Assembly: GCA_026929865.2 (NCBI GenBank)
Contig: CM049407.1
Span: 32,393,501-32,457,500 of the forward strand
DNA from: Hyperoplus lanceolatus
Taxonomy: Eukaryota; Chordata; Actinopteri; Uranoscopiformes; Ammodytidae
Length of the DNA stretch: 64,000 bases
Direction of reading: 5' to 3'
Shown here in pieces: positions 1-64,000 of this stretch; the first letter of the stretch is position 1, and each line of letters starts with the position of its first letter. Below the pieces are notes generated by a model. That model ran no database searches and had not been told where the DNA came from. It saw only the letters and a list, made by a program, of their open reading frames with translations. Position numbers and translations under genes: made by a program.

Positions 1-487
1 AAACAAATAAGTATTCAGGCTAAATTAATCTGGTTGTAGGCCTAAATGTTTTGGGAGTCTTTCATCCACGGCTTATTTCAGACTGTGTGGAGTGGACACA
101 CTATACGCTTGTGTATGCGGGGTGGTTGCTATGCCGAGGTTTCAGTTGCCATTCGTAGCGAAAAATGAAGTGAAAATGAATGTGACTGCCGGCTGCCACT
201 AACATTCATGGAGGTTTTGTTGTGCGCGCAGAGTTATAACAAGTAAGACTTCTGCAAATGACAAGCTTTCTTTTCTGTTCTTTTTCCGCGAACTCCCAGA
301 CTCACACACGGAAGAAGCTACTAGTAAAGGTCGCGCAGCTGAGCTAGGAAGTGCTAGGTTCCGGTTTCTGCTTCAAAATAAAAGTCAGAATTGACTAGAC
401 GTTTAGCCGTTTTGCCAGTTAAATGATTTTAATGTGAAATTACGCTATAGGACATGTTCCGTTTGAATTAACAGTAACTTAAGTGCG

Positions 488-518
<31 letters not shown>

Positions 519-790
519 AACACACAGTAAACAAGGTGTTAACGCGTTAAATGTGAAAATTCAGAGCATAACGTGTCCCTGGTTCAAACGCTAGTTCAGA
601 TTTTGCCCATAAGGGAACAAGCCACACCCACTTATTACCAACCACTTTCTCCTCCTGCGATAAGCACACACCCCTGATACCCCTGAATCTACCTGCCAGT
701 TAGATTCAAACCGGCAGTTAGATTCAGGGCCTATCAGAGCAGACTTTTGCTTTTTGTCAGTGTGGCTTAAAGAAAGGCTCTAAATAGTGG
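1..790. other. sim2 intron, left edge of window
   Basis: No coding signal is seen. It holds a (TA)n microsatellite at about 488-513. The stretch at about 160-300 resembles 52990-53110 (shared words such as GCAAATGACAAGCTTTC), so both are probably pieces of one dispersed repeat. By inference this lies in a sim2 intron, because the first recognised sim2 exon starts downstream with a phase-0 acceptor. Confidence 0.5.
488..513. repeat. (TA)n microsatellite
   Basis: About 13 uninterrupted TA dinucleotides. Confidence 0.9.
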
Positions 791-2733
791 AGGTCCTGGG
801 AAAGTTTTGTATGCGCTTCATTTAGCGGAGAATATCTCAACTGTTATAGACTAATATGACCCCAGTGAACAACGTGGGATGTGTAACAAAATCTCTGTCC
901 GGGAAGAAAGTCCTGAAAATGACCACAACAGGTTACACTAGTATCACACTACGTGGTGAATGGGACTTTTTTTTTCCTTTATAGATATCCTCATACTTTT
1001 TTACCAGATTAATCTTCATATTAAAGATCTCCTATTATACTACTTTTCCGGTCTTAATTTCTTGTTAAAAACTGCTATAGAGCAACCTGACACGAATCAC
1101 ATCACAAAAAACCATGTAGATTTTCGGGACACTCTTCCTCTCACCCTAGCGAGCACAGCAGTCTGCTCCACACACTGCTTTGAGCTTCTCCGCCCCTCCC
1201 CCCCTCCTGCAAACCCCACTCCGTTGTGATTGGTTACCTTCCTTCCGGGACATTTCCAGCAGCGCGCGGGGAGATTTCTGAGAGAGGAAGGTGGGGGCAT
1301 GGCCGGAGTTTGCCTGAGCAGCATTAGCATACATGGAAACATCCGGGTACGTGACGACACGATACCCGGAAATTTGAACAAGTGAATTCTCGACCGGCTG
1401 CCCTAGTGTTTAGTGCTCTGCACAGCCACCCCAGACGGTCAGCAGGGAATACGTCGAAATGCATGTACGTAATTACTTGATAAGCTAGTATGGTTAAACA
1501 TGAATATAAATCATTATAACAACGTTTATAGGTCATAAAAGTCAAAAAGTATCATAGGTCCTCTTTAAGAGAAATACTTTTTGTATTACACTTTGTCTAA
1601 AAAATTTAATTATATATGCAAATGAGGCAATATCTCATTAAATACGCATATAAACCCTTTAGTAGAAGTCCTGGATACGATTTGTATGCATTTCATTTAG
1701 CGAAGAATATCTCAACTGTTATAGACTAATATGACCCCATTAAACAACATGGGATGTGTGAGAAAATCTCTACCCAGGACGAAAGTCCTGAAAATGACCA
1801 CAACAGGTTACACTAGTATCACACTACGTGGTGAATGAGACTTTTTTTTTTTCATTATAGATATCCTCATACTTTTTTTTACCAGATTAATCTTCATATT
1901 ATGAGAAATACTTTTTGTATTAGACTTAGTCTAAAACATTTAATAAAGTAATTTAGGCAATATCTCATTAAATATGCGTACATACAGTACGTAATAGGTT
2001 GACAGTTTTTTAGCCATTTTCATTATATATCAAATCAGAATGTTTACACTCTTCTATGACCTTATAATCATTGTCATTGTGAACATTGTGATCCCCTCAG
2101 AAAAGGGGATTATATGTGCGATATTGGCTAATTTGCATATTTTATAAACATTTTTAGACAAAGTGTAATACAAAAAGTATTTATCTTAATATATGAAAAT
2201 TCATCTTGTAGAAATGTATGAGGATATCTATAAAGGGAAAAAAGTCCCATTCACCATGTAGTGTGATACTAGTGTAACCTGTTGGTTAGAGATTTTCTCA
2301 CACATCCCATGTTGTTCAATGGGGTCATATTAGTCTATAACAGTTGAGATATTCTTCGCTAAATGAAGTGCATACAAATCGTATCCAGGACTTCTACTAA
2401 AGGGTTTATATGTAGGCTATGCATATTTAATGAGATATTGCCTAATTTGCATATTTTATTAAAATGTTTAGACAAAGCGTAGTACAAAAGGTATTTATCT
2501 TAATATGAAGATTAATCTGGTAAAAAAGTATGAGGATATCTATAAAGGAAAAAAAAAGTCCCATTCACCACGTAGTGTGATACTAGTGTAACCTGTTGTG
2601 GTCATTTTCAGGACTTTCGTCCCAGGTAGAGATTTTGTCACACATCCCACGTTGTTCACTGGGGTCATATTAGTCTAAAACAGTTGAGATATTCTCCGCT
2701 AAATGAAGCGCATACAAATCTTACCCAGGACCT
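791..2733. repeat. Foldback repeat made of four related units
   Basis: A unit of about 240 bp with a linker of about 95 bp occurs four times. Two copies are direct (about 791-1024 and 1664-1900) and two are inverted (about 2180-2402 and 2495-2733). Units share words such as GAATATCTCAACTGTTATAG and ACACTAGTATCACACTACGT. The outer ends are mirror images (AGGTCCTGGG and CCCAGGACCT). A small hairpin, GATCCCCTCAGAAAAGGGGAT-like, lies at about 2090-2111 near the turn. The first unit is split by the TTAA-flanked element at 1025-1564. No target-site duplication was found outside the ends. The superfamily is unknown; a foldback-type DNA transposon is the simplest reading. Confidence 0.75.
1025..1564. 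mobile_element. 540-bp TTAA-flanked nonautonomous element
   Basis: It is flanked on both sides by TTAA (1021-1024 and 1565-1568). Its ends are imperfect inverted repeats, AGATCTCCTATTATACT and AGAGGACCTATGATACT, matching at 13 of 17 positions. It interrupts the foldback unit just after CTTCATA. The inverted unit near 2500 keeps the uninterrupted site with a single TTAA. The TTAA target points to the piggyBac or Kolobok superfamilies. No transposase is encoded. The interior is GC-rich (about 1190-1290). Confidence 0.75.
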
Positions 2734-2793
2734 AGATTAAAAAGCAACTTTTGTAAAAAGCACTTTGAATTTGAGCTAAGCATACAAGTGCAG

Positions 2794-2909
2794 TAGCCTG
2801 GCTCCGCCCCCGCCTACCTACTTCTGCCCAAATTTAAATTTCCCTTCAGTAGTCAATGTCCCTTCTGTACAAATGAAATGAAGTACGATGGTCTGGTAGC
2901 GCCAGGCTA
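2794..2909 (+). mobile_element. Short internally deleted element with 9-bp TSD
   Basis: Ends are TAGCCTGG and CCAGGCTA. It is flanked by a perfect 9-bp direct repeat, CAAGTGCAG (2785-2793 and 2910-2918). Both ends match the ~375 bp elements at 42099-42472 and 45103-45479, while about 260 bp of the middle is missing. A 9-bp target duplication is typical of Mutator-like elements; the family assignment is inference. Confidence 0.85.
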
Positions 2910-2918
2910 CAAGTGCAG

Positions 2919-3765
2919 TGCATTCTGCATATTTCTCAATGTGAAAATGTGGAATTCCTCCCAAAAACTGTTAACTTTAATGGTAATTAATGGGTTATGC
3001 TGTGACTTTAGTTACAGTGCTGAGACAAGGATATGAATAACGATAACGATAGAATTATGAGAATCATTCAATCTACAGACAACACACAAATCAATTTAGC
3101 CAAGGTAAGTCTTATTAGTAACAATATTCCATATGTTCTGACTGTTCAGCAAGGAAACACTGTTAGAGAGATCATAAATAGGGAAGTTGATACTGAAAAG
3201 ACTAACTTTAAAGGTTATTTACTTCCCAGATTTGTCTAATTTCAGAACGCTGAAGCCTCATACGAACTTAAAATGAACTTTGGAATGAATGAACAGGGAT
3301 AAATCAGAACAATGATTCTGGATTTGGGCCCTTTTTCTTATATTCTTAAGCCATCATGGACAGGAGTAAATGATTACAGTCGACCAAATTATCTTTAAAT
3401 ATACATATGGGCATGAGAGTGTTAAGTATAAAGATAAACGTGAACATTTCAAACCTATCCTTTGATATTAGCTTCCTCTGGTGGTCACTCTTTATGCCAA
3501 GCTCGGCTTAACAAAGACATCATCTTTCTATCTCAGTGACTTTTATAACAAACAAGCATTATGTATGAAAAAGTCAGACTGTATCTTCAATAGCCATTAT
3601 CTATTCTTCATTATTTCATGTTTAACTAAATGAGTATCCAGTCGGAAAGCAAGTTAATGAAAGACTACTGCTGCAAACACACTCCAAGTTTTGCGTTTGA
3701 AGTGAGTGAGTTTGCAGTAGTAAAGCCACTATTTCAGTAACCTTTTCTGCGCTGGTTTGTTTCAG
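2919..3765. other. sim2 intron, nothing recognised
   Basis: No repeat family or exon was recognised. A short open frame at 3033-3239 has no recognisable homology and no splice context, so it is not called a gene. Confidence 0.5.
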
Positions 3766-4069
3766 GCCCCTGGCCTCTTCCAGATGGATTACTCTAACTG
3801 CTCCCTACAGAGGAGACTGTGGAAGGACAAAGCCCAGTACCCAGGGACCACGTGCAGGGAGAAAACCTCCAGTTTGAGCCCTGAAGTGGAGCAGGTGTCC
3901 TGCAGCCTCACGTACAACCTGACTCTCCATTCCCCCTACAATCTTAGGCATGTGGGAGCTCAGAGCCAGCTGTCTAGCTCTGGCCCCTCCTCTCAGCTGG
4001 CTGAGATGATTGGCTCCTTACACAGAAGAGGGAACATCAGCAGCCCCCCTGGACCGGACAAATACACAG
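3766..4069 (+). CDS. sim2: sim2 internal coding exon (C-terminal region)
   Basis: SIM2 is a nuclear bHLH-PAS transcription factor that dimerises with ARNT; its C-terminal part is a less conserved regulatory region. This exon starts after a TTTGTTTCAG acceptor in phase 0 and ends with a phase-1 donor (ACA G|GT). It encodes about 101 residues beginning APGLFQMDYSNC, which lines up with the human SIM2 stretch around SSFQMDKLECG and is rich in Ser, Pro and Gln. Its phase joins exactly to the exon at 7597, giving DKYTG-SVLADRRF. The bHLH and PAS domains are not in the window and must lie to the left. The identification rests on this junction and on the strong C-terminal match in the next exon. The paralogue sim1 is less likely. 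Confidence 0.8.
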
Positions 4070-4487
4070 GTATCTCACAAACTTCTACTTCAAACTAGAA
4101 AATTCTAACGGAAATTTTTAATGAGCCTGCCGCCCTAGCGTAGCGTGCGCAGAATGATGTCACACAGGTTCAATATTGGCGATTTTCCACTGCGTGGTAT
4201 CTGCTTAACTCGACTCAGCTCGCATGTATGGCATTTCAACCGCAAAATCATGGTACATGGTGCCTGGTAGCGGCAGTTTTTTTGGTATCACCTCACTCTA
4301 GGTTCTAAGTGAGCTGAGCCGATGCTAAAAGGTGACGTCGAAAGAATGCCGCCCACTGATTGGCCAGAGACTACTAGTTTCATTCTGATTCTCTCCGGGA
4401 CTTTTCGAGTGTATTTTATCAATAGCGCCTAGATCAAGTGCTGTCATCGCGCCACACCTCTCTGGCAGCAGAAAATGCTACTGTCAT

Positions 4488-4559
4488 GGTTCTATGGTGT
4501 AATGGTTAGCACTCCGGACTCTGTATCCAGCGATCCGAGTTCAAATCTCGGTGGGATCT
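4488..4559 (+). tRNA. tRNA-Gln (CTG)-like gene or young pseudogene
   Basis: The 72-nt sequence folds as a cloverleaf close to vertebrate tRNA-Gln(CTG): D stem GTGT/GCAC, anticodon CTG, T stem CCGAG/CTCGG. Departures from the family: three G-T pairs in the acceptor stem, one C-A mismatch in the anticodon stem, and T rather than A just after the anticodon. No clear T-run terminator follows within about 20 nt. It may be a decaying copy rather than an active gene. Confidence 0.7.
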
Positions 4560-4781
4560 GAATATTTGGGCGAATCGGACTGAGTGATTGTTTCCAATCT
4601 GAACAAGTCCCCAATATACAGTACCATTGTCTGTCAACAACAGATTGATCACCATATTCTCACAGCAGTTTGAATTTATGCAGCATCATTTTGACGAGAC
4701 CTACTTTATTTCTTAAATATGCAAAATAATTAATCCGATCTTCTGCCCTACCACAGAAAAAACATACATTTGCAAGTAGCA

Positions 4782-4849
4782 GTCAGGATGGCGCTGCGTT
4801 CAGGTCGCAGTCTCCCCTGGAGGTGTGGGTTCGAATCCCACTTCTGACA
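4782..4849 (+). pseudogene. tRNA-Leu (CAG) pseudogene lacking the D arm
   Basis: The ends GTCAGGATGG and TCTGACA, the CAG anticodon arm, the variable arm and the T arm (GGTTCGAATCC) match vertebrate tRNA-Leu(CAG). About 15 nt, covering the D arm (normally CCGAGCGGTCTAAGG-like), are missing, so the sequence is 68 nt rather than about 83. Without the D arm and A box, normal Pol III transcription is not expected. Confidence 0.85.
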
Positions 4850-5594
4850 ATAGATGTTTTTTCACAGAAACCAGTGCATGCGCTTGGTTAGAAAAGTCAG
4901 CAATTCTCTAGGTATCAAAACTGTTTGAGAAAATACAGTGTTATTAGTCTGTCTAACCTGCTGCCACGTGACCTAGTCTGGGAAATGTGGCAGAAGTTAA
5001 ATGAATGATTAAGACTGATCTGCCTTGCAATCCTGTATCTGAATGATTCTGTTTCCGCAGACATTGAAACACTGGAGGATTGAGTCTCTCCCTTAGATCA
5101 CACTGCATTGGGCCATGCAGGGTTGTTTACGTTTGTTTGTTCGGACTACCCATTACTGCTTGTACAAGACACTCAAGGGTTAGCAAAAGCTCTCGTGTCC
5201 CAGCCTGGTCCCAGCGCCCCCCTAGGTTGTACGAACGCCCCCCAGGGGGCGGTACCGCCCCCGTTGAGAAACCTTGATTTACAGTATGTTGATGGGTTCA
5301 TTCCTCTTCAGAATTGTTGGTTTGTGTTGTGTTGGGCTGCTCCCTCAGAAGTATGAATCCCCCGGTTGCGGTCGCACTTATAGCACATATTGTAAACATC
5401 ACACTCATCACGCTCCTGTCCCGTAAATACATCCAAACACATCTAAACAGAGTGTTCCGGGAATATTCTGGAATTCTAACTAACGAGGTAGTCAAATTGA
5501 CGGAAAAATCTGTTACGCCTTTCCATGTCAGTAACATTTACACAGCAGGATGAGAGGCAAAAATGCTGGCATTTTCCCAGCTTTCACAGGGTTT

Positions 5595-6822
5595 CAGGGG
5601 TCTCAAACCTTTTTTCAACTGAGAGCTACTTTGAAAAAAATAAAGTGGCGAAGAGCTACTTGCATCAAATCGTTTATATTTATTTACATTGCACACATCA
5701 AATTAATTAAGCTTCTGTTTGTACACGTGTGAAATTGCAATACCCAATGCTTATCATAAATAATTTCCCATCAAAGGTCCAAGAAAACATCACTACTTTA
5801 CACTTCTTTTGGGCCACATTTACGTCACTGAAAATTGACATCAATGTCTATACTGCACTTCTAATTGTGACGCAACGGTGTTTCCCCCAGGAAATGTCTA
5901 GTAAAGGTGGTCACTGCCTACGTGTGGAGGAGGCGCGGCGCGTCGAAAATGTTGGGGGTATTTTGCTCAAAGATGCCACTACGCACTACAGAAATAAACA
6001 ACTGCTTATTCGAATAAAACAGACAACTGACCTTTCCTTTTTGGATGGGACGTTGTTGTGAGATTATTGTGGACAATAGGCCTACTGTGATGCGAAAGCC
6101 TATAATTAATTAATGTTATTATTAGTCTACTTGCTTGATTTCTTTGTAATATACGGTTATTGGTCCTTTTGGAACATGTATTTCCCAATTTAAAACATAA
6201 AAATAAAGCAGCATTGAAAATTCGGAAAATAAATCTTGTAGGCCTATGCGTACACTAGCATGCTGTTTTACAAATAACTAGTTGAAATAATGAATACAAT
6301 GTGTTTTCCCCTTAAAATGATTAAATACATTTCTCCAAAGGTGAAAGACAGTAACAGTGTGGCACTTCTGTAAACTTACTGAAAGGTGCCTGGGCCATCA
6401 CTCTCATGCATTCATCAGACTTTTCTCTGCCTGTCTGAGCTGATAGGTTGTGTTGCCACGGTGATGTGGAGTCTTAAACTGTTCTAGCTTTGCACAGCAC
6501 TTCTTTCTGTTCAGCTAAATATCCCCATAGAACCGCGCTGCGTTTATTTTCGCCAATAGTTCAGGGACGGCTTGCTTCTGCTCGTTTACTCTCCCGCGTG
6601 CATGCCGTAGTCACGCATGGCCGCACGCAGAGCAGCACACACACACACACACACACACAGACACACACACGTGATGTGAACATTTATTTACCGCAAATCG
6701 CGGCCCTTCGCGCAGTTTTGACCATGGGATTTTTGGGATGGATTTTTTTACAACACAGTCGACAACCTATCAGGCGAGTTACTGAAAACCTGGTAGCTCG
6801 CGATCGACGTGTTGGAGACCCC
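5595..6822. mobile_element. Nonautonomous DNA element, hAT-like ends
   Basis: The ends are inverted: AGGGGTCTCAAA on the left and TTGGAGACCCC on the right. Subterminal AGAGCTACTT and GGTAGCTCGCGATCG are also partly complementary. The sequence resembles hAT ends, but no clean 8-bp duplication could be fixed (the flanks CAGGGTTT and AGGTTTAG are only similar). Open frames inside have no recognisable domain. A CA microsatellite lies at 6635-6670. Confidence 0.5.
6635..6670. repeat. (CA)n microsatellite
   Basis: CA dinucleotides with one GA interruption, inside the element at 5595-6822. Confidence 0.9.
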
Positions 6823-7596
6823 AGGTTTAGTCATCTGTCTCATTCATTCTTAGGGGACTAACAATACATAAGTGTTTGATCAACTGTCCAATCATCACAA
6901 AACTTGGTACTTATCTTCAGAACAAGTGACAGTAGTTTATCTAAGCATTTTGTGCCTTGCCAATAGGGGGGTAGCAGTTATCGATGAGCGGCAGGCACAT
7001 TCAAAATGTTCGCAACATGTTCTAGTTTACATGATACTATTTATGTGTCACACCAGTAGATACTCAATGCTAAAGACTTGCATAGGACTTGTGGAACTGG
7101 GCCAATGTCTACAGTACTGTGGAAATCACAGGGAATGGGGAGCAGGTGAGGAAGTAGGAAGCTGGAGCTCAATAATAATTATTAAATAAAGGTTTGTCTG
7201 TAAAAATAGCTAGCTGATAACTTTGGCCTATTCTAAAAGATCTGGATACCTTCAGATTGACTGATACTTCAGAAGTTTCCCTCTGGGATTAACAGCAAAA
7301 AGCTGGCAATTTAAATTTTTTGCAAAGAGGAAAATCTGTTTTCCTTATTTACATAACACACGACTGTGGTTTTCAGATTTGTCTGCTTGGGATAGTGAGA
7401 GAAGGAAAGTGCTCTCTCTCTCTCTCTCTCTCAGAGGTGGAATGCTGGCTCAGAGTTATTATTATTATGCCTCATCAGAGAAATAAAATCTATTATCAGA
7501 CAGTTTGACCTTATATATAAAAACACATCTGTGGCCACGTTATGCTCCTGATACTGTCTCTTAATTTCAGTTAAAGAAAATTATTTTCCTCATCAG
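6823..7596. other. sim2 intron upstream of last exon
   Basis: No repeat family was recognised apart from a (TC)n run at about 7411-7432. The intron ends with a TTTTCCTCATCAG acceptor at 7596. Confidence 0.5.
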
Positions 7597-8186
7597 GATC
7601 TGTGCTGGCTGACCGCAGGTTCCCTGATGAGATCTACTATGAGCCAACCAGCAGGCTGAAGGAAGAACCCTACCAACACTACGGGCTTGTACACACTGAG
7701 GTGTCTGACAGCTGTCCACACTCCTGTTCTCACGGCAACAAGGACACTACGCTTTTAAAGCAGGATGTGCCACATTATACCAGAGGTGATGAGGGCCCTG
7801 GAGGGGTCTGGGACCTTCCCTGCCCTCTTCTCAGTGGCCTGGTGCTGGGTAAAGGTGAGCAGGCTGGCTGTGTGAGGGAGACACAAGCTGCATGGGGCCA
7901 TCAGCAGTGTGCAGCAGACACACAGGACATGAGGATGGTGATGGGGATGGGGGTTCCTGCCCAAGCTCCTTTGAACTTTCATAAAGTCATGGCGAAACAT
8001 GTTTCTATTAAAGCTCCCCCATTTACCACACTGAATCACACAACACAGGGCCAAAGCTTCCAGGGTAAAGAGATAGCATCTTCCAGCTGTAACAGGCAGA
8101 GCCCTGGCTCCAGCTTGTCCCCTGAGAGCCACACAAAGATCCCACATTACATCAGTACCTCCGTCATAATCACAAATGAGAGGTGA
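7597..8186 (+). CDS. sim2: sim2 last coding exon with stop
   Basis: This exon follows the phase-1 intron and reads SVLADRRFPDEIYYEP onward for about 196 residues to a TGA at 8184-8186. The extreme C-terminus, IPHYISTSVIITNER, matches the human SIM2 end LPHYLGASVIITNGR, which is the firmest evidence for the gene. Upstream, LNFHKVMAKH corresponds to the human LNYHRVLARR, and RRFPDEIYYEP to the region around RRFGED. The middle is low-conservation, rich in His, Ser and Gly. No AATAAA was noted in the next 800 bp, so the 3' end is undefined. The gene runs toward hlcs, a convergent arrangement also known in human. Confidence 0.9.
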
Positions 8187-8986
8187 CCAGGGACAAAAGC
8201 TCAGGATTCTAAAGGTGCGAACACACTACACGCGTTACCCGCATAAGCTTTACGCGCGTAACACAGCTAAAATGTTGCTTGATCATTTTGTGTCAAAAAT
8301 GGTTCTACGCGTGTAACGTGCCTAGACTCCCTCCTGATATTGTATTTCCCCTAATCAACCATGGCTGCGATCAGACCCGACCCGACACAACAGCGTGCAT
8401 GTCCGCACAAAAACAACAACAACAACACGGCCAACAACTGTGCCAAAAGACAAACTGAACAGCACAAATAGCCTAGCATTAAAACAGCATTGCATATTTA
8501 TGGCAGCTACATAACAAACACAGTTACAGCAGCATCGGTGCACGGCGGCACAACATAAAGTCAAGTAGCCAACATTACCCTACCTGGCTGTGACAGGGGA
8601 CCATGGCTGGCGTAGATCAACACCGGTGCTTCGCTGTACTTGTCGTGAAAGTCCCCCGGACATAGCCGTCATGTTTGGGTTCATAATATGAGGCGTTAGC
8701 CGGCCGCACACAACCGGGTGAGTTAACTAATGCTATAAGGCGCTAACTTGGTTTATCGGCTAAAGCACAGCCGCACATATTCACTGGTTTACTTTGCCCA
8801 CGTCTTCTATTCCCGAGCTGCTGTCATACAGCACTGGCCGCCTGCAATACATTTTCCTCCTCGGTGTTTCTCAACCTCTGTGTATACTGTTCTCTGACCG
8901 TGCCAATGTATGTGACGTATCTTACCTCTGCAGTACTATCTGTGTTTATACTGTATAAACCAGATAGGACTGCAGAGGTAAGATAT
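8187..8986. other. sim2 3' flank / intergenic
   Basis: It holds a possible sim2 3'UTR followed by unassigned sequence. About 8210-8330 is CpG-rich, with repeated GCGTAAC words in both orientations (ACGCGTTACC, TACGCGCGTAAC, ACGCGTGTAACG), and is probably a small TIR-type repeat. Nothing coding was recognised. Confidence 0.45.
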
Positions 8987-9199
8987 TTAATGGAGGAAAA
9001 GCCAGTGTGTACAGATGGGTTTTGAGCCTTGATTTAAAGGCAGAAATGGAGGGGAATCACGTATGTCAGGTGGCAGTTGGTTCCACAAGCACGGCACAGT
9101 TACAGCGAAGTTGTGCCAGTGGCATGGCTGTATACACTGGTCACAAAAAGAAAGTGATTGTCTACAGTAGTTCAGAAGAGACTGACATCTCCATTCCAC
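8987..9199 (-). mobile_element. LINE 3'-terminal fragment
   Basis: Read on the minus strand it gives AVTVPCLWNQLPPDIRDS followed by FLPLNQGSKP. This matches the conserved C-terminal tail of fish LINE reverse transcriptases (A-LWN-LP--IR---S---FK--LKT). The 5' part is missing. The opposite strand is open but is not needed to explain the conservation. Confidence 0.65.
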
Positions 9200-9665
9200 T
9201 TAACGACACCACAGATGAGAGTTCAGATGGCCAGAAAGATGATGATGGTGACTTTGTCATTGTGTGCTTCGCAGGTAAAACCATTAGATCTGCTCTGCCT
9301 TGTTTAAGAAAATTGACCTTCAATCTTTGTTAAATATTTACTTTACATAAACCTTAAATAAGTAATTTGTTTAATGGATTTGTATTGCTTTACAGTTTAT
9401 GAGATATATATCAATGGCACAATTTACCCCATGGTATTCTCTCCAAAGGCACAACTTAACCCACACCGGGGGCAAGTTGTGCCACAAGACAACTTTTTTT
9501 CCCAAAGCTATATTTATTAAACAGTTTATTCCAGATCCAAAGTTATTGTTGTCAGGGATGCACCACATCCTGAAATATACGTACATATTTTAGTTAGAAA
9601 CATTACTGTTAAAGCCTCAATTTAAAGTCAATTGAGTAAAAAGTGGCATAACTCACCCCAATCTC
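9200..9665 (+). mobile_element. Unresolved DNA-transposon fragment
   Basis: A plus-strand frame reads ETDISIPLNDTTDESSDG and then an acidic run ending DFVIVCFAG before a GT donor-like site at 9274. This resembles the acidic tail of fish transposase-derived proteins, but no family can be fixed. The right part contains ACTCACCCCAATCTCCCCTA near 9650, similar to the right end of the element at 55814-59330, and an inverted GTTGTGCCA/TGGCACAA theme. It is probably a truncated relative of that element. Confidence 0.35.
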
Positions 9666-9976
9666 CCCTATATTTCTTTGTATATGATCAGGTGCAGCAA
9701 CAGCTTGAGCAGAACCCTCCAGTACAACGGCTTTTAAGATGAAAACAATTTATTTAACATGCAAAAGCTTAATGCTGCTTAATGCCTGTTGTTTTATTTT
9801 AATTAACCTTTTCAATCAATATCACATATTTATTACATTACTTAAATCACTTATCAGGCATTAACATACTAAAAAAGGGTGCAATACAGTGTGCATTATA
9901 AGGAGTTTGAAGCATAATTGAAGGCCTTCAAAGTTAAAACATTCATTACTTTAAACTGTGTGATTGCTTTGACATA
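9666..9976. other. AT-rich intergenic sequence
   Basis: Nothing recognised. Confidence 0.5.
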
Positions 9977-10400
9977 CACTACCGTTCAAAAGTTTGGGGT
10001 CACTTAGAAATATCCTTATTTTTGAAAGAAAAACACTTTTTTTTCAATGAGGATAACATTTAATTAATCAGAAATTCAGTCTAGACATTGTTAATGTGGT
10101 AAATGACTATTCTAGCTGGAAACGGCTGATTTTTAATGGAATACCTACATAAGTGTACAGAGGCGCATTCCCTTCAGAGAACAGCACAAACGGGCTCTAA
10201 CCAGAATAGAAAGAGAATTGGGAGGCCCCGATGCCCAGTTGAGCAAGAGGACAAGTACATTAGAGTCTCTAGTTTGAGAAATAGACACCTCACAGGTCCT
10301 CAACTGACAGCTTCATTAAATGTTACCCACAAAACGCCACTCTCATCGTCTACAGTGAAGAGGCGACTCCGGGATGCTGGCCTTCTAGGCAGAGCAACCC
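9977..10400 (+). mobile_element. Tc1-like element, 5' part only
   Basis: It starts after TA with CACTACCGTTCAAAAGTTTG, a typical fish Tc1 terminus. Downstream it encodes the DNA-binding part of a Tc1 transposase (GRPRCPVEQEDKYIRVSSLR, then NRHLTGPQLTASLNVTHKT and STVKRRLRDAGLLGR). Homology stops near 10393 and no catalytic core follows, so it is truncated and inactive. Confidence 0.8.
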
Positions 10401-10567
10401 TGTCTCATCAAAATTACGTTCCCAGAGAACTATTTGGCATTCTCAATTACATTTGGTTGACAAATGTATTTTGTCCGTGATTACGTTTTAATGAACATAT
10501 CGCATACGTTTTTTCTCAACCTACTTTTTGTCATTTATTTACCTGTCGGATTATGTTTGGTTGAAAC

Positions 10568-10967
10568 TAGTGCTGTCAAACGATTAAAATATTTAATCGC
10601 GATTAATCGCATTAATGTCATAGTTAACTCGCGATTAATCGCACATTCTTATCTATTCTAGCCTAAATGTCCCTTGATTTCTAAAATATCATAATTTCCA
10701 ATTCAGTGCAAATAGACAACAATATAGAATCCCCCCCCACCCCTTGAACAGCATACAGAAACACAATTGGAACTTCCTTTTAACTTCCTTTTTTATTTAA
10801 AAACCAAACCATAAAACAACATAGGCTATAGCCTATAGAGCATGTATGCGTGAAGCGAAAATCGGACTGGGTGTGTGACCAGACCAAATGCAGTAATAAA
10901 AACTATATAAAAACGTCTTTTTGTGTACGACGCTGACCATGTGCACTCAACCTTCGTAAACTGGGCC
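10568..10967. mobile_element. hAT-like terminus (AATCG repeats)
   Basis: It begins with TAGTGCTGTCAAACGATTAA followed by repeated GCGATTAATCGC words. The same terminus occurs inverted at 41915-41992. The interior to 10967 is AT-rich with a C run at about 10731-10744 and no recognisable coding. The far end is not visible because Tc1 sequence begins abruptly at about 10968. Confidence 0.55.
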
Positions 10968-11526
10968 GCAGGGTGGTATTGCAACATGATAACGACCCCA
11001 AACACACCTCCAAGACGACAAGTGGCTTGCTAAAAAAGCTGAGGGTAAAGGTTATGGACTGGCCAAGCATGTCTCCAGTCTTAAACTCTATTGAGCATCT
11101 TTGGGGCATCCTAAAACGGGAGATGGAGGAGCGCAACGACTCTAATATCCACCAGCTCCTTGATGTCGTCATGAATGGGTAGAAGAGGGTTCCAGTTGCA
11201 ACCTGTGAAGCTCTAGTGAACTACATGCCCAAGAGGGTTAAGGCAGTGCTAGAAAATAATGATGGCAAAACAAAATATTGACACTTTGGGCCCAATTTGG
11301 AAAAATTTTCTTAGGGGTGTACTCACTTTTGTTGCCAGCAGTTTAGACATTAATGGCTGTGTGTCGAGTTATTTTGAGGGGACAGTAAATTTACACTGTT
11401 ATACAAGCTGTACACTGACTACTTGACATTGTATCAAAGTGTCATTTATTCAGTGTTGTCGCATGGACAGATATAATGAAATATTTGAAGAAATGTTAGG
11501 GGTGTACTCTCTTTTGTGAGATACTG
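10968..11526 (+). mobile_element. Tc1-like element, 3' part only
   Basis: It encodes the end of a Tc1 transposase: LQHDNDPKHTSKTT (second catalytic Asp), then WPSMSPVLNSIEHLWGILK (catalytic Glu). A stop follows at MNG, where family members would continue. The 3' end matches a Tc1 terminus, finishing TTTTGTGAGATACTG before TA. It belongs to a different family from the 5' fragment at 9977. Confidence 0.8.
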
Positions 11527-11539
11527 TACCTAAATGCAT

Positions 11540-11625
11540 TGAGTTGCTGCCATGTGATTGGCTGATGAGATATTTGTTTTTACAAGCAATTGAAAAGGTG
11601 TTCCTAATATAGTGGCCGGTGAGTG
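11540..11625 (+). mobile_element. Solo Tc1-type terminus
   Basis: The sequence ends with CCTAATATAGTGGCCGGTGAGTG before TA, matching the 3' terminus of the degenerate Tc1 that ends at 13649 (GTGGCCAGTGAGTG). No coding part is attached. Confidence 0.55.
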
Positions 11626-11627
11626 TA

Positions 11628-12640
11628 TATAGATATTGAGTTATTACTTTTGCATGATTAAAGTTACCACATTACTCAACCTGTTATAACTTAAAATGTA
11701 ACAACTTAGATTTTTTTTGGCATATTGTTACAATATCAGTTTTTATTTGTATCATTACAGTATCTGACATCCTCACTCAATGACAAAAGCACCTTTATAT
11801 ATATGTGGCACCTCATCGTTGATACTCCATCAGCTTTTCAAGAGCAATGCAAGGGAAACATATCAACTTTGTTAAATCTTTTATTTAGTTGGTCAGTATC
11901 CACAGAACATATTGTCAATATGCTTTTTTTTCTCCATAAAATCTGTAAAGTGCTGTGTTCAGTTTAAAATGGTAGTGGTAACTGACAATTTATGAATGAT
12001 GAACTGAATATTCTGCTTAATATTGTTCTTGATCAGTGAAGTGAGAGAGAGAAAGAAAGAAAAAGAGAGCGTGCTTAAATGTGCAACCTAAATGTCTTTT
12101 TATTTTGATTGAATTTTAACTTTGAATCTGGCTTTATAGTAAACTGTTTCCGTCATTGCGGCTGATTATTGCAGGGCGCTTTGCTGCCACTAGGGGAATA
12201 TGTTTCATGTTTAAAGGCAACACATCATCATTTACGAAATATGTATCACATTAGAATGAAAAACTTAACGAGATAGAAGCTCATCATCTTACTACTTAAC
12301 GTCTTAAATTGTTAAAATAGACCCCAAGGAACACCGATGTAACAAATATGTGTACAGGACAATTAAAACATATAATCATGTAAATGTTTTGTTTTTCCAG
12401 TTGTCCCCATAAAGTTAGGAAAAGTAATTCAATATGAAGCAAAAAAAAAGAGGTCAACCACTTATTTAGAGGTGTCAAACATTGAATGAGGACAAATTGA
12501 CCCCAAGGATAACAGTGTTTGGTGTTTTGTCCTCCAAACGATGCCTACAAAAGGAGATATATGAGTGCATATTAAAAAACAACAACGTTTGAATATACTC
12601 TGCAGTTATGAATTAATTCGGATTATATTGAGGTGGAATA
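11628..12640. other. Intergenic, nothing recognised
   Basis: AT-rich. A purine tract (GA/GAAA) lies at about 12041-12072. No exon or repeat family was recognised. Confidence 0.5.
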
Positions 12641-12649
12641 CATATTACT

Positions 12650-13649
12650 ATTACACTACGCTGTTCTCGATGCCTCAGTCAGGCAGACACGAGTGCACAG
12701 TTTCATACATTAATCATGTATGCATGTCAACCATCTCTAGGGTTCGCAGAGTACGGTCCAAAAAAGGAAAAATATCCAGTGAGCGGCGTGGACGAAAATG
12801 CCTTGTTGATGTCAGAGGTCAGAGGAGAATGGGCATACTGGTTTGAGATGATAGAAAGGCAACAGTAACTCAAATAACCACTCGTTACAACCAAGGTATG
12901 CAGAACACCATCTTTGAACGCACAACATGTCCAACCTTAAAGCAGATGTGCTACAGCAGTATTACTGTAGACCCCACTGGGTGCCACTCCTGTCAACTAA
13001 GAACAGGATACTGAGGCTACAATTCGCAGAGGCTTACCAAAATTGGACAATAGATGATTGGAAAAACGTTGCCTGGTCTGATGAGTTCAGTTGCGACATT
13101 CAGATGGTAGGGTCAGAATTTTGCGTAGTCAACATGAAAGCATGGATCCATCCTGCCTTGTATCAACAGTTCAGGCTGGTGGTGTTGGTGTAATAGTGTG
13201 GGGGATATTTTTCTTAGTACCAATTGAGCATTGTTCAAACGCCACAGCCTACCTGAGTATTGTTGCTGACCATGTCCATCCCTTTATGGCCACAGTGTAC
13301 CCATCTTCTTATAGCTACTTCCAGCAGGATAATGCACCATGTGACAAAGCTCAAATCATCTCAAACTGGTTTCTTGAACATGACAATGAGTTCACTGTAC
13401 TCCAATGGCCTGCACAGTCACCATATCTCAACCCAATAGAGCCCCTTTGGGATGTGTTGGTCAAGAGATTTGCATCATGGATGTGCAGTTGCCAGATCTG
13501 CAGCAGCATGAGGCTATCATGTCAATTTGGACTAAAACTTTTGAGGAATGTTTCCAACATATTGTTGAAGGTTTCCCACAAAGAAATAAGGCAGTTCAGA
13601 AGGCCACAGGAGGTCCAATCCTGTACTAAGTGTAAGTGGCCAGTGAGTG
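12650..13649 (+). pseudogene. Degenerate Tc1-like transposase element
   Basis: The reading frame is broken in at least three places but spans most of a Tc1 transposase. It has an N-terminal helix-turn-helix remnant with SSERRGRKCLVDVRGQRR, a middle part with LRLQFAEAYQNWTIDDWKNV and WSDEFS (first catalytic Asp), then YFQQDNAPC (second Asp) and WPAQSPYLNPIEPLWDVL (catalytic Glu). The 3' end finishes GTGGCCAGTGAGTG before TA. The 5' terminus was not located. Confidence 0.8.
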
Positions 13650-13651
13650 TA

Positions 13652-14186
13652 CATTTCTGTTAAGTTCTAAAAGCTACTATTTTACATTTACAGATAAGTC
13701 AGACTTTTGATTTAATTGTATTCTAGATACTAGGACACATCTCTTGGAGAACTGATCTTTTGTTCTTCCCTTCAGTCAACTTGACTTTTAAGTGGGTCGT
13801 CAGCTACAGATTTGTCAGGAAAACTATTGTATATGTTTTATGTGTGTTTAACTTCCATGACAAAATAAAAGCTGCGCAAAGTGAAAAACATGTTTTTGCA
13901 TAAATCTTTATTTTGCTGACACAAAAAGCTGCAATGATCACTGTAATTAAATAACAGTAAAATCAGGTTGTATGTTCAGATTAGGGCTACAAGAAAAGTA
14001 AGTAGTACAAGTTATTTGAAAATGGTTTGATCATGTGGTCCCAACCCTCTAGGCCCTGGTCAGAATGCTAGCAAACCATCACTGATGTAGATATAAATGT
14101 ATACAGCTGCATTGTGACCCATATCATCACTGTATCTCTAATTTAAATATATGAAAGGTGAACATAAAGCAATGCAATCAATACGA
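13652..14186. other. Intergenic, nothing recognised
   Basis: AT-rich sequence between the Tc1 remnant and the SINE. Confidence 0.5.
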
Positions 14187-14485
14187 CTGGGCGACTGTGG
14201 CTCAGGTGGTAGAGCAGGTCGGCCAATGATCGGAGGGTTGGCGGTTCGATTCCCACCCTGCCACTTGGGTCATGGTTGTTGTGTCCTTGGGCAAGACACT
14301 TCACCCACCTTGCCTCGGGTGAATGTGTATGACTGCTGCATGTTTGTGGAGGTCAGAGGGCCCGTAGGCGCAAAATGGCGGCCATGCTTCCGCCACCGGT
14401 ATGACTGTGTGAATGAATGGAACCTGGAACCCTGTAAAGCGCTTTGAGTAACTAGAAAAGCGCTATGTAAATCCAATCCTTTATT
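14187..14485 (+). mobile_element. tRNA-derived SINE
   Basis: The head has an A-box-like GTGGCTCAGGTGGTAGAGC and a B-box GGTTCGATTCCC in tRNA spacing. A body with TTGGGCAAGACACTTCACCC follows. The tail has AAAGCGCTTTGAGTAACTAG and AAAGCGCTATGTAAATCCAA, ending in TTATTATTAA. This head, body and tail pattern is that of common teleost tRNA SINEs. Confidence 0.85.
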
Positions 14486-14597
14486 ATTAATTCTCCTATT
14501 TTCAGCCATTACCTTATTTAAGGATGTATTAATCAATTTGAAAACCAAGATAGAGTTACACAGTTATATAACGTTTCCTGTCAGACTAATCATCTCA

Positions 14598-14603
14598 TTT
14601 ATT
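14598..14603 (-). promoter_or_regulatory. Candidate hlcs polyadenylation signal
   Basis: AATAAA on the minus strand about 50 nt after the hlcs stop. Another AATAAA lies at 14480-14485 in the SINE tail. Neither is proven. Confidence 0.35.
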
Positions 14604-14653
14604 TGGTTAAATATGTTAAGAGATGACAATTCTGAATTGTGTTGAATTAGTTC

Positions 14654-14825
14654 CTAACGCTGCTTGATGACCACCAAGTTCTTCAGCATGTCGAAGGAGT
14701 TTCCATCCGGCTCCAGTGAGACCAGGCCCTGGTCCGGGCTGAGCACTGACAGGAACCCGTTCTGATCCAGACCCACCACCTCAGCCTCTACACCTTCCTC
14801 ACTCCACAGACGCACCCGGCTCCCA
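14654..14825 (-). CDS. hlcs: hlcs last coding exon with stop
   Basis: Holocarboxylase synthetase attaches biotin to carboxylases through biotinyl-AMP, in the cytosol and mitochondria. This exon encodes the C-terminal domain: GSRVRLWSEEGVEAEVVGLD, then LEPDGNSFDMLKNLV, ending VIKQR before TAG at 14654-14656. The human counterpart contains HPDGNSFDMLRNL. The exon starts in phase 2 after a CCACACAG acceptor. Upstream in the transcript the intron ends in a very long (TG)n tract only about 11 nt from the exon, leaving a short pyrimidine run (TTTCC). Reading straight through that tract gives a spurious Val-Cys repeat, so the exon start is set at the acceptor. Confidence 0.92.
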
Positions 14826-14833
14826 CTGTGTGG

Positions 14834-14836
<3 letters not shown>

Positions 14837-14913
<77 letters not shown>
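14837..14913. repeat. (CA)n microsatellite abutting a splice acceptor
   Basis: About 38 uninterrupted CA units. In the hlcs transcript this is (UG)n immediately upstream of the last exon's acceptor. Confidence 0.95.
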
Positions 14914-14917
<4 letters not shown>

Positions 14918-15038
14918 TCTTACAGCTCGAACAAAATAAATTCCTTGTGTGCATATACATGCTGAAACAGATTTTGGATTGTGAAATGAGAGATTAAAGC
15001 TGATTAAAAAGTATAGTTGGCATGTGTGCAGTGCTGAC

Positions 15039-15252
15039 CTGTGAAGCCATCTCTTGTAGTAGGTGGGCAGGACTGAGTCTGGGCCTCCATGTTGGAAGCT
15101 ACTGATCAGGGCTTCCAGGCAGCTCACAGTCCGACCAATCAGCTGTGAGCAGGTTAGTGGCTGCAGGCAGCTGTCATGCAGTGTGTTGTACTGCTGGATC
15201 AGGTCATTGATGCATACTGTTGGGTTGCTGTTTGTCACATTGAACCCACAGC
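15039..15252 (-). CDS. hlcs: hlcs penultimate coding exon
   Basis: It encodes GCGFNVTNSNPTVCINDLI through PTYYKRWLH, the end of the biotin-protein ligase catalytic domain. The human sequence has GCGFNVTNSNPTICINDLI at the same place. It begins in phase 1 after a GTGCCCTACAG acceptor, fitting the phase-1 donor of either copy of the preceding exon (19149 or 27418), and ends in phase 2 with a GTCAGC donor. Length 214 bp, uninterrupted. Confidence 0.93.
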
Positions 15253-15807
15253 CTGTAGGGCACATCAGGTTTCAGAAATACTTCTATATAGCCAAACAAC
15301 AGGAGACCGTATCACTGCTATTTGGATTATGAATCTCAAAAGACTTGGTGACTTGTGGTGAATAATTATTTGTCTTTTCCCTATTATATGTAGATAGAAC
15401 AGTTGAATGGTTACAGCCAGCTAAATAACTCTTGTGTAAGTGTTCATCCCTTTTACCATGACACACTGCAACCATCAATTATAGAGCCATTTGTCTTGCA
15501 CAAGTTGAGTACAAGAGCAATCACCATTAAGGTGTGATAAGAATTCAAGGTTTACTATGCTTGATTATAGATGGTCCAACTGCTAGTCAATTTCTTGAAA
15601 TAACAGAACTGTTACAAAAAGAACAAAATGCTTGAGTGATATTTAGCACCTAGACAACAGAGCTTGATAGTGGCACTTGTGCTGGGCTTACACTAGAGGA
15701 CTTTTAAAAGACTTTGAAAAGACTGAAGACTGGCACTCTCACATCTAAAGACAATTAACTCACACCTGAAGACAACTAGTCATGAGTTCTCTGAGTTTTC
15801 AGTCACA

Positions 15808-16050
15808 TGCTGCGTCCACACCAAACGCGTTTGGGGCGGAAGGAGCGGTCACTTTACATACAAAGTCAATGTACAGACGCGAAATTCGCGGCGCAAATGA
15901 TGCGTTTGGTGCGGCGCGAAATTCGCGCCTCTCATTCGCGTGAGTTGAAAATATTCATCTCACGCAAATTTTTCGCGTGAGGTCCTGCAGTGATTATCAC
16001 ACAGTTCGCTCAGAGCAATGCAAATTTTCGCGTTTGCTGTGGACGCAGCA
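15808..16050. mobile_element. 243-bp CpG-rich MITE
   Basis: Ends are TGCTGCGTCCACACCAAACG and CGTTTGCTGTGGACGCAGCA, inverted. It is flanked by ACA (15805-15807 and 16051-16053), a 3-bp duplication when compared with the uninterrupted site near 25338 (complement TTTTCAGTCACAGAGTGAGA). A 3-bp duplication suggests a PIF/Harbinger-type MITE; that part is inference. Confidence 0.75.
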
Positions 16051-17246
16051 ACAGAATGAGATTTTGAAAAGACAGGGGGTCTCATATTGCAAGACTACAA
16101 CTAGATTCCTTTTGAGATTAATATGATTTCCAATCCTGTATCAGGGGATTAAAAGGAATTTCAGTCAAATAAAAATAACTGCTTTTTTTAGCAGGTAAAA
16201 TAGACTGGGTGTTTAGTAGCCTAAATATAAACAACTAGCCTATATGCCCTTATCACGTAATGTCATGCATAAACATTTTAAAAACCGCAAACGCGATTGT
16301 GATTATTTAAATTAAAAAAAGTAAAATAAATATTCCAAGCGGGGGACATCCTGTAGTTGTTAGATTATTTGCTGATCTCGTCCCCCAATAACTCTAGCTC
16401 CTAACCCTAAATGTGACGGCAAAGTGTTAAGGTTGCACAGTTGTCAGCCTGGTTCTCCAGCCGAGGCTGCTAGGTAAAAGTATCCGAAAAAAGTGCCTCA
16501 CAGGCATACACAGGTCGCGACTAATGCCGCGCCTCCTGGGTCGGGTTTGGTGCAGGAGAGAGTGTGACAGTGTTCACGTCATTTCGATTGAGCCAACCCC
16601 TCAAGACTAACGATAAAAATTGAAAAGTTGTGTAGTGTTATGCTGGGTTTACACTACACGACTTTTCACGCAATTTGACAGTCACAGACAATCTTCCAAT
16701 GTCGGACTGAAATCACAGGAGTCTTGCCGGAGTTGTGGCGCGCGCCCGTAATCTCAGTCGTTTGGTGTGAGGTAGTCATCCGACCCAATTTCACTCAGTC
16801 TTCTTCCCGTCTTGACGTTTCGACATTATCAAACACGTTTGATATTATCGTTAGTCTTAGGGGGTTGGCTTAAGCGAAATGACGTAAACACTGTCTCCTG
16901 CACCAAGCACGACACAGGAGGAGCGGCATTAGTCGCGACCTGTGTCCGCCTGTGAGGCACTTATTTCGGTCACTTTTACCTAGCAGCCTCGGCTGGAGAG
17001 CCAAGCTGACAGCTGCGCAACCTTAAGCTGGTCAAATAACTAAAGGAAGTCCCCCGCTTGGAATATTGAATTAACTTGTTTTTAATTTTAATTAAATAAT
17101 AACAATCGCGTTTGTGGAAATAATATTAATCTCAAAAGGAAACTAGTTGTAGTCTTGCAATATGAGACCCCCTGTCTTTTCAAAATCTCAGTCTGTGACT
17201 GAAAACTAATGACTAATTGTCCTCAGGTGTGGGTTGATTGTCTTTA

Positions 17247-17934
17247 TTTTAATTTTTTTATATTTTATTTTTGGAATTTTACTTTTTATAGAACACAAAC
17301 ATAGAACTAGAGACAAAACAAAACAAGCAAACAACATGGACCTGCTCCACATACAGTCATCAGCATTAAACAAGTACATAATCAATCATCACAGATCAAA
17401 ACCAAATAGACAAATGAAAGAATGCAAAGAGAAAGAGAAATAAATAAATAAAAATAAAAATAAAGAAAATAAAAATAAAAGGGTGGGGGAGTTAGTTCTA
17501 GGCCAGGGTCGATAAAGAATTAAAATAATTTATAAAAGAGTTCCATTTATTTTCAAATTTGGTGGGATAGCCTTTGATTGTTAGATTTATTTTTTCTAAT
17601 TTGAGAAATGACATAACGTCTTTAAGACAGATTGAAATAGTTGGGGGTGTAGGAGATTTCCACATAAGGAGAATACGGCGTCGTGCCAGAAGTGAGGTGA
17701 AGGCCAGCACCTCCGACTGCAAAGAGCTAAAATTGTGCCGCTCAGATGGGGTCCCAAATATCGCAATGAAGGGGTCCGTCCCAATCTGGGCCCCCAGAAC
17801 CCTCGTCTTGACCACAAAAAAGTCAGTCCAGAATCTATGCAGTCTGGGACAGTAAAAAAACATGTGACTCAAATTGCAAGATGAGGCGTGGCATCTGTCA
17901 CATTGGTCCACAACATTTGGATACATTTGAGATA
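17247..17934 (-). mobile_element. 5'-truncated L1-like LINE insertion
   Basis: It is flanked by a 15-bp direct repeat, GGTTGATTGTCTTTA (17232-17246 and 17935-17949), and the sister element near 25375 shows the site with a single copy. On the minus strand it encodes the end of an L1/Tx1-type ORF2, with CDRCHASSCNLSHMFFYCP (a CCHC-like motif) and LLARRRILLMWKSPTPPT. An A-rich tail sits at the low-coordinate end. These are hallmarks of target-primed reverse transcription. Confidence 0.88.
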
Positions 17935-18017
17935 GGTTGATTGTCTTTAGATGTGAGAGGGTGTCAGTCTTCAGTCTTTTCAAAGTCTTTTAAAAGTCCT
18001 CTGGTGTAAGCCCAGCA

Positions 18018-18776
18018 TTAGCCGAAACTCAATGATTTGATTTTTCAATTTATTTTGCAGTTGAAATAAAAAGCATTGTCAGTCTTTTAAAACTGAATCC
18101 ACTTCTAAAATATCTCATCAGTTTAATTATTTATTAAAAGAGGAATTATGCTGCGTGTTTTCTTATTCAAAATATATAATGACTAGACATCAGTTTGGGA
18201 ATCTCAATAATACCTATTTGCTAATACTGTATTGGTGTTTTTCTCTAAACCAAGAAGTAGATGTCCATGCAGTTGGCATGAATGAACCGTCTTTACATCT
18301 TCTGCCCTAAACTAAAAGGGGAAGAAAATTAAATCCAAATTTTTTGACATACTTATCAGATAGACATATTAAAATCAAAACTTCCTTAAAGAGGTGGATG
18401 TCTGAAAGGGGCTAAAATTTAAGAAGGTTTTAAGGTGAAATGAGACCAACATAGCCATTGTAAGTCATTCATTGACGTATTTAGTGTTACATAAGGTCTT
18501 CAAATGAACAAAAACCAACCACTCCTGTCAATAAACATGTTGATGGGGCATCATGCTGATATTAAAAAAAGGTTTTGTAAGGTGACACTTTTCGTTTGAA
18601 TATTAATTCAGCTCATAATAGCTTTGGACCTTCCAGTCCAACTTTCAGTATACATTCTCTCCCCTTTTCCAAAAAGTCAAGAAGATCAATTCAAATTGAT
18701 TTCATTAGCCCAATATCACAAGTAGCCATCCATTTGCCTCAGTGGGCTTCCCAGTCCGTGCAGCAATATGACACCC
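18018..18776. other. hlcs intron, nothing recognised
   Basis: AT-rich sequence with no exon or known repeat seen. It ends at the left boundary of the tandem duplication. Confidence 0.5.
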
Positions 18777-19148
18777 TCTGCCCTCAGACCCTTGAAGAGC
18801 CATGCTTACCCAATTTCTGTTGTTTAGCACTGAATTAAATTACTGAACAGCATTTTACATTTAATATGTATCAGTGACGATGAGTCTAAAGAGCCAACTT
18901 TCATCTTGTTTTGAAGGTGGATGACTTCATACTGGTGGAACAGTTAAAGAATGATAGCCTTTTCCGCACCAATTTCTATAGTGCAACAGACAAATGACCA
19001 ATTCCAGAGGAGCCATCATGTTCCCCCAGTAAGCAAGTAAGCAAAGAGCCCAAATAGAGTGGTGTGTTACAATATGTAAAGGAAGAGAATGAGTTAGGAG
19101 TTCCAAAGCCTCTCATCTCATTTGCTGTAACCAAGGGGAGGTTTTTAC

Positions 19149-19263
19149 CTATGAGCAGATGAAAGGTAGATCCTAGGACAGTGGAAGTGACCAGGACGCC
19201 CCCCAGCTTCATCAGGTTACTGTAGTAGATGTCATTGGGCCACTTCACCCTCAGGTCTATGTC
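19149..19263 (-). CDS. hlcs: hlcs catalytic exon B, copy 1
   Basis: This 115-bp exon encodes [20 protein letters not shown] onward to FHLLIG. KWPND carries the lysine regarded as catalytic in biotin-protein ligases, and human HLCS reads [19 protein letters not shown]. It starts in phase 0 after an ATTTTATAAG acceptor and ends in phase 1 (ATA G|GTAAAAA). It is the copy nearer the 15039 exon. Its translation is identical to exon B' at 27418-27532. Either copy, or both, could join to the downstream exon. Confidence 0.93.
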
Positions 19264-19509
19264 CTTATAAAATAAGTTCAAATATCATCAATCATTAACA
19301 CAAGAATTTTTCAATTAATACCCAATGCACTGAACTGCAATATACAACTGTATTTTGATTTCATATGCTGGTGATTCAATATGATATTCTGCTACTATGG
19401 ACAACTGTTTGGATTTTTAAGGTGTACATGTGTGGAAATATGGGCCAAATCACAGAAGATGTGTAGCCTAATCCAGTCTGCTAATATCTTGGAGTGTATA
19501 GGCTGATAC

Positions 19510-19670
19510 CTGGTATCCAGGAAGTGTGCAAACAGCTTCCACCACTGCCAGAGCAGCCAGGTGCTGCAGGAAGGGGATCCTCTGTCCTAGCCTGGAGCTC
19601 AGCTCCACCTGGACACTCACTGTGAACATGGCACAACCCACAGGGCTGAGCCAAACATTCCGGCCCCTAC
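19510..19670 (-). CDS. hlcs: hlcs catalytic exon A, copy 1
   Basis: This 161-bp exon begins in phase 1, completing Gly of the GRGRGRNVW nucleotide/biotin-binding loop (human GKGRGGNVW). It continues [18 protein letters not shown] and [19 protein letters not shown], ending PGYQ in phase 0 at a GTATCAG donor. The acceptor is GCTGCTGGTCCAG with a poor pyrimidine tract. The translation is identical to exon A' at 27779-27939. Confidence 0.93.
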
Positions 19671-20234
19671 CTGGACCAGCAGCAAACACAAGAAAGATAA
19701 AAGTGCACACTTAGTGGTACTAAATACCTATGATATACTCCTGATCAATACAATTAATAACAACAAAATGTAATGCAAGTGAAACTTTGGAATGTTTAAC
19801 CTATGATGGTCTATGCCTAACCTGCTGATACTGACTCACCCCAGCCAGTGTCTGCAGGCTATAGCCTCTTGTTTTAGCTTTAAACAATTAGCCATCAAGT
19901 AAACAATTAAAGAAAGGTGTCGTTCTTTAATTGTTTACTTTTTTACAATAAATACCCTTAATCTCAGTCTAGCCGCTGTTATGCCAATAAGTGGGCTAGT
20001 TTTCCCTGTTTTAGCCAGTTTGTGTAGATATTTCTTGAATTGTAGGTGCTCTCTTGTGCTTCAGACTTTTGAGAAGTCAAAGCACCCACCTTTCTAATCA
20101 CAGTGTCTGGGAGGGACACAGAGGAACTGTTGGACTCTCAATGGATTGGCCTGTAAAGGTGGAAACAGGTGAGCCTGTTGAGGTGTCTTGAGTTCTCGGG
20201 GATGTAAGGTACTACCTCAATGTTGAAGTTTTTA

Positions 20235-20935
20235 GGTGGCTGACCCAGGATCAGTAGCTGCGCACAGCCAAACATAGCAGCACGCTAGTCTGTGTTTTAA
20301 ACTGCTAACCACGGACCTATAACTGCTGCTAACAGCCACGTCTGTGTCGCGGGCGGCAGTTGCTCTCGGAAGCAACAGGAGAAACATTCTGCTCCGTTCA
20401 CGGGAGGAAACAAACGTCTGCAGTTTTCAGAGGTGTGTTAACGTCACATCAGGTGTCGGGGACGGGAATATTCTGACCAACCAGCTCAACTACAATTTAG
20501 TGACCTCCATACTTAAAAACAAAGCTACTACAAGATGTAGTCAAAACATAATCCCCGACCATCGATTTTGATGAATTTGGAGTTGATTTTCAAGTTATAT
20601 ATGCTTAATACATTGGCAATCACAATTAGCTTTTTGCTATTGGGATATAGGAAACCCTAATGATTTCCTCTCCAGATCCATAGTAAATTAGCAAGCGAGC
20701 TCGTTAGCTCATTAGCTAGCGCGCTAAGTTATTATGTTGTTTAAGAACTTGTAATCAGGTTACAGCAACAACTGACATCACAGTGGACATTAGCTAGCTA
20801 GTTTACTAGCAAGCCACTAAAGCAGCAGAGAGCCCCAGTTTCAGTTGATTCACAGACTTAAAGGTTCAGTTAGTGATATGGTCCTTTTAGCTAACTTCCT
20901 GTTAGTGACTGCAGTTAACAGTCCCCTCTTTAAAG
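20235..20935. repeat. Dispersed repeat, copy inside duplication
   Basis: Parts recur elsewhere: about 20440-20935 is inverted at 38290-38745, and about 20240-20360 resembles 47750-47900. It is repeated with the duplication at about 28504-29203. GCTAGCTAA-type words in both orientations are frequent. The family is not known. Confidence 0.6.
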
Positions 20936-22238
20936 CACTTTGTCTCCTGATTGAAAAAAAAATGAGCGGGATACTCGAAAATGTATCTGGCAATTACTGC
21001 AAAGCTGAATGACTTAGAGACCTGTGTTATGGACTGTGCATACTGTTTAAGTGATTGCTGTATGAATATAGAATGATTTAACATGTTTATTAACAATACA
21101 ATCCCTTACTTCTCCTTTAAATCCACCTGCTACCTGATCTTTCAATTAAAAAACCACACAAAACTCCTTCAAAGGCTTAGTGTCACTGCACAGTTGTCCT
21201 GATGGTTGCAGGGCGCCTAATGCTGGGCTTACACTACACGACTTTTCACGCGATTTGAAAGTCGCAGACAATCTTCCAATGTCGGGCTGAAATCACAGAA
21301 GTCGTGCTGGAGTTGTGGCGTGCGCACGTAATCTCAGTCGTTTGGTGTAAGGTGGTCTTCTGACCCGATTTCAGCTAGTCTTCTTCCCGTCTTGACGTTC
21401 CGACATTATCAAACATGTTTGATATTATCGTTAGTCTTAGGGGGTTGGCTCAAGCGAAATGACGTAAACACTGTCACACTCTGGCATGCACAAAGCACGA
21501 CGCAAGAGGAGCGGCATTAGTCGCGACCTGTGTCCGCCTGTGCAGGGACTTATTTAGGACACTTTTTCCTTGAAGCCTCGGCGGGAGAACCAGGCTGACA
21601 GCCGCGCAACTTTAACACTTTACCGTCAAATACATGGTTAGGAGTTACAGTTATCGGGGGACGAGATCAGCAAATAAAGATGGTCAAATAACTAAAGGAA
21701 GTCCCCCGCTCGGAATATTGAATTAACCTTTTTTTAATTAAATAATCACTATCGCGTTTGCTGAAATAATATTAATCTCACAAGGAATCTACCGTACTTT
21801 TCGGACTATAAGCCGCGACTTTTTCCCAATTTTTCGACCCTGTTATTACACAGCACAGTTCTGTAGCTACTAGGGATGGGCGTTAATAATCGAGTACTTG
21901 AGTACTCCTCGTTTCAAATGAACTCGATTGGTGGATGAGGAAAATCGTTTTTTTTTTTTTTTTTTTTAGTGTTTGTAGCCTTTAGGCCGGCCGGCGGGCC
22001 GCCCCTATTTTAAAATGTTATATACGTGTACAAAACGGCACTAAACGGATAAAATAAAGTTTAACAAAATTAAATATTTTGATGCAAGTGCAATAAACTG
22101 AGCGTTGTGTCAAAAAGCAACTGTAAATAATTGCCACCTCCGTGCCACCGCAGCGCAGCATGTGTTCTCCACAGCACCAGAGCTGAACACGGTCTCTCCT
22201 TTCTCCAGAACATTGTCAGCAATATAACTGTCCATATA

Positions 22239-23093
22239 CACTCAACAAAAATATAAACGCAACACTTTTGTTTTTGCTCCCATTTTTCATGAGATGGACT
22301 TAAAGATCTAAAATTCATTCCGGATACACAATTGTACCATTTCTCTTTAACATTGTTCACAAATCTGTCTAAATGTGTGATAGTGAGCACTTCTGCTTTG
22401 CTGAGATAATCCATCCCACCTCACAGGTGTGCCACATCAAGATGCTGATCTGACATCATGATTAGTGCACAGGTGTGCCTTAGACTGTCCACAATAAAAG
22501 GCCACCCTGAAATGTGCAGTTTTGTCTCACAGCAAAATGCCACAGATGCCACAAGCATTGAGGGAGCGTGCAATTGACATGCTGACAGCAGGAATGTCAA
22601 CCAGATCTGTTGCTCGTGCATTGAATGTTCATTTCTCCACCATAAGCCGTCTCCAGCAACTTCGCACAGCCATTGAAGAGGAGTGGAACAACATTCCACA
22701 GGCCACAATTGACAATCTGATAAACTCTATGCGAAGAAGATGTGTTGCACTGCATGAGGCAAATGGTGGTCACACCAGATACTGACTGGTTCTGAGTCCC
22801 CAGACCCCCAATAAAGCAAAACAATGCACATTTCAGAGTGGTCTTTTATTGTGGACAGTCTAAGGCACACCTGTGCACTAATCATGATGTCAGATCAGCA
22901 TCTTCATGTGGCACACCTGTGAGGTGGGATGGATTATCTCAGCAAAGCAGAAGTGCTCACTATCACACATTTAGACAGATTTGTGAACAATGTTTGAGAG
23001 AAATGGTACAATTGTGTATTCGGAATGAATTTTAGATCTTTAAGTCCATCTCATGAAAAATGGGAGCAAAAACAAAAGTGTTTTTGTTGAGTG
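22239..23093 (+). mobile_element. 855-bp internally deleted Tc1-like element
   Basis: It is flanked by TA (22237-22238 and 23094-23095) with inverted repeats of about 260 bp starting CACTCAACAAAAATATAAAC. It encodes an 87-residue frame that joins an N-terminal helix-turn-helix (QALRERAIDMLTAGMSTRSV, ARALNVHFSTISRLQ) directly to a Tc1 C-terminus (TIDNLINSMRRRCVALHEA, ending GGHTRY). The catalytic core is deleted. The duplicated locus at about 30509-30516 shows the intact empty TA site. Confidence 0.93.
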
Positions 23094-23180
23094 TATTTCA
23101 AAGCAGATGATAAAATTACGTTTATAAAAAGGGGAGATGACACCTGTTACTCTCAGTTAGTAATGAGTAGCCTAGACTCT

Positions 23181-24450
23181 TGGGGCCTCATTTATAAAGG
23201 TGTGCGTAGAAACCATCCTAAAACATTGCGTCCGCACAAAGCCAAAAATGTGCTGCGCAAAAAAAAAATCAGATTTATAAAACTGTGCGGCGCACACCTG
23301 CACGCAATCTTCCCTTTATAGATACCCACCTGCGGTGAATTGTGCGCAGAAGATCTCCACCCCGTGTCCTCCCACTTCACCTCCCAGTTTCATCCCACAA
23401 TCTACCATAAATGGCGAATGCTAAATAGCTCCTGAATATGATGACGCTCTTAATAAGCACGGAATTTTGACTGACATGAGGAAAACAGGGAGGCAACCGG
23501 CCGCAAAGAAAGCGACTGGGAAGGAAGAAAGCCTGTGACGAGCATGTGCTGCAGTAACTGGCACACAAACACAGACACACACACGCACGCACTGATCACA
23601 TATCATGATTGCCACATTCGTTATAGTCTTTGTAAAGCAGTTTCGCCCAACTTTGTACTGTATGCAATATCACGTATTAGCGAACCTGTAGGACTATATG
23701 TAGGCCTATATAAAATGTGTTGTGAGAAGTGAAAAAATGCATTAGCCTGTAGTCTATTCCAAAGCATTGTTTATCTCCTAGAGATCCACACATTTCCAAC
23801 AACATCAGATTATAGTTTAATCTTCCAGTGTGAATTATCATGGGAAAGAGATGCATGTAATGATTTGCTAAATTCATAACATGATTTTATCTAACAAAAT
23901 ATATAGTTGTAATTAATATCTGTTGGGCTTAACTTTGTACAGAACTACTTTTTACACACCTCTTAAAATTTGCTCTCCCCGCTGGCCACTCACGGAAACA
24001 CCTCCCGACGTTTGGGATATTATTATAGAGTAGCGCTATAAGATTCAATTTATAGAATATATCCAAAACATGTAGACTTAGGCTACTTGATACGTAATTC
24101 AACCTACATCACAACTGCATGCCATAGACTACAGTAGCCATATATTCGCAACTATAGGAAAGCTTATACATTTTATTGACTAAATATATTGGGTGCCAAG
24201 CTTTTGTCTGTGTTTTTCTGATGACAGAGCTTTATTTCGTGGTGTTGCCATTGAGTGGCGCTGATTCCCTGAGTCAGGAAAACCTTGCGGTAGCTCTACG
24301 CATGGTTGAAAGTTGGCGTAGGAATACGCACACTTCTCCACAAATAATGTTTTTATAAATACCGACGTTTGCCACTGCACATTTTCCCGCACATTGCTGG
24401 CCGTCTACGCAAGGTTTTTGTGCACCGCAAGCTTTATAAATGAGGCCCCA
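23181..24450. mobile_element. 1,270-bp TIR element (GGGGCCTCATTTATAAA)
   Basis: Ends are TGGGGCCTCATTTATAAA and TTTATAAATGAGGCCCCA. A related end occurs at 49458. Subterminal GTGCGTAG/CTACGCA-type words are inverted as well. No target duplication was resolved and no clear protein was seen. PIF/Harbinger is a guess, based on the relative at 49458 that carries a Myb-like coding remnant. Confidence 0.75.
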
Positions 24451-25649
24451 GTTGAGCATGCAAGGTGCTCTCCGCTTGGAAAGAAAAGTAAAGAAGAAGC
24501 AAGGCTTACTTCAGGCACATTCGCTCCGAGCCAACAACAGTTAAGAAGCCTTCAATAGGGAATATGGGGATACGATTCAAAAACTGACCGGGGTAACGTT
24601 CCGTTAATGAGGAATTAGTCACGGTAATTATTCACGGACACGGAGTGAGCATTACGCGGTTGGATATACAACTATCTGCTTTGATGGGTTATTTATATGT
24701 ATTTAAATTGTAGGAAAATCATTTAATATTATTTGCTGCCCTTCTTATTTTAAATGGTGACTTAGGCTATTTTTTTGTTACAACTACAGCCCATGTTTTT
24801 TTTCTCACCACTACTCGATCGGATTAAATTGTGGCCCGTCTATTTAATTACTTTCAGTGAGGAAAATGTGTTTTAAACTTGTGGGAATAAATCCTTAATA
24901 TCATATGGCAACTGTGACTGTTTGACAATAAGCATTGAGCGCTTTATTGCGGTGAACCGTTGTTCTGCAGACAGATGCGTTGCGTTCTAAAAATAGAAAA
25001 AAAGTTTAACGAGGAATCGATTGATCCTCGAGGAATGAAGCGATCACACGAGTAGTGAAAACACTCGTGCCCATCCCTAGTAGCTATTGCACTAAATGGT
25101 AACACTTGAATACGTTATGCAAATATGCAACTTGTTTGTTGAAATGTTAATAAATGGGAGATTCCTCAAGCAGCCATCTCTTTCCCGACAATCCCCTCTG
25201 TGCACGAATTCTTAAATATGGTAATTAAACATTATAACACCTGCGGCTTATAGTCCAGTGCGGCTTATAGTGCGGAAAATACGGTAGTTGTAGTCTTGCA
25301 ATATGAGACCCCCTGTCTTTTCAAAATCTCACTCTGTGACTGAAAACTAATGACTAGTTGTCTTCAGGTGTGAGTTGATTGTCTTTAGATGTAAGAGGGT
25401 TTTTGTCTTCAGTCTTTTCAAAGTCTTTTAAAAGTCCTCTAGTGTAAGCCCAGCATTACTATTGTTGACATCAAAGAACTTCAAAAGCTTCCTGCATGAA
25501 CAGATCACTGAAGTCCAGCCCTCCTCAAACTTGTCTCCAGTCTTGTGTCCAAGGTTGGAGAAGTTACTAAACCATCATTTATACTCGCTCAATGCATCTA
25601 GCAGCACACCAGTAGGAGCTGGAATCAGAAAACTCTGGGGCTTGCTGTA

Positions 25650-27045
25650 CACTGCCATCCTTCAAGCAGTTTGTTACATGTCCAACAAGGAATCACAGGA
25701 CTATCGATTTGTTTTATGCCAACATCAAAGACAGTTACACATCCACTGCTCTGCCACCACTTGGCAGCTCTGACCATAACCTAGTGCTGCTTTCAACCAA
25801 ATACACCACACAGGCCCGAAAACAACCCACATCCACCAAATCAGTTCGTGTGTGGTCTACGGAGGCATGTGAAGAATTAAAGGCCTGCTTCGAAAGCACA
25901 GACTGGTCCGTGTTTAAGGACGAGGACAATTTTGATAGTTTTAACCGGATTGACAGTGTGGCTGATTGTGTTTCTGATTATATAAAGTTCTGTACTGACA
26001 TGATCATCCCATGTAAAACCATCAAACTCTTCACAAACAACAAGCCGTGGGTCACTAAGGAAATAAAGAGTGCTATTAACAACAAAAAGGCTGCCTTCAT
26101 GAGCAGAGATAGGGAAAAAATTAAATCAGCACAGAAACATCTTAAACAGGTCATAAGGCAGGGTAAGAGGGATTTTAAGGTAAAGGTGGAAAATAAACTT
26201 GAGGAGTGCGACACTAAAGGTATATGGAGGGGCCTTAAGTCCCAATAACACGTTAGGGCACTGCTAGTTCTCACCTTGGGAGGGGTGCTTTCACCGGATG
26301 AGCCAACCAATTCTTTGCCCGGTTTGAAACCATGGACCTCCCAGCTGTGGACATGGCAACCCGCCACTGGAGTCGGGGTAGCCTCAGCCCCTGTCCCCCT
26401 ATAACGGTCACAGTGGATGAAGTACGCTCACAGCTTTTAAGGCTCAATGTAAATAAGGCACCTGGTCCGGATGGGGTCATGCCACGAGTTTTAAAAGTAT
26501 GTGCTGATCAGCTGTGTACAGTATTGCATTTTATATTTTCTTTGTCTCTGTCCCTGTCTAAAATTCCAGTTTCATGGAAAACCTCATGTATTGTGCCCGT
26601 GCCTAAGAAACCTAACGCCAGAGCACTTAAAGACATGAGACCTATTGCCTTAACCTCTCACATAATGAAATGTTTTGAAAGGACTGTACTAGGGCACTTA
26701 AAGAAGCAGGTCTGTGCCTTTCAGGACCCACTACAGTTTGCCTATAGAGAAGGGCTGGGTGTGGACGATGCCCTCCTCTACCTGTTGCACAGAGTATACA
26801 GCCATCTGGAGCAAACCTATGCATCTGTACGAATAATGTTTTTTGATTTTTCTAGTGCTTTTAACACACTGCAGCCACATATTTTAGCCAGCAAGCTTTT
26901 AAATTTTAACCTCAACAGCTCCACTGTTGCATGGGTCACAGACTACCTCACTAGTAGACCCCAGTTTGTACGGCTTCATGGTACTAGCTCTGGCATTATT
27001 ACCACAAATACTGGGGCCCCACAAGGTACGGTTCTATCTCCGTTT
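25650..27045 (+). mobile_element. CR1/L2-type LINE fragment between the duplicated copies
   Basis: The first frame (about 25650-26245) reads FKQFVTCPTRNHRTIDLFYA and LPPLGSSDHNLVLL, the end of an apurinic endonuclease domain, then the linker NNKPWVTKEIKSAINNKKAA. After a frame break, 26332-27045 gives the start of the reverse transcriptase: NKAPGPDGVMPRVLK, MRPIALTSHIMKCFE, FDFSSAFNT and GAPQGTVLSP. The catalytic FADD-type box and everything after are missing, as is the LINE 5' end. Both truncations coincide with the duplication boundaries. Confidence 0.9.
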
Positions 27046-27417
27046 TCTGCCCTCAGACCCTTGAAGAGCCATGCTTACCCAATTTCTGTTGTTTAGCACT
27101 GAATTAAATTACTGAACAGCATTTTACATTTAATATGTATCAGTGACGATGAGTCTAAAGAGCCAACTTTCATCTTGTTTTGAAGGTGGATGACTTCATA
27201 CTGGTGGAACAGTTAAAGAATGATAGCCTTTTCCGCACCAATTTCTATAGTGCAACAGACAAATGACCAATTCCAGAGGAGCCATCATGTTCCCCCAGTA
27301 AGCAAGTAAGCAAAGAGCCCAAATAGAGTGGTGTGTTACAATATGTAAAGGAAGAGAATGAGTTAGGAGTTCCAAAGCCTCTCATCTCATTTGCTGTAAC
27401 CAAGGGGAGGTTTTTAC

Positions 27418-27532
27418 CTATGAGCAGATGAAAGGTAGATCCTAGGACAGTGGAAGTGACCAGGACGCCCCCCAGCTTCATCAGGTTACTGTAGTAGATG
27501 TCATTGGGCCACTTCACCCTCAGGTCTATGTC
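27418..27532 (-). CDS. hlcs: hlcs catalytic exon B', copy 2
   Basis: Same exon as 19149-19263, with the same acceptor, donor and translation ([11 protein letters not shown] core). In transcript order it comes before the copy-1 pair. Its phase-1 donor fits the phase-1 acceptor of exon A at 19670, so B'-A splicing keeps frame and gives HLLIGRGRNVW at the junction. It fits equally well with the downstream exon at 15252. Confidence 0.9.
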
Positions 27533-27778
27533 CTTATAAAATAAGTTCAAATATCATCAATCATTAACACAAGAATTTTTCAATTAATACCCAATGCACT
27601 GAACTGCAATATACAACTGTATTTTGATTTCATATGCTGGTGATTCAATATGATATTCTGCTACTATGGACAACTGTTTGGATTTTTAAGGTGTACATGT
27701 GTGGAAATATGGGCCAAATCACAGAAGATGTGTAGCCTAATCCAGTCTGCTAATATCTTGGAGTGTATAGGCTGATAC

Positions 27779-27939
27779 CTGGTATCCAGGAAGTGTGCAA
27801 ACAGCTTCCACCACTGCCAGAGCAGCCAGGTGCTGCAGGAAGGGGATCCTCTGTCCTAGCCTGGAGCTCAGCTCCACCTGGACACTCACTGTGAACATGG
27901 CACAACCCACAGGGCTGAGCCAAACATTCCGGCCCCTAC
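27779..27939 (-). CDS. hlcs: hlcs catalytic exon A', copy 2
   Basis: Same exon as 19510-19670 with an identical translation. It is the copy nearest the upstream exon at 48253, about 20.3 kb away. Joining the two yields [19 protein letters not shown], the ligase nucleotide-binding loop. Confidence 0.9.
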
Positions 27940-28503
27940 CTGGACCAGCAGCAAACACAAGAAAGATAAAAGTGCACACTTAGTGGTACTAAATACCTAT
28001 GATATACTCCTGATCAATACAATTAATAACAACAAAATGTAATGCAAGTGAAACTTTGGAATGTTTAACCTATGATGGTCTATGCCTAACCTGCTGATAC
28101 TGACTCACCCCAGCCAGTGTCTGCAGGCTATAGCCTCTTGTTTTAGCTTTAAACAATTAGCCATCAAGTAAACAATTAAAGAAAGGTGTCGTTCTTTAAT
28201 TGTTTACTTTTTTACAATAAATACCCTTAATCTCAGTCTAGCCGCTGTTATGCCAATAAGTGGGCTAGTTTTCCCTGTTTTAGCCAGTTTGTGTAGATAT
28301 TTCTTGAATTGTAGGTGCTCTCTTGTGCTTCAGACTTTTGAGAAGTCAAAGCACCCACCTTTCTAATCACAGTGTCTGGGAGGGACACAGAGGAACTGTT
28401 GGACTCTCAATGGTTTGGCCTGTAAAGGTGGAAACAGGTGAGCCTGTTGAGGTGTCTTGAGTTCTCGGGGATGTAAGGTACTACCTCAATGTTGAAGTTT
28501 TTA

Positions 28504-29203
28504 GGTGGCTGACCCAGGATCAGTAGCTGCGCACAGCCAAACATAGCAGCACGCTAGTCTGTGTTTTAAAATGCTAACCACGGACCTATAACTGCTGCTA
28601 ACAGCCACGTCTGTGTCGCGGGCGGCAGTTGCTCTCGGAAGCAACAGGAGAAACATTCTGCTCCGTTCACGGGAGGAAACAAACGTCTGCAGTTTTCAGA
28701 GGTGTGTTAACGTCACATCAGGTGTCGGGACGGGAATATTCTGACCAACCAGCTCAACTACAATTTAGTGACCTCCATACTTAAAAACAAAGCTACTACA
28801 AGATGTAGTCAAAACATAATCCCCGACCATCGATTTTGATGAATTTGGAGTTGATTTTCAAGTTATATATGCTTAATACATTGGCAATCACAATTAGCTT
28901 TTTGCTATTGGGATATAGGAAACCCTAATGATTTCCTCTCCAGATCCATAGTAAATTAGCAAGCGAGCTCGTTAGCTCATTAGCTAGCGCGCTAAGTTAT
29001 TATGTTGTTTAAGAACTTGTAATCAGGTTACAGCAACAACTGACATCACAGTGGACATTAGCTAGCTAGTTTACTAGCAAGCCACTAAAGCAGCAGAGAG
29101 CCCCAGTTTCAGTTGATTCACAGACTTAAAGGTTCAGTTAGTGATATGGTCCTTTTAGCTAACTTCCTGTTAGTGACTGCAGTTAACAGTCCCCTCTTTA
29201 AAG
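28504..29203. repeat. Dispersed repeat, copy in duplicated segment
   Basis: Duplicate of 20235-20935 with a one-base deletion (GTCGGGACGG against GTCGGGGACGG) and a few substitutions. Confidence 0.6.
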
Positions 29204-29488
29204 CACTTTGTCTCTTGATTGAAAAAAAAATGAGCGGGATACTCGAAAATGTATCTGGCAATTACTGCAAAGCTGAATGACTTAGAGACCTGTGTTATGG
29301 ACTGTGCATACTGTTTAAGTGATTGCTGTATGAATATAGAATGATTTAACATGTTTATTAACAATAAAATCCCTTACTTCTCCTTTAAATCCACCTGCTA
29401 CCTGATCTTTCAATTAAAAAACCACACAAAACTCCTTCAAAGGCTTAGTGTCACTGCACAGTTGTCCTGATGGTTGCAGGGCGCCTAA

Positions 29489-32400
29489 TGCTGGGCTTAC
29501 ACTACACGACTTTTCACGCGATTTGAAAGTCGCAGACAATCTTCCAATGTCGGGCTGAAATCACAGAAATCGTGCTGGAGTTGTGGCGTGCGCACGTAAT
29601 CTCAGTCGTTTGGTGTAAGGTGGTCTTCTGACCCGATTTCAGCTAGTCTTCTTCCCGTCTTGACGTTCCGACATTATCAAACATGTTTGATATTATCGTT
29701 AGTCTTAGGGGGTTGGCTCAAGCGAAATGACGTAAACACTGTCACACTCTGGCATGCACAAAGCACGACGCAAGAGGAGCGGCATTAGTCGCGACCTGTG
29801 TCCGCCTGTGCAGGGACTTATTTAGGACACTTTTTCCTTGAAGCCTCGGCGGGAAAACCAGGCTGACAGCCGCGCAACTTTAACACTTTACCGTCAAATA
29901 CAGGGTTAGGAGTTACAGTTATCGGGGGACGAGATCAGCAAATAAAGATGGTCAAATAACTAAAGGAAGTCCCCCGCTCGGAATATTGAATTAACCTTTT
30001 TTTAATTAAATAATCACTATCGCGTTTGCTGAAATAATATTAATCTCACAAGGAATCTACCGTACTTTTCGGACTATAAGCCGCGACTTTTTCCCAATTT
30101 TTCGACCCTGTTATTACACAGCACAGTTCTGTAGCTACTAGGGATGGGCGTTAATAATCGAGTACTTGAGTACTCCTCGTTTCAAATGAACTCGATTGGT
30201 GGATGAGGAAAATCGTTTTTTTTTTTTATTTTTTTTTTTTAGTGTTTGTAGCCTTTAGGCCGGCCGGCGGGCCGCCCCTATTTTAAAATGTTATATACGT
30301 GTACAAAACGGCACTAAACGGATAAAATAAAGTTTAACAAAATTAAATATTTTGATGCAAGTGCAATAAACTGAGCGTTGTGTCAAAAAGCAACTGTAAA
30401 TAATTGCCACCTCCGTGCCACCGCAGCGCAGCATGTGTTCTCCACAGCACCACAGAGCTGAACACGGTCTCTCCTTTCTCCAGAACATTGTCAGCAATAT
30501 AACTGTCCATATATTTCAAAGCAGATGATAAAATTACGTTTATAAAAAGGGGAGATGACACCTGTTACTCTCAGTTAGTAATGAGTAGCCTAGACTCTTG
30601 GGGCCTCATTTATAAAGGTGTGCGTAGAAACCATCCTAAAACATTGCGTCCGCACAAAGCCAAAAATGTGCTGCGCAAAAAAAAAATCAGATTTATAAAA
30701 CTGTGCGGCGCACACCTGCACGCAATCTTCCCTTTATAGATACCCACCTGCGGTGAATTGTGCGCAGAAGATCCCCACCCCGTGTCCTCCCACTTCACCT
30801 CCCAGTTTCATCCCACAATCTACCATAAATGGCGAATGCTAAATAGCTCCTGAATATGATGACGCTCTTAATAAGCACGGAATTTTGACTGACATGAGGA
30901 AAACAGGGAGGCAACCGGCCGCAAAGAAAGCGACTGGGAAGGAAGAAAGCCTGTGACGAGCATGTGCTGCAGTAACTGGCACACAAACACAGACACACAC
31001 ACGCACGCACTGATCACATATCATGATTGCCACATTCGTTATAGTCTTTGTAAAGCAGTTTCGCCCAACTTTGTACTGTATGCAATATCACGTATTAGCG
31101 AACCTGTAGGACTATATGTAGGCCTATATAAAATGTGTTGTGAGAAGTGAAAAAATGCATTAGCCTGTAGTCTATTCCAAAGCATTGTTTATCTCCTAGA
31201 GATCCACACATTTCCAACAACATCAGATTATAGTTTAATCTTCCAGTGTGAATTATCATGGGAAAGAGATGCATGTAATGATTTGCTAAATTCATAACAT
31301 GATTTTATCTAACAAAATATATAGTTGTAATTAATATCTGTTGGGCTTAACTTTGTACAGAACTACTTTTTACACACCTCTTAAAATTTGCTCTCCCCGC
31401 TGGCCACTCACGGAAACACCTCCCGACGTTTGGGATATTATTATAGAGTAGCGCTATAAGATTCAATTTATAGAATATATCCAAAACATGTAGACTTAGG
31501 CTACTTGATACGTAATTCAACCTACATCACAACTGCATGCCATAGACTACAGTAGCCATATATTCGCAACTATAGGAAAGCTTATACATTTTATTGACTA
31601 AATATATTGGGTGCCAAGCTTTTGTCTGTGTTTTTCTGATGACAGAGCTTTATTTCGTGGTGTTGCCATTGAGTGGCGCTGATTCCCTGAGTCAGGAAAA
31701 CCTTGCGGTAGCTCTACGCATGGTTGAAAGTTGGCGTAGGAATACGCACACTTCTCCACAAATAATGTTTTTATAAATACCGACGTTTGCCACTGCACAT
31801 TTTCCCGCACATTGCTGGCCGTCTACGCAAGGTTTTTGTGCACCGCAAGCTTTATAAATGAGGCCCCAGTTGAGCATGCAAGGTGCTCTCCGCTTGGAAA
31901 GAAAAGTAAAGAAGAAGCAAGGCTTACTTCAGGCACATTCGCTCCGAGCCAACAACAGTTAAGAAGCCTTCAATAGGGAATATGGGGATACGATTCAAAA
32001 ACTGACCGGGGTAACGTTCCGTTAATGAGGAATTAGTCGCGGTAATTATTCACGGACACGGAGTGAGCATTACGCGGTTGGATATACAACTATCTGCTTT
32101 GATGGGTTATTTATATGTATTTAAATTGTAGGAAAATCATTTAATATTATTTGCTGCCCTTCTTATTTTAAATGGTGACTTAGGCTATTTTTTTGTTACA
32201 ACTACAGCCCATGTTTTTTTTCTCACCACTACTCGATCGGATTAAATTGTGGCCCGTCTATTTAATTACTTTCAGTGAGGAAAATGTGTTTTAAACTTGT
32301 GGGAATAAATCCTTAATATCATATGGCAACTGTGACTGTTTGACAATAAGCATTGAGCGCTTTATTGCGGTGAACCGTTGTTCTGCAGACAGATGCGTTG

Positions 32401-32873
32401 CGTTCTAAAAATAGAAAAAAGTTTAACGAGGAATCGATTGATCCTCGAGGAATGCAAGCGATCACACGAGTAGTGAAAACACTCGTGCCCATCCCTAGTA
32501 GCTATTGCACTAAATGGTAACACTTGAATACGTTATGCAAATATGCAACTTGTTTGTTGAAATGTTAATAAATGGGAGATTCCTCAAGCAGCCATCTCTT
32601 TCCCGACAATCCCCTCTGTGCACGAATTCTTAAATATGGTAATTAAACATTATAACACCTGCGGCTTATAGTCCAGTGCGGCTTATAGTGCGGAAAATAC
32701 GGTAGTTGTAGTCTTGCAATATGAGACCCCCTGTCTTTTCAAAATCTCACTCTGTGACTGAAAACTAATGACTAGTTGTCTTCAGGTGTGAGTTGATTGT
32801 CTTTAGATGTAAGAGGGTTTTTGTCTTCAGTCTTTTCAAAGTCTTTTAAAAGTCCTCTAGTGTAAGCCCAGCA
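29489..32873. mobile_element. TGCTGGG-type element with nested insertions, copy 2
   Basis: Same nesting as copy 1: the CCGTA element at 30060-32702, the hAT at 30139-32497 (flanks GTAGCTAC and GTAGCTAT) and the GGGGCCTC element at 30599-31868. The Tc1 insertion is absent; CTGTCCATATATTTCAAAG at about 30504-30522 is the empty site. A T-rich run near 30215-30240 differs in length from copy 1. Confidence 0.88.
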
Positions 32874-33097
32874 TTACTATTGTTGACATCAAAGAACTTC
32901 AAAAGCTTCCTGCATGAACAGATCACTGAAGTCCAGCCCTCCTCAAACTTGTCTCCAGTCTTGTGTCCAAGGTTGGAGAAGTTACTAAACCATCATTTAT
33001 ACTCGCTCAATGCATCTAGCAGCACACCAGTAGGAGCTGGAATCAGAAAACTCTGGGGCTTGCTGTAAAACTCCAAAATGAGCATGGTAGCTCAGAA

Positions 33098-33198
33098 CTG
33101 GTTCTGAACCTATTTAGGTTCAGAACCAGACTTCTTCATAGGTTGTGTCAATGCAATGCTCATTTGAGCATTGCATTGACACAACCTATGAAGAAGTC
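33098..33198. repeat. Two adjoining perfect palindromes
   Basis: The first has 15-bp arms (33098-33112 and 33115-33129, CTGGTTCTGAACCTA) and the second has 34-bp arms (33129-33162 and 33165-33198). Both have a TT spacer and share one base. They start 31 bp past the duplication edge. Each could form a near-loopless hairpin or cruciform. Confidence 0.95.
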
Positions 33199-33562
33199 CT
33201 TTGTGTCCAGAAGTCAGCTGCCAACTTTGCTTCTGATGACCCGGATAAGTAGCTGCACTCAGTTGGCCTGTTGAGATGCATTGGCCCTCTCCACAGTTGG
33301 AGTGATCATTTTGATCTTGTGGTCTTCACACCCAATGGTCATCGCACAACACATGCGATGGCCACTTCGACTCACAAGCAACAAATGGCATTGAAAGTGA
33401 ACGAGCACCGCATGGCATGACCTCAAAATAGTTTTTGAATTAAAAGATCAGGTTGCAGGTGGATTTAAGTTTGTAAAGTTGCACACTCCGGGAGAAGGGG
33501 CAACATTGAATTTACTTATGCTGCTATAGTGGCTTTCTAATTAGCTTATGTCAATCGCAATG
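33199..33562. other. hlcs intron, nothing recognised
   Basis: No known repeat or exon recognised. Confidence 0.45.
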
Positions 33563-36500
33563 ATAACGCTTTACAATAAGGGTACATTAATTAATGGCTA
33601 GTTAATGCTTAATAAGGTTTAACTAACCATTAGTTAACTGTTAACTAATGTGTCTAGTAAGCATTTACTAATGGTATTCATGTTAACTAAGGTATTAATT
33701 ACTACATTATGTAATGTTTATAAATATCCTATGTTAACCTTAGTTAACCGATTAATTAAGCATGAACCAACAGTTGATTAAAATAATAATAAGCATTAAT
33801 TAACTGTTAACAAATGTCATTTTTGTAACATTACTTAAGCATAGTTAACCATGTATTAATGCTGTTTGTGACCCTTATTGTAAAGTGGGAACCATTTATC
33901 CATTAAGTAACACTTAATAAATGCACACCAGTGCTGAATAGGCATTACTCAAGTGTAATTAACCATTTATTAATGAACTGTGTGACCCTTATTGTAAAGT
34001 GAGAACCATTTCTCATGAATTAACACCTAATAAAGGCATACTAGTGCTGATTGAGCATCACTTGAGCATAATTAACCATTTCTTAATGTTATTTGTGACC
34101 CTTATTGTAAAGTGGGAACCATTTATCACTTGTTACACTTAATAAATGCAAAATAGTGCTGAATAAGGATTACCTGAGTACAATCTCCATCAATCAACAT
34201 TGCTCTTTGTGACCTGTGTACATTCTCTATAATAACAATATTAAACATACTAAAATATTTCCAACTGGAAATCAATTCATGACAACAATCTGTTATCAAC
34301 ACAATTCAGTCAGAATTTAAAAAAGAAAGAAAATGTTATTTTATTTAGAATCTTTAGTTTTATTTGGAAACACGGCTCTCACATTTGACATGAATACCGT
34401 CAAAGAACTCCAAAATAGTTTCTTCAACAAATTATATCCAGTTTAATGATTTTCTCTGAAAGTAACAAACAGGAGGAAATGGAGTACTAACAGCAATGGT
34501 GAAACACACTGACTCAACAGTTAGGTTTAACAGGTAAATATGTATTTTCTACTCTCTTCCTTGAAGTGTATATCATTGTTGCAACATAAACAAAAATAAA
34601 ATACACAAAGAACATAACAGTTCCATTTTAATTAAGGACTAAAGTTAAAACAAAATAATGATCATTCTCTTGTGACTAAACACTAGTTTAACCTGGCCCT
34701 ATCACTGTTATTTCAATGAGCACATATGTATTTAATTTAAGCTTTATTTATACTCGAAAGATCAGTTGAGGGGTGACCCACATTTATAATCTCTCGCTCT
34801 CTTTAGATCCAGTTCTTGGGTTTGCTGGCCACTCCAGGCCTGGGTGCTCCTCTCCAAATGAAGCAGTTGGGCTGGAATCCAATAATCTTGTCTAATCACC
34901 AAGTTGATGTACATGGAAAAAATGAAAATAATCAGTTAACAGTTCAGATGCATTTTTGTTTCCTTTATCTAAATCATTATAGCATAGCATTACGGTTCCA
35001 CATTATGTATTATTATAATATAATGCATTGCATTGCTTAACTGAAATATCTTTGGTACCTTAATCAAATAAAATTCTCACTGATTCTCACTTTAACAAGT
35101 TGACACTATTTTTTCATTCAAAAAATATGTAATCTTTATGACCATTCTACAAAACACATGCTCAGCTTTAGCTCATTTTAGCAAGAAATAGCAACATGCA
35201 CTTTGGAATAATGTTAACATTTATTCACATACGTTTTGGTGTCCATGAACACACACTTTATTTAGCCACCATTACAATTACTGCTAAAAGTTACATGTGA
35301 AGATAGCCAGCACAAGCCTCATGCTAACGCTGCTCATATAGCAGCACGATAATGCTAACGTTGCTATGCTAGCGGAAGGCTGTGTCGCTAATATATTTCA
35401 AAGTATTCTTACATACACACAACTATATCATCTCACTAACACCTTAATTAACTCACCAATAATTTCATTTGGCTAATAGCAGCATAACTGTAACCACCAC
35501 AGGTCTTTTGTGTGAGAATAATGGGTCGGTCAGGTCAAGCTTTCTTTAAGCACGTAGCTCAGCTGCTGCTTTTACTGTCCAGGCACACATCCGTCTTTCT
35601 ATCCTCCCAGTGGCCAGGATCCAGTAAAAAACGAGATCTATAGGTGATTTATATGATCAATAATAGGCTATTGATAATCAACAATGGCTGTAGAGGGAAT
35701 GCATGTCTGTATGCAATGTATTTTCAACTTTGGGAAGGTGAAAATATGTTTGGAGACTTTACTTAAGAAAAATATTTCTTTACAAACCTTATTGACATGA
35801 GGATTACCCACGTTTTTCAAGCACTTGAACTCAACCAGCGATTAGCCAGCAAGGAAGAGGATGTGTGTCTGGACAGTGAAGCAACAGGCCAGCAGCTATG
35901 TGCTTTTTTCTCACAAAAGACCCGTGGTGGTTACAATTACAGTATGCTGCCATTAGCCCAACAAAATTATTGGTGAGTTAACTAAGGTATTCGTGAGATG
36001 ATATAGTTGTGTGTGTGTATGTAAGAAATGAATAATGTGAAATATATTAGTGATGCAGCCTCCCGCTAGCATAGCACCGTTAGCATGTGGCTTGTGCTGG
36101 CTAGCTTCACAGGTAACTTTTAGCAGTAATTGTAGCTTTGTAGACACCAAACCATATGTGAACACATGTAAGCATTTTCCATATTCAAAGTGCACGTTGC
36201 TATTCCAGGCTAAAATGGGCTGAAACTGAGCATGTGTTGTGTAGAATCGTCATAGAGATTACATATTTTTTGAATTAAAAAATAGTGTCAACTTGTTAAA
36301 GGTTCAGTGAGAATTTTTTTAAATTTCAGTTTCAGCAATGCAATGCATTATATTATAATAATAATACATAATGTGGAACCGTAATGCTATGCTATAATGA
36401 TTTAGATAAAGGAAACAAAAATGCATCTGAACTGTTAACTGATTATTTTAATTTTTTTCCATGTACATCAACTTGGTGATTAGACAAGATTCTTGGATTC

Positions 36501-37812
36501 CAGCCCAACTGCTTCATTTGGAGAGGAGCACCCAGGCCTGGAGTGGCCAGCAAACCCAAGAACTGGATCTAAAGAGAGCGAGAGATTATAAATGAGGGTC
36601 ACCCCTCAACTGATCTTTTGAGTATAAATAAAGGTTAAATTAAATACATATGTGCTCATTCAAATAACAATGATAGGGCCAGGTTAAAGTAGTGTTTAGT
36701 CACAAGAGAATGATCGTTATTTTGTTTTATCTTTAGTCCTTAATTAAAATGGAACTGTTATGTTCTTTGTGTATTTTATTTTTGTTTATGTTGCAACAAT
36801 GATATACACTTCAAGGAAGAGAGTAGAAAATACATATTTACCTGTTAAACCTAACTGTTGAGTCAGTGTGTTTCACCATTGCTGTTAGTACTCCATTTCC
36901 TCCTGTTTGTTACTTACAGAGAAAATCATTAAACTGGATATAATTTGTTGAAGAAACTATTTTGGAGTTCTTTGACGGTATTCATGTCAAATGTGAGAGC
37001 CGTGTTTCCAAATAAAACTAAAGATTCTAAATAAAATAACATTTTCTTTCTTTTTTAAATTCTGACTGAATTGTGTTGATAACAGATTGTTGTCATGAAT
37101 TGATTTCCAGTTGGAAATATTTTAGTATGTTTAATATTGTTATTATAGAGAATGTACACAGGTCACAAAGAGCAATGTTGATTGATGGAGATTGTACTTA
37201 GGTAATCCTTATTCAGCACTATTTTGCATTTATTAAGTGTAACAAGTGATGAATGGTTCCCACTTTACAATAAGGGTCACAAATAACATTAGAAATGGTT
37301 AATTATGCTTAAGTGATGCTTAATCAGCACTAGTATGCCTTTATTAGGTGTTAATTCATGAGAAATGGTTCTCACTTTACAATAAGGGTCACAAAGTCCA
37401 TTAGTAAATGGTTAATTACACTTAAGTAATGCCTATTCAGCACTGGTGTGCATTTATTAAGTGTTACTTAATGGATAAATGGTTCCCACTTTACAATAAG
37501 GGTCACAAAGAGCATTAATACATGGTTAATTATGCTTAAGTAATGTTACAAAAATGACATTTGTTAACAGTTAATTAATGCTTATTATTATATTAATCAA
37601 CTGTTAGTTCAAGCATAATTAATGGGTTAACTAAGGTTAATATAGGATATTTATAAACAGTACATAATGTAGTAATTAATACCTTAGTTAACATTAATAC
37701 CATTAGTGAATGCTTATTAGACACATTAGTTAACAGTTAACTAATGGTTAGTTAAACCTTATTAAGCATTAACTAACCATTAATTAATGTACCCTTATTG
37801 TAAAGTGTTACC
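33563..37812. repeat. Giant foldback element, about 4.25 kb
   Basis: The outer ends are mirror images (CTTTACAATAAGGGTACATT left; AATGTACCCTTATTGTAAAG right). Arms are about 2 kb each, to about 35605 and from about 35835, with a spacer of about 230 bp. Each arm has three tandem units of about 114 bp (left at 33871, 33985, 34098), each carrying CCCTTATTGTAAAGTG, the terminal sequence in reverse. The arms differ by scattered substitutions. The stretch TTGGGTTTGCTGGCCACTCC (34817) recurs inverted near 36545. No protein domain or target duplication was found. Confidence 0.85.
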
Positions 37813-37885
37813 GTGCAGTTCATACTGCAGGTCCCTCATACCCCTTTTCCTAGCCATTCATCAGAGACCCTGCTTGCTTTCCACA

Positions 37886-38127
37886 TAGCAGAGTCTCAGA
37901 GCTATAAATCCAAAAATCGGTGGTGGACTTTACAAACAGCTCCTGCTCTTCCCTACGTGCAGTACAAAAAACACTGGTTATTGGAAAATATGGAATATTA
38001 AATGACAGGGGAAAAGAAAACATCTATAGTACCTTTTGATTGTGATTACTGTTTGTAGGAAAGAGCAGGGGCTGTTTGTTATGGTCTGCCACCGATTTCC
38101 AGATGTATAACTCAGAGACTCTGCTAT
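37886..38127. repeat. Inverted repeat with ~85-bp arms
   Basis: TAGCAGAGTCTCAGAGCTAT on the left is mirrored by ATAACTCAGAGACTCTGCTA on the right. Inside it CGGTGGTGGACTTTACAAAC pairs with the sequence around 38070-38095. No coding is seen. Confidence 0.7.
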
Positions 38128-38289
38128 CCGGAATTTCGATTATCCTGCTCGTTTTTATCCAATCAGGAGACAGAGCGATATAAAGTGGCGGGTCTTTGTG
38201 CCCGTGAACAATGACTCGCTGCTCTCAATCGCTGCACTCTGATGAAGACGGCTGTGTGTTCATGTGGTGTTGACGTAGGGACGAGGGAG

Positions 38290-39010
38290 AGGACTGCTAA
38301 CTGCAGTCACTGACAGGAAGTTAGCTAAAAGGACCAAATGACTTACTGAACCTTTAGGTTGGTGAATCAACTGAAACTGGGGCTCTCTGCTGCTTTAGTG
38401 GCTTGCTAATAAGCTAGCTTGCTAATGTAACCTGATTTTAAACAACACAATAACTTAGCACGCTAGCTAATGAGCTAACTAGCTCGCTTGCTAATTTACT
38501 ATGAATCTGGAGAGGAAATCATTTGGGTTTCCTATATCCCATTAGCAAAAAGCTAATTGTGATTGCCAATGTATTAAGCATATATAACCTGAAAATCAAC
38601 TCCAAATTAATCAAAATCGACGGTAGGGGATTATGTTTTGACTACATCTTGTAGTAGCTTTGTTTTTACAATATGGAGGTCACTAAGCTGTAGTTGAGCT
38701 GGTTGGTCAGAAGAATCCCATCCCCGACACCTGATGTGACGTGAGCGTTCCGCAACAGTAAAATGTTTGTAGGGACAACATGACAGGAAGTAAGCTAATA
38801 TAATCAAATTGCTTACTTCTGCTTTAACTTGGCATGCTAGCTAATGTGCTAACTAGCTAGCTAGCTAACTATGGATCTGGATGGGAATTTACTAGGTTTT
38901 CCTGTATCATATTAGCACAAAGGTTGTTGTGATTGCCAATGTATTTAGCATTTAAATAACCCGGAAAATAGACTCCAAATTCATCAAAATCGTCCCACCT
39001 TGAGTTGAAA
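38290..39010. repeat. Two tandem partial copies of the 20235-type repeat
   Basis: 38294-38745 is an inverted match to about 20440-20935. 38780-39000 is a diverged second unit (GACAGGAAGTAAGCTAA, AACTAGCTAGCTAGC, GATTGCCAATGTATTTAGC). No coding was recognised. 39010-39315 holds nothing recognised. Confidence 0.65.
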
Positions 39011-39348
39011 TATGGCTACTTCTGGTTTAAACTGCCATTTTTAATTTTCAAAATATCAGAAATGGATTCATCATCTTCAATAACCCCTAAAACCACTCCA
39101 ATATTGTCCAAATCGGCAAAACAGTTGCTGAAATATTGTCAATATGGTAATTATACTAACAAATGCTAATTATGCTATGCTAGGCTATTTGCCCAACATA
39201 TGTAAGTTAGCATCTGGCAGTTTCTACCTACTGGGGACCCATACTTTACATTTCTAACATAAAACTTTGGTGTACTCAACATATCTGGGTTCACAATGGG
39301 GCCCTGCGGCACTGTTCATTTGTAACAGAAAGCCGACGTTATAGTCTA

Positions 39349-40771
39349 CAGTCCCGGACAAAAGTCTTGTCACTTATCAATTTTGTAGAAACAACAGCTG
39401 GCAAGACAAAAGTTTTGTCGCCTACAGAGAGTAATGTAAAAATTTAACAAATAATTTACTTCAAATACAAAAATATGTTGCATACCATCAGTGAATTAAG
39501 TAGTGGTGCTGTGAGATCCATATTTAATATCTTTTATGACTTCCATGAGCTTGAAGGGCTGCATCCATGCGGTTCGACAATGATTCATACAATTAATTGA
39601 AGTCATCAGGAATAGCAAAGAAAGCAGACTTACATGCCTCCCAGAGTTCATCAAGATTCTTTGGTTTGGTCTTTCATGCTTCCTCTTTCATTCTACCCCA
39701 GACATGCTCAATGATGTTCATGTCTGGTGACTGGGCTGGCCAGTCCTGGAGCACCTTGATCTTCTTCGCCTTGAGGAACTTTGATGAAGAGAGTTGACCC
39801 CTTTTATGGTTGGGAATGTAAGAGGTAGCTAATTCTTCTTGATATCTTAGGCTATTATATTGCCTTCCACCCTGCAAATCTCTCACAGACCCCCATACTG
39901 GATGTAACCCCAGACCATGATTTTTCCGCCACCAAACTTAACTGTTTTCTGGGTGAATCTCGGATCCATAAAGGCTCCAGTAGGTCTTCTGCAATATTTG
40001 CGGCGGCTTTGATGGAATTCAACCAAAGATTCATCTGAGAAATCCACCTTCTGCCACTTTTCTAGCGTCCATGCTTTTAGCAGGCTGTGGGCCTTAGAAA
40101 ATGCCACACGTTTTTTTTAATTGCCTTTTGTTTAGTTCTGGTTGCTGGGCACTGATTCGACCTGGAAGGTGGATTTCTCAGATGAATCTTCGGTTCAATT
40201 ACATCCCATGGTTGCTCCATCGCATACTTCCTTATCTAAAGTATACTTATACATCAAAGTTCCTCAAGGCGAAGAAGATCAAGGTGCTCCAGGACTGGCC
40301 AGCCCAGTCACCAGACATGAACATCATTGAGCATGTCTGGGGTAGAATGAAAGAGGAAGCATGGAAGACCGAACCAAAGAATCTTGATGAGCTCTGGGAG
40401 GCATGTAAGACTGCTTTCTTTGCTATTCCTGATGACTTCATCAATAAATTGTATGAATCATTGTCGAATCGCATGGATGCAGTCCTTCAAACTCATGGAA
40501 GTCATACAAGATATTAAATATGGATCTCACAGCACCACTACTTAATTCACTGATGTTATGCAACATATTTTTGTATTTGAAGTAAATTATTTGTTAAATT
40601 TTCACATTACTCTCTGCAGTGAAGCACATTTATTTTAGTATATCAAACATAATTTGGGAGGGTTTTAGATTTCATGAGCCATTTTTTAAAACCAATAGAT
40701 TAATTAAAAATGAGTTTATAAGCTGTTGTTTCTACAAAATTGATAAGTGACAAGACTTTTGTCCGGGACTG
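39349..40771. mobile_element. Palindromic Tc1 derivative (two 3' halves)
   Basis: Both outer ends are the same Tc1 terminus, CAGTCCCGGACAAAAGTCTT, flanked by TA (39347-39348, 40772-40773). The left part encodes, on the minus strand, QKVDFSDESLVEFHQS, FGGGKIMVWGYIQ and WPAQSPDMNIIEHVWGR. The right part encodes on the plus strand WKVDFSDESSVQ, then the same WPAQSPDMNIIEHVWGR through to GSHTRY. So two copies of the catalytic C-terminal half point away from each other and no N-terminal half is present. The left arm lacks about 115 bp of the terminal region found in the right arm. A perfect 32-bp inverted repeat flanks the TA on both sides. Confidence 0.9.
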
Positions 40772-40827
40772 TAGACTATAACGTCGGCTTTCTGTTACAA
40801 ATGAAGAGTCCCGTAGAACGTGGTCGC

Positions 40828-40848
40828 GCACGCACGCACGCACGCACA
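40828..40848. repeat. (GCAC)n microsatellite
   Basis: Five tandem GCAC units. Confidence 0.85.
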
Positions 40849-41016
40849 AAGACATAGGAATAGAGACAGCCAAATTGAAGTATGGTGTGGTAGCATATGT
40901 TTTAGTTGAATATAATTTATTTGCATTATTTACACCATCATTTGGATTTTCAATGAATAAAAAAACTACATTTAAATGTATATATTCACCTTATGTCCTT
41001 TATCTTTCCATTCATT

Positions 41017-41150
41017 TAAGCAATAGCACACGAGAGGGAGCATGTTGTCGCTCTATATCAGCACTGCTGTGATTCGGTCGTAGAGGCCGAAGAGAAACAC
41101 AGCAGTGCTGATATAGAGCGACAACATGCGACCTCGAGTGTGCTATTGCT
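41017..41150. repeat. Inverted repeat with ~54-bp arms
   Basis: AGCAATAGCACACGAG on the left is mirrored at 41130-41150. GCATGTTGTCGCTCTATATC pairs with GATATAGAGCGACAACATGC. The loop is about 25 nt. Confidence 0.85.
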
Positions 41151-41912
41151 TTTATACAGCAGTTTCACAACTGAAATTCACAAGTTAACTTTAAAATGTG
41201 ATCTTTAGTCATTTAAGAATAAATTTGCTTCCGCCAACACAAATAGTTCGACAACAGCAGTCAGAGCGGAGCGCGTTGCTAAGCAACAACTTTAGAGTGA
41301 GCTTGTCCTACTTTGTTTACTCTGGTAACATTAACCACGGCGGCCCGATGTCCCGTAAAAATCACCAAAGAAACGGAACGGCGGATCTTAATCTAGTTGG
41401 TAATAAGGTCCGCTGCCCAATCCAAACCCCCACGCTTCATTTCCCAGAGTTTATGAGTGTATTTCGGCCCGGGGGAAGTAACGTTATACAATGAGGTGGG
41501 AAAGCTAGGCTAGGCTAAAGCTATGCTGCGCTTGTATTATTCAGCAGCCTGAGTTTATCTCCACACACTATTGCTGTCTTCAGTAACGTGAGTGTGAGCG
41601 ACTACCGCACACTGTCTCTGTCTGTGTGTGGCAGCGATGCCCTCTCACAGGGGAGAGACTCGCCACAGTCAACCTGAGTCACACACACACATATAACAAG
41701 TGAAGCTCCGGCTCATGAGCCGCGGAGTGATTTTGACAGTTGGTCTACAGTTTGGTGAACAGTCCCGAGTGATGTTGTTCGCTAATATCAGCACTCCTTC
41801 AGAACGCTCAGAAGGTCTCTCGTCCAATCAAATCACTCGCTCAGAACCAACTGCTGTATAAACAACAATATACAGAGAAAATGGTCATTTTTCGGGCCTA
41901 TTTCGAATGGTA
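41151..41912. other. Unassigned, possible hAT interior
   Basis: No recognised protein. GC content is moderate, with CACACA runs near 41680. By position it could belong to the hAT-like element ending at 41992. Confidence 0.35.
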
Positions 41913-41992
41913 GAATTAATCGTGATTAATCAAGATTAATCCACAGAATCCTGTGATTAATCTGATTAAACATTTTAATCGTTTGACAGCCC
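41913..41992. mobile_element. hAT-like terminus (AATCG repeats), inverted
   Basis: It contains repeated GATTAATC words and finishes TTTTAATCGTTTGACAGCCC, the inverse of the terminus at 10568. The opposite end was not identified. Confidence 0.6.
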
Positions 41993-42098
41993 TAATTTCA
42001 TCATAACATTACACCTTGATCTTGCTTTTATATCCGTCGCATCCCCGTTTGTTTTCATATGGAGGCTCCGTCGATGTGACGTCACTTCAGGTGCGCAC

Positions 42099-42472
42099 TA
42101 GCCTGGTGCTACCAGACCATCGTACTTCATTTCATTTGTACAGAAGGTCAGGCAGTGCTTTAATTGGCAAACGTTAACTCATGGAGGCGGGTGTCTGTTA
42201 AAGTTTAAAACTATTGGATCTGCCCAGTGCCACTCTGGATTAGCCAACCAATCGCATAACGTTTGGTCGTCACGTGTGTCATGAGCCGGCTTCTGGCAAC
42301 TGAAACTGGAGCGCGACTTCGACGTCATCGTTCTCAGCCACTCGCTCTGTTCGCTGATTGGACCGGCTGTCGAATCTCCAGCAAAACTGGGAAATGGGCT
42401 GTACACCCAGACTGACTACTGAAGGGAAAATAAAATTTGGCCGGAAGTAGGCGGGCGGGCGGAGCCAGGCTA
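42099..42472 (-). mobile_element. 374-bp nonautonomous element with 9-bp TSD
   Basis: Ends are TAGCCTGG and CCAGGCTA, flanked by perfect GGTGCGCAC (42090-42098 and 42473-42481). It is nearly identical, in inverse orientation, to 45103-45479. TIRs are only 8 bp. No protein. Consistent with a Mutator-like MITE. Confidence 0.88.
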
Positions 42473-42641
42473 GGTGCGCACTGGACTGTGGGTCAGAATT
42501 GCCCAAACAGCATGCTGTTTTCAACACTAAAAATCAAGGCCGGATGTAGTAGACATCCGGGTATTCCTAACCATCCTAAATCTGGCCACAAGAATCTGGA
42601 CATCCTAAGTCTTTTTTCTACCATACTAAATACTAGATAGT

Positions 42642-43463
42642 ATGGAAACTGTGGGCAGCTACAAATACCTGGGAGTGTGGCTGGACAGGAAGCTGGACTG
42701 TGCAATAAATACAGACCACCTGTACAAGAAAGGCCAAAGCAGATTGTACTTTTTAAGGAGGCTGCAATCCCTCAATATCTGTAGCAAACTCCTGTTTATG
42801 TTTTACCTGTCGGTGGTCGCCAGCATCCTCTTTTACGCTGTGGTGTGTTGGGGAGGCAGCACAACCAAGAGGAACTCCTCCAGGCTTGACAAGCTAATCA
42901 GGCGAGCCGGCTCTGTGGTCGGCTTCAAGCTGGATGGTCTGGTGACAGTGGCAGAGAAGAGAACCGCAAATAAGCTTCTGGCCATCCTGAACGAGACCAG
43001 CCACCCTCTGCACACTGTCATCAGCAACCAGAGAAGCTCATTCAGCGACAGGCTGCTCCTCCCCAGATGCCGCACCAACAGACTCAAGAACTCATTTATC
43101 CATCGTGCAATCACACTCCACAACTCCACACATGGAGGGAGGAGTGGGGGGGCAGAAGGAGTACAGTGGCTGGTGGAACTGATGGAACTTAACAATAACA
43201 GCTTGCATAATCTATTTATTTATTGCTACACACTCCATTTCTTAAACAAGGTCAAACACAAATATAAATTAATAACTGTTGCTAACATCTGCTGCTGCTT
43301 CTTTTTAAATGTATTTATAAATATAAATCTGTATTTTACTTTTTTACCATATATATTGATGCATTTTAGCTTGTGTTACTTGTTTTGTGTCATGTTGTAT
43401 GTACTACAGCTGCTGGATTTTTGAATTTCCCTGAAGGAACACTCCCAAGGGATCAATAAAGTG

Positions 43464-43500
<37 letters not shown>
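42642..43500 (+). mobile_element. CR1/L2-type LINE, 3' end with (ATCT)n tail
   Basis: The frame reads METVGSYKYLGVWLDRKLD, then YLSVVASILFYAVVCWGGS and NRLKNSFIHRAITLHNST, the thumb and C-terminal part of a fish CR1/L2-clade reverse transcriptase. The 3'UTR ends GATCAATAAAGTGTC followed by (TATC)n at 43465-43500. It is 5' truncated near 42640. It is of the same broad type as the LINE at 25650, but not its direct continuation. Confidence 0.88.
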
Positions 43501-43564
43501 TGGAACGCAGGGATAGTCTTCTCAGTGTTCCCATAGGCAGAGCTCACCCTCTGCTAGACATGAG

Positions 43565-44907
43565 CAGAGGTGGGCAGAGTAGCCAAAACATTTACTCAAG
43601 TAAAAGTAAGTTACTTTAAGATTATAATTACTCAAGTAGAAGTAGAAGTACTAAAAATTATTACTCGAGTAAGAGTAAAAAAGTATGCAGTGAAAAGACT
43701 ACTCAAGTACTCAAGAGTACAAGTAGGCTTACTGAATTACTCCGGATTTATTTTTGAAATATACAGAGCAACACAAACGGTACAGAATAGACACGAACAT
43801 AATATAAAACAGCAATGTTCAAATAAAGATATGTTAAATAACATAATTTTAAATAAAACAATAAATAAGGATTTAAAAATCAAATGAATAACCCTTGAAC
43901 TCAAACAATAATAAATTAATTATCTGCCAAATTAAATACATCACCCTTCAAATAAAATGATAATAAATTAGGCTAGTCCAAAATTATATTAATTAAAACC
44001 AATACACTTATAACACTGTTGCAATTGTTTTGCACATACACATTTTAAAACTAATTCCTACAATATGTCACTGGCCCTGAGAAAATTATCTAGGTTGTGT
44101 TTAGCCCCAAAAATATAAAACACACAAAATTAAACTTTGTTACACATCAAAACCTGCTGGGACACTCACTTAACGTATGAAACTACAGAGAGGCTGAAAA
44201 AAGAGACCACTCTCAGACTCTCACACAGCTGGACTGGGGCATGCGAAGTGAGTAGGCTACATGGTAGGCTACAGGGAGAACAGGACATGTGTCAAAGAAG
44301 AACAGTTTCTCTGTAATTGCGAGTGTGTGGGAGTCTGTGTCACTGTGATTGTGTGAGTGTGTATTTGAGGCCAGGGGTGTGGCTATTGCTCCTTGGAATC
44401 AGCGGTTTCTTCCATTTTCTCGACTCACCCAGATAGTCAGTAAAATATGCGTTTAACCTACATGGCACGGCCACAACATCGGTGCGGAACCGCAGCCTTT
44501 AAAAAAGACCGCGGACATTGTTGAGCCCATGGTTGAGCCCTATGACAACATGACAACACTTGTCATGTGACTGAAGTGGCTGCATTTGATTGGCAAGCTT
44601 TTGTAATGTGGTTTTTATTGGTTGAAATAGTCACGTGATAGAGATGTTGGCTGAAGACGTCCCCGGGTAGAGAAATCATGAGAGAAATAGCTCTCACATG
44701 TAATAAATAAAATATGTAAAAAAATAAGGTAACGACCGTCACGTAGCCAAATGGAACGGCGTAAAAGTACCGTTCTTTCTTCAAATATTTACTCAAGTGA
44801 AAGTAAAAGTATGTTGCAATAAAACTACTCCTAAAATTACAATTTATTCAAAAAGTTACTCAAGTATTTGTAACGGAGTAAATGTAGCGCGTTACGACCC
44901 ACCTCTG
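43565..44907. mobile_element. hAT-type element (CAGAGGTGG ends)
   Basis: Ends are CAGAGGTGGGCAGAGTAGCC and TTACGACCCACCTCTG. The 8-bp flanks are GACATGAG (43557-43564) and GACATGGG (44908-44915). Subterminal ACTCAAGTA words repeat at both ends. No transposase was recognised; nonautonomous. Confidence 0.85.
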
Positions 44908-44915
44908 GACATGGG

Positions 44916-45605
44916 TGGGGCGGCAGTGGCGAAGTGGGTAGGGAGTTCGCCTCTGGTGTGCAGGGTCGGAGGTTCGATCCCCCGTCTCCCCGCCACATGT
45001 TGAAGTGTCCCTGGGCAAGACACTGAACCCCGAATTGCTCCCGATAGTTAGCTTAGTTAGCTTAGCACCCTAGTGCTAAGCCTACCCTGCGTGGTAGCTG
45101 CTTAGCCTGGCTCCGCCCGCCCGCCTACTTCCGGCCAAATTTTATTTTCCCTTCAGTAGTCAGTCTGGGTGTACAGCCCATTTCCCAGTTTTGCTGGAGA
45201 TTCGACAGCCGGTCCAATCAGCGAACAGAGCGAGAACAGGCTGAGAACGATGACGTCAAAGTCGCGCTCCAGTTTCAGTTGCCAGAAGCCGGCTCATGAC
45301 ACACGTGACGACCAAACGTTATGCGATTGGTTGGCTAATCCAGAGTGGCACTGGGCAGATCCAATAGTTTTAAACTTTAACAGACACCCGCCTCCATGAG
45401 TGAACGTTTGCCAATTACAGCACTGCCAGACCTTCTGTACAAATGAAATGAAGTACGATGGTCTGGTAGCACCAGGCTAGTAGCTGCTGCTATCGGTGTA
45501 TGAATGTGAGTGTGACTGGGTGAATGTGTACAAAAACAATGTAAAGCGCTTTGGGTCTGTGATAAACGGAGATATAGCGCTATACAAGTCCATTTACCAT
45601 TTACC
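44916..45605 (+). mobile_element. tRNA-derived SINE, split by a 9-bp-TSD element
   Basis: The head has AGTGGCGAAGTGGGTAGGGA and the B box GGTTCGATCCCCC. The body has TGGGCAAGACACTGAACCCC. After the insertion at 45103-45479 the tail resumes with AAAGCGCTTTGGGTCTGTG and GCGCTATACAAGTCCATTTA. The SINE sits directly beside the right target copy of the hAT at 43565. Confidence 0.88.
45103..45479 (+). mobile_element. 377-bp nonautonomous element with 9-bp TSD
   Basis: Ends are TAGCCTGG and CCAGGCTA, flanked by perfect GTAGCTGCT (45094-45102 and 45480-45488). It is inserted in the SINE at 44916-45605 and nearly identical to the inverse of 42099-42472. Confidence 0.9.
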
Positions 45606-47274
45606 ATGAGAAGTATGGAACCGTGCAGCTTCTAGACACCAACACAAGCCAAGCCTGCCCAGATGTTGTGGAAGTGGATGGGAGCCTAGAGGGTGCCATG
45701 CCGTAATTCCAACGCCTCATTATACTGACGTCTCAATGGGCCGAAATATTTCCTATTAGATCGACATGCCACAATGCCGACGGTTCAATGTTACGAAAAC
45801 GGAACGCATTGGTCCGAAGTGCCGATTTTCCTATTTTTTAAAAAGGAGGCGCATTAGGCCGACAGTCCTTTATTCCGACTATATACACAATCCCTGGAGT
45901 TTCTAACTCTCTCTCTCTCTCTCTCTCCTCTCTCACACTAAGCTCCAAAACACAACCTAAAGGCCTTCATCTCACGTTCACAAAACATATTGCAGATAAA
46001 CGTGAAAATAACGCTCATTTTGACACGGTGTTTCATCACCATGGACAGAGAGCGGAGGTCAACACGCACGCGCGCGCACACGCACACACCCACACACACA
46101 CTAAGCTATGTAGAAGGTAAAAGGTATAGCCTACGTTTGACTAAATTAATACCAGTGAAATTATTTAGGCTAGTAAAGCCCACTGCAAACACATTAAAAC
46201 ATCACCTATAGGCTGCACACACAGCTACTAAATATACAAATTTTATTTGTTTTCAACTCACCATTTGACTTTACTTCTTAACAAGGAAAGTATTAATCCT
46301 GTGTGCGTCATAAATTCACCTGCTTCTTTTATAGCCGAGGCAGTTTTTTTTAAACAAAGTTTTCCGAGGAGCACTTGAAAGTTGCATTTGCCGTCGCACA
46401 TCTCACCCCGGCCTTTCTCATAAAGTAGACTAACTGGAGTTATGAAACTCAGAGACCAACCTAACAAAACGGATAACGAAACAAATTTGTGATTATTAAA
46501 CCAAAAACACACCTTCAAGATGTAGGGCTAAATTCCAGCGTTGCACTTCACCAAGCCAAGCCAGACTGTGGGCTTGAACTGTCACTGTTATGAAGCGCAC
46601 GGTATACAAGGATTAATACTCTCCTCGTAACGAAGTAAAGTGAGTCAAATGGTGAGTAAAAAACAGATCCAACTTTTATATTTAGTAGCTGTGTGTGGGC
46701 CTGTGTTGTTTTACTGTGTTTGCAGTGTGCTTTACTAGCCTAAATAATTTTGCTGGTATTTATTTAGTTAAACTTCTACCGTATACCATCTATACAGCCT
46801 ATTGTGTGCGTGTGCGTGTGTGCTGATATACCGTGTCAAAATGAGCGTTATTTTCATGTTTCTCTAAAATATCATTGTAAACGTGAGGCATAGGTTGCAT
46901 TTTGGTGCTCAGTGTGAGGGGGAGAGAGAGAGAGAGAGAGTTAGAAACTCCAGGGATTGTGTATATAGTCGGTATATAGGACCGTCTGCCTAATGCACCT
47001 CCTTCTTTGAATAATCGGACAAACAGCACTTCGGACCAATGCGTTCCGTTTTCGTAACATTGAACCGTCGGCATAGTGGCATTTCGATCTAATGGGAAAT
47101 ATTTCGGCCCATTGAGACGTCAGTATAATGAGGCGTCGGGATTACGGCATGGCACCCTCTAGGCTCCCATCCACTTCCACAACATCTGGGCAGGCTTGGC
47201 TTGTGTTGGTGTCTAGAAGCAGCACGGTTCCATACTTCTCATGTCTAGCAGAGGGTGAGCTCTGCCTATGGAAA

Positions 47275-48252
47275 CTCTGCCAAATTCTACCAAAATATGC
47301 CCCGGAAATTTGAATTCTCTCTGTACATTGTGGTAGGAACGGAAAGATAAATGACAGGTGGATATATTTCAAATAATTTTTTTATTCATGGTAAAACCCA
47401 AATGATGGTGCTGAAAATAAATTCAAATAAAGCTAAAACATAGGCCTACCACCCCATAATTCAATTTGGCTGTATCTTTGCTTTGTCTTTGAGCAAATAT
47501 AGGACATATAATGGCATTTATTTGGTGTTCTACACCAGAATAAATGAATAAATGTGTGTTTTCATCCCATATGTGAAAGACATGAAATTCAATTATTTCT
47601 GGTCAGGTTTAGCATTCCTGAATACAACTTGATTGCAGTCCGCGGTTTCTGTTTGTTTGTGTGTGTGTGTGCGTGGTAAATCAGCCAACGTTCTGGAAGA
47701 CAGTCCATTTGTGCAACTTATTAATCACACACACCTCTGAAAACTGACGTTTGAGTCCTCTGAACAGAGCAGACAATGTTTTCCCTCCTCTTGCTTCCGA
47801 TAGCAACTGCCACCCGTGACACAGACGTGGCAGTTCAAAACATAGTCTAGCATGCTGCTATGTTTGACCGCATGCAGCTACTGATCCTGGGTCAGCTAAG
47901 CCACAACGTTAGAGTGACTGTAGTGCAGAGCAGCTGGGACTGAACCCTGGGGAACTCCCTCACGCACTGTAAGCATGACCAAAAAGTTAAACCATCATAC
48001 TGAGTAGCCTGAGTTCTGTCAGTGAGGTAGTTGACAATCAGTATGATCAGAAAAAACAATATTAATAAGTCGCTGTATCTAGATGCTGAGGATGAGGAAG
48101 AAGCGAGCCTGAGTATTATTTTACCTGGGCATACAACACACTCCATTATGTGGCATTATGCACAGTCACACCCAGGAGCCTTTTAATGGCAATACATTTG
48201 AGGAACGTGTGAATGTTGTGTATGCAGGTTAACAGTAGGCTGGAGAACTGAC
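47275..48252. other. hlcs intron, mostly unassigned
   Basis: About 47750-47900 resembles part of the 20235-type repeat (GACACAGACGTGGCAG, GCATGCTGCTATGTTTGACC). A short (TG)n lies at about 47658-47674. No exon was recognised. Confidence 0.45.
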
Positions 48253-48320
48253 CTCTGCCTTGGCTTTGTCGAGCAGCTACTGCTATTAACCCCAGATCCT
48301 TTGGTAAGTGCAGAGTCAGC
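48253..48320 (-). CDS. hlcs: hlcs exon upstream of the duplicated pair
   Basis: A 68-bp exon encoding LTLHLPKDLGLIAVAARQSQ and then GR plus the first base of Gly. Human HLCS has EMGLIVIAARQTEGKGRGG at this place. It starts in phase 2 after a TCTTTTCTCCTTCCAG acceptor and ends in phase 1 (AGA G|GTCAGT), matching the phase-1 acceptor of exon A. It begins the catalytic domain's nucleotide-binding loop. The next exons upstream were not recognised in the remaining 15.7 kb. Confidence 0.9.
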
Positions 48321-48994
48321 CTGGAAGGAGAAAAGAGTGATAATGTTAAAACTTCCTATAAAGGGACTTTTTGGGACACCAAGTCAAAAGGGATTTGGAT
48401 TGCTTAGCCTACTGCCAACACTGAACATTCTTAGCAAGGACTAGATGTTTTGTTACAATGGCTTTTCTGGAAAACTAATAAGCAATTTGCATTTCAACAA
48501 TGTTTCAAAATACAAACTATTGCGGTTGTTTGTCTTCAATGACAATCACAATCATCTCCAGCAGATTTGGTGCACTAGTCAGAAGGAAATAGTCTTTGCA
48601 CAGAATTGTAGCCATGAAGTTGGACATTATTCAGGTACTTTGTTTGCTCTGGATTAGGCCTGCCTAGAAGTGCTGACTCCCAGGCACAGTATCCCTGCTA
48701 AAGAGCTTGATAAATCAGTAAGTTAGTTTAAGGTTTTAGGTATGAAAAGATAACATAGGGTAAGTGACAATTCAATTAATTAACTTTGTAAATACATTTG
48801 TGAATGACTGTGGAAGTTGCCTTTGAGGAAATGCTCCATTTGACATTTATGCATAATGAATTTGTTTTGTAGGAATTCACAATCATGGAAACATAAAATG
48901 GTTAAAATAAGTTAACCATAGAGCAGGAGTTAAACATGAAATTGAATACAGAAAGAATGGCAAATTAAAATGAGCATAATAATTTCTGTAGTTA
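48321..48994. other. hlcs intron, nothing recognised
   Basis: No repeat family or exon recognised. Confidence 0.45.
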
Positions 48995-49457
48995 CAGTGC
49001 CTTGCAAAAGTATTCATACCCCTTGAACTTTTCCACATTTTGTCACGTGTCAACCTCACCCGTACATTTATTTTATTGGGATTTTCTTGAGAAAGACCAA
49101 CACAAAGTGAAGCATAATTGTTAAATGGAATGAAAATGATACATGGATTTAAAAATTATAAATAAAAAACTGAAAAGTGTGGAGTGCAAAAGTATTCAGC
49201 CCCCCTGAGTCAATACTTTGTAGAACCACCTATCAATGCAATTACAGCTGCAAATCTTTTGGGGTATGTCTCTACCAGCTTTGCATATCTAGAGACTGAC
49301 ATTTTTGCCTATTCTTCTTTGCAAAATAGCTCGAGCTTCAGATTCAGCGTCAGATTGGATCGAGAGGGTGCGTTAACAGCAATTTTGCTACCACCATGTT
49401 TCATGGTGGAGATGGTGCATGCAGGGTGATGTGCAAAGTTAGTTTTCTGCCGCACAC

Positions 49458-51280
49458 TGGGCCTCATTTATCAAACTTGTGTGAAAACTGGTGCAGATCC
49501 TGGCGCAAATATCACCCTACGCCAGGTATCAAGTGGGATTTATCAAACTGTCGTACCTAGCCAATTTCAGCGTACACCAGAGATCATTGTTGATAAATGC
49601 GACGGCTGAAAACAATCGTAATTTGAATATCATGCCCCTATATTTTATCCGTTTAGAGGCCTCGCCCAGAGGTTTTATGACATGGATATGCGCATTTAGG
49701 CAAAGAAGAGAAACTTCTCTCAAGTAGAAATTGACAGCATAACAGCGAAAGTAGAACAAATTAAAAAAAAGTTTCATTTCGGAGCATTAAAAGTGGCATC
49801 AAAGAAGGTCAAAAAGCAGCAGTTAGGAAGGAAATAACTGCTGCGGTCAACAGCGTTGGTGTTGACAAATGATCTCCAGCTGTGGATAGTGAATTTTAGG
49901 TTTACATCAGTGTTATCGCTCAAATTATATAAAATAGCATTTACAATTTTATGTCGCTTTACATACTGTAGGTGAAGAAAAAGTGGTCTGACTTAAAAAT
50001 CGCTACTGAAAAAATCGTGTTGCTGCTCTGAAATGCAACACCAAGGGGAAAAAGATCCACCAACTGTCCGATAATATATCAAACCTTTCCCCCCCATTAA
50101 ATAAATACATGTCTGCAGAGATTTGAATGATTAGGATCTATTGGCCCTTTCAGATAGCACTACTCAAAAGGGGTTTAAAAACTAAAAATAACACATTTGT
50201 GCATTGTACTGCACTTGGCACGAGTGGTCAGCCGTCAACTGCACAAGCCAGCCCGGCAACCACCAGCTGTGAGAGCGCCCACCGCCCTGCCGAGGTCTCG
50301 GATCGGAAAAAACAAGCCGAAACGTGCCGGTTAATGATGGAAATAAATCGCTTGCTTTAGCGATCAATGACCAAGCCCCGACCTCAGCGATTTTTACCGC
50401 CATCCAATAAGGAAGTGACCTACAACTGTAGTAACCAGAAAGTGCCACCGGGGGTGGCGCCAAGACAAGCAGTTTTTCTAAGACTCACTTGTTAGATAGG
50501 CCGTTTTCAAAGTCTTATTAAACTTATTTACAGCCTGGGTCACAAAACCATTTTAGTCTGTATATTTAGGTCATATCTCCATGACAACACTGAGGGGGGT
50601 GAATTTTTTTGGCCCACGCTAGTTTTTATTATTTTGGAGGCTAAAATGTATTGCCGCGATCTCGAGTGACAGCTCTCCGCCCGTTGTCCCTCACTTTGCC
50701 TCGGAGGTATACATCAGCTATCTCCCTCCCCCGACGTGACGTCGATTCCCCTTTTCAGCAAGAGGAGTGAGGCGGAGTAAAAATCTCACAAGATGGCGAC
50801 GCGCACAAACCAGCATTATTGGATGCCGTGTGAATAACTGAGGTCAGCCCGGATGCTACATCCATATTATTTACTATCTATGTCAATGACACATTAAAAG
50901 AGAAACAAAAATCTCAAAAGTGCGTCAAATAAATACAATGTTAAGCTTAATGTTTTGCAGTGTATTTTGTCATCAAGAGCAGCGCACTACTTGCATAGCC
51001 TACATATTAAATAACATTTTAGAAGCGATAAATGAATGCAGCCCCCATGCTGCAGAGTCCCCCCAGCTGCTACAAGACGGAGCCAACTGCCCATACGCAG
51101 TCCCATGCAGCGCTCCAAAGTGGCCCGTGTGCACACTATTGAATCATCGCTTTTACTCAGTTGCACACAAAAGGATGCAAATTTTTAAATGATTAGTATG
51201 TTTATCTCGCTCTGAACAAACACTGCATTAGTATGATTTACTAACAATTGTCCGACAAAGTCGCGCGCTCACACTAGGCA
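49458..51280 (+). mobile_element. Degenerate element with Myb/SANT-like coding remnant
   Basis: It starts TGGGCCTCATTTATCAAAC, related to the ends of 23181-24450. Frames at about 49697-50035 read NFSQVEIDSITAKVEQIKKK, ITAAVNSVGVD and VKKKWSDLKIATEK. These resemble the NAIF1-like Myb/SANT DNA-binding proteins carried by PIF/Harbinger transposons. Stops and frame breaks make it nonfunctional. Later, VSDRKKQAETCRLMMEINRL at about 50300 could be the tail of the same protein. The right terminus was not found. Confidence 0.5.
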
Positions 51281-51539
51281 AGTTTGCCTGTTCCGTGCTG
51301 CAGGAAGATTCCCCCCTCCCCACTCCCAAGGCTGCAGCCCGGGCCCGATTGCTCCTTCATACATGCCTCATCACGTCGTAATATGATACATACATCATCA
51401 CCAAGCGTTTTCGCTGCAAGAGTTACTAGAACAACAATGGAGAACAACAGTAGTCGCGGATTGCCCCTAACACCTCCGATTGTCAGATAAGACCAAACTT
51501 GAAGTCTTTGGCTTGAATGCAAAATGCAATATGTGGCAA

Positions 51540-52005
51540 AAAACTAACACTTAACATCACCCTGAAAACAACATCCCAACCATGACATAATTGGCAGCAT
51601 CATGCTGTGGTGATGCTTTTCTTCAACAGGTACAGGGAAGCTGATCAGAGTTGATGGGAAGATGGGGGAGCCAAATACAGGACAGAAAACCAGCATGACC
51701 CAAAACATACAGCCAGATCTACTATGGAATGGTTTAAATCAAAGCATAGTCATGTTTTAGAATGGTCCAGACCAGAATATCTGGAAAGACTTGGAAATTG
51801 CTGTTCACAGACTCTCTCCATCCAATCTGAAGTTGAATCTGAAGCTAAAGCTCAAGCTATTTTTAAGAATGGGCAAAAATGTCAGTCTCTTGATGTGCAC
51901 AGCTAGAGACATACCCCAAACGACTTGCAGCTGTAACTGTAGTGATAGGTGGTTCTACAAAGTATTGACTCAGGGGGGCTGAATACTTTTGCATTTATTG
52001 TACGA
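51540..52005 (+). mobile_element. Tc1 3' half, truncated
   Basis: It matches the arm at 53455-53940 (CAGATCTACTATGGAATGGT, GACATACCCCAAACGACTTG) and ends at GGGGGGCTGAATACTTTTGC without the terminal repeat. The frame is broken. Confidence 0.7.
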
Positions 52006-53454
52006 CCCCTTTGTGGGGTTCCTGGCTGACAGTTTTTTTTTATTGTTTTGCGACTGCTCAACTGAGTTTAATATATAGCCAGGTTATTGACTCTCATTTA
52101 TTTCAGTGTGGTAATGTATTTCACTGAGTGATCACATGTATTATAAATAAATCAAAACATCTCGGATCAATTGCTATTGTACTGCTCAAACACAGTCATT
52201 CTTGAATATTTAAATGTTTGTTGCTTGCATTCTTATATAAGAAAAAATGCATTGGGCTATAGGAACCGTATGAGGCATCAGCAGGTAAATCACAAAACAA
52301 CCAGATGGTAGTATTTATTGTAGCAGGAAATATAAATGATAAGGACAGAGGGATTGTTTCATCTATAATCCACTTGCATGTCCACACCCCAACCAGTGGA
52401 AAATGCAAAATGCAGTCTATGCGAACATTCCTGCCTACACCCCATCCCCCTCCACTTCAGGTGAAACTATGGCAGCTCTATAAGAGTGCTTTGAGTGCAC
52501 ACACAACCATGCCTCTACCCAAGAGGACCAAATACATCTGTGGATTAGAGATCTTCAGTCAAAACATACCTCAGCGGATATATTGATCATGTGGTGATCA
52601 GAAAGAGCAGGATGAATGGAGAGGCATGGTGAACAGATACAATAAAGCATAAAGCAGATAAAGACCGGGACTGGAGAGAGAGCAACAAAACCCCAGACAT
52701 GAGGCCATCCATTTAACCACAGGATACTAAAGCAGGAGCGCTCCCCGTATGTTTGAGGCCACCTTGATCTCCTCAACAAGACAGTATGCAGTGTCAAGTC
52801 TAAGGGGCTGTATACAAAGTGAAAATGCAATTGTTTTCCCCTTCACTTTTTCTTGCTCTGCTTTGAAAACATTCATAATTCACATGGTTTCGGAGAAAAA
52901 GGGCCAAAACCGCTGCAGTACGCATGCCAAGCCAGTAGTTGACGGTGTCACTTAGCTAGTAAATAGCTCTTCCGGTACAATTTGAAGTATAAAACCTACT
53001 CTTACTGAAAATGAATGCCACTAACGTTCATTAACGTTTCGGTGTGAGCTTAGGGTTACAAGTATTGCAAATGACAAGCTTTCTGTCCTCTTATTTCACC
53101 GCGTAGAACTTGTGAAAACAGAAGACATGCTGATAGTGACTGGCGCACTGCAGGGCTGTGAAGGGGCTGTGTGAGCGGCTACCTTCCTGTTAGGCCTACT
53201 TCACATTCAACTCACATTTCTCCAGTGAAATGCTATTAATGTGAAGCCGCAGCACATCAAACACAGTGTGGACCCTGAGCAGTTTGGATTGAGAGCCAAC
53301 AGATCCACAGTACAGAGGATTCCATCTCCACTGCTCCTCACACAAGGCAATGTTTCCCACACATAGGTTCTACTTGGGTGGCCCGCCAAGGTAAATTGAG
53401 AGCCGCCCAGGTAGATATAAACCGTATTCCATGATTTAAGATTAAGATCTAACC
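52006..53454. other. Unassigned sequence between Tc1 pieces
   Basis: 52990-53110 resembles 160-300 (GCAAATGACAAGCTTTC). 53330-53450 (CACATAGGTTCTACTTGGGT) looks like a repeat end but is not identified. No exon recognised. Confidence 0.4.
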
Positions 53455-53964
53455 TAAACATACAGCCCGATCTACTATGGAATGGTTTAGATCAACGCAT
53501 AGTCAGGTGTTCAAATGGCCCAGTCAAAGTTCAGACCTAAATCCAATTGAGAATCTCCGGAAAGACATGGAAATTGCAGTTCACAGACGCTCTCCAGCTC
53601 GAGCTATTTTGCAAAGAAGAATTGGCAAAAATGTCAGTCTCTAGAGGTGCAAAGCTGGTAGAGACATACCCCAAAAGACTTGCAGCTGTAAGTGCAGCGA
53701 TAGGTGGTTTGACAAAGCATTGACTCAGGGGGGCTGAATACTTTTGCACGCCACACTTTTCAGTTTTTCATTTATAAAAAAAATGGAAAACGTATGTATC
53801 ATTTTCATTCCACTTCACAATTATGCATTACTTTGTGTTGGTCTATCGCAAAAAATCCCAATAAATTAAATGTACGTGTGTTTGTAACGTGACAAAATGT
53901 GGGAAAGTTCAAGGGTTATGAATAATTTTGCAAGCCACTGTATTTTTGACATTGTAAAACCTGA

Positions 53965-54200
53965 GAACAAACTAACTGCTCTCCAGAGGAAGGCCATTTG
54001 CGTTTGCAACCCTTCTGGCTACTCGTACCATAGTAATGAAGTGGAAATCAAATAAGCGCCCTTCATTTATATATTGGATCAGAGATGTAATGTCTTCTCA
54101 AAAATTTGAAAAAATCAGATACTCGTGGGTGGGTCAAGAAATAGGTTTAATGCAACATCGTCCCCTTTTATAAGACATATAGAAACTCTGGTTCTTGCTT
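53965..54200 (+). mobile_element. L1-like LINE fragment
   Basis: The plus-strand frame includes MKWKSNKRPSFIYWIRDVMS followed by KFEKIRYSW. This aligns with the LLMWKSPTPPTISICLKDVM region of the L1-like insertion at 17247-17934. Truncated at both ends. 54200-54700 is AT-rich with nothing recognised. Confidence 0.6.
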
Positions 54201-54709
54201 GAACAGGCCCTTCCATCTTGAAAGGCATACATTTCTGTCCGTAACCTCTTCAATTGAGTCCATTTATTATTTAAAGATACATATGTATGTGCACATGTAC
54301 TTATAATCACTGTTACTGTTATTATTATTGATATTTACTTAATTTGTTTGTTTTTGTTTCTATTTTTTATTTCATTTTTAAATTTTCAGATGTTCCATAC
54401 AGATGTATAGTTATAGGTTTATGTATGTTGTTGTTTATTTTTAATATTTGAAAGCAGTTTTTGAGTTAACATTTCAAGTAATGACATGAGTCCTATCCAA
54501 CATCCTGCATTCATGAGGTCATTGACCTTGGGTCTACATGAAACTGCTCCATTCAAGAGGCCCATGGACAAGACACTCTATGGTCTCTCAAGACTTTGAT
54601 GCTGCACTACTAAGTACACATATAGCCAACACTGAACAGCATTGATTATATTATCCAAAATGATGTCATTAAGCCACAGGTTGAGGCCATTCAATAATGC
54701 CGTCTGACC

Positions 54710-55788
54710 CAGGGCTGTATAGTGCGACAGTTTTGATCGCATTTGCTACTGAAATTGATCACGTGCGATGATGAATACAAGTCCACTCGCACTAGTGCTA
54801 ATGAGGAGAGGCTGTCTTTGAAACACAGAGGAGCGCTGCACAACACTGTTTAGAGGGCTCTACATTAACACTGCGGGTAAATGAGTCTTAGGCAAGTAAG
54901 TTGAGTCCACCCTCCACTTTGGCTGGTGAAAGATGTGTGCTCGGGATCTGTGCTCGTGCGGCGATTCTAGCGTCTAATAAACTTCACCAACGGTAATAAC
55001 CGGAAGGACACGGCTCTCTGCTCTCTTTACATTACCGCAGTTAAGTTAGAGCGTGTGCAAACATAACATTTCCTGTGCGCCTTCACATTAAAAGCCTGTT
55101 GCTAGCCAAATGTGAGTTGACTTTTATTTTGAAGCCGATAAGAACAGGAAGTTAGCGCTTTACAGCACTGTAGTGCTCTAGCTTGAAAGGCTGCAGAGAG
55201 CAGTCAACAGTACAAAACTTTTAAACAAAGTTTGAAATAACTTATTTCAAACTTTGTGTAAGTTACACAATAAGCCACTGAAAAACTACTCCGAACATAT
55301 TCACAACAACCTATTTAATTTATCCTAAATTGTACCAATATGTATACTTACTTATTTAATAGGCTATGTTTAATGTTTTAAAGTTTGGTTTTAATTAACA
55401 GAAGGACATTTTCTAAAAAAAAATATTATTATTAATATAATAATTATATGTTTATACAAAAAATATATAGATATATATATTATTTTTATATTTTTATGGG
55501 GAGAAACAATTCTGAATCAGCAAAAAATTGCAATTGGCAGGTTAGATTCTTTTGTCTAAATTGCAATCAGTGCACCCCTATTCATTCTTCTATAATTATT
55601 ACTGCACACACTAGGATATAATATTAATTGAGAATCTCAAATGAGACAAAGATGACATGCTCAAAGGTAATTAGAGCGAAATGTAAGGGTTAAGGTTATG
55701 CAAGTTTTCGATCATGCTTTGTGTGCTACTGAATTTTTTTGATTGCTAGCACCAGTGCTACCACCTAAAAAATAAGCTTACAGCCCTG
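54710..55788. mobile_element. 1,079-bp hAT-type element
   Basis: Ends are CAGGGCTGTATAGTGC and AAGCTTACAGCCCTG, flanked by a perfect 8-bp GTCTGACC (54702-54709 and 55789-55796). The interior has no recognised transposase; nonautonomous. Confidence 0.88.
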
Positions 55789-56332
55789 GTCTGACCCAAT
55801 CCAGAAACGAAGATAGGGGAGAACGAGGTAATGTGAGACATCGGGTAATGTGAGGCACCCCGTATAGCTAGGCAACGGAACACATTTTGGGTCATTTGAG
55901 CATTATGTTTTCAAGCCCCTCTCATTTCCCCTTGACCATGAAGGATAGGACCTCATGGTGCTGTTGTAAGCATTTTCTTTTCACAAAAATGTTTTTTTTG
56001 CATGTAAAACTTAATTTTCTTGCTGTCAACTAATCAACTGTTGTGCCAAATTGTGCAAATTGATTCAGGTAGAAAAACTTCTATCATATATGTTGATGAA
56101 CTACCAACATATGAAACCATGTGATGATGATAACTGAAGATTAGCCTGAATTGCTATGAGAGGTAGTTTTTTCTCAAATTGCAGCAGTGGGGTAAAGTGA
56201 GACAAATACTGTGGGGTAAAGTGAGAAGGTTGCAAGGAGACTAGTTTGAATAAGACAAAGACAATGCGGTTCGGAGGTGGGGGTTCAATGGTTGAAGGGG
56301 TGTCAGCAAGGGCATGGTTTGGCAGGTATGTA

Positions 56333-58682
56333 CAGTCCCCTCCAAAAGTATTGGAACGGTGAGGCCAATTCCTTTATTTTTGCTGTACACTAAAAACATT
56401 TTTGTTTGACACCAAGAGATGAATATGAGACAATAGATCATACTTCAGCTTTCATTTCCAGGTATTGACATCTGGATCTGATACACAACTTAGAAGATAG
56501 CATTAATTGTAAAGGAACACCACAATTTTTGGTGAGCAAAAGTATTGAAACAGATAGACTTAAAATAAATTAAAGTGAATAAAATTGTATATTTTGTCGG
56601 AAATCCTTTGCTTGCAAAAACCACATCAAGCCTGTGACCCATTGACATCACCAAACTTTTGCATTCTTCTTTTGTGATGCTTTTCCAGGCATTCACCGCA
56701 GCCTCTTTTAGTTGCCATTTGTTTTGGGGGGTTACTCTCTTCACTCTCCTCTTTAGCAGGTACAATGCATGCTCTAAAGCAGTGCTTCTCAAATGGTGGG
56801 GGTCGCGGTGGGGTCTCAGGGGGGGCGCGAGCGGCAGGGGGGACTTAGTGTTTTTTTTTTTTTAATATATATATATATTTTTTTCTTAAATAAACATTGT
56901 ACCAAGGGTCAGAAGTGTAACAGAATTTAGATCTTACAAAGAAAGGGAGTATCCACTCATTGGACAGAAGGCTGTCAACATCTTACTACCCTTTGCCACA
57001 TCCTATCTGTGTGAGATGGGCTTTTCCACTGTTGCTGCACTCAAGACAAAGTACAGGTCCCAGCTTAACATTGAGCAAGAGTTAAGAGTAGCAGTATCAA
57101 GTTTGAAGCCCAGATTTGGAATGATGTGCACTGCAAAGAGGGCTCACTGCAGCCACTAGAATACAGAGCAAATTGTATTTTTGTGTATTATAAGCAGAAT
57201 GTGTTCATATAAAACAGACAAATAGGGAAATAAGTTCAAAATAATTGTGAAGGTGAATTTAGTTATATTAAAAAAGCTCAAACTGATGTAGCTGCCAGTT
57301 TCAAATAGTTCAGGGTTCAAGGCTTTTTTAATGTCTTGTGTTATGTTCAGGGAAAGTATGCAAATTGTACATTACATATTGTTGCAAATGTTGCACACAA
57401 AGAGTAATGTTTATTTTTAAGTCATATATATTTTTGAAAGGGAATAAGCTGATGAAGCTGACTGACAAGTGACCAATGTTTACTGTTTAAAAATGTTATT
57501 AATTAAATGAAAACCCCAGTGAATCATTTGCTCTTGTTTCTGTGTTTTGAGATTCACACAGACTGAACGGTCTTGTTTAAATGTTACAAATTGAGTTAAT
57601 AAACCTGGAAATTGTTTTAAGATGTTGCAGATGTCAGCAAATTGTATTAATCTATTTTAATAATAAGGTGATTGTATGCAGAATGCTGGTGCTAGCAACT
57701 CAAACTCATATATAACTCTTATACAGATAAATAAATAAATATTAGCAGGTTCTCAATAGTATTTCAATTTAGGGGGGTCGCGAAAAAATTTCAGTCTCCT
57801 AGGGGGGGCATGACAGAAAATAATTGAGAAGCACTGCTCTAAAGGGTTTAAGTCTGGAAATTGACTTGGCAAATCTTAAACCTTCCACTTCAAGACATTG
57901 ATGAACTCCTTTGTTGTTTTTGCAATGTGTTTTGGGTCATTATCTTGCTGCATGATGGAGGATCTACCAATCAGATTGGTTGCATCTTTCTTTAAACTGG
58001 CAGATAAAATGTTTCTGTAGACTTCTGAGTTCATTTTGCTGCTGCCATCATGTGTTACTGTGTAGTTGTCAAGATGAACCTTTACCAAAGTGATGTAAAG
58101 GCTAAAGTTTGGTGAAAGAAAGGATCAGCTTATAATCCCAAACATACAAGCTCATCTGGTAAACACGGTGGAGGCAATGTCATGGCTTGGGTTCGCATGG
58201 CTTCTTCTGGGATGGGCTCATTAATCTTCATTGATTATGTAACACATGATGGCAACAGCAACATTAACTCGGAAGTCTACAGAAACATTTTGTCTGCCAA
58301 TTTAAGGAAAGATGCAACTAAACTGTTTGGAAGATCCTCCATCATGCAGCAAGATAATGACCCAAAACACAACAAAGGAGTTAATCTGGGGCAAGAAGTG
58401 GAAGGTTTTAGACTGGCCAAGTCAATCTCCAAACTTAAACCCTATAGAGCATGCATTTTACCTGCCAAAGAGTAGACTTAAGAGAGTAACCCCCTAACCA
58501 AACCGCAATTCAAAGAGGCTGCAGTGAAAGCCTAGAAAAGCATCACAAAAGAAGAATGCAAAAGTTTGGTGATGTCAATGGGTCACAGGCTTGATGCGAC
58601 AACATATTAAGTTTTATTCACTTTCATTTATTTTAAGTCTATCTGTTCCAATACTTTTGCTCACCTGAAAATGTGGTGTTCC
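56333..58682. mobile_element. Palindromic Tc1 derivative (two 3' halves)
   Basis: The left terminus is CAGTCCCCTCCAAAAGTATT after TA. The left arm on the minus strand encodes SEVYRNILSASLKKDATNLI, IMQQDNDPKH and ALYLLKRRVKRVTPQ. The right arm on the plus strand encodes SEVYRNILSANLRKDATKLF, IMQQDNDPKH and matching 3' sequence up to CCAATACTTTTGCTCACC. The turn is at about 58090-58180. The right terminal repeat is replaced by a CCGTA-type end at 58683. The left arm is split by the hAT at 56780-57836. Confidence 0.88.
56780..57836 (+). mobile_element. 1,057-bp hAT element with C-terminal transposase piece
   Basis: Ends are CAGTGCTTCTCAAATGG and AATTGAGAAGCACTG, flanked by perfect CTCTAAAG (56772-56779 and 57837-57844). 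About 56950-57160 encodes LPFATSYLCEMGFSTVAALK, TKYRSQLNIEQELRVAVSSL and KPRFGMMCTAKRAHCSH. This matches the hAT C-terminal dimerisation region. The rest of the transposase is missing. Confidence 0.9.
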
Positions 58683-58734
58683 TTCGCACTTAAATCTGGT
58701 TTTTAAGTGTGCCTTATAGAGCGGAAAATACGGT
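58683..58734. mobile_element. Lone right end of a CCGTA-type element
   Basis: GTGCCTTATAGAGCGGAAAA followed by TACGGTA matches the right end of the element at 21792-25284. Confidence 0.6.
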
Positions 58735-59330
58735 AATATGTATTTATTCAATGAATGATCCCAATAAAACAAATGCAGAAAAATATAAATCAATAACTAA
58801 AAAAATGGAAAATGACAGGTGGGTCTAGTCCTGTGTTCTGAGTCTTTAAGGGTCCTGTGTTCTTACCCCCATACTGTGTTTTAATCTAACTGGTTCTATC
58901 TGTCATTTGAATGTTAATTAAAACATTATGAATTATATGTTGTATTTGATCAGAGTTACTTTCAAGTGTATTGACCAAACCCCGTTATTCTGTTAATAGT
59001 CAAACATTAGTTCTGGATTATGTGGTTTTCAGGCTAGCTGTCAGGATTCTAACTGTTACAACATGTGTTGTTACGGTAGTTTCAGAGTGGAAAAAGTAAG
59101 TGGATCAGTTTACCCCTGAGCTGGGGTAAAGTGAGACACAAGACATCTTTTTTTTTAAACAATCATATTTTCAATGCCCTTTGTCCTGAATAAATTCTGA
59201 TAATTTCCATTGCTAGGAAGGAAACATACTGAATTAATAGAAAATGTGTACATTTTACTGATAAATCATTTTAGCTCACTTCGAGGGGAGCAAATGTAAA
59301 AAGTGTCTCACTTTACCCCACTCTCCCCTA

Positions 59331-59684
59331 CATCATTTGCATGTGAAGTTGGTACAACAGGTTCATACCCAGGTATTTCCTTACAGACACAACCACACCA
59401 AGAAACCCAAACCACTTGCTCTGATAAAAGTTAGAACGGATATCTACTAAGCACTTAACATAACCTTCAACATTCAAAAAGTGAAGCACTGTGAATAATT
59501 TCCGTATGCACTGTAATTATTTTTAGTTTTAATTCTCACAAATTCAGACACAAAAAATCCAAGTACACAATATCATAATATGTATTCTAATTGCTTTACT
59601 CAATAAGCACAATTCAAATAGAGTACATTTTTGTTGCTCAAATTGCCTACATTAACATATTAAAAAACATTGCTGCTGGTCAAA
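59331..59684. other. hlcs intron, nothing recognised
   Basis: AT-rich sequence. Confidence 0.45.
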
Positions 59685-61295
59685 CAGTGTTGTGCGAAAG
59701 TTTGTGAACCCCTTGAGCCTTTTGGAATTTTATTTATTTTAACCATTATTAACACATTTTTTTCAATACCAGTATTTTTTATATGAAATAACAGATGTTT
59801 GTTTATCAATTCAACATTTTTCTTTTCCAGAAATCAATTGTTAAAATAGATAAAACAAATGATTTGACAAATGGTGTGTGTGCAAACGTTTGTGAACCCT
59901 AAGCTGCATTGCTTAAATCGAGCAAGGTAAACACAATCAGGTGGGCCAAACTGATTGATGAAATAGACCAATGTAGTGAGAGATCTTTAGGGAAGAAATT
60001 GGGCGCCACTAGATAAAACAAAGATAAAACCAGGTCAGTTTAGGCTCACCAAACTGAACCCATACAGGTCAGACATGCTCAAAGGGGAAACAATCTCAGA
60101 GGATCTCAGGAATAGAGTTTTGATGTTGCACATTTGTCTGGGGACAGCTATACATTCGTATAAAAAAGTTTGAGCTCCATCGGCCCACCGTGAGGCAAAT
60201 CATCTACAAATGGAGAGCTTTAAGAGTGTCTTAACATCTGCCTAGAAGTGGACTTCCTTCAACAATATCTTCAAGCACCACAAGAAAAGGGATTTTTCAG
60301 GTAAAAGCCAACCCAAACATTACATCTGGAGATTTGCAGACCATTTGCCATCACCATTCTTCACTTGGGAGAAGGTTCTGTTGGTGGTAGGAAGAGTTGC
60401 GTTTTTGCCCAAACATGGCGGTTTTGGTTATGACCAAACAGATCAATTTTGGACTTATCTGTCCACAGAATAAGACTTCAGGTATCTCCAGGTGCTCTCT
60501 GGCAAAGCTGTGACAAGCAGTTTTGTTCTTTTTTGAGAGCAGAGGCTTCTTCAGCAACCCTCCCTTGAAAGCCATGTTGACTGAGTTTTCTTCTTATTGT
60601 GGAACCATGCACATCTGTCCCAGATGTTGCAAGAGAGGTCTGCAAATCATTAGATGTAATGTGTGGGTTGGCTTTTAACTAAAAAAATACTTTTCTTGTG
60701 GCGCTTGAAGATATTTTTGAAGGAAGTCCACTTCTAGGCAGATGTTCAGGCACTCTTAAAGCTCTCCATTTGTAGATGATTTGCCTCACGGTGGACCGAT
60801 GGAGCTCAAACTTTTTTTGAATTAATTTATAGCTGTCCCCAGACAAATGTGCAGCATCACAACTCTATTCCTGAGATCTTCTGAGATTTTTTACCCTTTT
60901 AGCATGTCTGACCTGTATGTGTTCAGTTTGGTGGGCCTAAACTGACCTGGTTTTATCCGTGTTTTATCTAGTGGCGCCCAATTTCTTCCATAAAGATCTC
61001 TCATTACATTGGTCTATTTCATCAATCAATTTGGCCCACCTGATTGTGTTTACCTTGCTCGATTTAAGCAATGCAGCTTAGGGTTCACAAACTTTTGCAC
61101 ATACAACATTTGTCAAATAATTTGTTTTATCTATTTTAACAATTGATTTCTGGAAAAGAAAAATGTTGAATGGATAAACAAACATCTGTTATTTCATATA
61201 AAAAATACTGGTATTGAAAAAAATGAATTAATAATGGTTAACATAAATAAAATTCCAAAAGACTCAAGGGGTTCACAAACTTTCGCACAACACTG
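59685..61295. mobile_element. Palindromic Tc1 derivative (two 5' halves)
   Basis: Both outer ends are CAGTGTTGTGCGAAAGTTTG. TA is kept on the right (61296-61297) but is AA on the left. The arms (59685-60340 and 60635-61295) are inverted copies of the element's 5' half (CCCACCGTGAGGCAAATCAT and ATGATTTGCCTCACGGTGG). The spacer at 60341-60634 encodes on the minus strand part of the transposase centre (MAFKGGLLKKPLLSKKNKTA and CHSFAREHLEIPEVLFCGQI). No C-terminal half is present. Confidence 0.88.
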
Positions 61296-61514
61296 TATGT
61301 CTGAAAGTTGAGATGACGCAATCAGTTTTGTAAATCGTAAGATATATAAAGACAATTATAAGAAGCTATTGATAATCATCAAATGTTCTAAAAAATGTGT
61401 TTCTTTTCTGTTAACAAAAATCTTTGGATTTTGGACAGTTGGATGGACAAATAAGATTTTTAGGACATAACATTCGATTTTAAGAAAATATTATTTAATT
61501 AATTTTAAAGACCA

Positions 61515-62238
61515 GGGGCCATATTACAGAAACTTCCTATCTTAAGTCCTAATTTAAGATAGAAAAGTCTAAGATAGGATTTTCTCTGATTTGGTAATAC
61601 AGAAACAAATCCTAACTAACTTTAGGAATCCTATCCTAAGTCTGTTTAGGAAATCCTAACTGCTAAATCAAACGTCGGTTTGCAGCATTTCTGTCTGTTG
61701 CATAGCAACTGACAATGTTCTATCTCAACTGACTCTCAGCCCCAGCCTGACAGTATTGTGTAGGCTCACAGCTAACTTTGCTTTATGGAGCAGAAAAGGC
61801 CTTTGACCTTAAAATAGACAAGTTTGAGGTGTTGGTGACATCTGTGGAGAGGGTGAAGGAAGTTTTGTCTCCAACATTTTTTTTGTTATTTTTTTTAAGA
61901 TTAATTTCGGGTCATTCAATAGCATTTCAATAAATACATTAGCTATGTCTCCATTGACTTGGTTTAATATTAGAAAACACAGTTAGTCTGGGTCCAACTG
62001 AAAAGTTAGGCTGGCTGAAGGGTTATCCTAAAGTTAGGAGACTTTTTGTAAGATTCTGGGCAATTAGGATGCTTCTGTAATACACTTTTCCTATCTTGAA
62101 TTAAGAAAGGAACATTGACTTAGAAACTGTCAATCTGTAATGGCTATTCTCCTAAATCAGGTCCTAACTCTAATTACCATGGTAACCATACAGTTACGAT
62201 AGGAATTGTGAGTTAGGAAGTTTCTGTAATACGGCCCC
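61515..62238. mobile_element. 724-bp MITE (GGGGCCATATTACAG)
   Basis: Ends are GGGGCCATATTACAGAAACT and AGTTTCTGTAATACGGCCCC, inverted. Internally CCTAACT/AGTTAGG words recur in both orientations. No protein. The target duplication was not resolved. Confidence 0.8.
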
Positions 62239-62293
62239 AGACATCTAATAAAAACAAAATCTACAGATAAAGTCAAAATCAAAAGTAGGACTA

Positions 62294-64000
62294 CAGTCAT
62301 ATGAAAAAGTTTGGGACCCCCTTCTAATTTTGGGGATTTTTGTTCATCATTAGATGGGATTTCAAAGAAGCAAATTCCTTTTCATATATGACATACCTTA
62401 GGGAAACAGAAGCAATTCAGCTGTGTCATTTTGTTTATTGGAATAATAGAAAATATGCAATAGGCATCATAACAAAATTTGACTGGTGCATAAATTTGGG
62501 CACCCCAAAAGAAAAATTACATCAGTACTTACAGTCATATGAAAAAGTTTGGGAACCCCTCTCAGCCGGCATTATAATTGACTCTGCTTTCACAAAAAAA
62601 AAGATAAAAGTGGTATGTCTTTAATTTACCAGGAACAGCTAAGTACTGGGATGTTTTCCAAACAAAGATTTTTTGAAAATAGTATTTGGTTGGATGAAAT
62701 AAAATTAAATGTGAAAAACTGGCTGTGCAAAAATATAGGAACCCTTGTGGTTTTGTTGATTTTAATGACTAACAGTATGTAAAACTGATGACTTTAAACA
62801 CAAAATTGGTTGGATTATGTTGTTAAGCCTTCAACCTCATAGAAATGTCTGTTTAATCATGAGAAAAGGTATTTTAGGTGCCTAAATGCAAGTTGCACTT
62901 CTCTTTGACTCTCTGCTGAAGTGAGACAGAATGGGATCATCAAAGCAGCTCCCAAAAGATCTGAAAAACAAATTATTCATTGTCATGGTTTAGGGGAAGG
63001 CTACAAGAAGCTTTCCCAAAGGTTTCAATTGTCAGTTTCGACTGTAGGGAACGTTGTCAGGAAATGGAAGGACACAGGCACAGTGGCAGTTAAACCCAGG
63101 CATGGCAGACCAAGAAAAATACAGGAGCGGCATAGGCTGAGGATTGTGAGAATGGTTGCACACAACCCACAGATCACCTCCAAAGACCTGCAAGAACATC
63201 TGGCTGCAGATTGTGTATCTGTACATCGTTCAACAATTCAGCGCAATTTGCACCAAAACATCTGTATGGCCGGGTGATGAGGAGGAAGCCCTTTCTGCGC
63301 CCACGCCACAGATACAGTGGCATGGAGTATGCAAAAGCTCATTTAGACAAGCCAGATTCATATTGGAAGAAAATGCTTTGGACTGATGAGACAAAAATTA
63401 ATAAATCTGGTCATTATAAAAAGCGCTTTGCATGGCGAAAGAAGAAAACTGCATTCCAAGAAAAACGCCTGCTACCTACTGTCAAATTTGGTCATGCTGT
63501 GGCCACTTCAGGGACTGGGGCCCTGGTTAAAGTCGATAGTCGGATGAATTCAACCCAGTTTCAACAGATTATTCAGGATAATGTTCAAGGATCAGTCACA
63601 AAGTTGAAGTTGCGCAGGGGTTGGATATTCCAACAAGACAATGATCCTTAACACAGTTCAAATTCCTGCAGAGGGAAAAGTACAATGTTCTGATATGGCC
63701 TTTGCAGTCCAATGACTTGAATATCATCGAAAATCTATGGGATGATTTGAAGCGGGCTTTCCATGCTCGGCAGCCATCACATTCAACTGAACTGGATCGC
63801 TTTAGTATGTAAGAATGTTCAAAATACCTCCATCCAGGATCCAGACACTCATCACAGGCTACCGAAGGCGTCTAGAGGCTGTTATTTTTGCAAAAGGAGG
63901 CTCAACTAAGTACTGATGTCATTTTTCTGTTGCCCAAATTTATGCACCAGTCAAATTTTGTTATGATGCCTATTGCATATTTTCTATTATTCCAATAAAC
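62294..64000 (+). mobile_element. Tc1-like element with IR/DR ends, cut by window edge
   Basis: The outer terminus CAGTCATATGAAAAAGTTTG follows TA at 62292-62293, and the same word recurs as an inner direct repeat at 62532, about 237 bp in. The right inverted repeat (from about 63930) complements 62435-62508. Transposase: helix-turn-helix around YKKLSQRFQLSVSTVGNVV, the GRPRKI hook, then a frameshift near 63245; WTDETKINKSG (first Asp), FQQDNDP (second Asp) with a stop after it, and a Glu region (NIIENLWDD) in another frame. It is inactive. Confidence 0.9.

Follow-up and report, generated by a model that had tools for sequence, protein, structure and literature searches.

Two exons of the catalytic core of hlcs, the gene of a biotin-attaching enzyme, stand twice, head to tail, in this assembly. 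Is this the design of a gene, a young mutation, or a product of the way in which the chromosome was put together? What we see resembles one chromosome segment present in two versions, set one behind the other either in assembly or through a recent rearrangement; it does not resemble a gene design that has become established. We put the probability that it is a false haplotypic (heterotype) duplication in the assembly at roughly 0.48, slightly short of even; this weight, like those behind the wording of the two other readings, is a judgement and not a computed value, and a small remainder is given to none of the three.

The doubled exon pair

The window analysed is a 64,000-bp stretch (C13:32393501-32457500) of a genome of 806.7 Mb in 527 contigs. 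hlcs lies on its minus strand and comprises, within the window, a 68-bp exon, the doubled pair A + B, exon C and the last exon D; an additional exon lies upstream, beyond the window, with its end near C13:32490990 (spotted by eye). The exons, in the direction of transcription, are as follows.

48253-48320, minus strand: the 68-bp exon that precedes A' in hlcs, ending in QGR+G, phase 1
27779-27939, minus strand: exon A' of copy 2, identical to A (AG/GT sites, translation)
27418-27532, minus strand: exon B' of copy 2, identical to B (AG/GT sites, translation)
19510-19670, minus strand: exon A of copy 1, 161 bp, with the GRGRNVW loop (AG/GT sites, translation, Pfam PF03099)
19149-19263, minus strand: exon B of copy 1, 115 bp, with KWPND (AG/GT sites, translation, Pfam PF03099)
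15039-15252, minus strand: exon C, starting CGFNV..., in phase 1
14654-14825, minus strand: last exon D, carrying the stop codon

All AG acceptors and GT donors of the four doubled exons are intact. The first-pass annotation had described doubled exons with intact splice sites and identical translations, flanked by phase 1 introns, adding 92 codons and recreating IGRGRNVW; a comparison of the exon sequences with their AG/GT sites, and of the single and double translations, bears this description out. In a genome-wide family search, hlcs exons were found at this locus only (4 matches; 2 first-look candidates), and the two pairs score equally against the profile (34.7/34.7 and 31.4/31.4 bits). 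Within 14000-49000, no RNA family reached its gathering score.

Spliced once, A and B yield a tail of 242 aa; spliced twice, they yield 334 aa, 92 more and in frame, and the translation runs ...HLLIGRGRNVW... where the pairs meet. The addition is exactly 92 codons because the introns on either side of the pair are in phase 1. Such preservation of frame is automatic for any set of exons between introns of the same phase and is nothing special to this event. Given the length and identity of the repeat, a chance origin of the doubling is excluded.

The single form carries a BPL_LplA_LipB catalytic domain with the GRGR loop and the KWPND lysine (Pfam PF03099, 103.9 bits), and BPL_C (PF02237) comes just below its cut-off, at 19.7 against 21 bits. 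A comparison with the PDB matched 28 sequences, with biotin ligases, BirA among them, at the top. In the double form, two PF03099 stretches total 178.5 bits, BPL_C is not listed at E 0.001, and a second partial domain precedes CGFNV, within the one BPL_LplA_LipB domain. In the literature collection searched, no publication joins holocarboxylase synthetase with 'exon duplication' or 'intragenic duplication', and among the titles listed by a wider search none deals with such a duplication. A search on intragenic tandem duplications and retrotransposons led to a paper on human FGF12.

Repeat copies, spacer and ancestral order

The exon pairs are part of two long repeat copies, separated by a spacer and bordered on both sides by dispersed repeats. 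The LINE nature of the spacer and the transposon in copy 1 go beyond the first-pass annotation.

18685-18793, unstranded: short dispersed repeat across the left edge, 18776/18777 (genome search, alignment)
18777-25649, unstranded: repeat copy 1, 6,873 bp, with exons A + B (repeat search and self-BLAST)
22239-23093, unstranded: 855-bp terminal-inverted-repeat DNA transposon with a TA target duplication, in copy 1 only (copy comparison)
25650-27045, plus strand: spacer of 1,396 bp, an internal piece of a LINE that lacks both ends (genome search, Pfam)
27046-33067, unstranded: repeat copy 2, 6,022 bp, with exons A' + B' (repeat search and self-BLAST)
32876-33467, unstranded: dispersed repeat across the right edge, 33067/33068, whose copy-1 counterpart is broken at 25649

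By self-BLAST the copies are identical at 99.57% over 3,469 columns and at 99.84% over 2,557 columns. In about 6.0 kb they differ by 9 substitutions, a divergence of 0.15%, and by 5 small indels (2 in runs of G or A, 1 in a T tract), in addition to the 855-bp insertion in copy 1. The inverted repeats at the ends of the transposon are about 290 bp long, and copy 2 retains the intact empty site at 30512-30513; these two features, together with the TA duplication, identify the difference as a true transposition and not a sequencing error. Judged by their sequence, the copies differ in the way that two alleles do; a real duplication that has since diverged could look equally allele-like.

The spacer ends inside a reverse-transcriptase domain, of which it covers profile positions 2-128 out of 205 (PF00078). 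It is matched at 1396/1396 bases in at least 3 places in the genome (the window, C15 and C18), and at least 10 further places cover it at 96-98% identity, one of them over bases 2-1396; the search gave 40 matches, with 40 of the 59 first-look candidates scored, and these counts are accordingly lower bounds. Since the LINE copies on C15 and C18 agree at every base, the LINE is a young one, and its insertion may well be heterozygous. The copy on C18 continues for 967 bp beyond the end of the spacer, up to a tail of TCCTA repeats. For this missing 3' part of about 967 bp, a search of 264 kb around the locus gave no match. LINE insertion begins at the 3' end, by target-primed reverse transcription; an internal fragment has therefore been either cut by the seam or captured as filler. 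Each of the two seams, between copy 1 and the LINE and between the LINE and copy 2, shares 1 bp of sequence. We rejected the idea that the spacer is a displaced left or right flank, as it has no other match in the window or in the 264 kb.

Which of the four borders of this arrangement are old? The repeat at the right edge aligns across 33067/33068 at no fewer than 18 other places: 15 over query positions 209-800, two over 209-753 and one over 209-660. This search listed 85 matches and scored 40 out of 1049 candidates. At the left edge, 40 of 40 other places among the matches listed span 18776/18777, with an overlap of only 8-24 bases on the side of the copy; here the search listed 42 matches, with 40 out of 1130 candidates scored. 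Three places were examined for each edge, from the 18 on the right and the 40 on the left, and in all six the base-by-base alignment runs through the edge and is free of gaps there. Repeats unbroken across both outer edges mean that the joins of the left flank to copy 1 and of copy 2 to the right flank are original. The ancestral order is therefore left flank, one copy, right flank, and only the seam from copy 1 through the LINE piece to copy 2 is derived. Such an order is what a tandem duplication predicts and is shared with a false duplication, so the edges leave the odds between these two unchanged.

Some details of the flanks can be added here. We rejected Tc1-like transposon as a label for the right-edge repeat: its frame at 33113-33325 has no Pfam match, and we therefore call it a dispersed repeat. 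Just to the right of copy 2 lies a large inverted repeat (33564-35518 and 35906-37810) with arms of nearly 2 kb, about 91% identical and 387 bp apart. Near the left edge, though not at it, repeat pieces are clustered at 16287-18020 and are related to stretches inside the duplicated segment (within 20441-22182; 25285-25458).

Assembly artefact or recent rearrangement

If the duplication is false, each real chromosome would carry a single A + B pair. One allele would have the 855-bp transposon and, at 25649, a LINE that inserted recently; the other would have neither. In the assembly, the first allele would stop within the LINE, whose sequence has perfect copies elsewhere, and the second would resume after the broken-off LINE, at the equivalent of 18777. 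This account draws on the low divergence and on a transposon that is cleanly present in one copy and absent from the other, where its site is empty, on outer edges that are original around a derived seam, on the perfect LINE copies on C15 and C18, and on a LINE piece that lacks its last ~967 bp and stops in the reverse-transcriptase domain, which a normal insertion would not. Differences like those of alleles, a LINE that is cut and outer edges in their ancestral state are what we observe; that the copies are alleles and the seam artificial is what this account infers.

False duplications on the same scaffold are a documented class, and the description of the heterotype form in PMC9516828, as far as it bears on this case, resembles hlcs in its near-identical, allele-like neighbours on one scaffold and in the doubling of exons of one gene. 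In the same account a gap between the copies is most usual, and unsupported filled sequence occurs only sometimes. The hlcs seam differs in having no gap of N, and there is no N in the 264 kb around the locus. The copies are separated by a piece of LINE that is truncated on either side. It also counts against a false duplication that we found no specific assembly step that gives such a gapless join, and that neither edge has a third copy, or a haplotig of its own, among the matches listed in the edge searches.

A real and recent intragenic tandem duplication, probably heterozygous and with the LINE as filler, is a serious possibility, to which we assign somewhat less than an even chance. A break or template switch may have linked the right-hand part of the segment to a left-hand part, either its own or, by unequal exchange, that of the other allele. 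About 1.4 kb of LINE would have been captured in the process; all four exons would be spliced by default, and the insertion of 92 residues would disable the enzyme made from that allele. Recent intragenic tandem exon duplications with filler at the junction are a known class of structural variant. The hlcs arrangement is like them in its head-to-tail copies, its inserted foreign fragment and the sharing of about 1 bp at the seams, which resembles end joining. The seamless, N-free sequence and the nature of the filler, an internal piece of a LINE, fit this reading as well. The hlcs arrangement is unlike this class in that the copies differ more than those of a fresh duplication should, unless they were alleles.

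Time is a difficulty for this reading. If the copies diverged after a real duplication, the 9 substitutions and the transposon require a long time, and an old duplication is hard to fit with the default disruption of an essential enzyme. Loss of HLCS is embryonic lethal in mouse, according to PMC8985998; an old duplication that by default adds 92 residues to the catalytic core should therefore have been purged. The objection lapses if what was joined were two different alleles in the first place. The spacer adds an argument against a real duplication: had filler and source each aged for as long as the copies, the expectation for the spacer would be about 2.1 differences, and 0 are observed (P ~0.12).

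Can the assembly itself be trusted? As controls, we looked at the exons of two other families, PF00118 (61/61 candidates scored) and PF00270 (49/138 scored). Among 50 matches each, no two had the same profile range and score (by eye). In PF00118, neighbouring exons overlap in profile range by at most 33 positions (C21), with different scores, and in PF00270 two overlapping pairs about 95 kb apart (C16, C7) also differ in score. The two families thus contain no further near-identical doubled exon, and these controls, though small, lean towards a real event. The LINE copies on C15 and C18, on the other hand, raise a question about the assembly: C15:25562094-25575717 equals C18:22590605-22604228 over 13,624 bp with zero mismatches, and in the flanking DNA examined no alignment continues beyond the limits of the block. 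The block holds LINEs, including one that matches the spacer. Its identity could reflect an assembler reusing one sequence or a very recent real copy, and in the second case it would not speak for a false duplication at hlcs. The block also contains a stretch that, by eye, resembles a PAN-domain exon.

We considered whether the region is generally badly assembled and rejected this. We examined two of the other near-identical direct pairs in the 264 kb; their flanks differ, and each pair has the look of independent copies of a repeat (numbering of the joined 264-kb stretch).

208740-210038 with 212486-213787: direct pair 1
173881-174743 with 177337-178192: direct pair 2

A false duplication would make hlcs a concise case of the kind of artefact that may pass through automated annotation as an internally duplicated or novel hlcs isoform, and would show that dispersed repeats crossing the edges can give the ancestral order without reads. 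A real one would be a naturally occurring allele with a duplication inside an essential gene of vitamin metabolism, and a system in which to test the splicing of an exactly doubled exon pair.

Possible use of both exon pairs

The first-pass annotation had also proposed that either pair might be used alternatively, that the ligase might have a doubled active site, or that one pair might be silent. The anatomy, phases and identity on which these proposals were built stand; the uses themselves are proposals from sequence. That an established duplication is in use, with AB and A'B' mutually exclusive or with a tolerated ligase carrying a doubled segment, seems to us improbable. Slimmer still is the chance we would give to a tolerated duplication in which transcripts take either pair, or all four exons make a working ligase with a doubled active-site segment of 92 residues.

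The intact exons, frames and splice sites of both pairs would suit such use, as would the exon-bearing 1,368 bp, where there are 0 differences against 14 small events in the remainder (positional P ~0.03, with the region picked post hoc). The identity of A and B between the copies is itself uninformative, since at 0.15% divergence 0.4 differences are expected in 276 bp; for this reason we dropped an old duplication under selection as the lead reading. Identical pairs moreover make identical proteins and leave no diversity of products to select, and the doubled form would place its additional partial domain inside the catalytic domain. Diverged alternative exons with different products are not what we find here. 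In human, according to PMC9741552, tandem-exon substitutions are mostly ancient, and the changes between the homologous regions are mostly conservative. hlcs is like tandem duplicated, mutually exclusive exons in having tandem, phase-symmetric exons in one gene, and unlike them in that its unit is an exon pair, its products are identical and it bears no sign of age or conservation.

At the 3' end of the gene, a TG/AC dinucleotide tract of 41 units (14836-14917) stops 10 bases before the start of the last hlcs exon, and its length could affect hlcs splicing.
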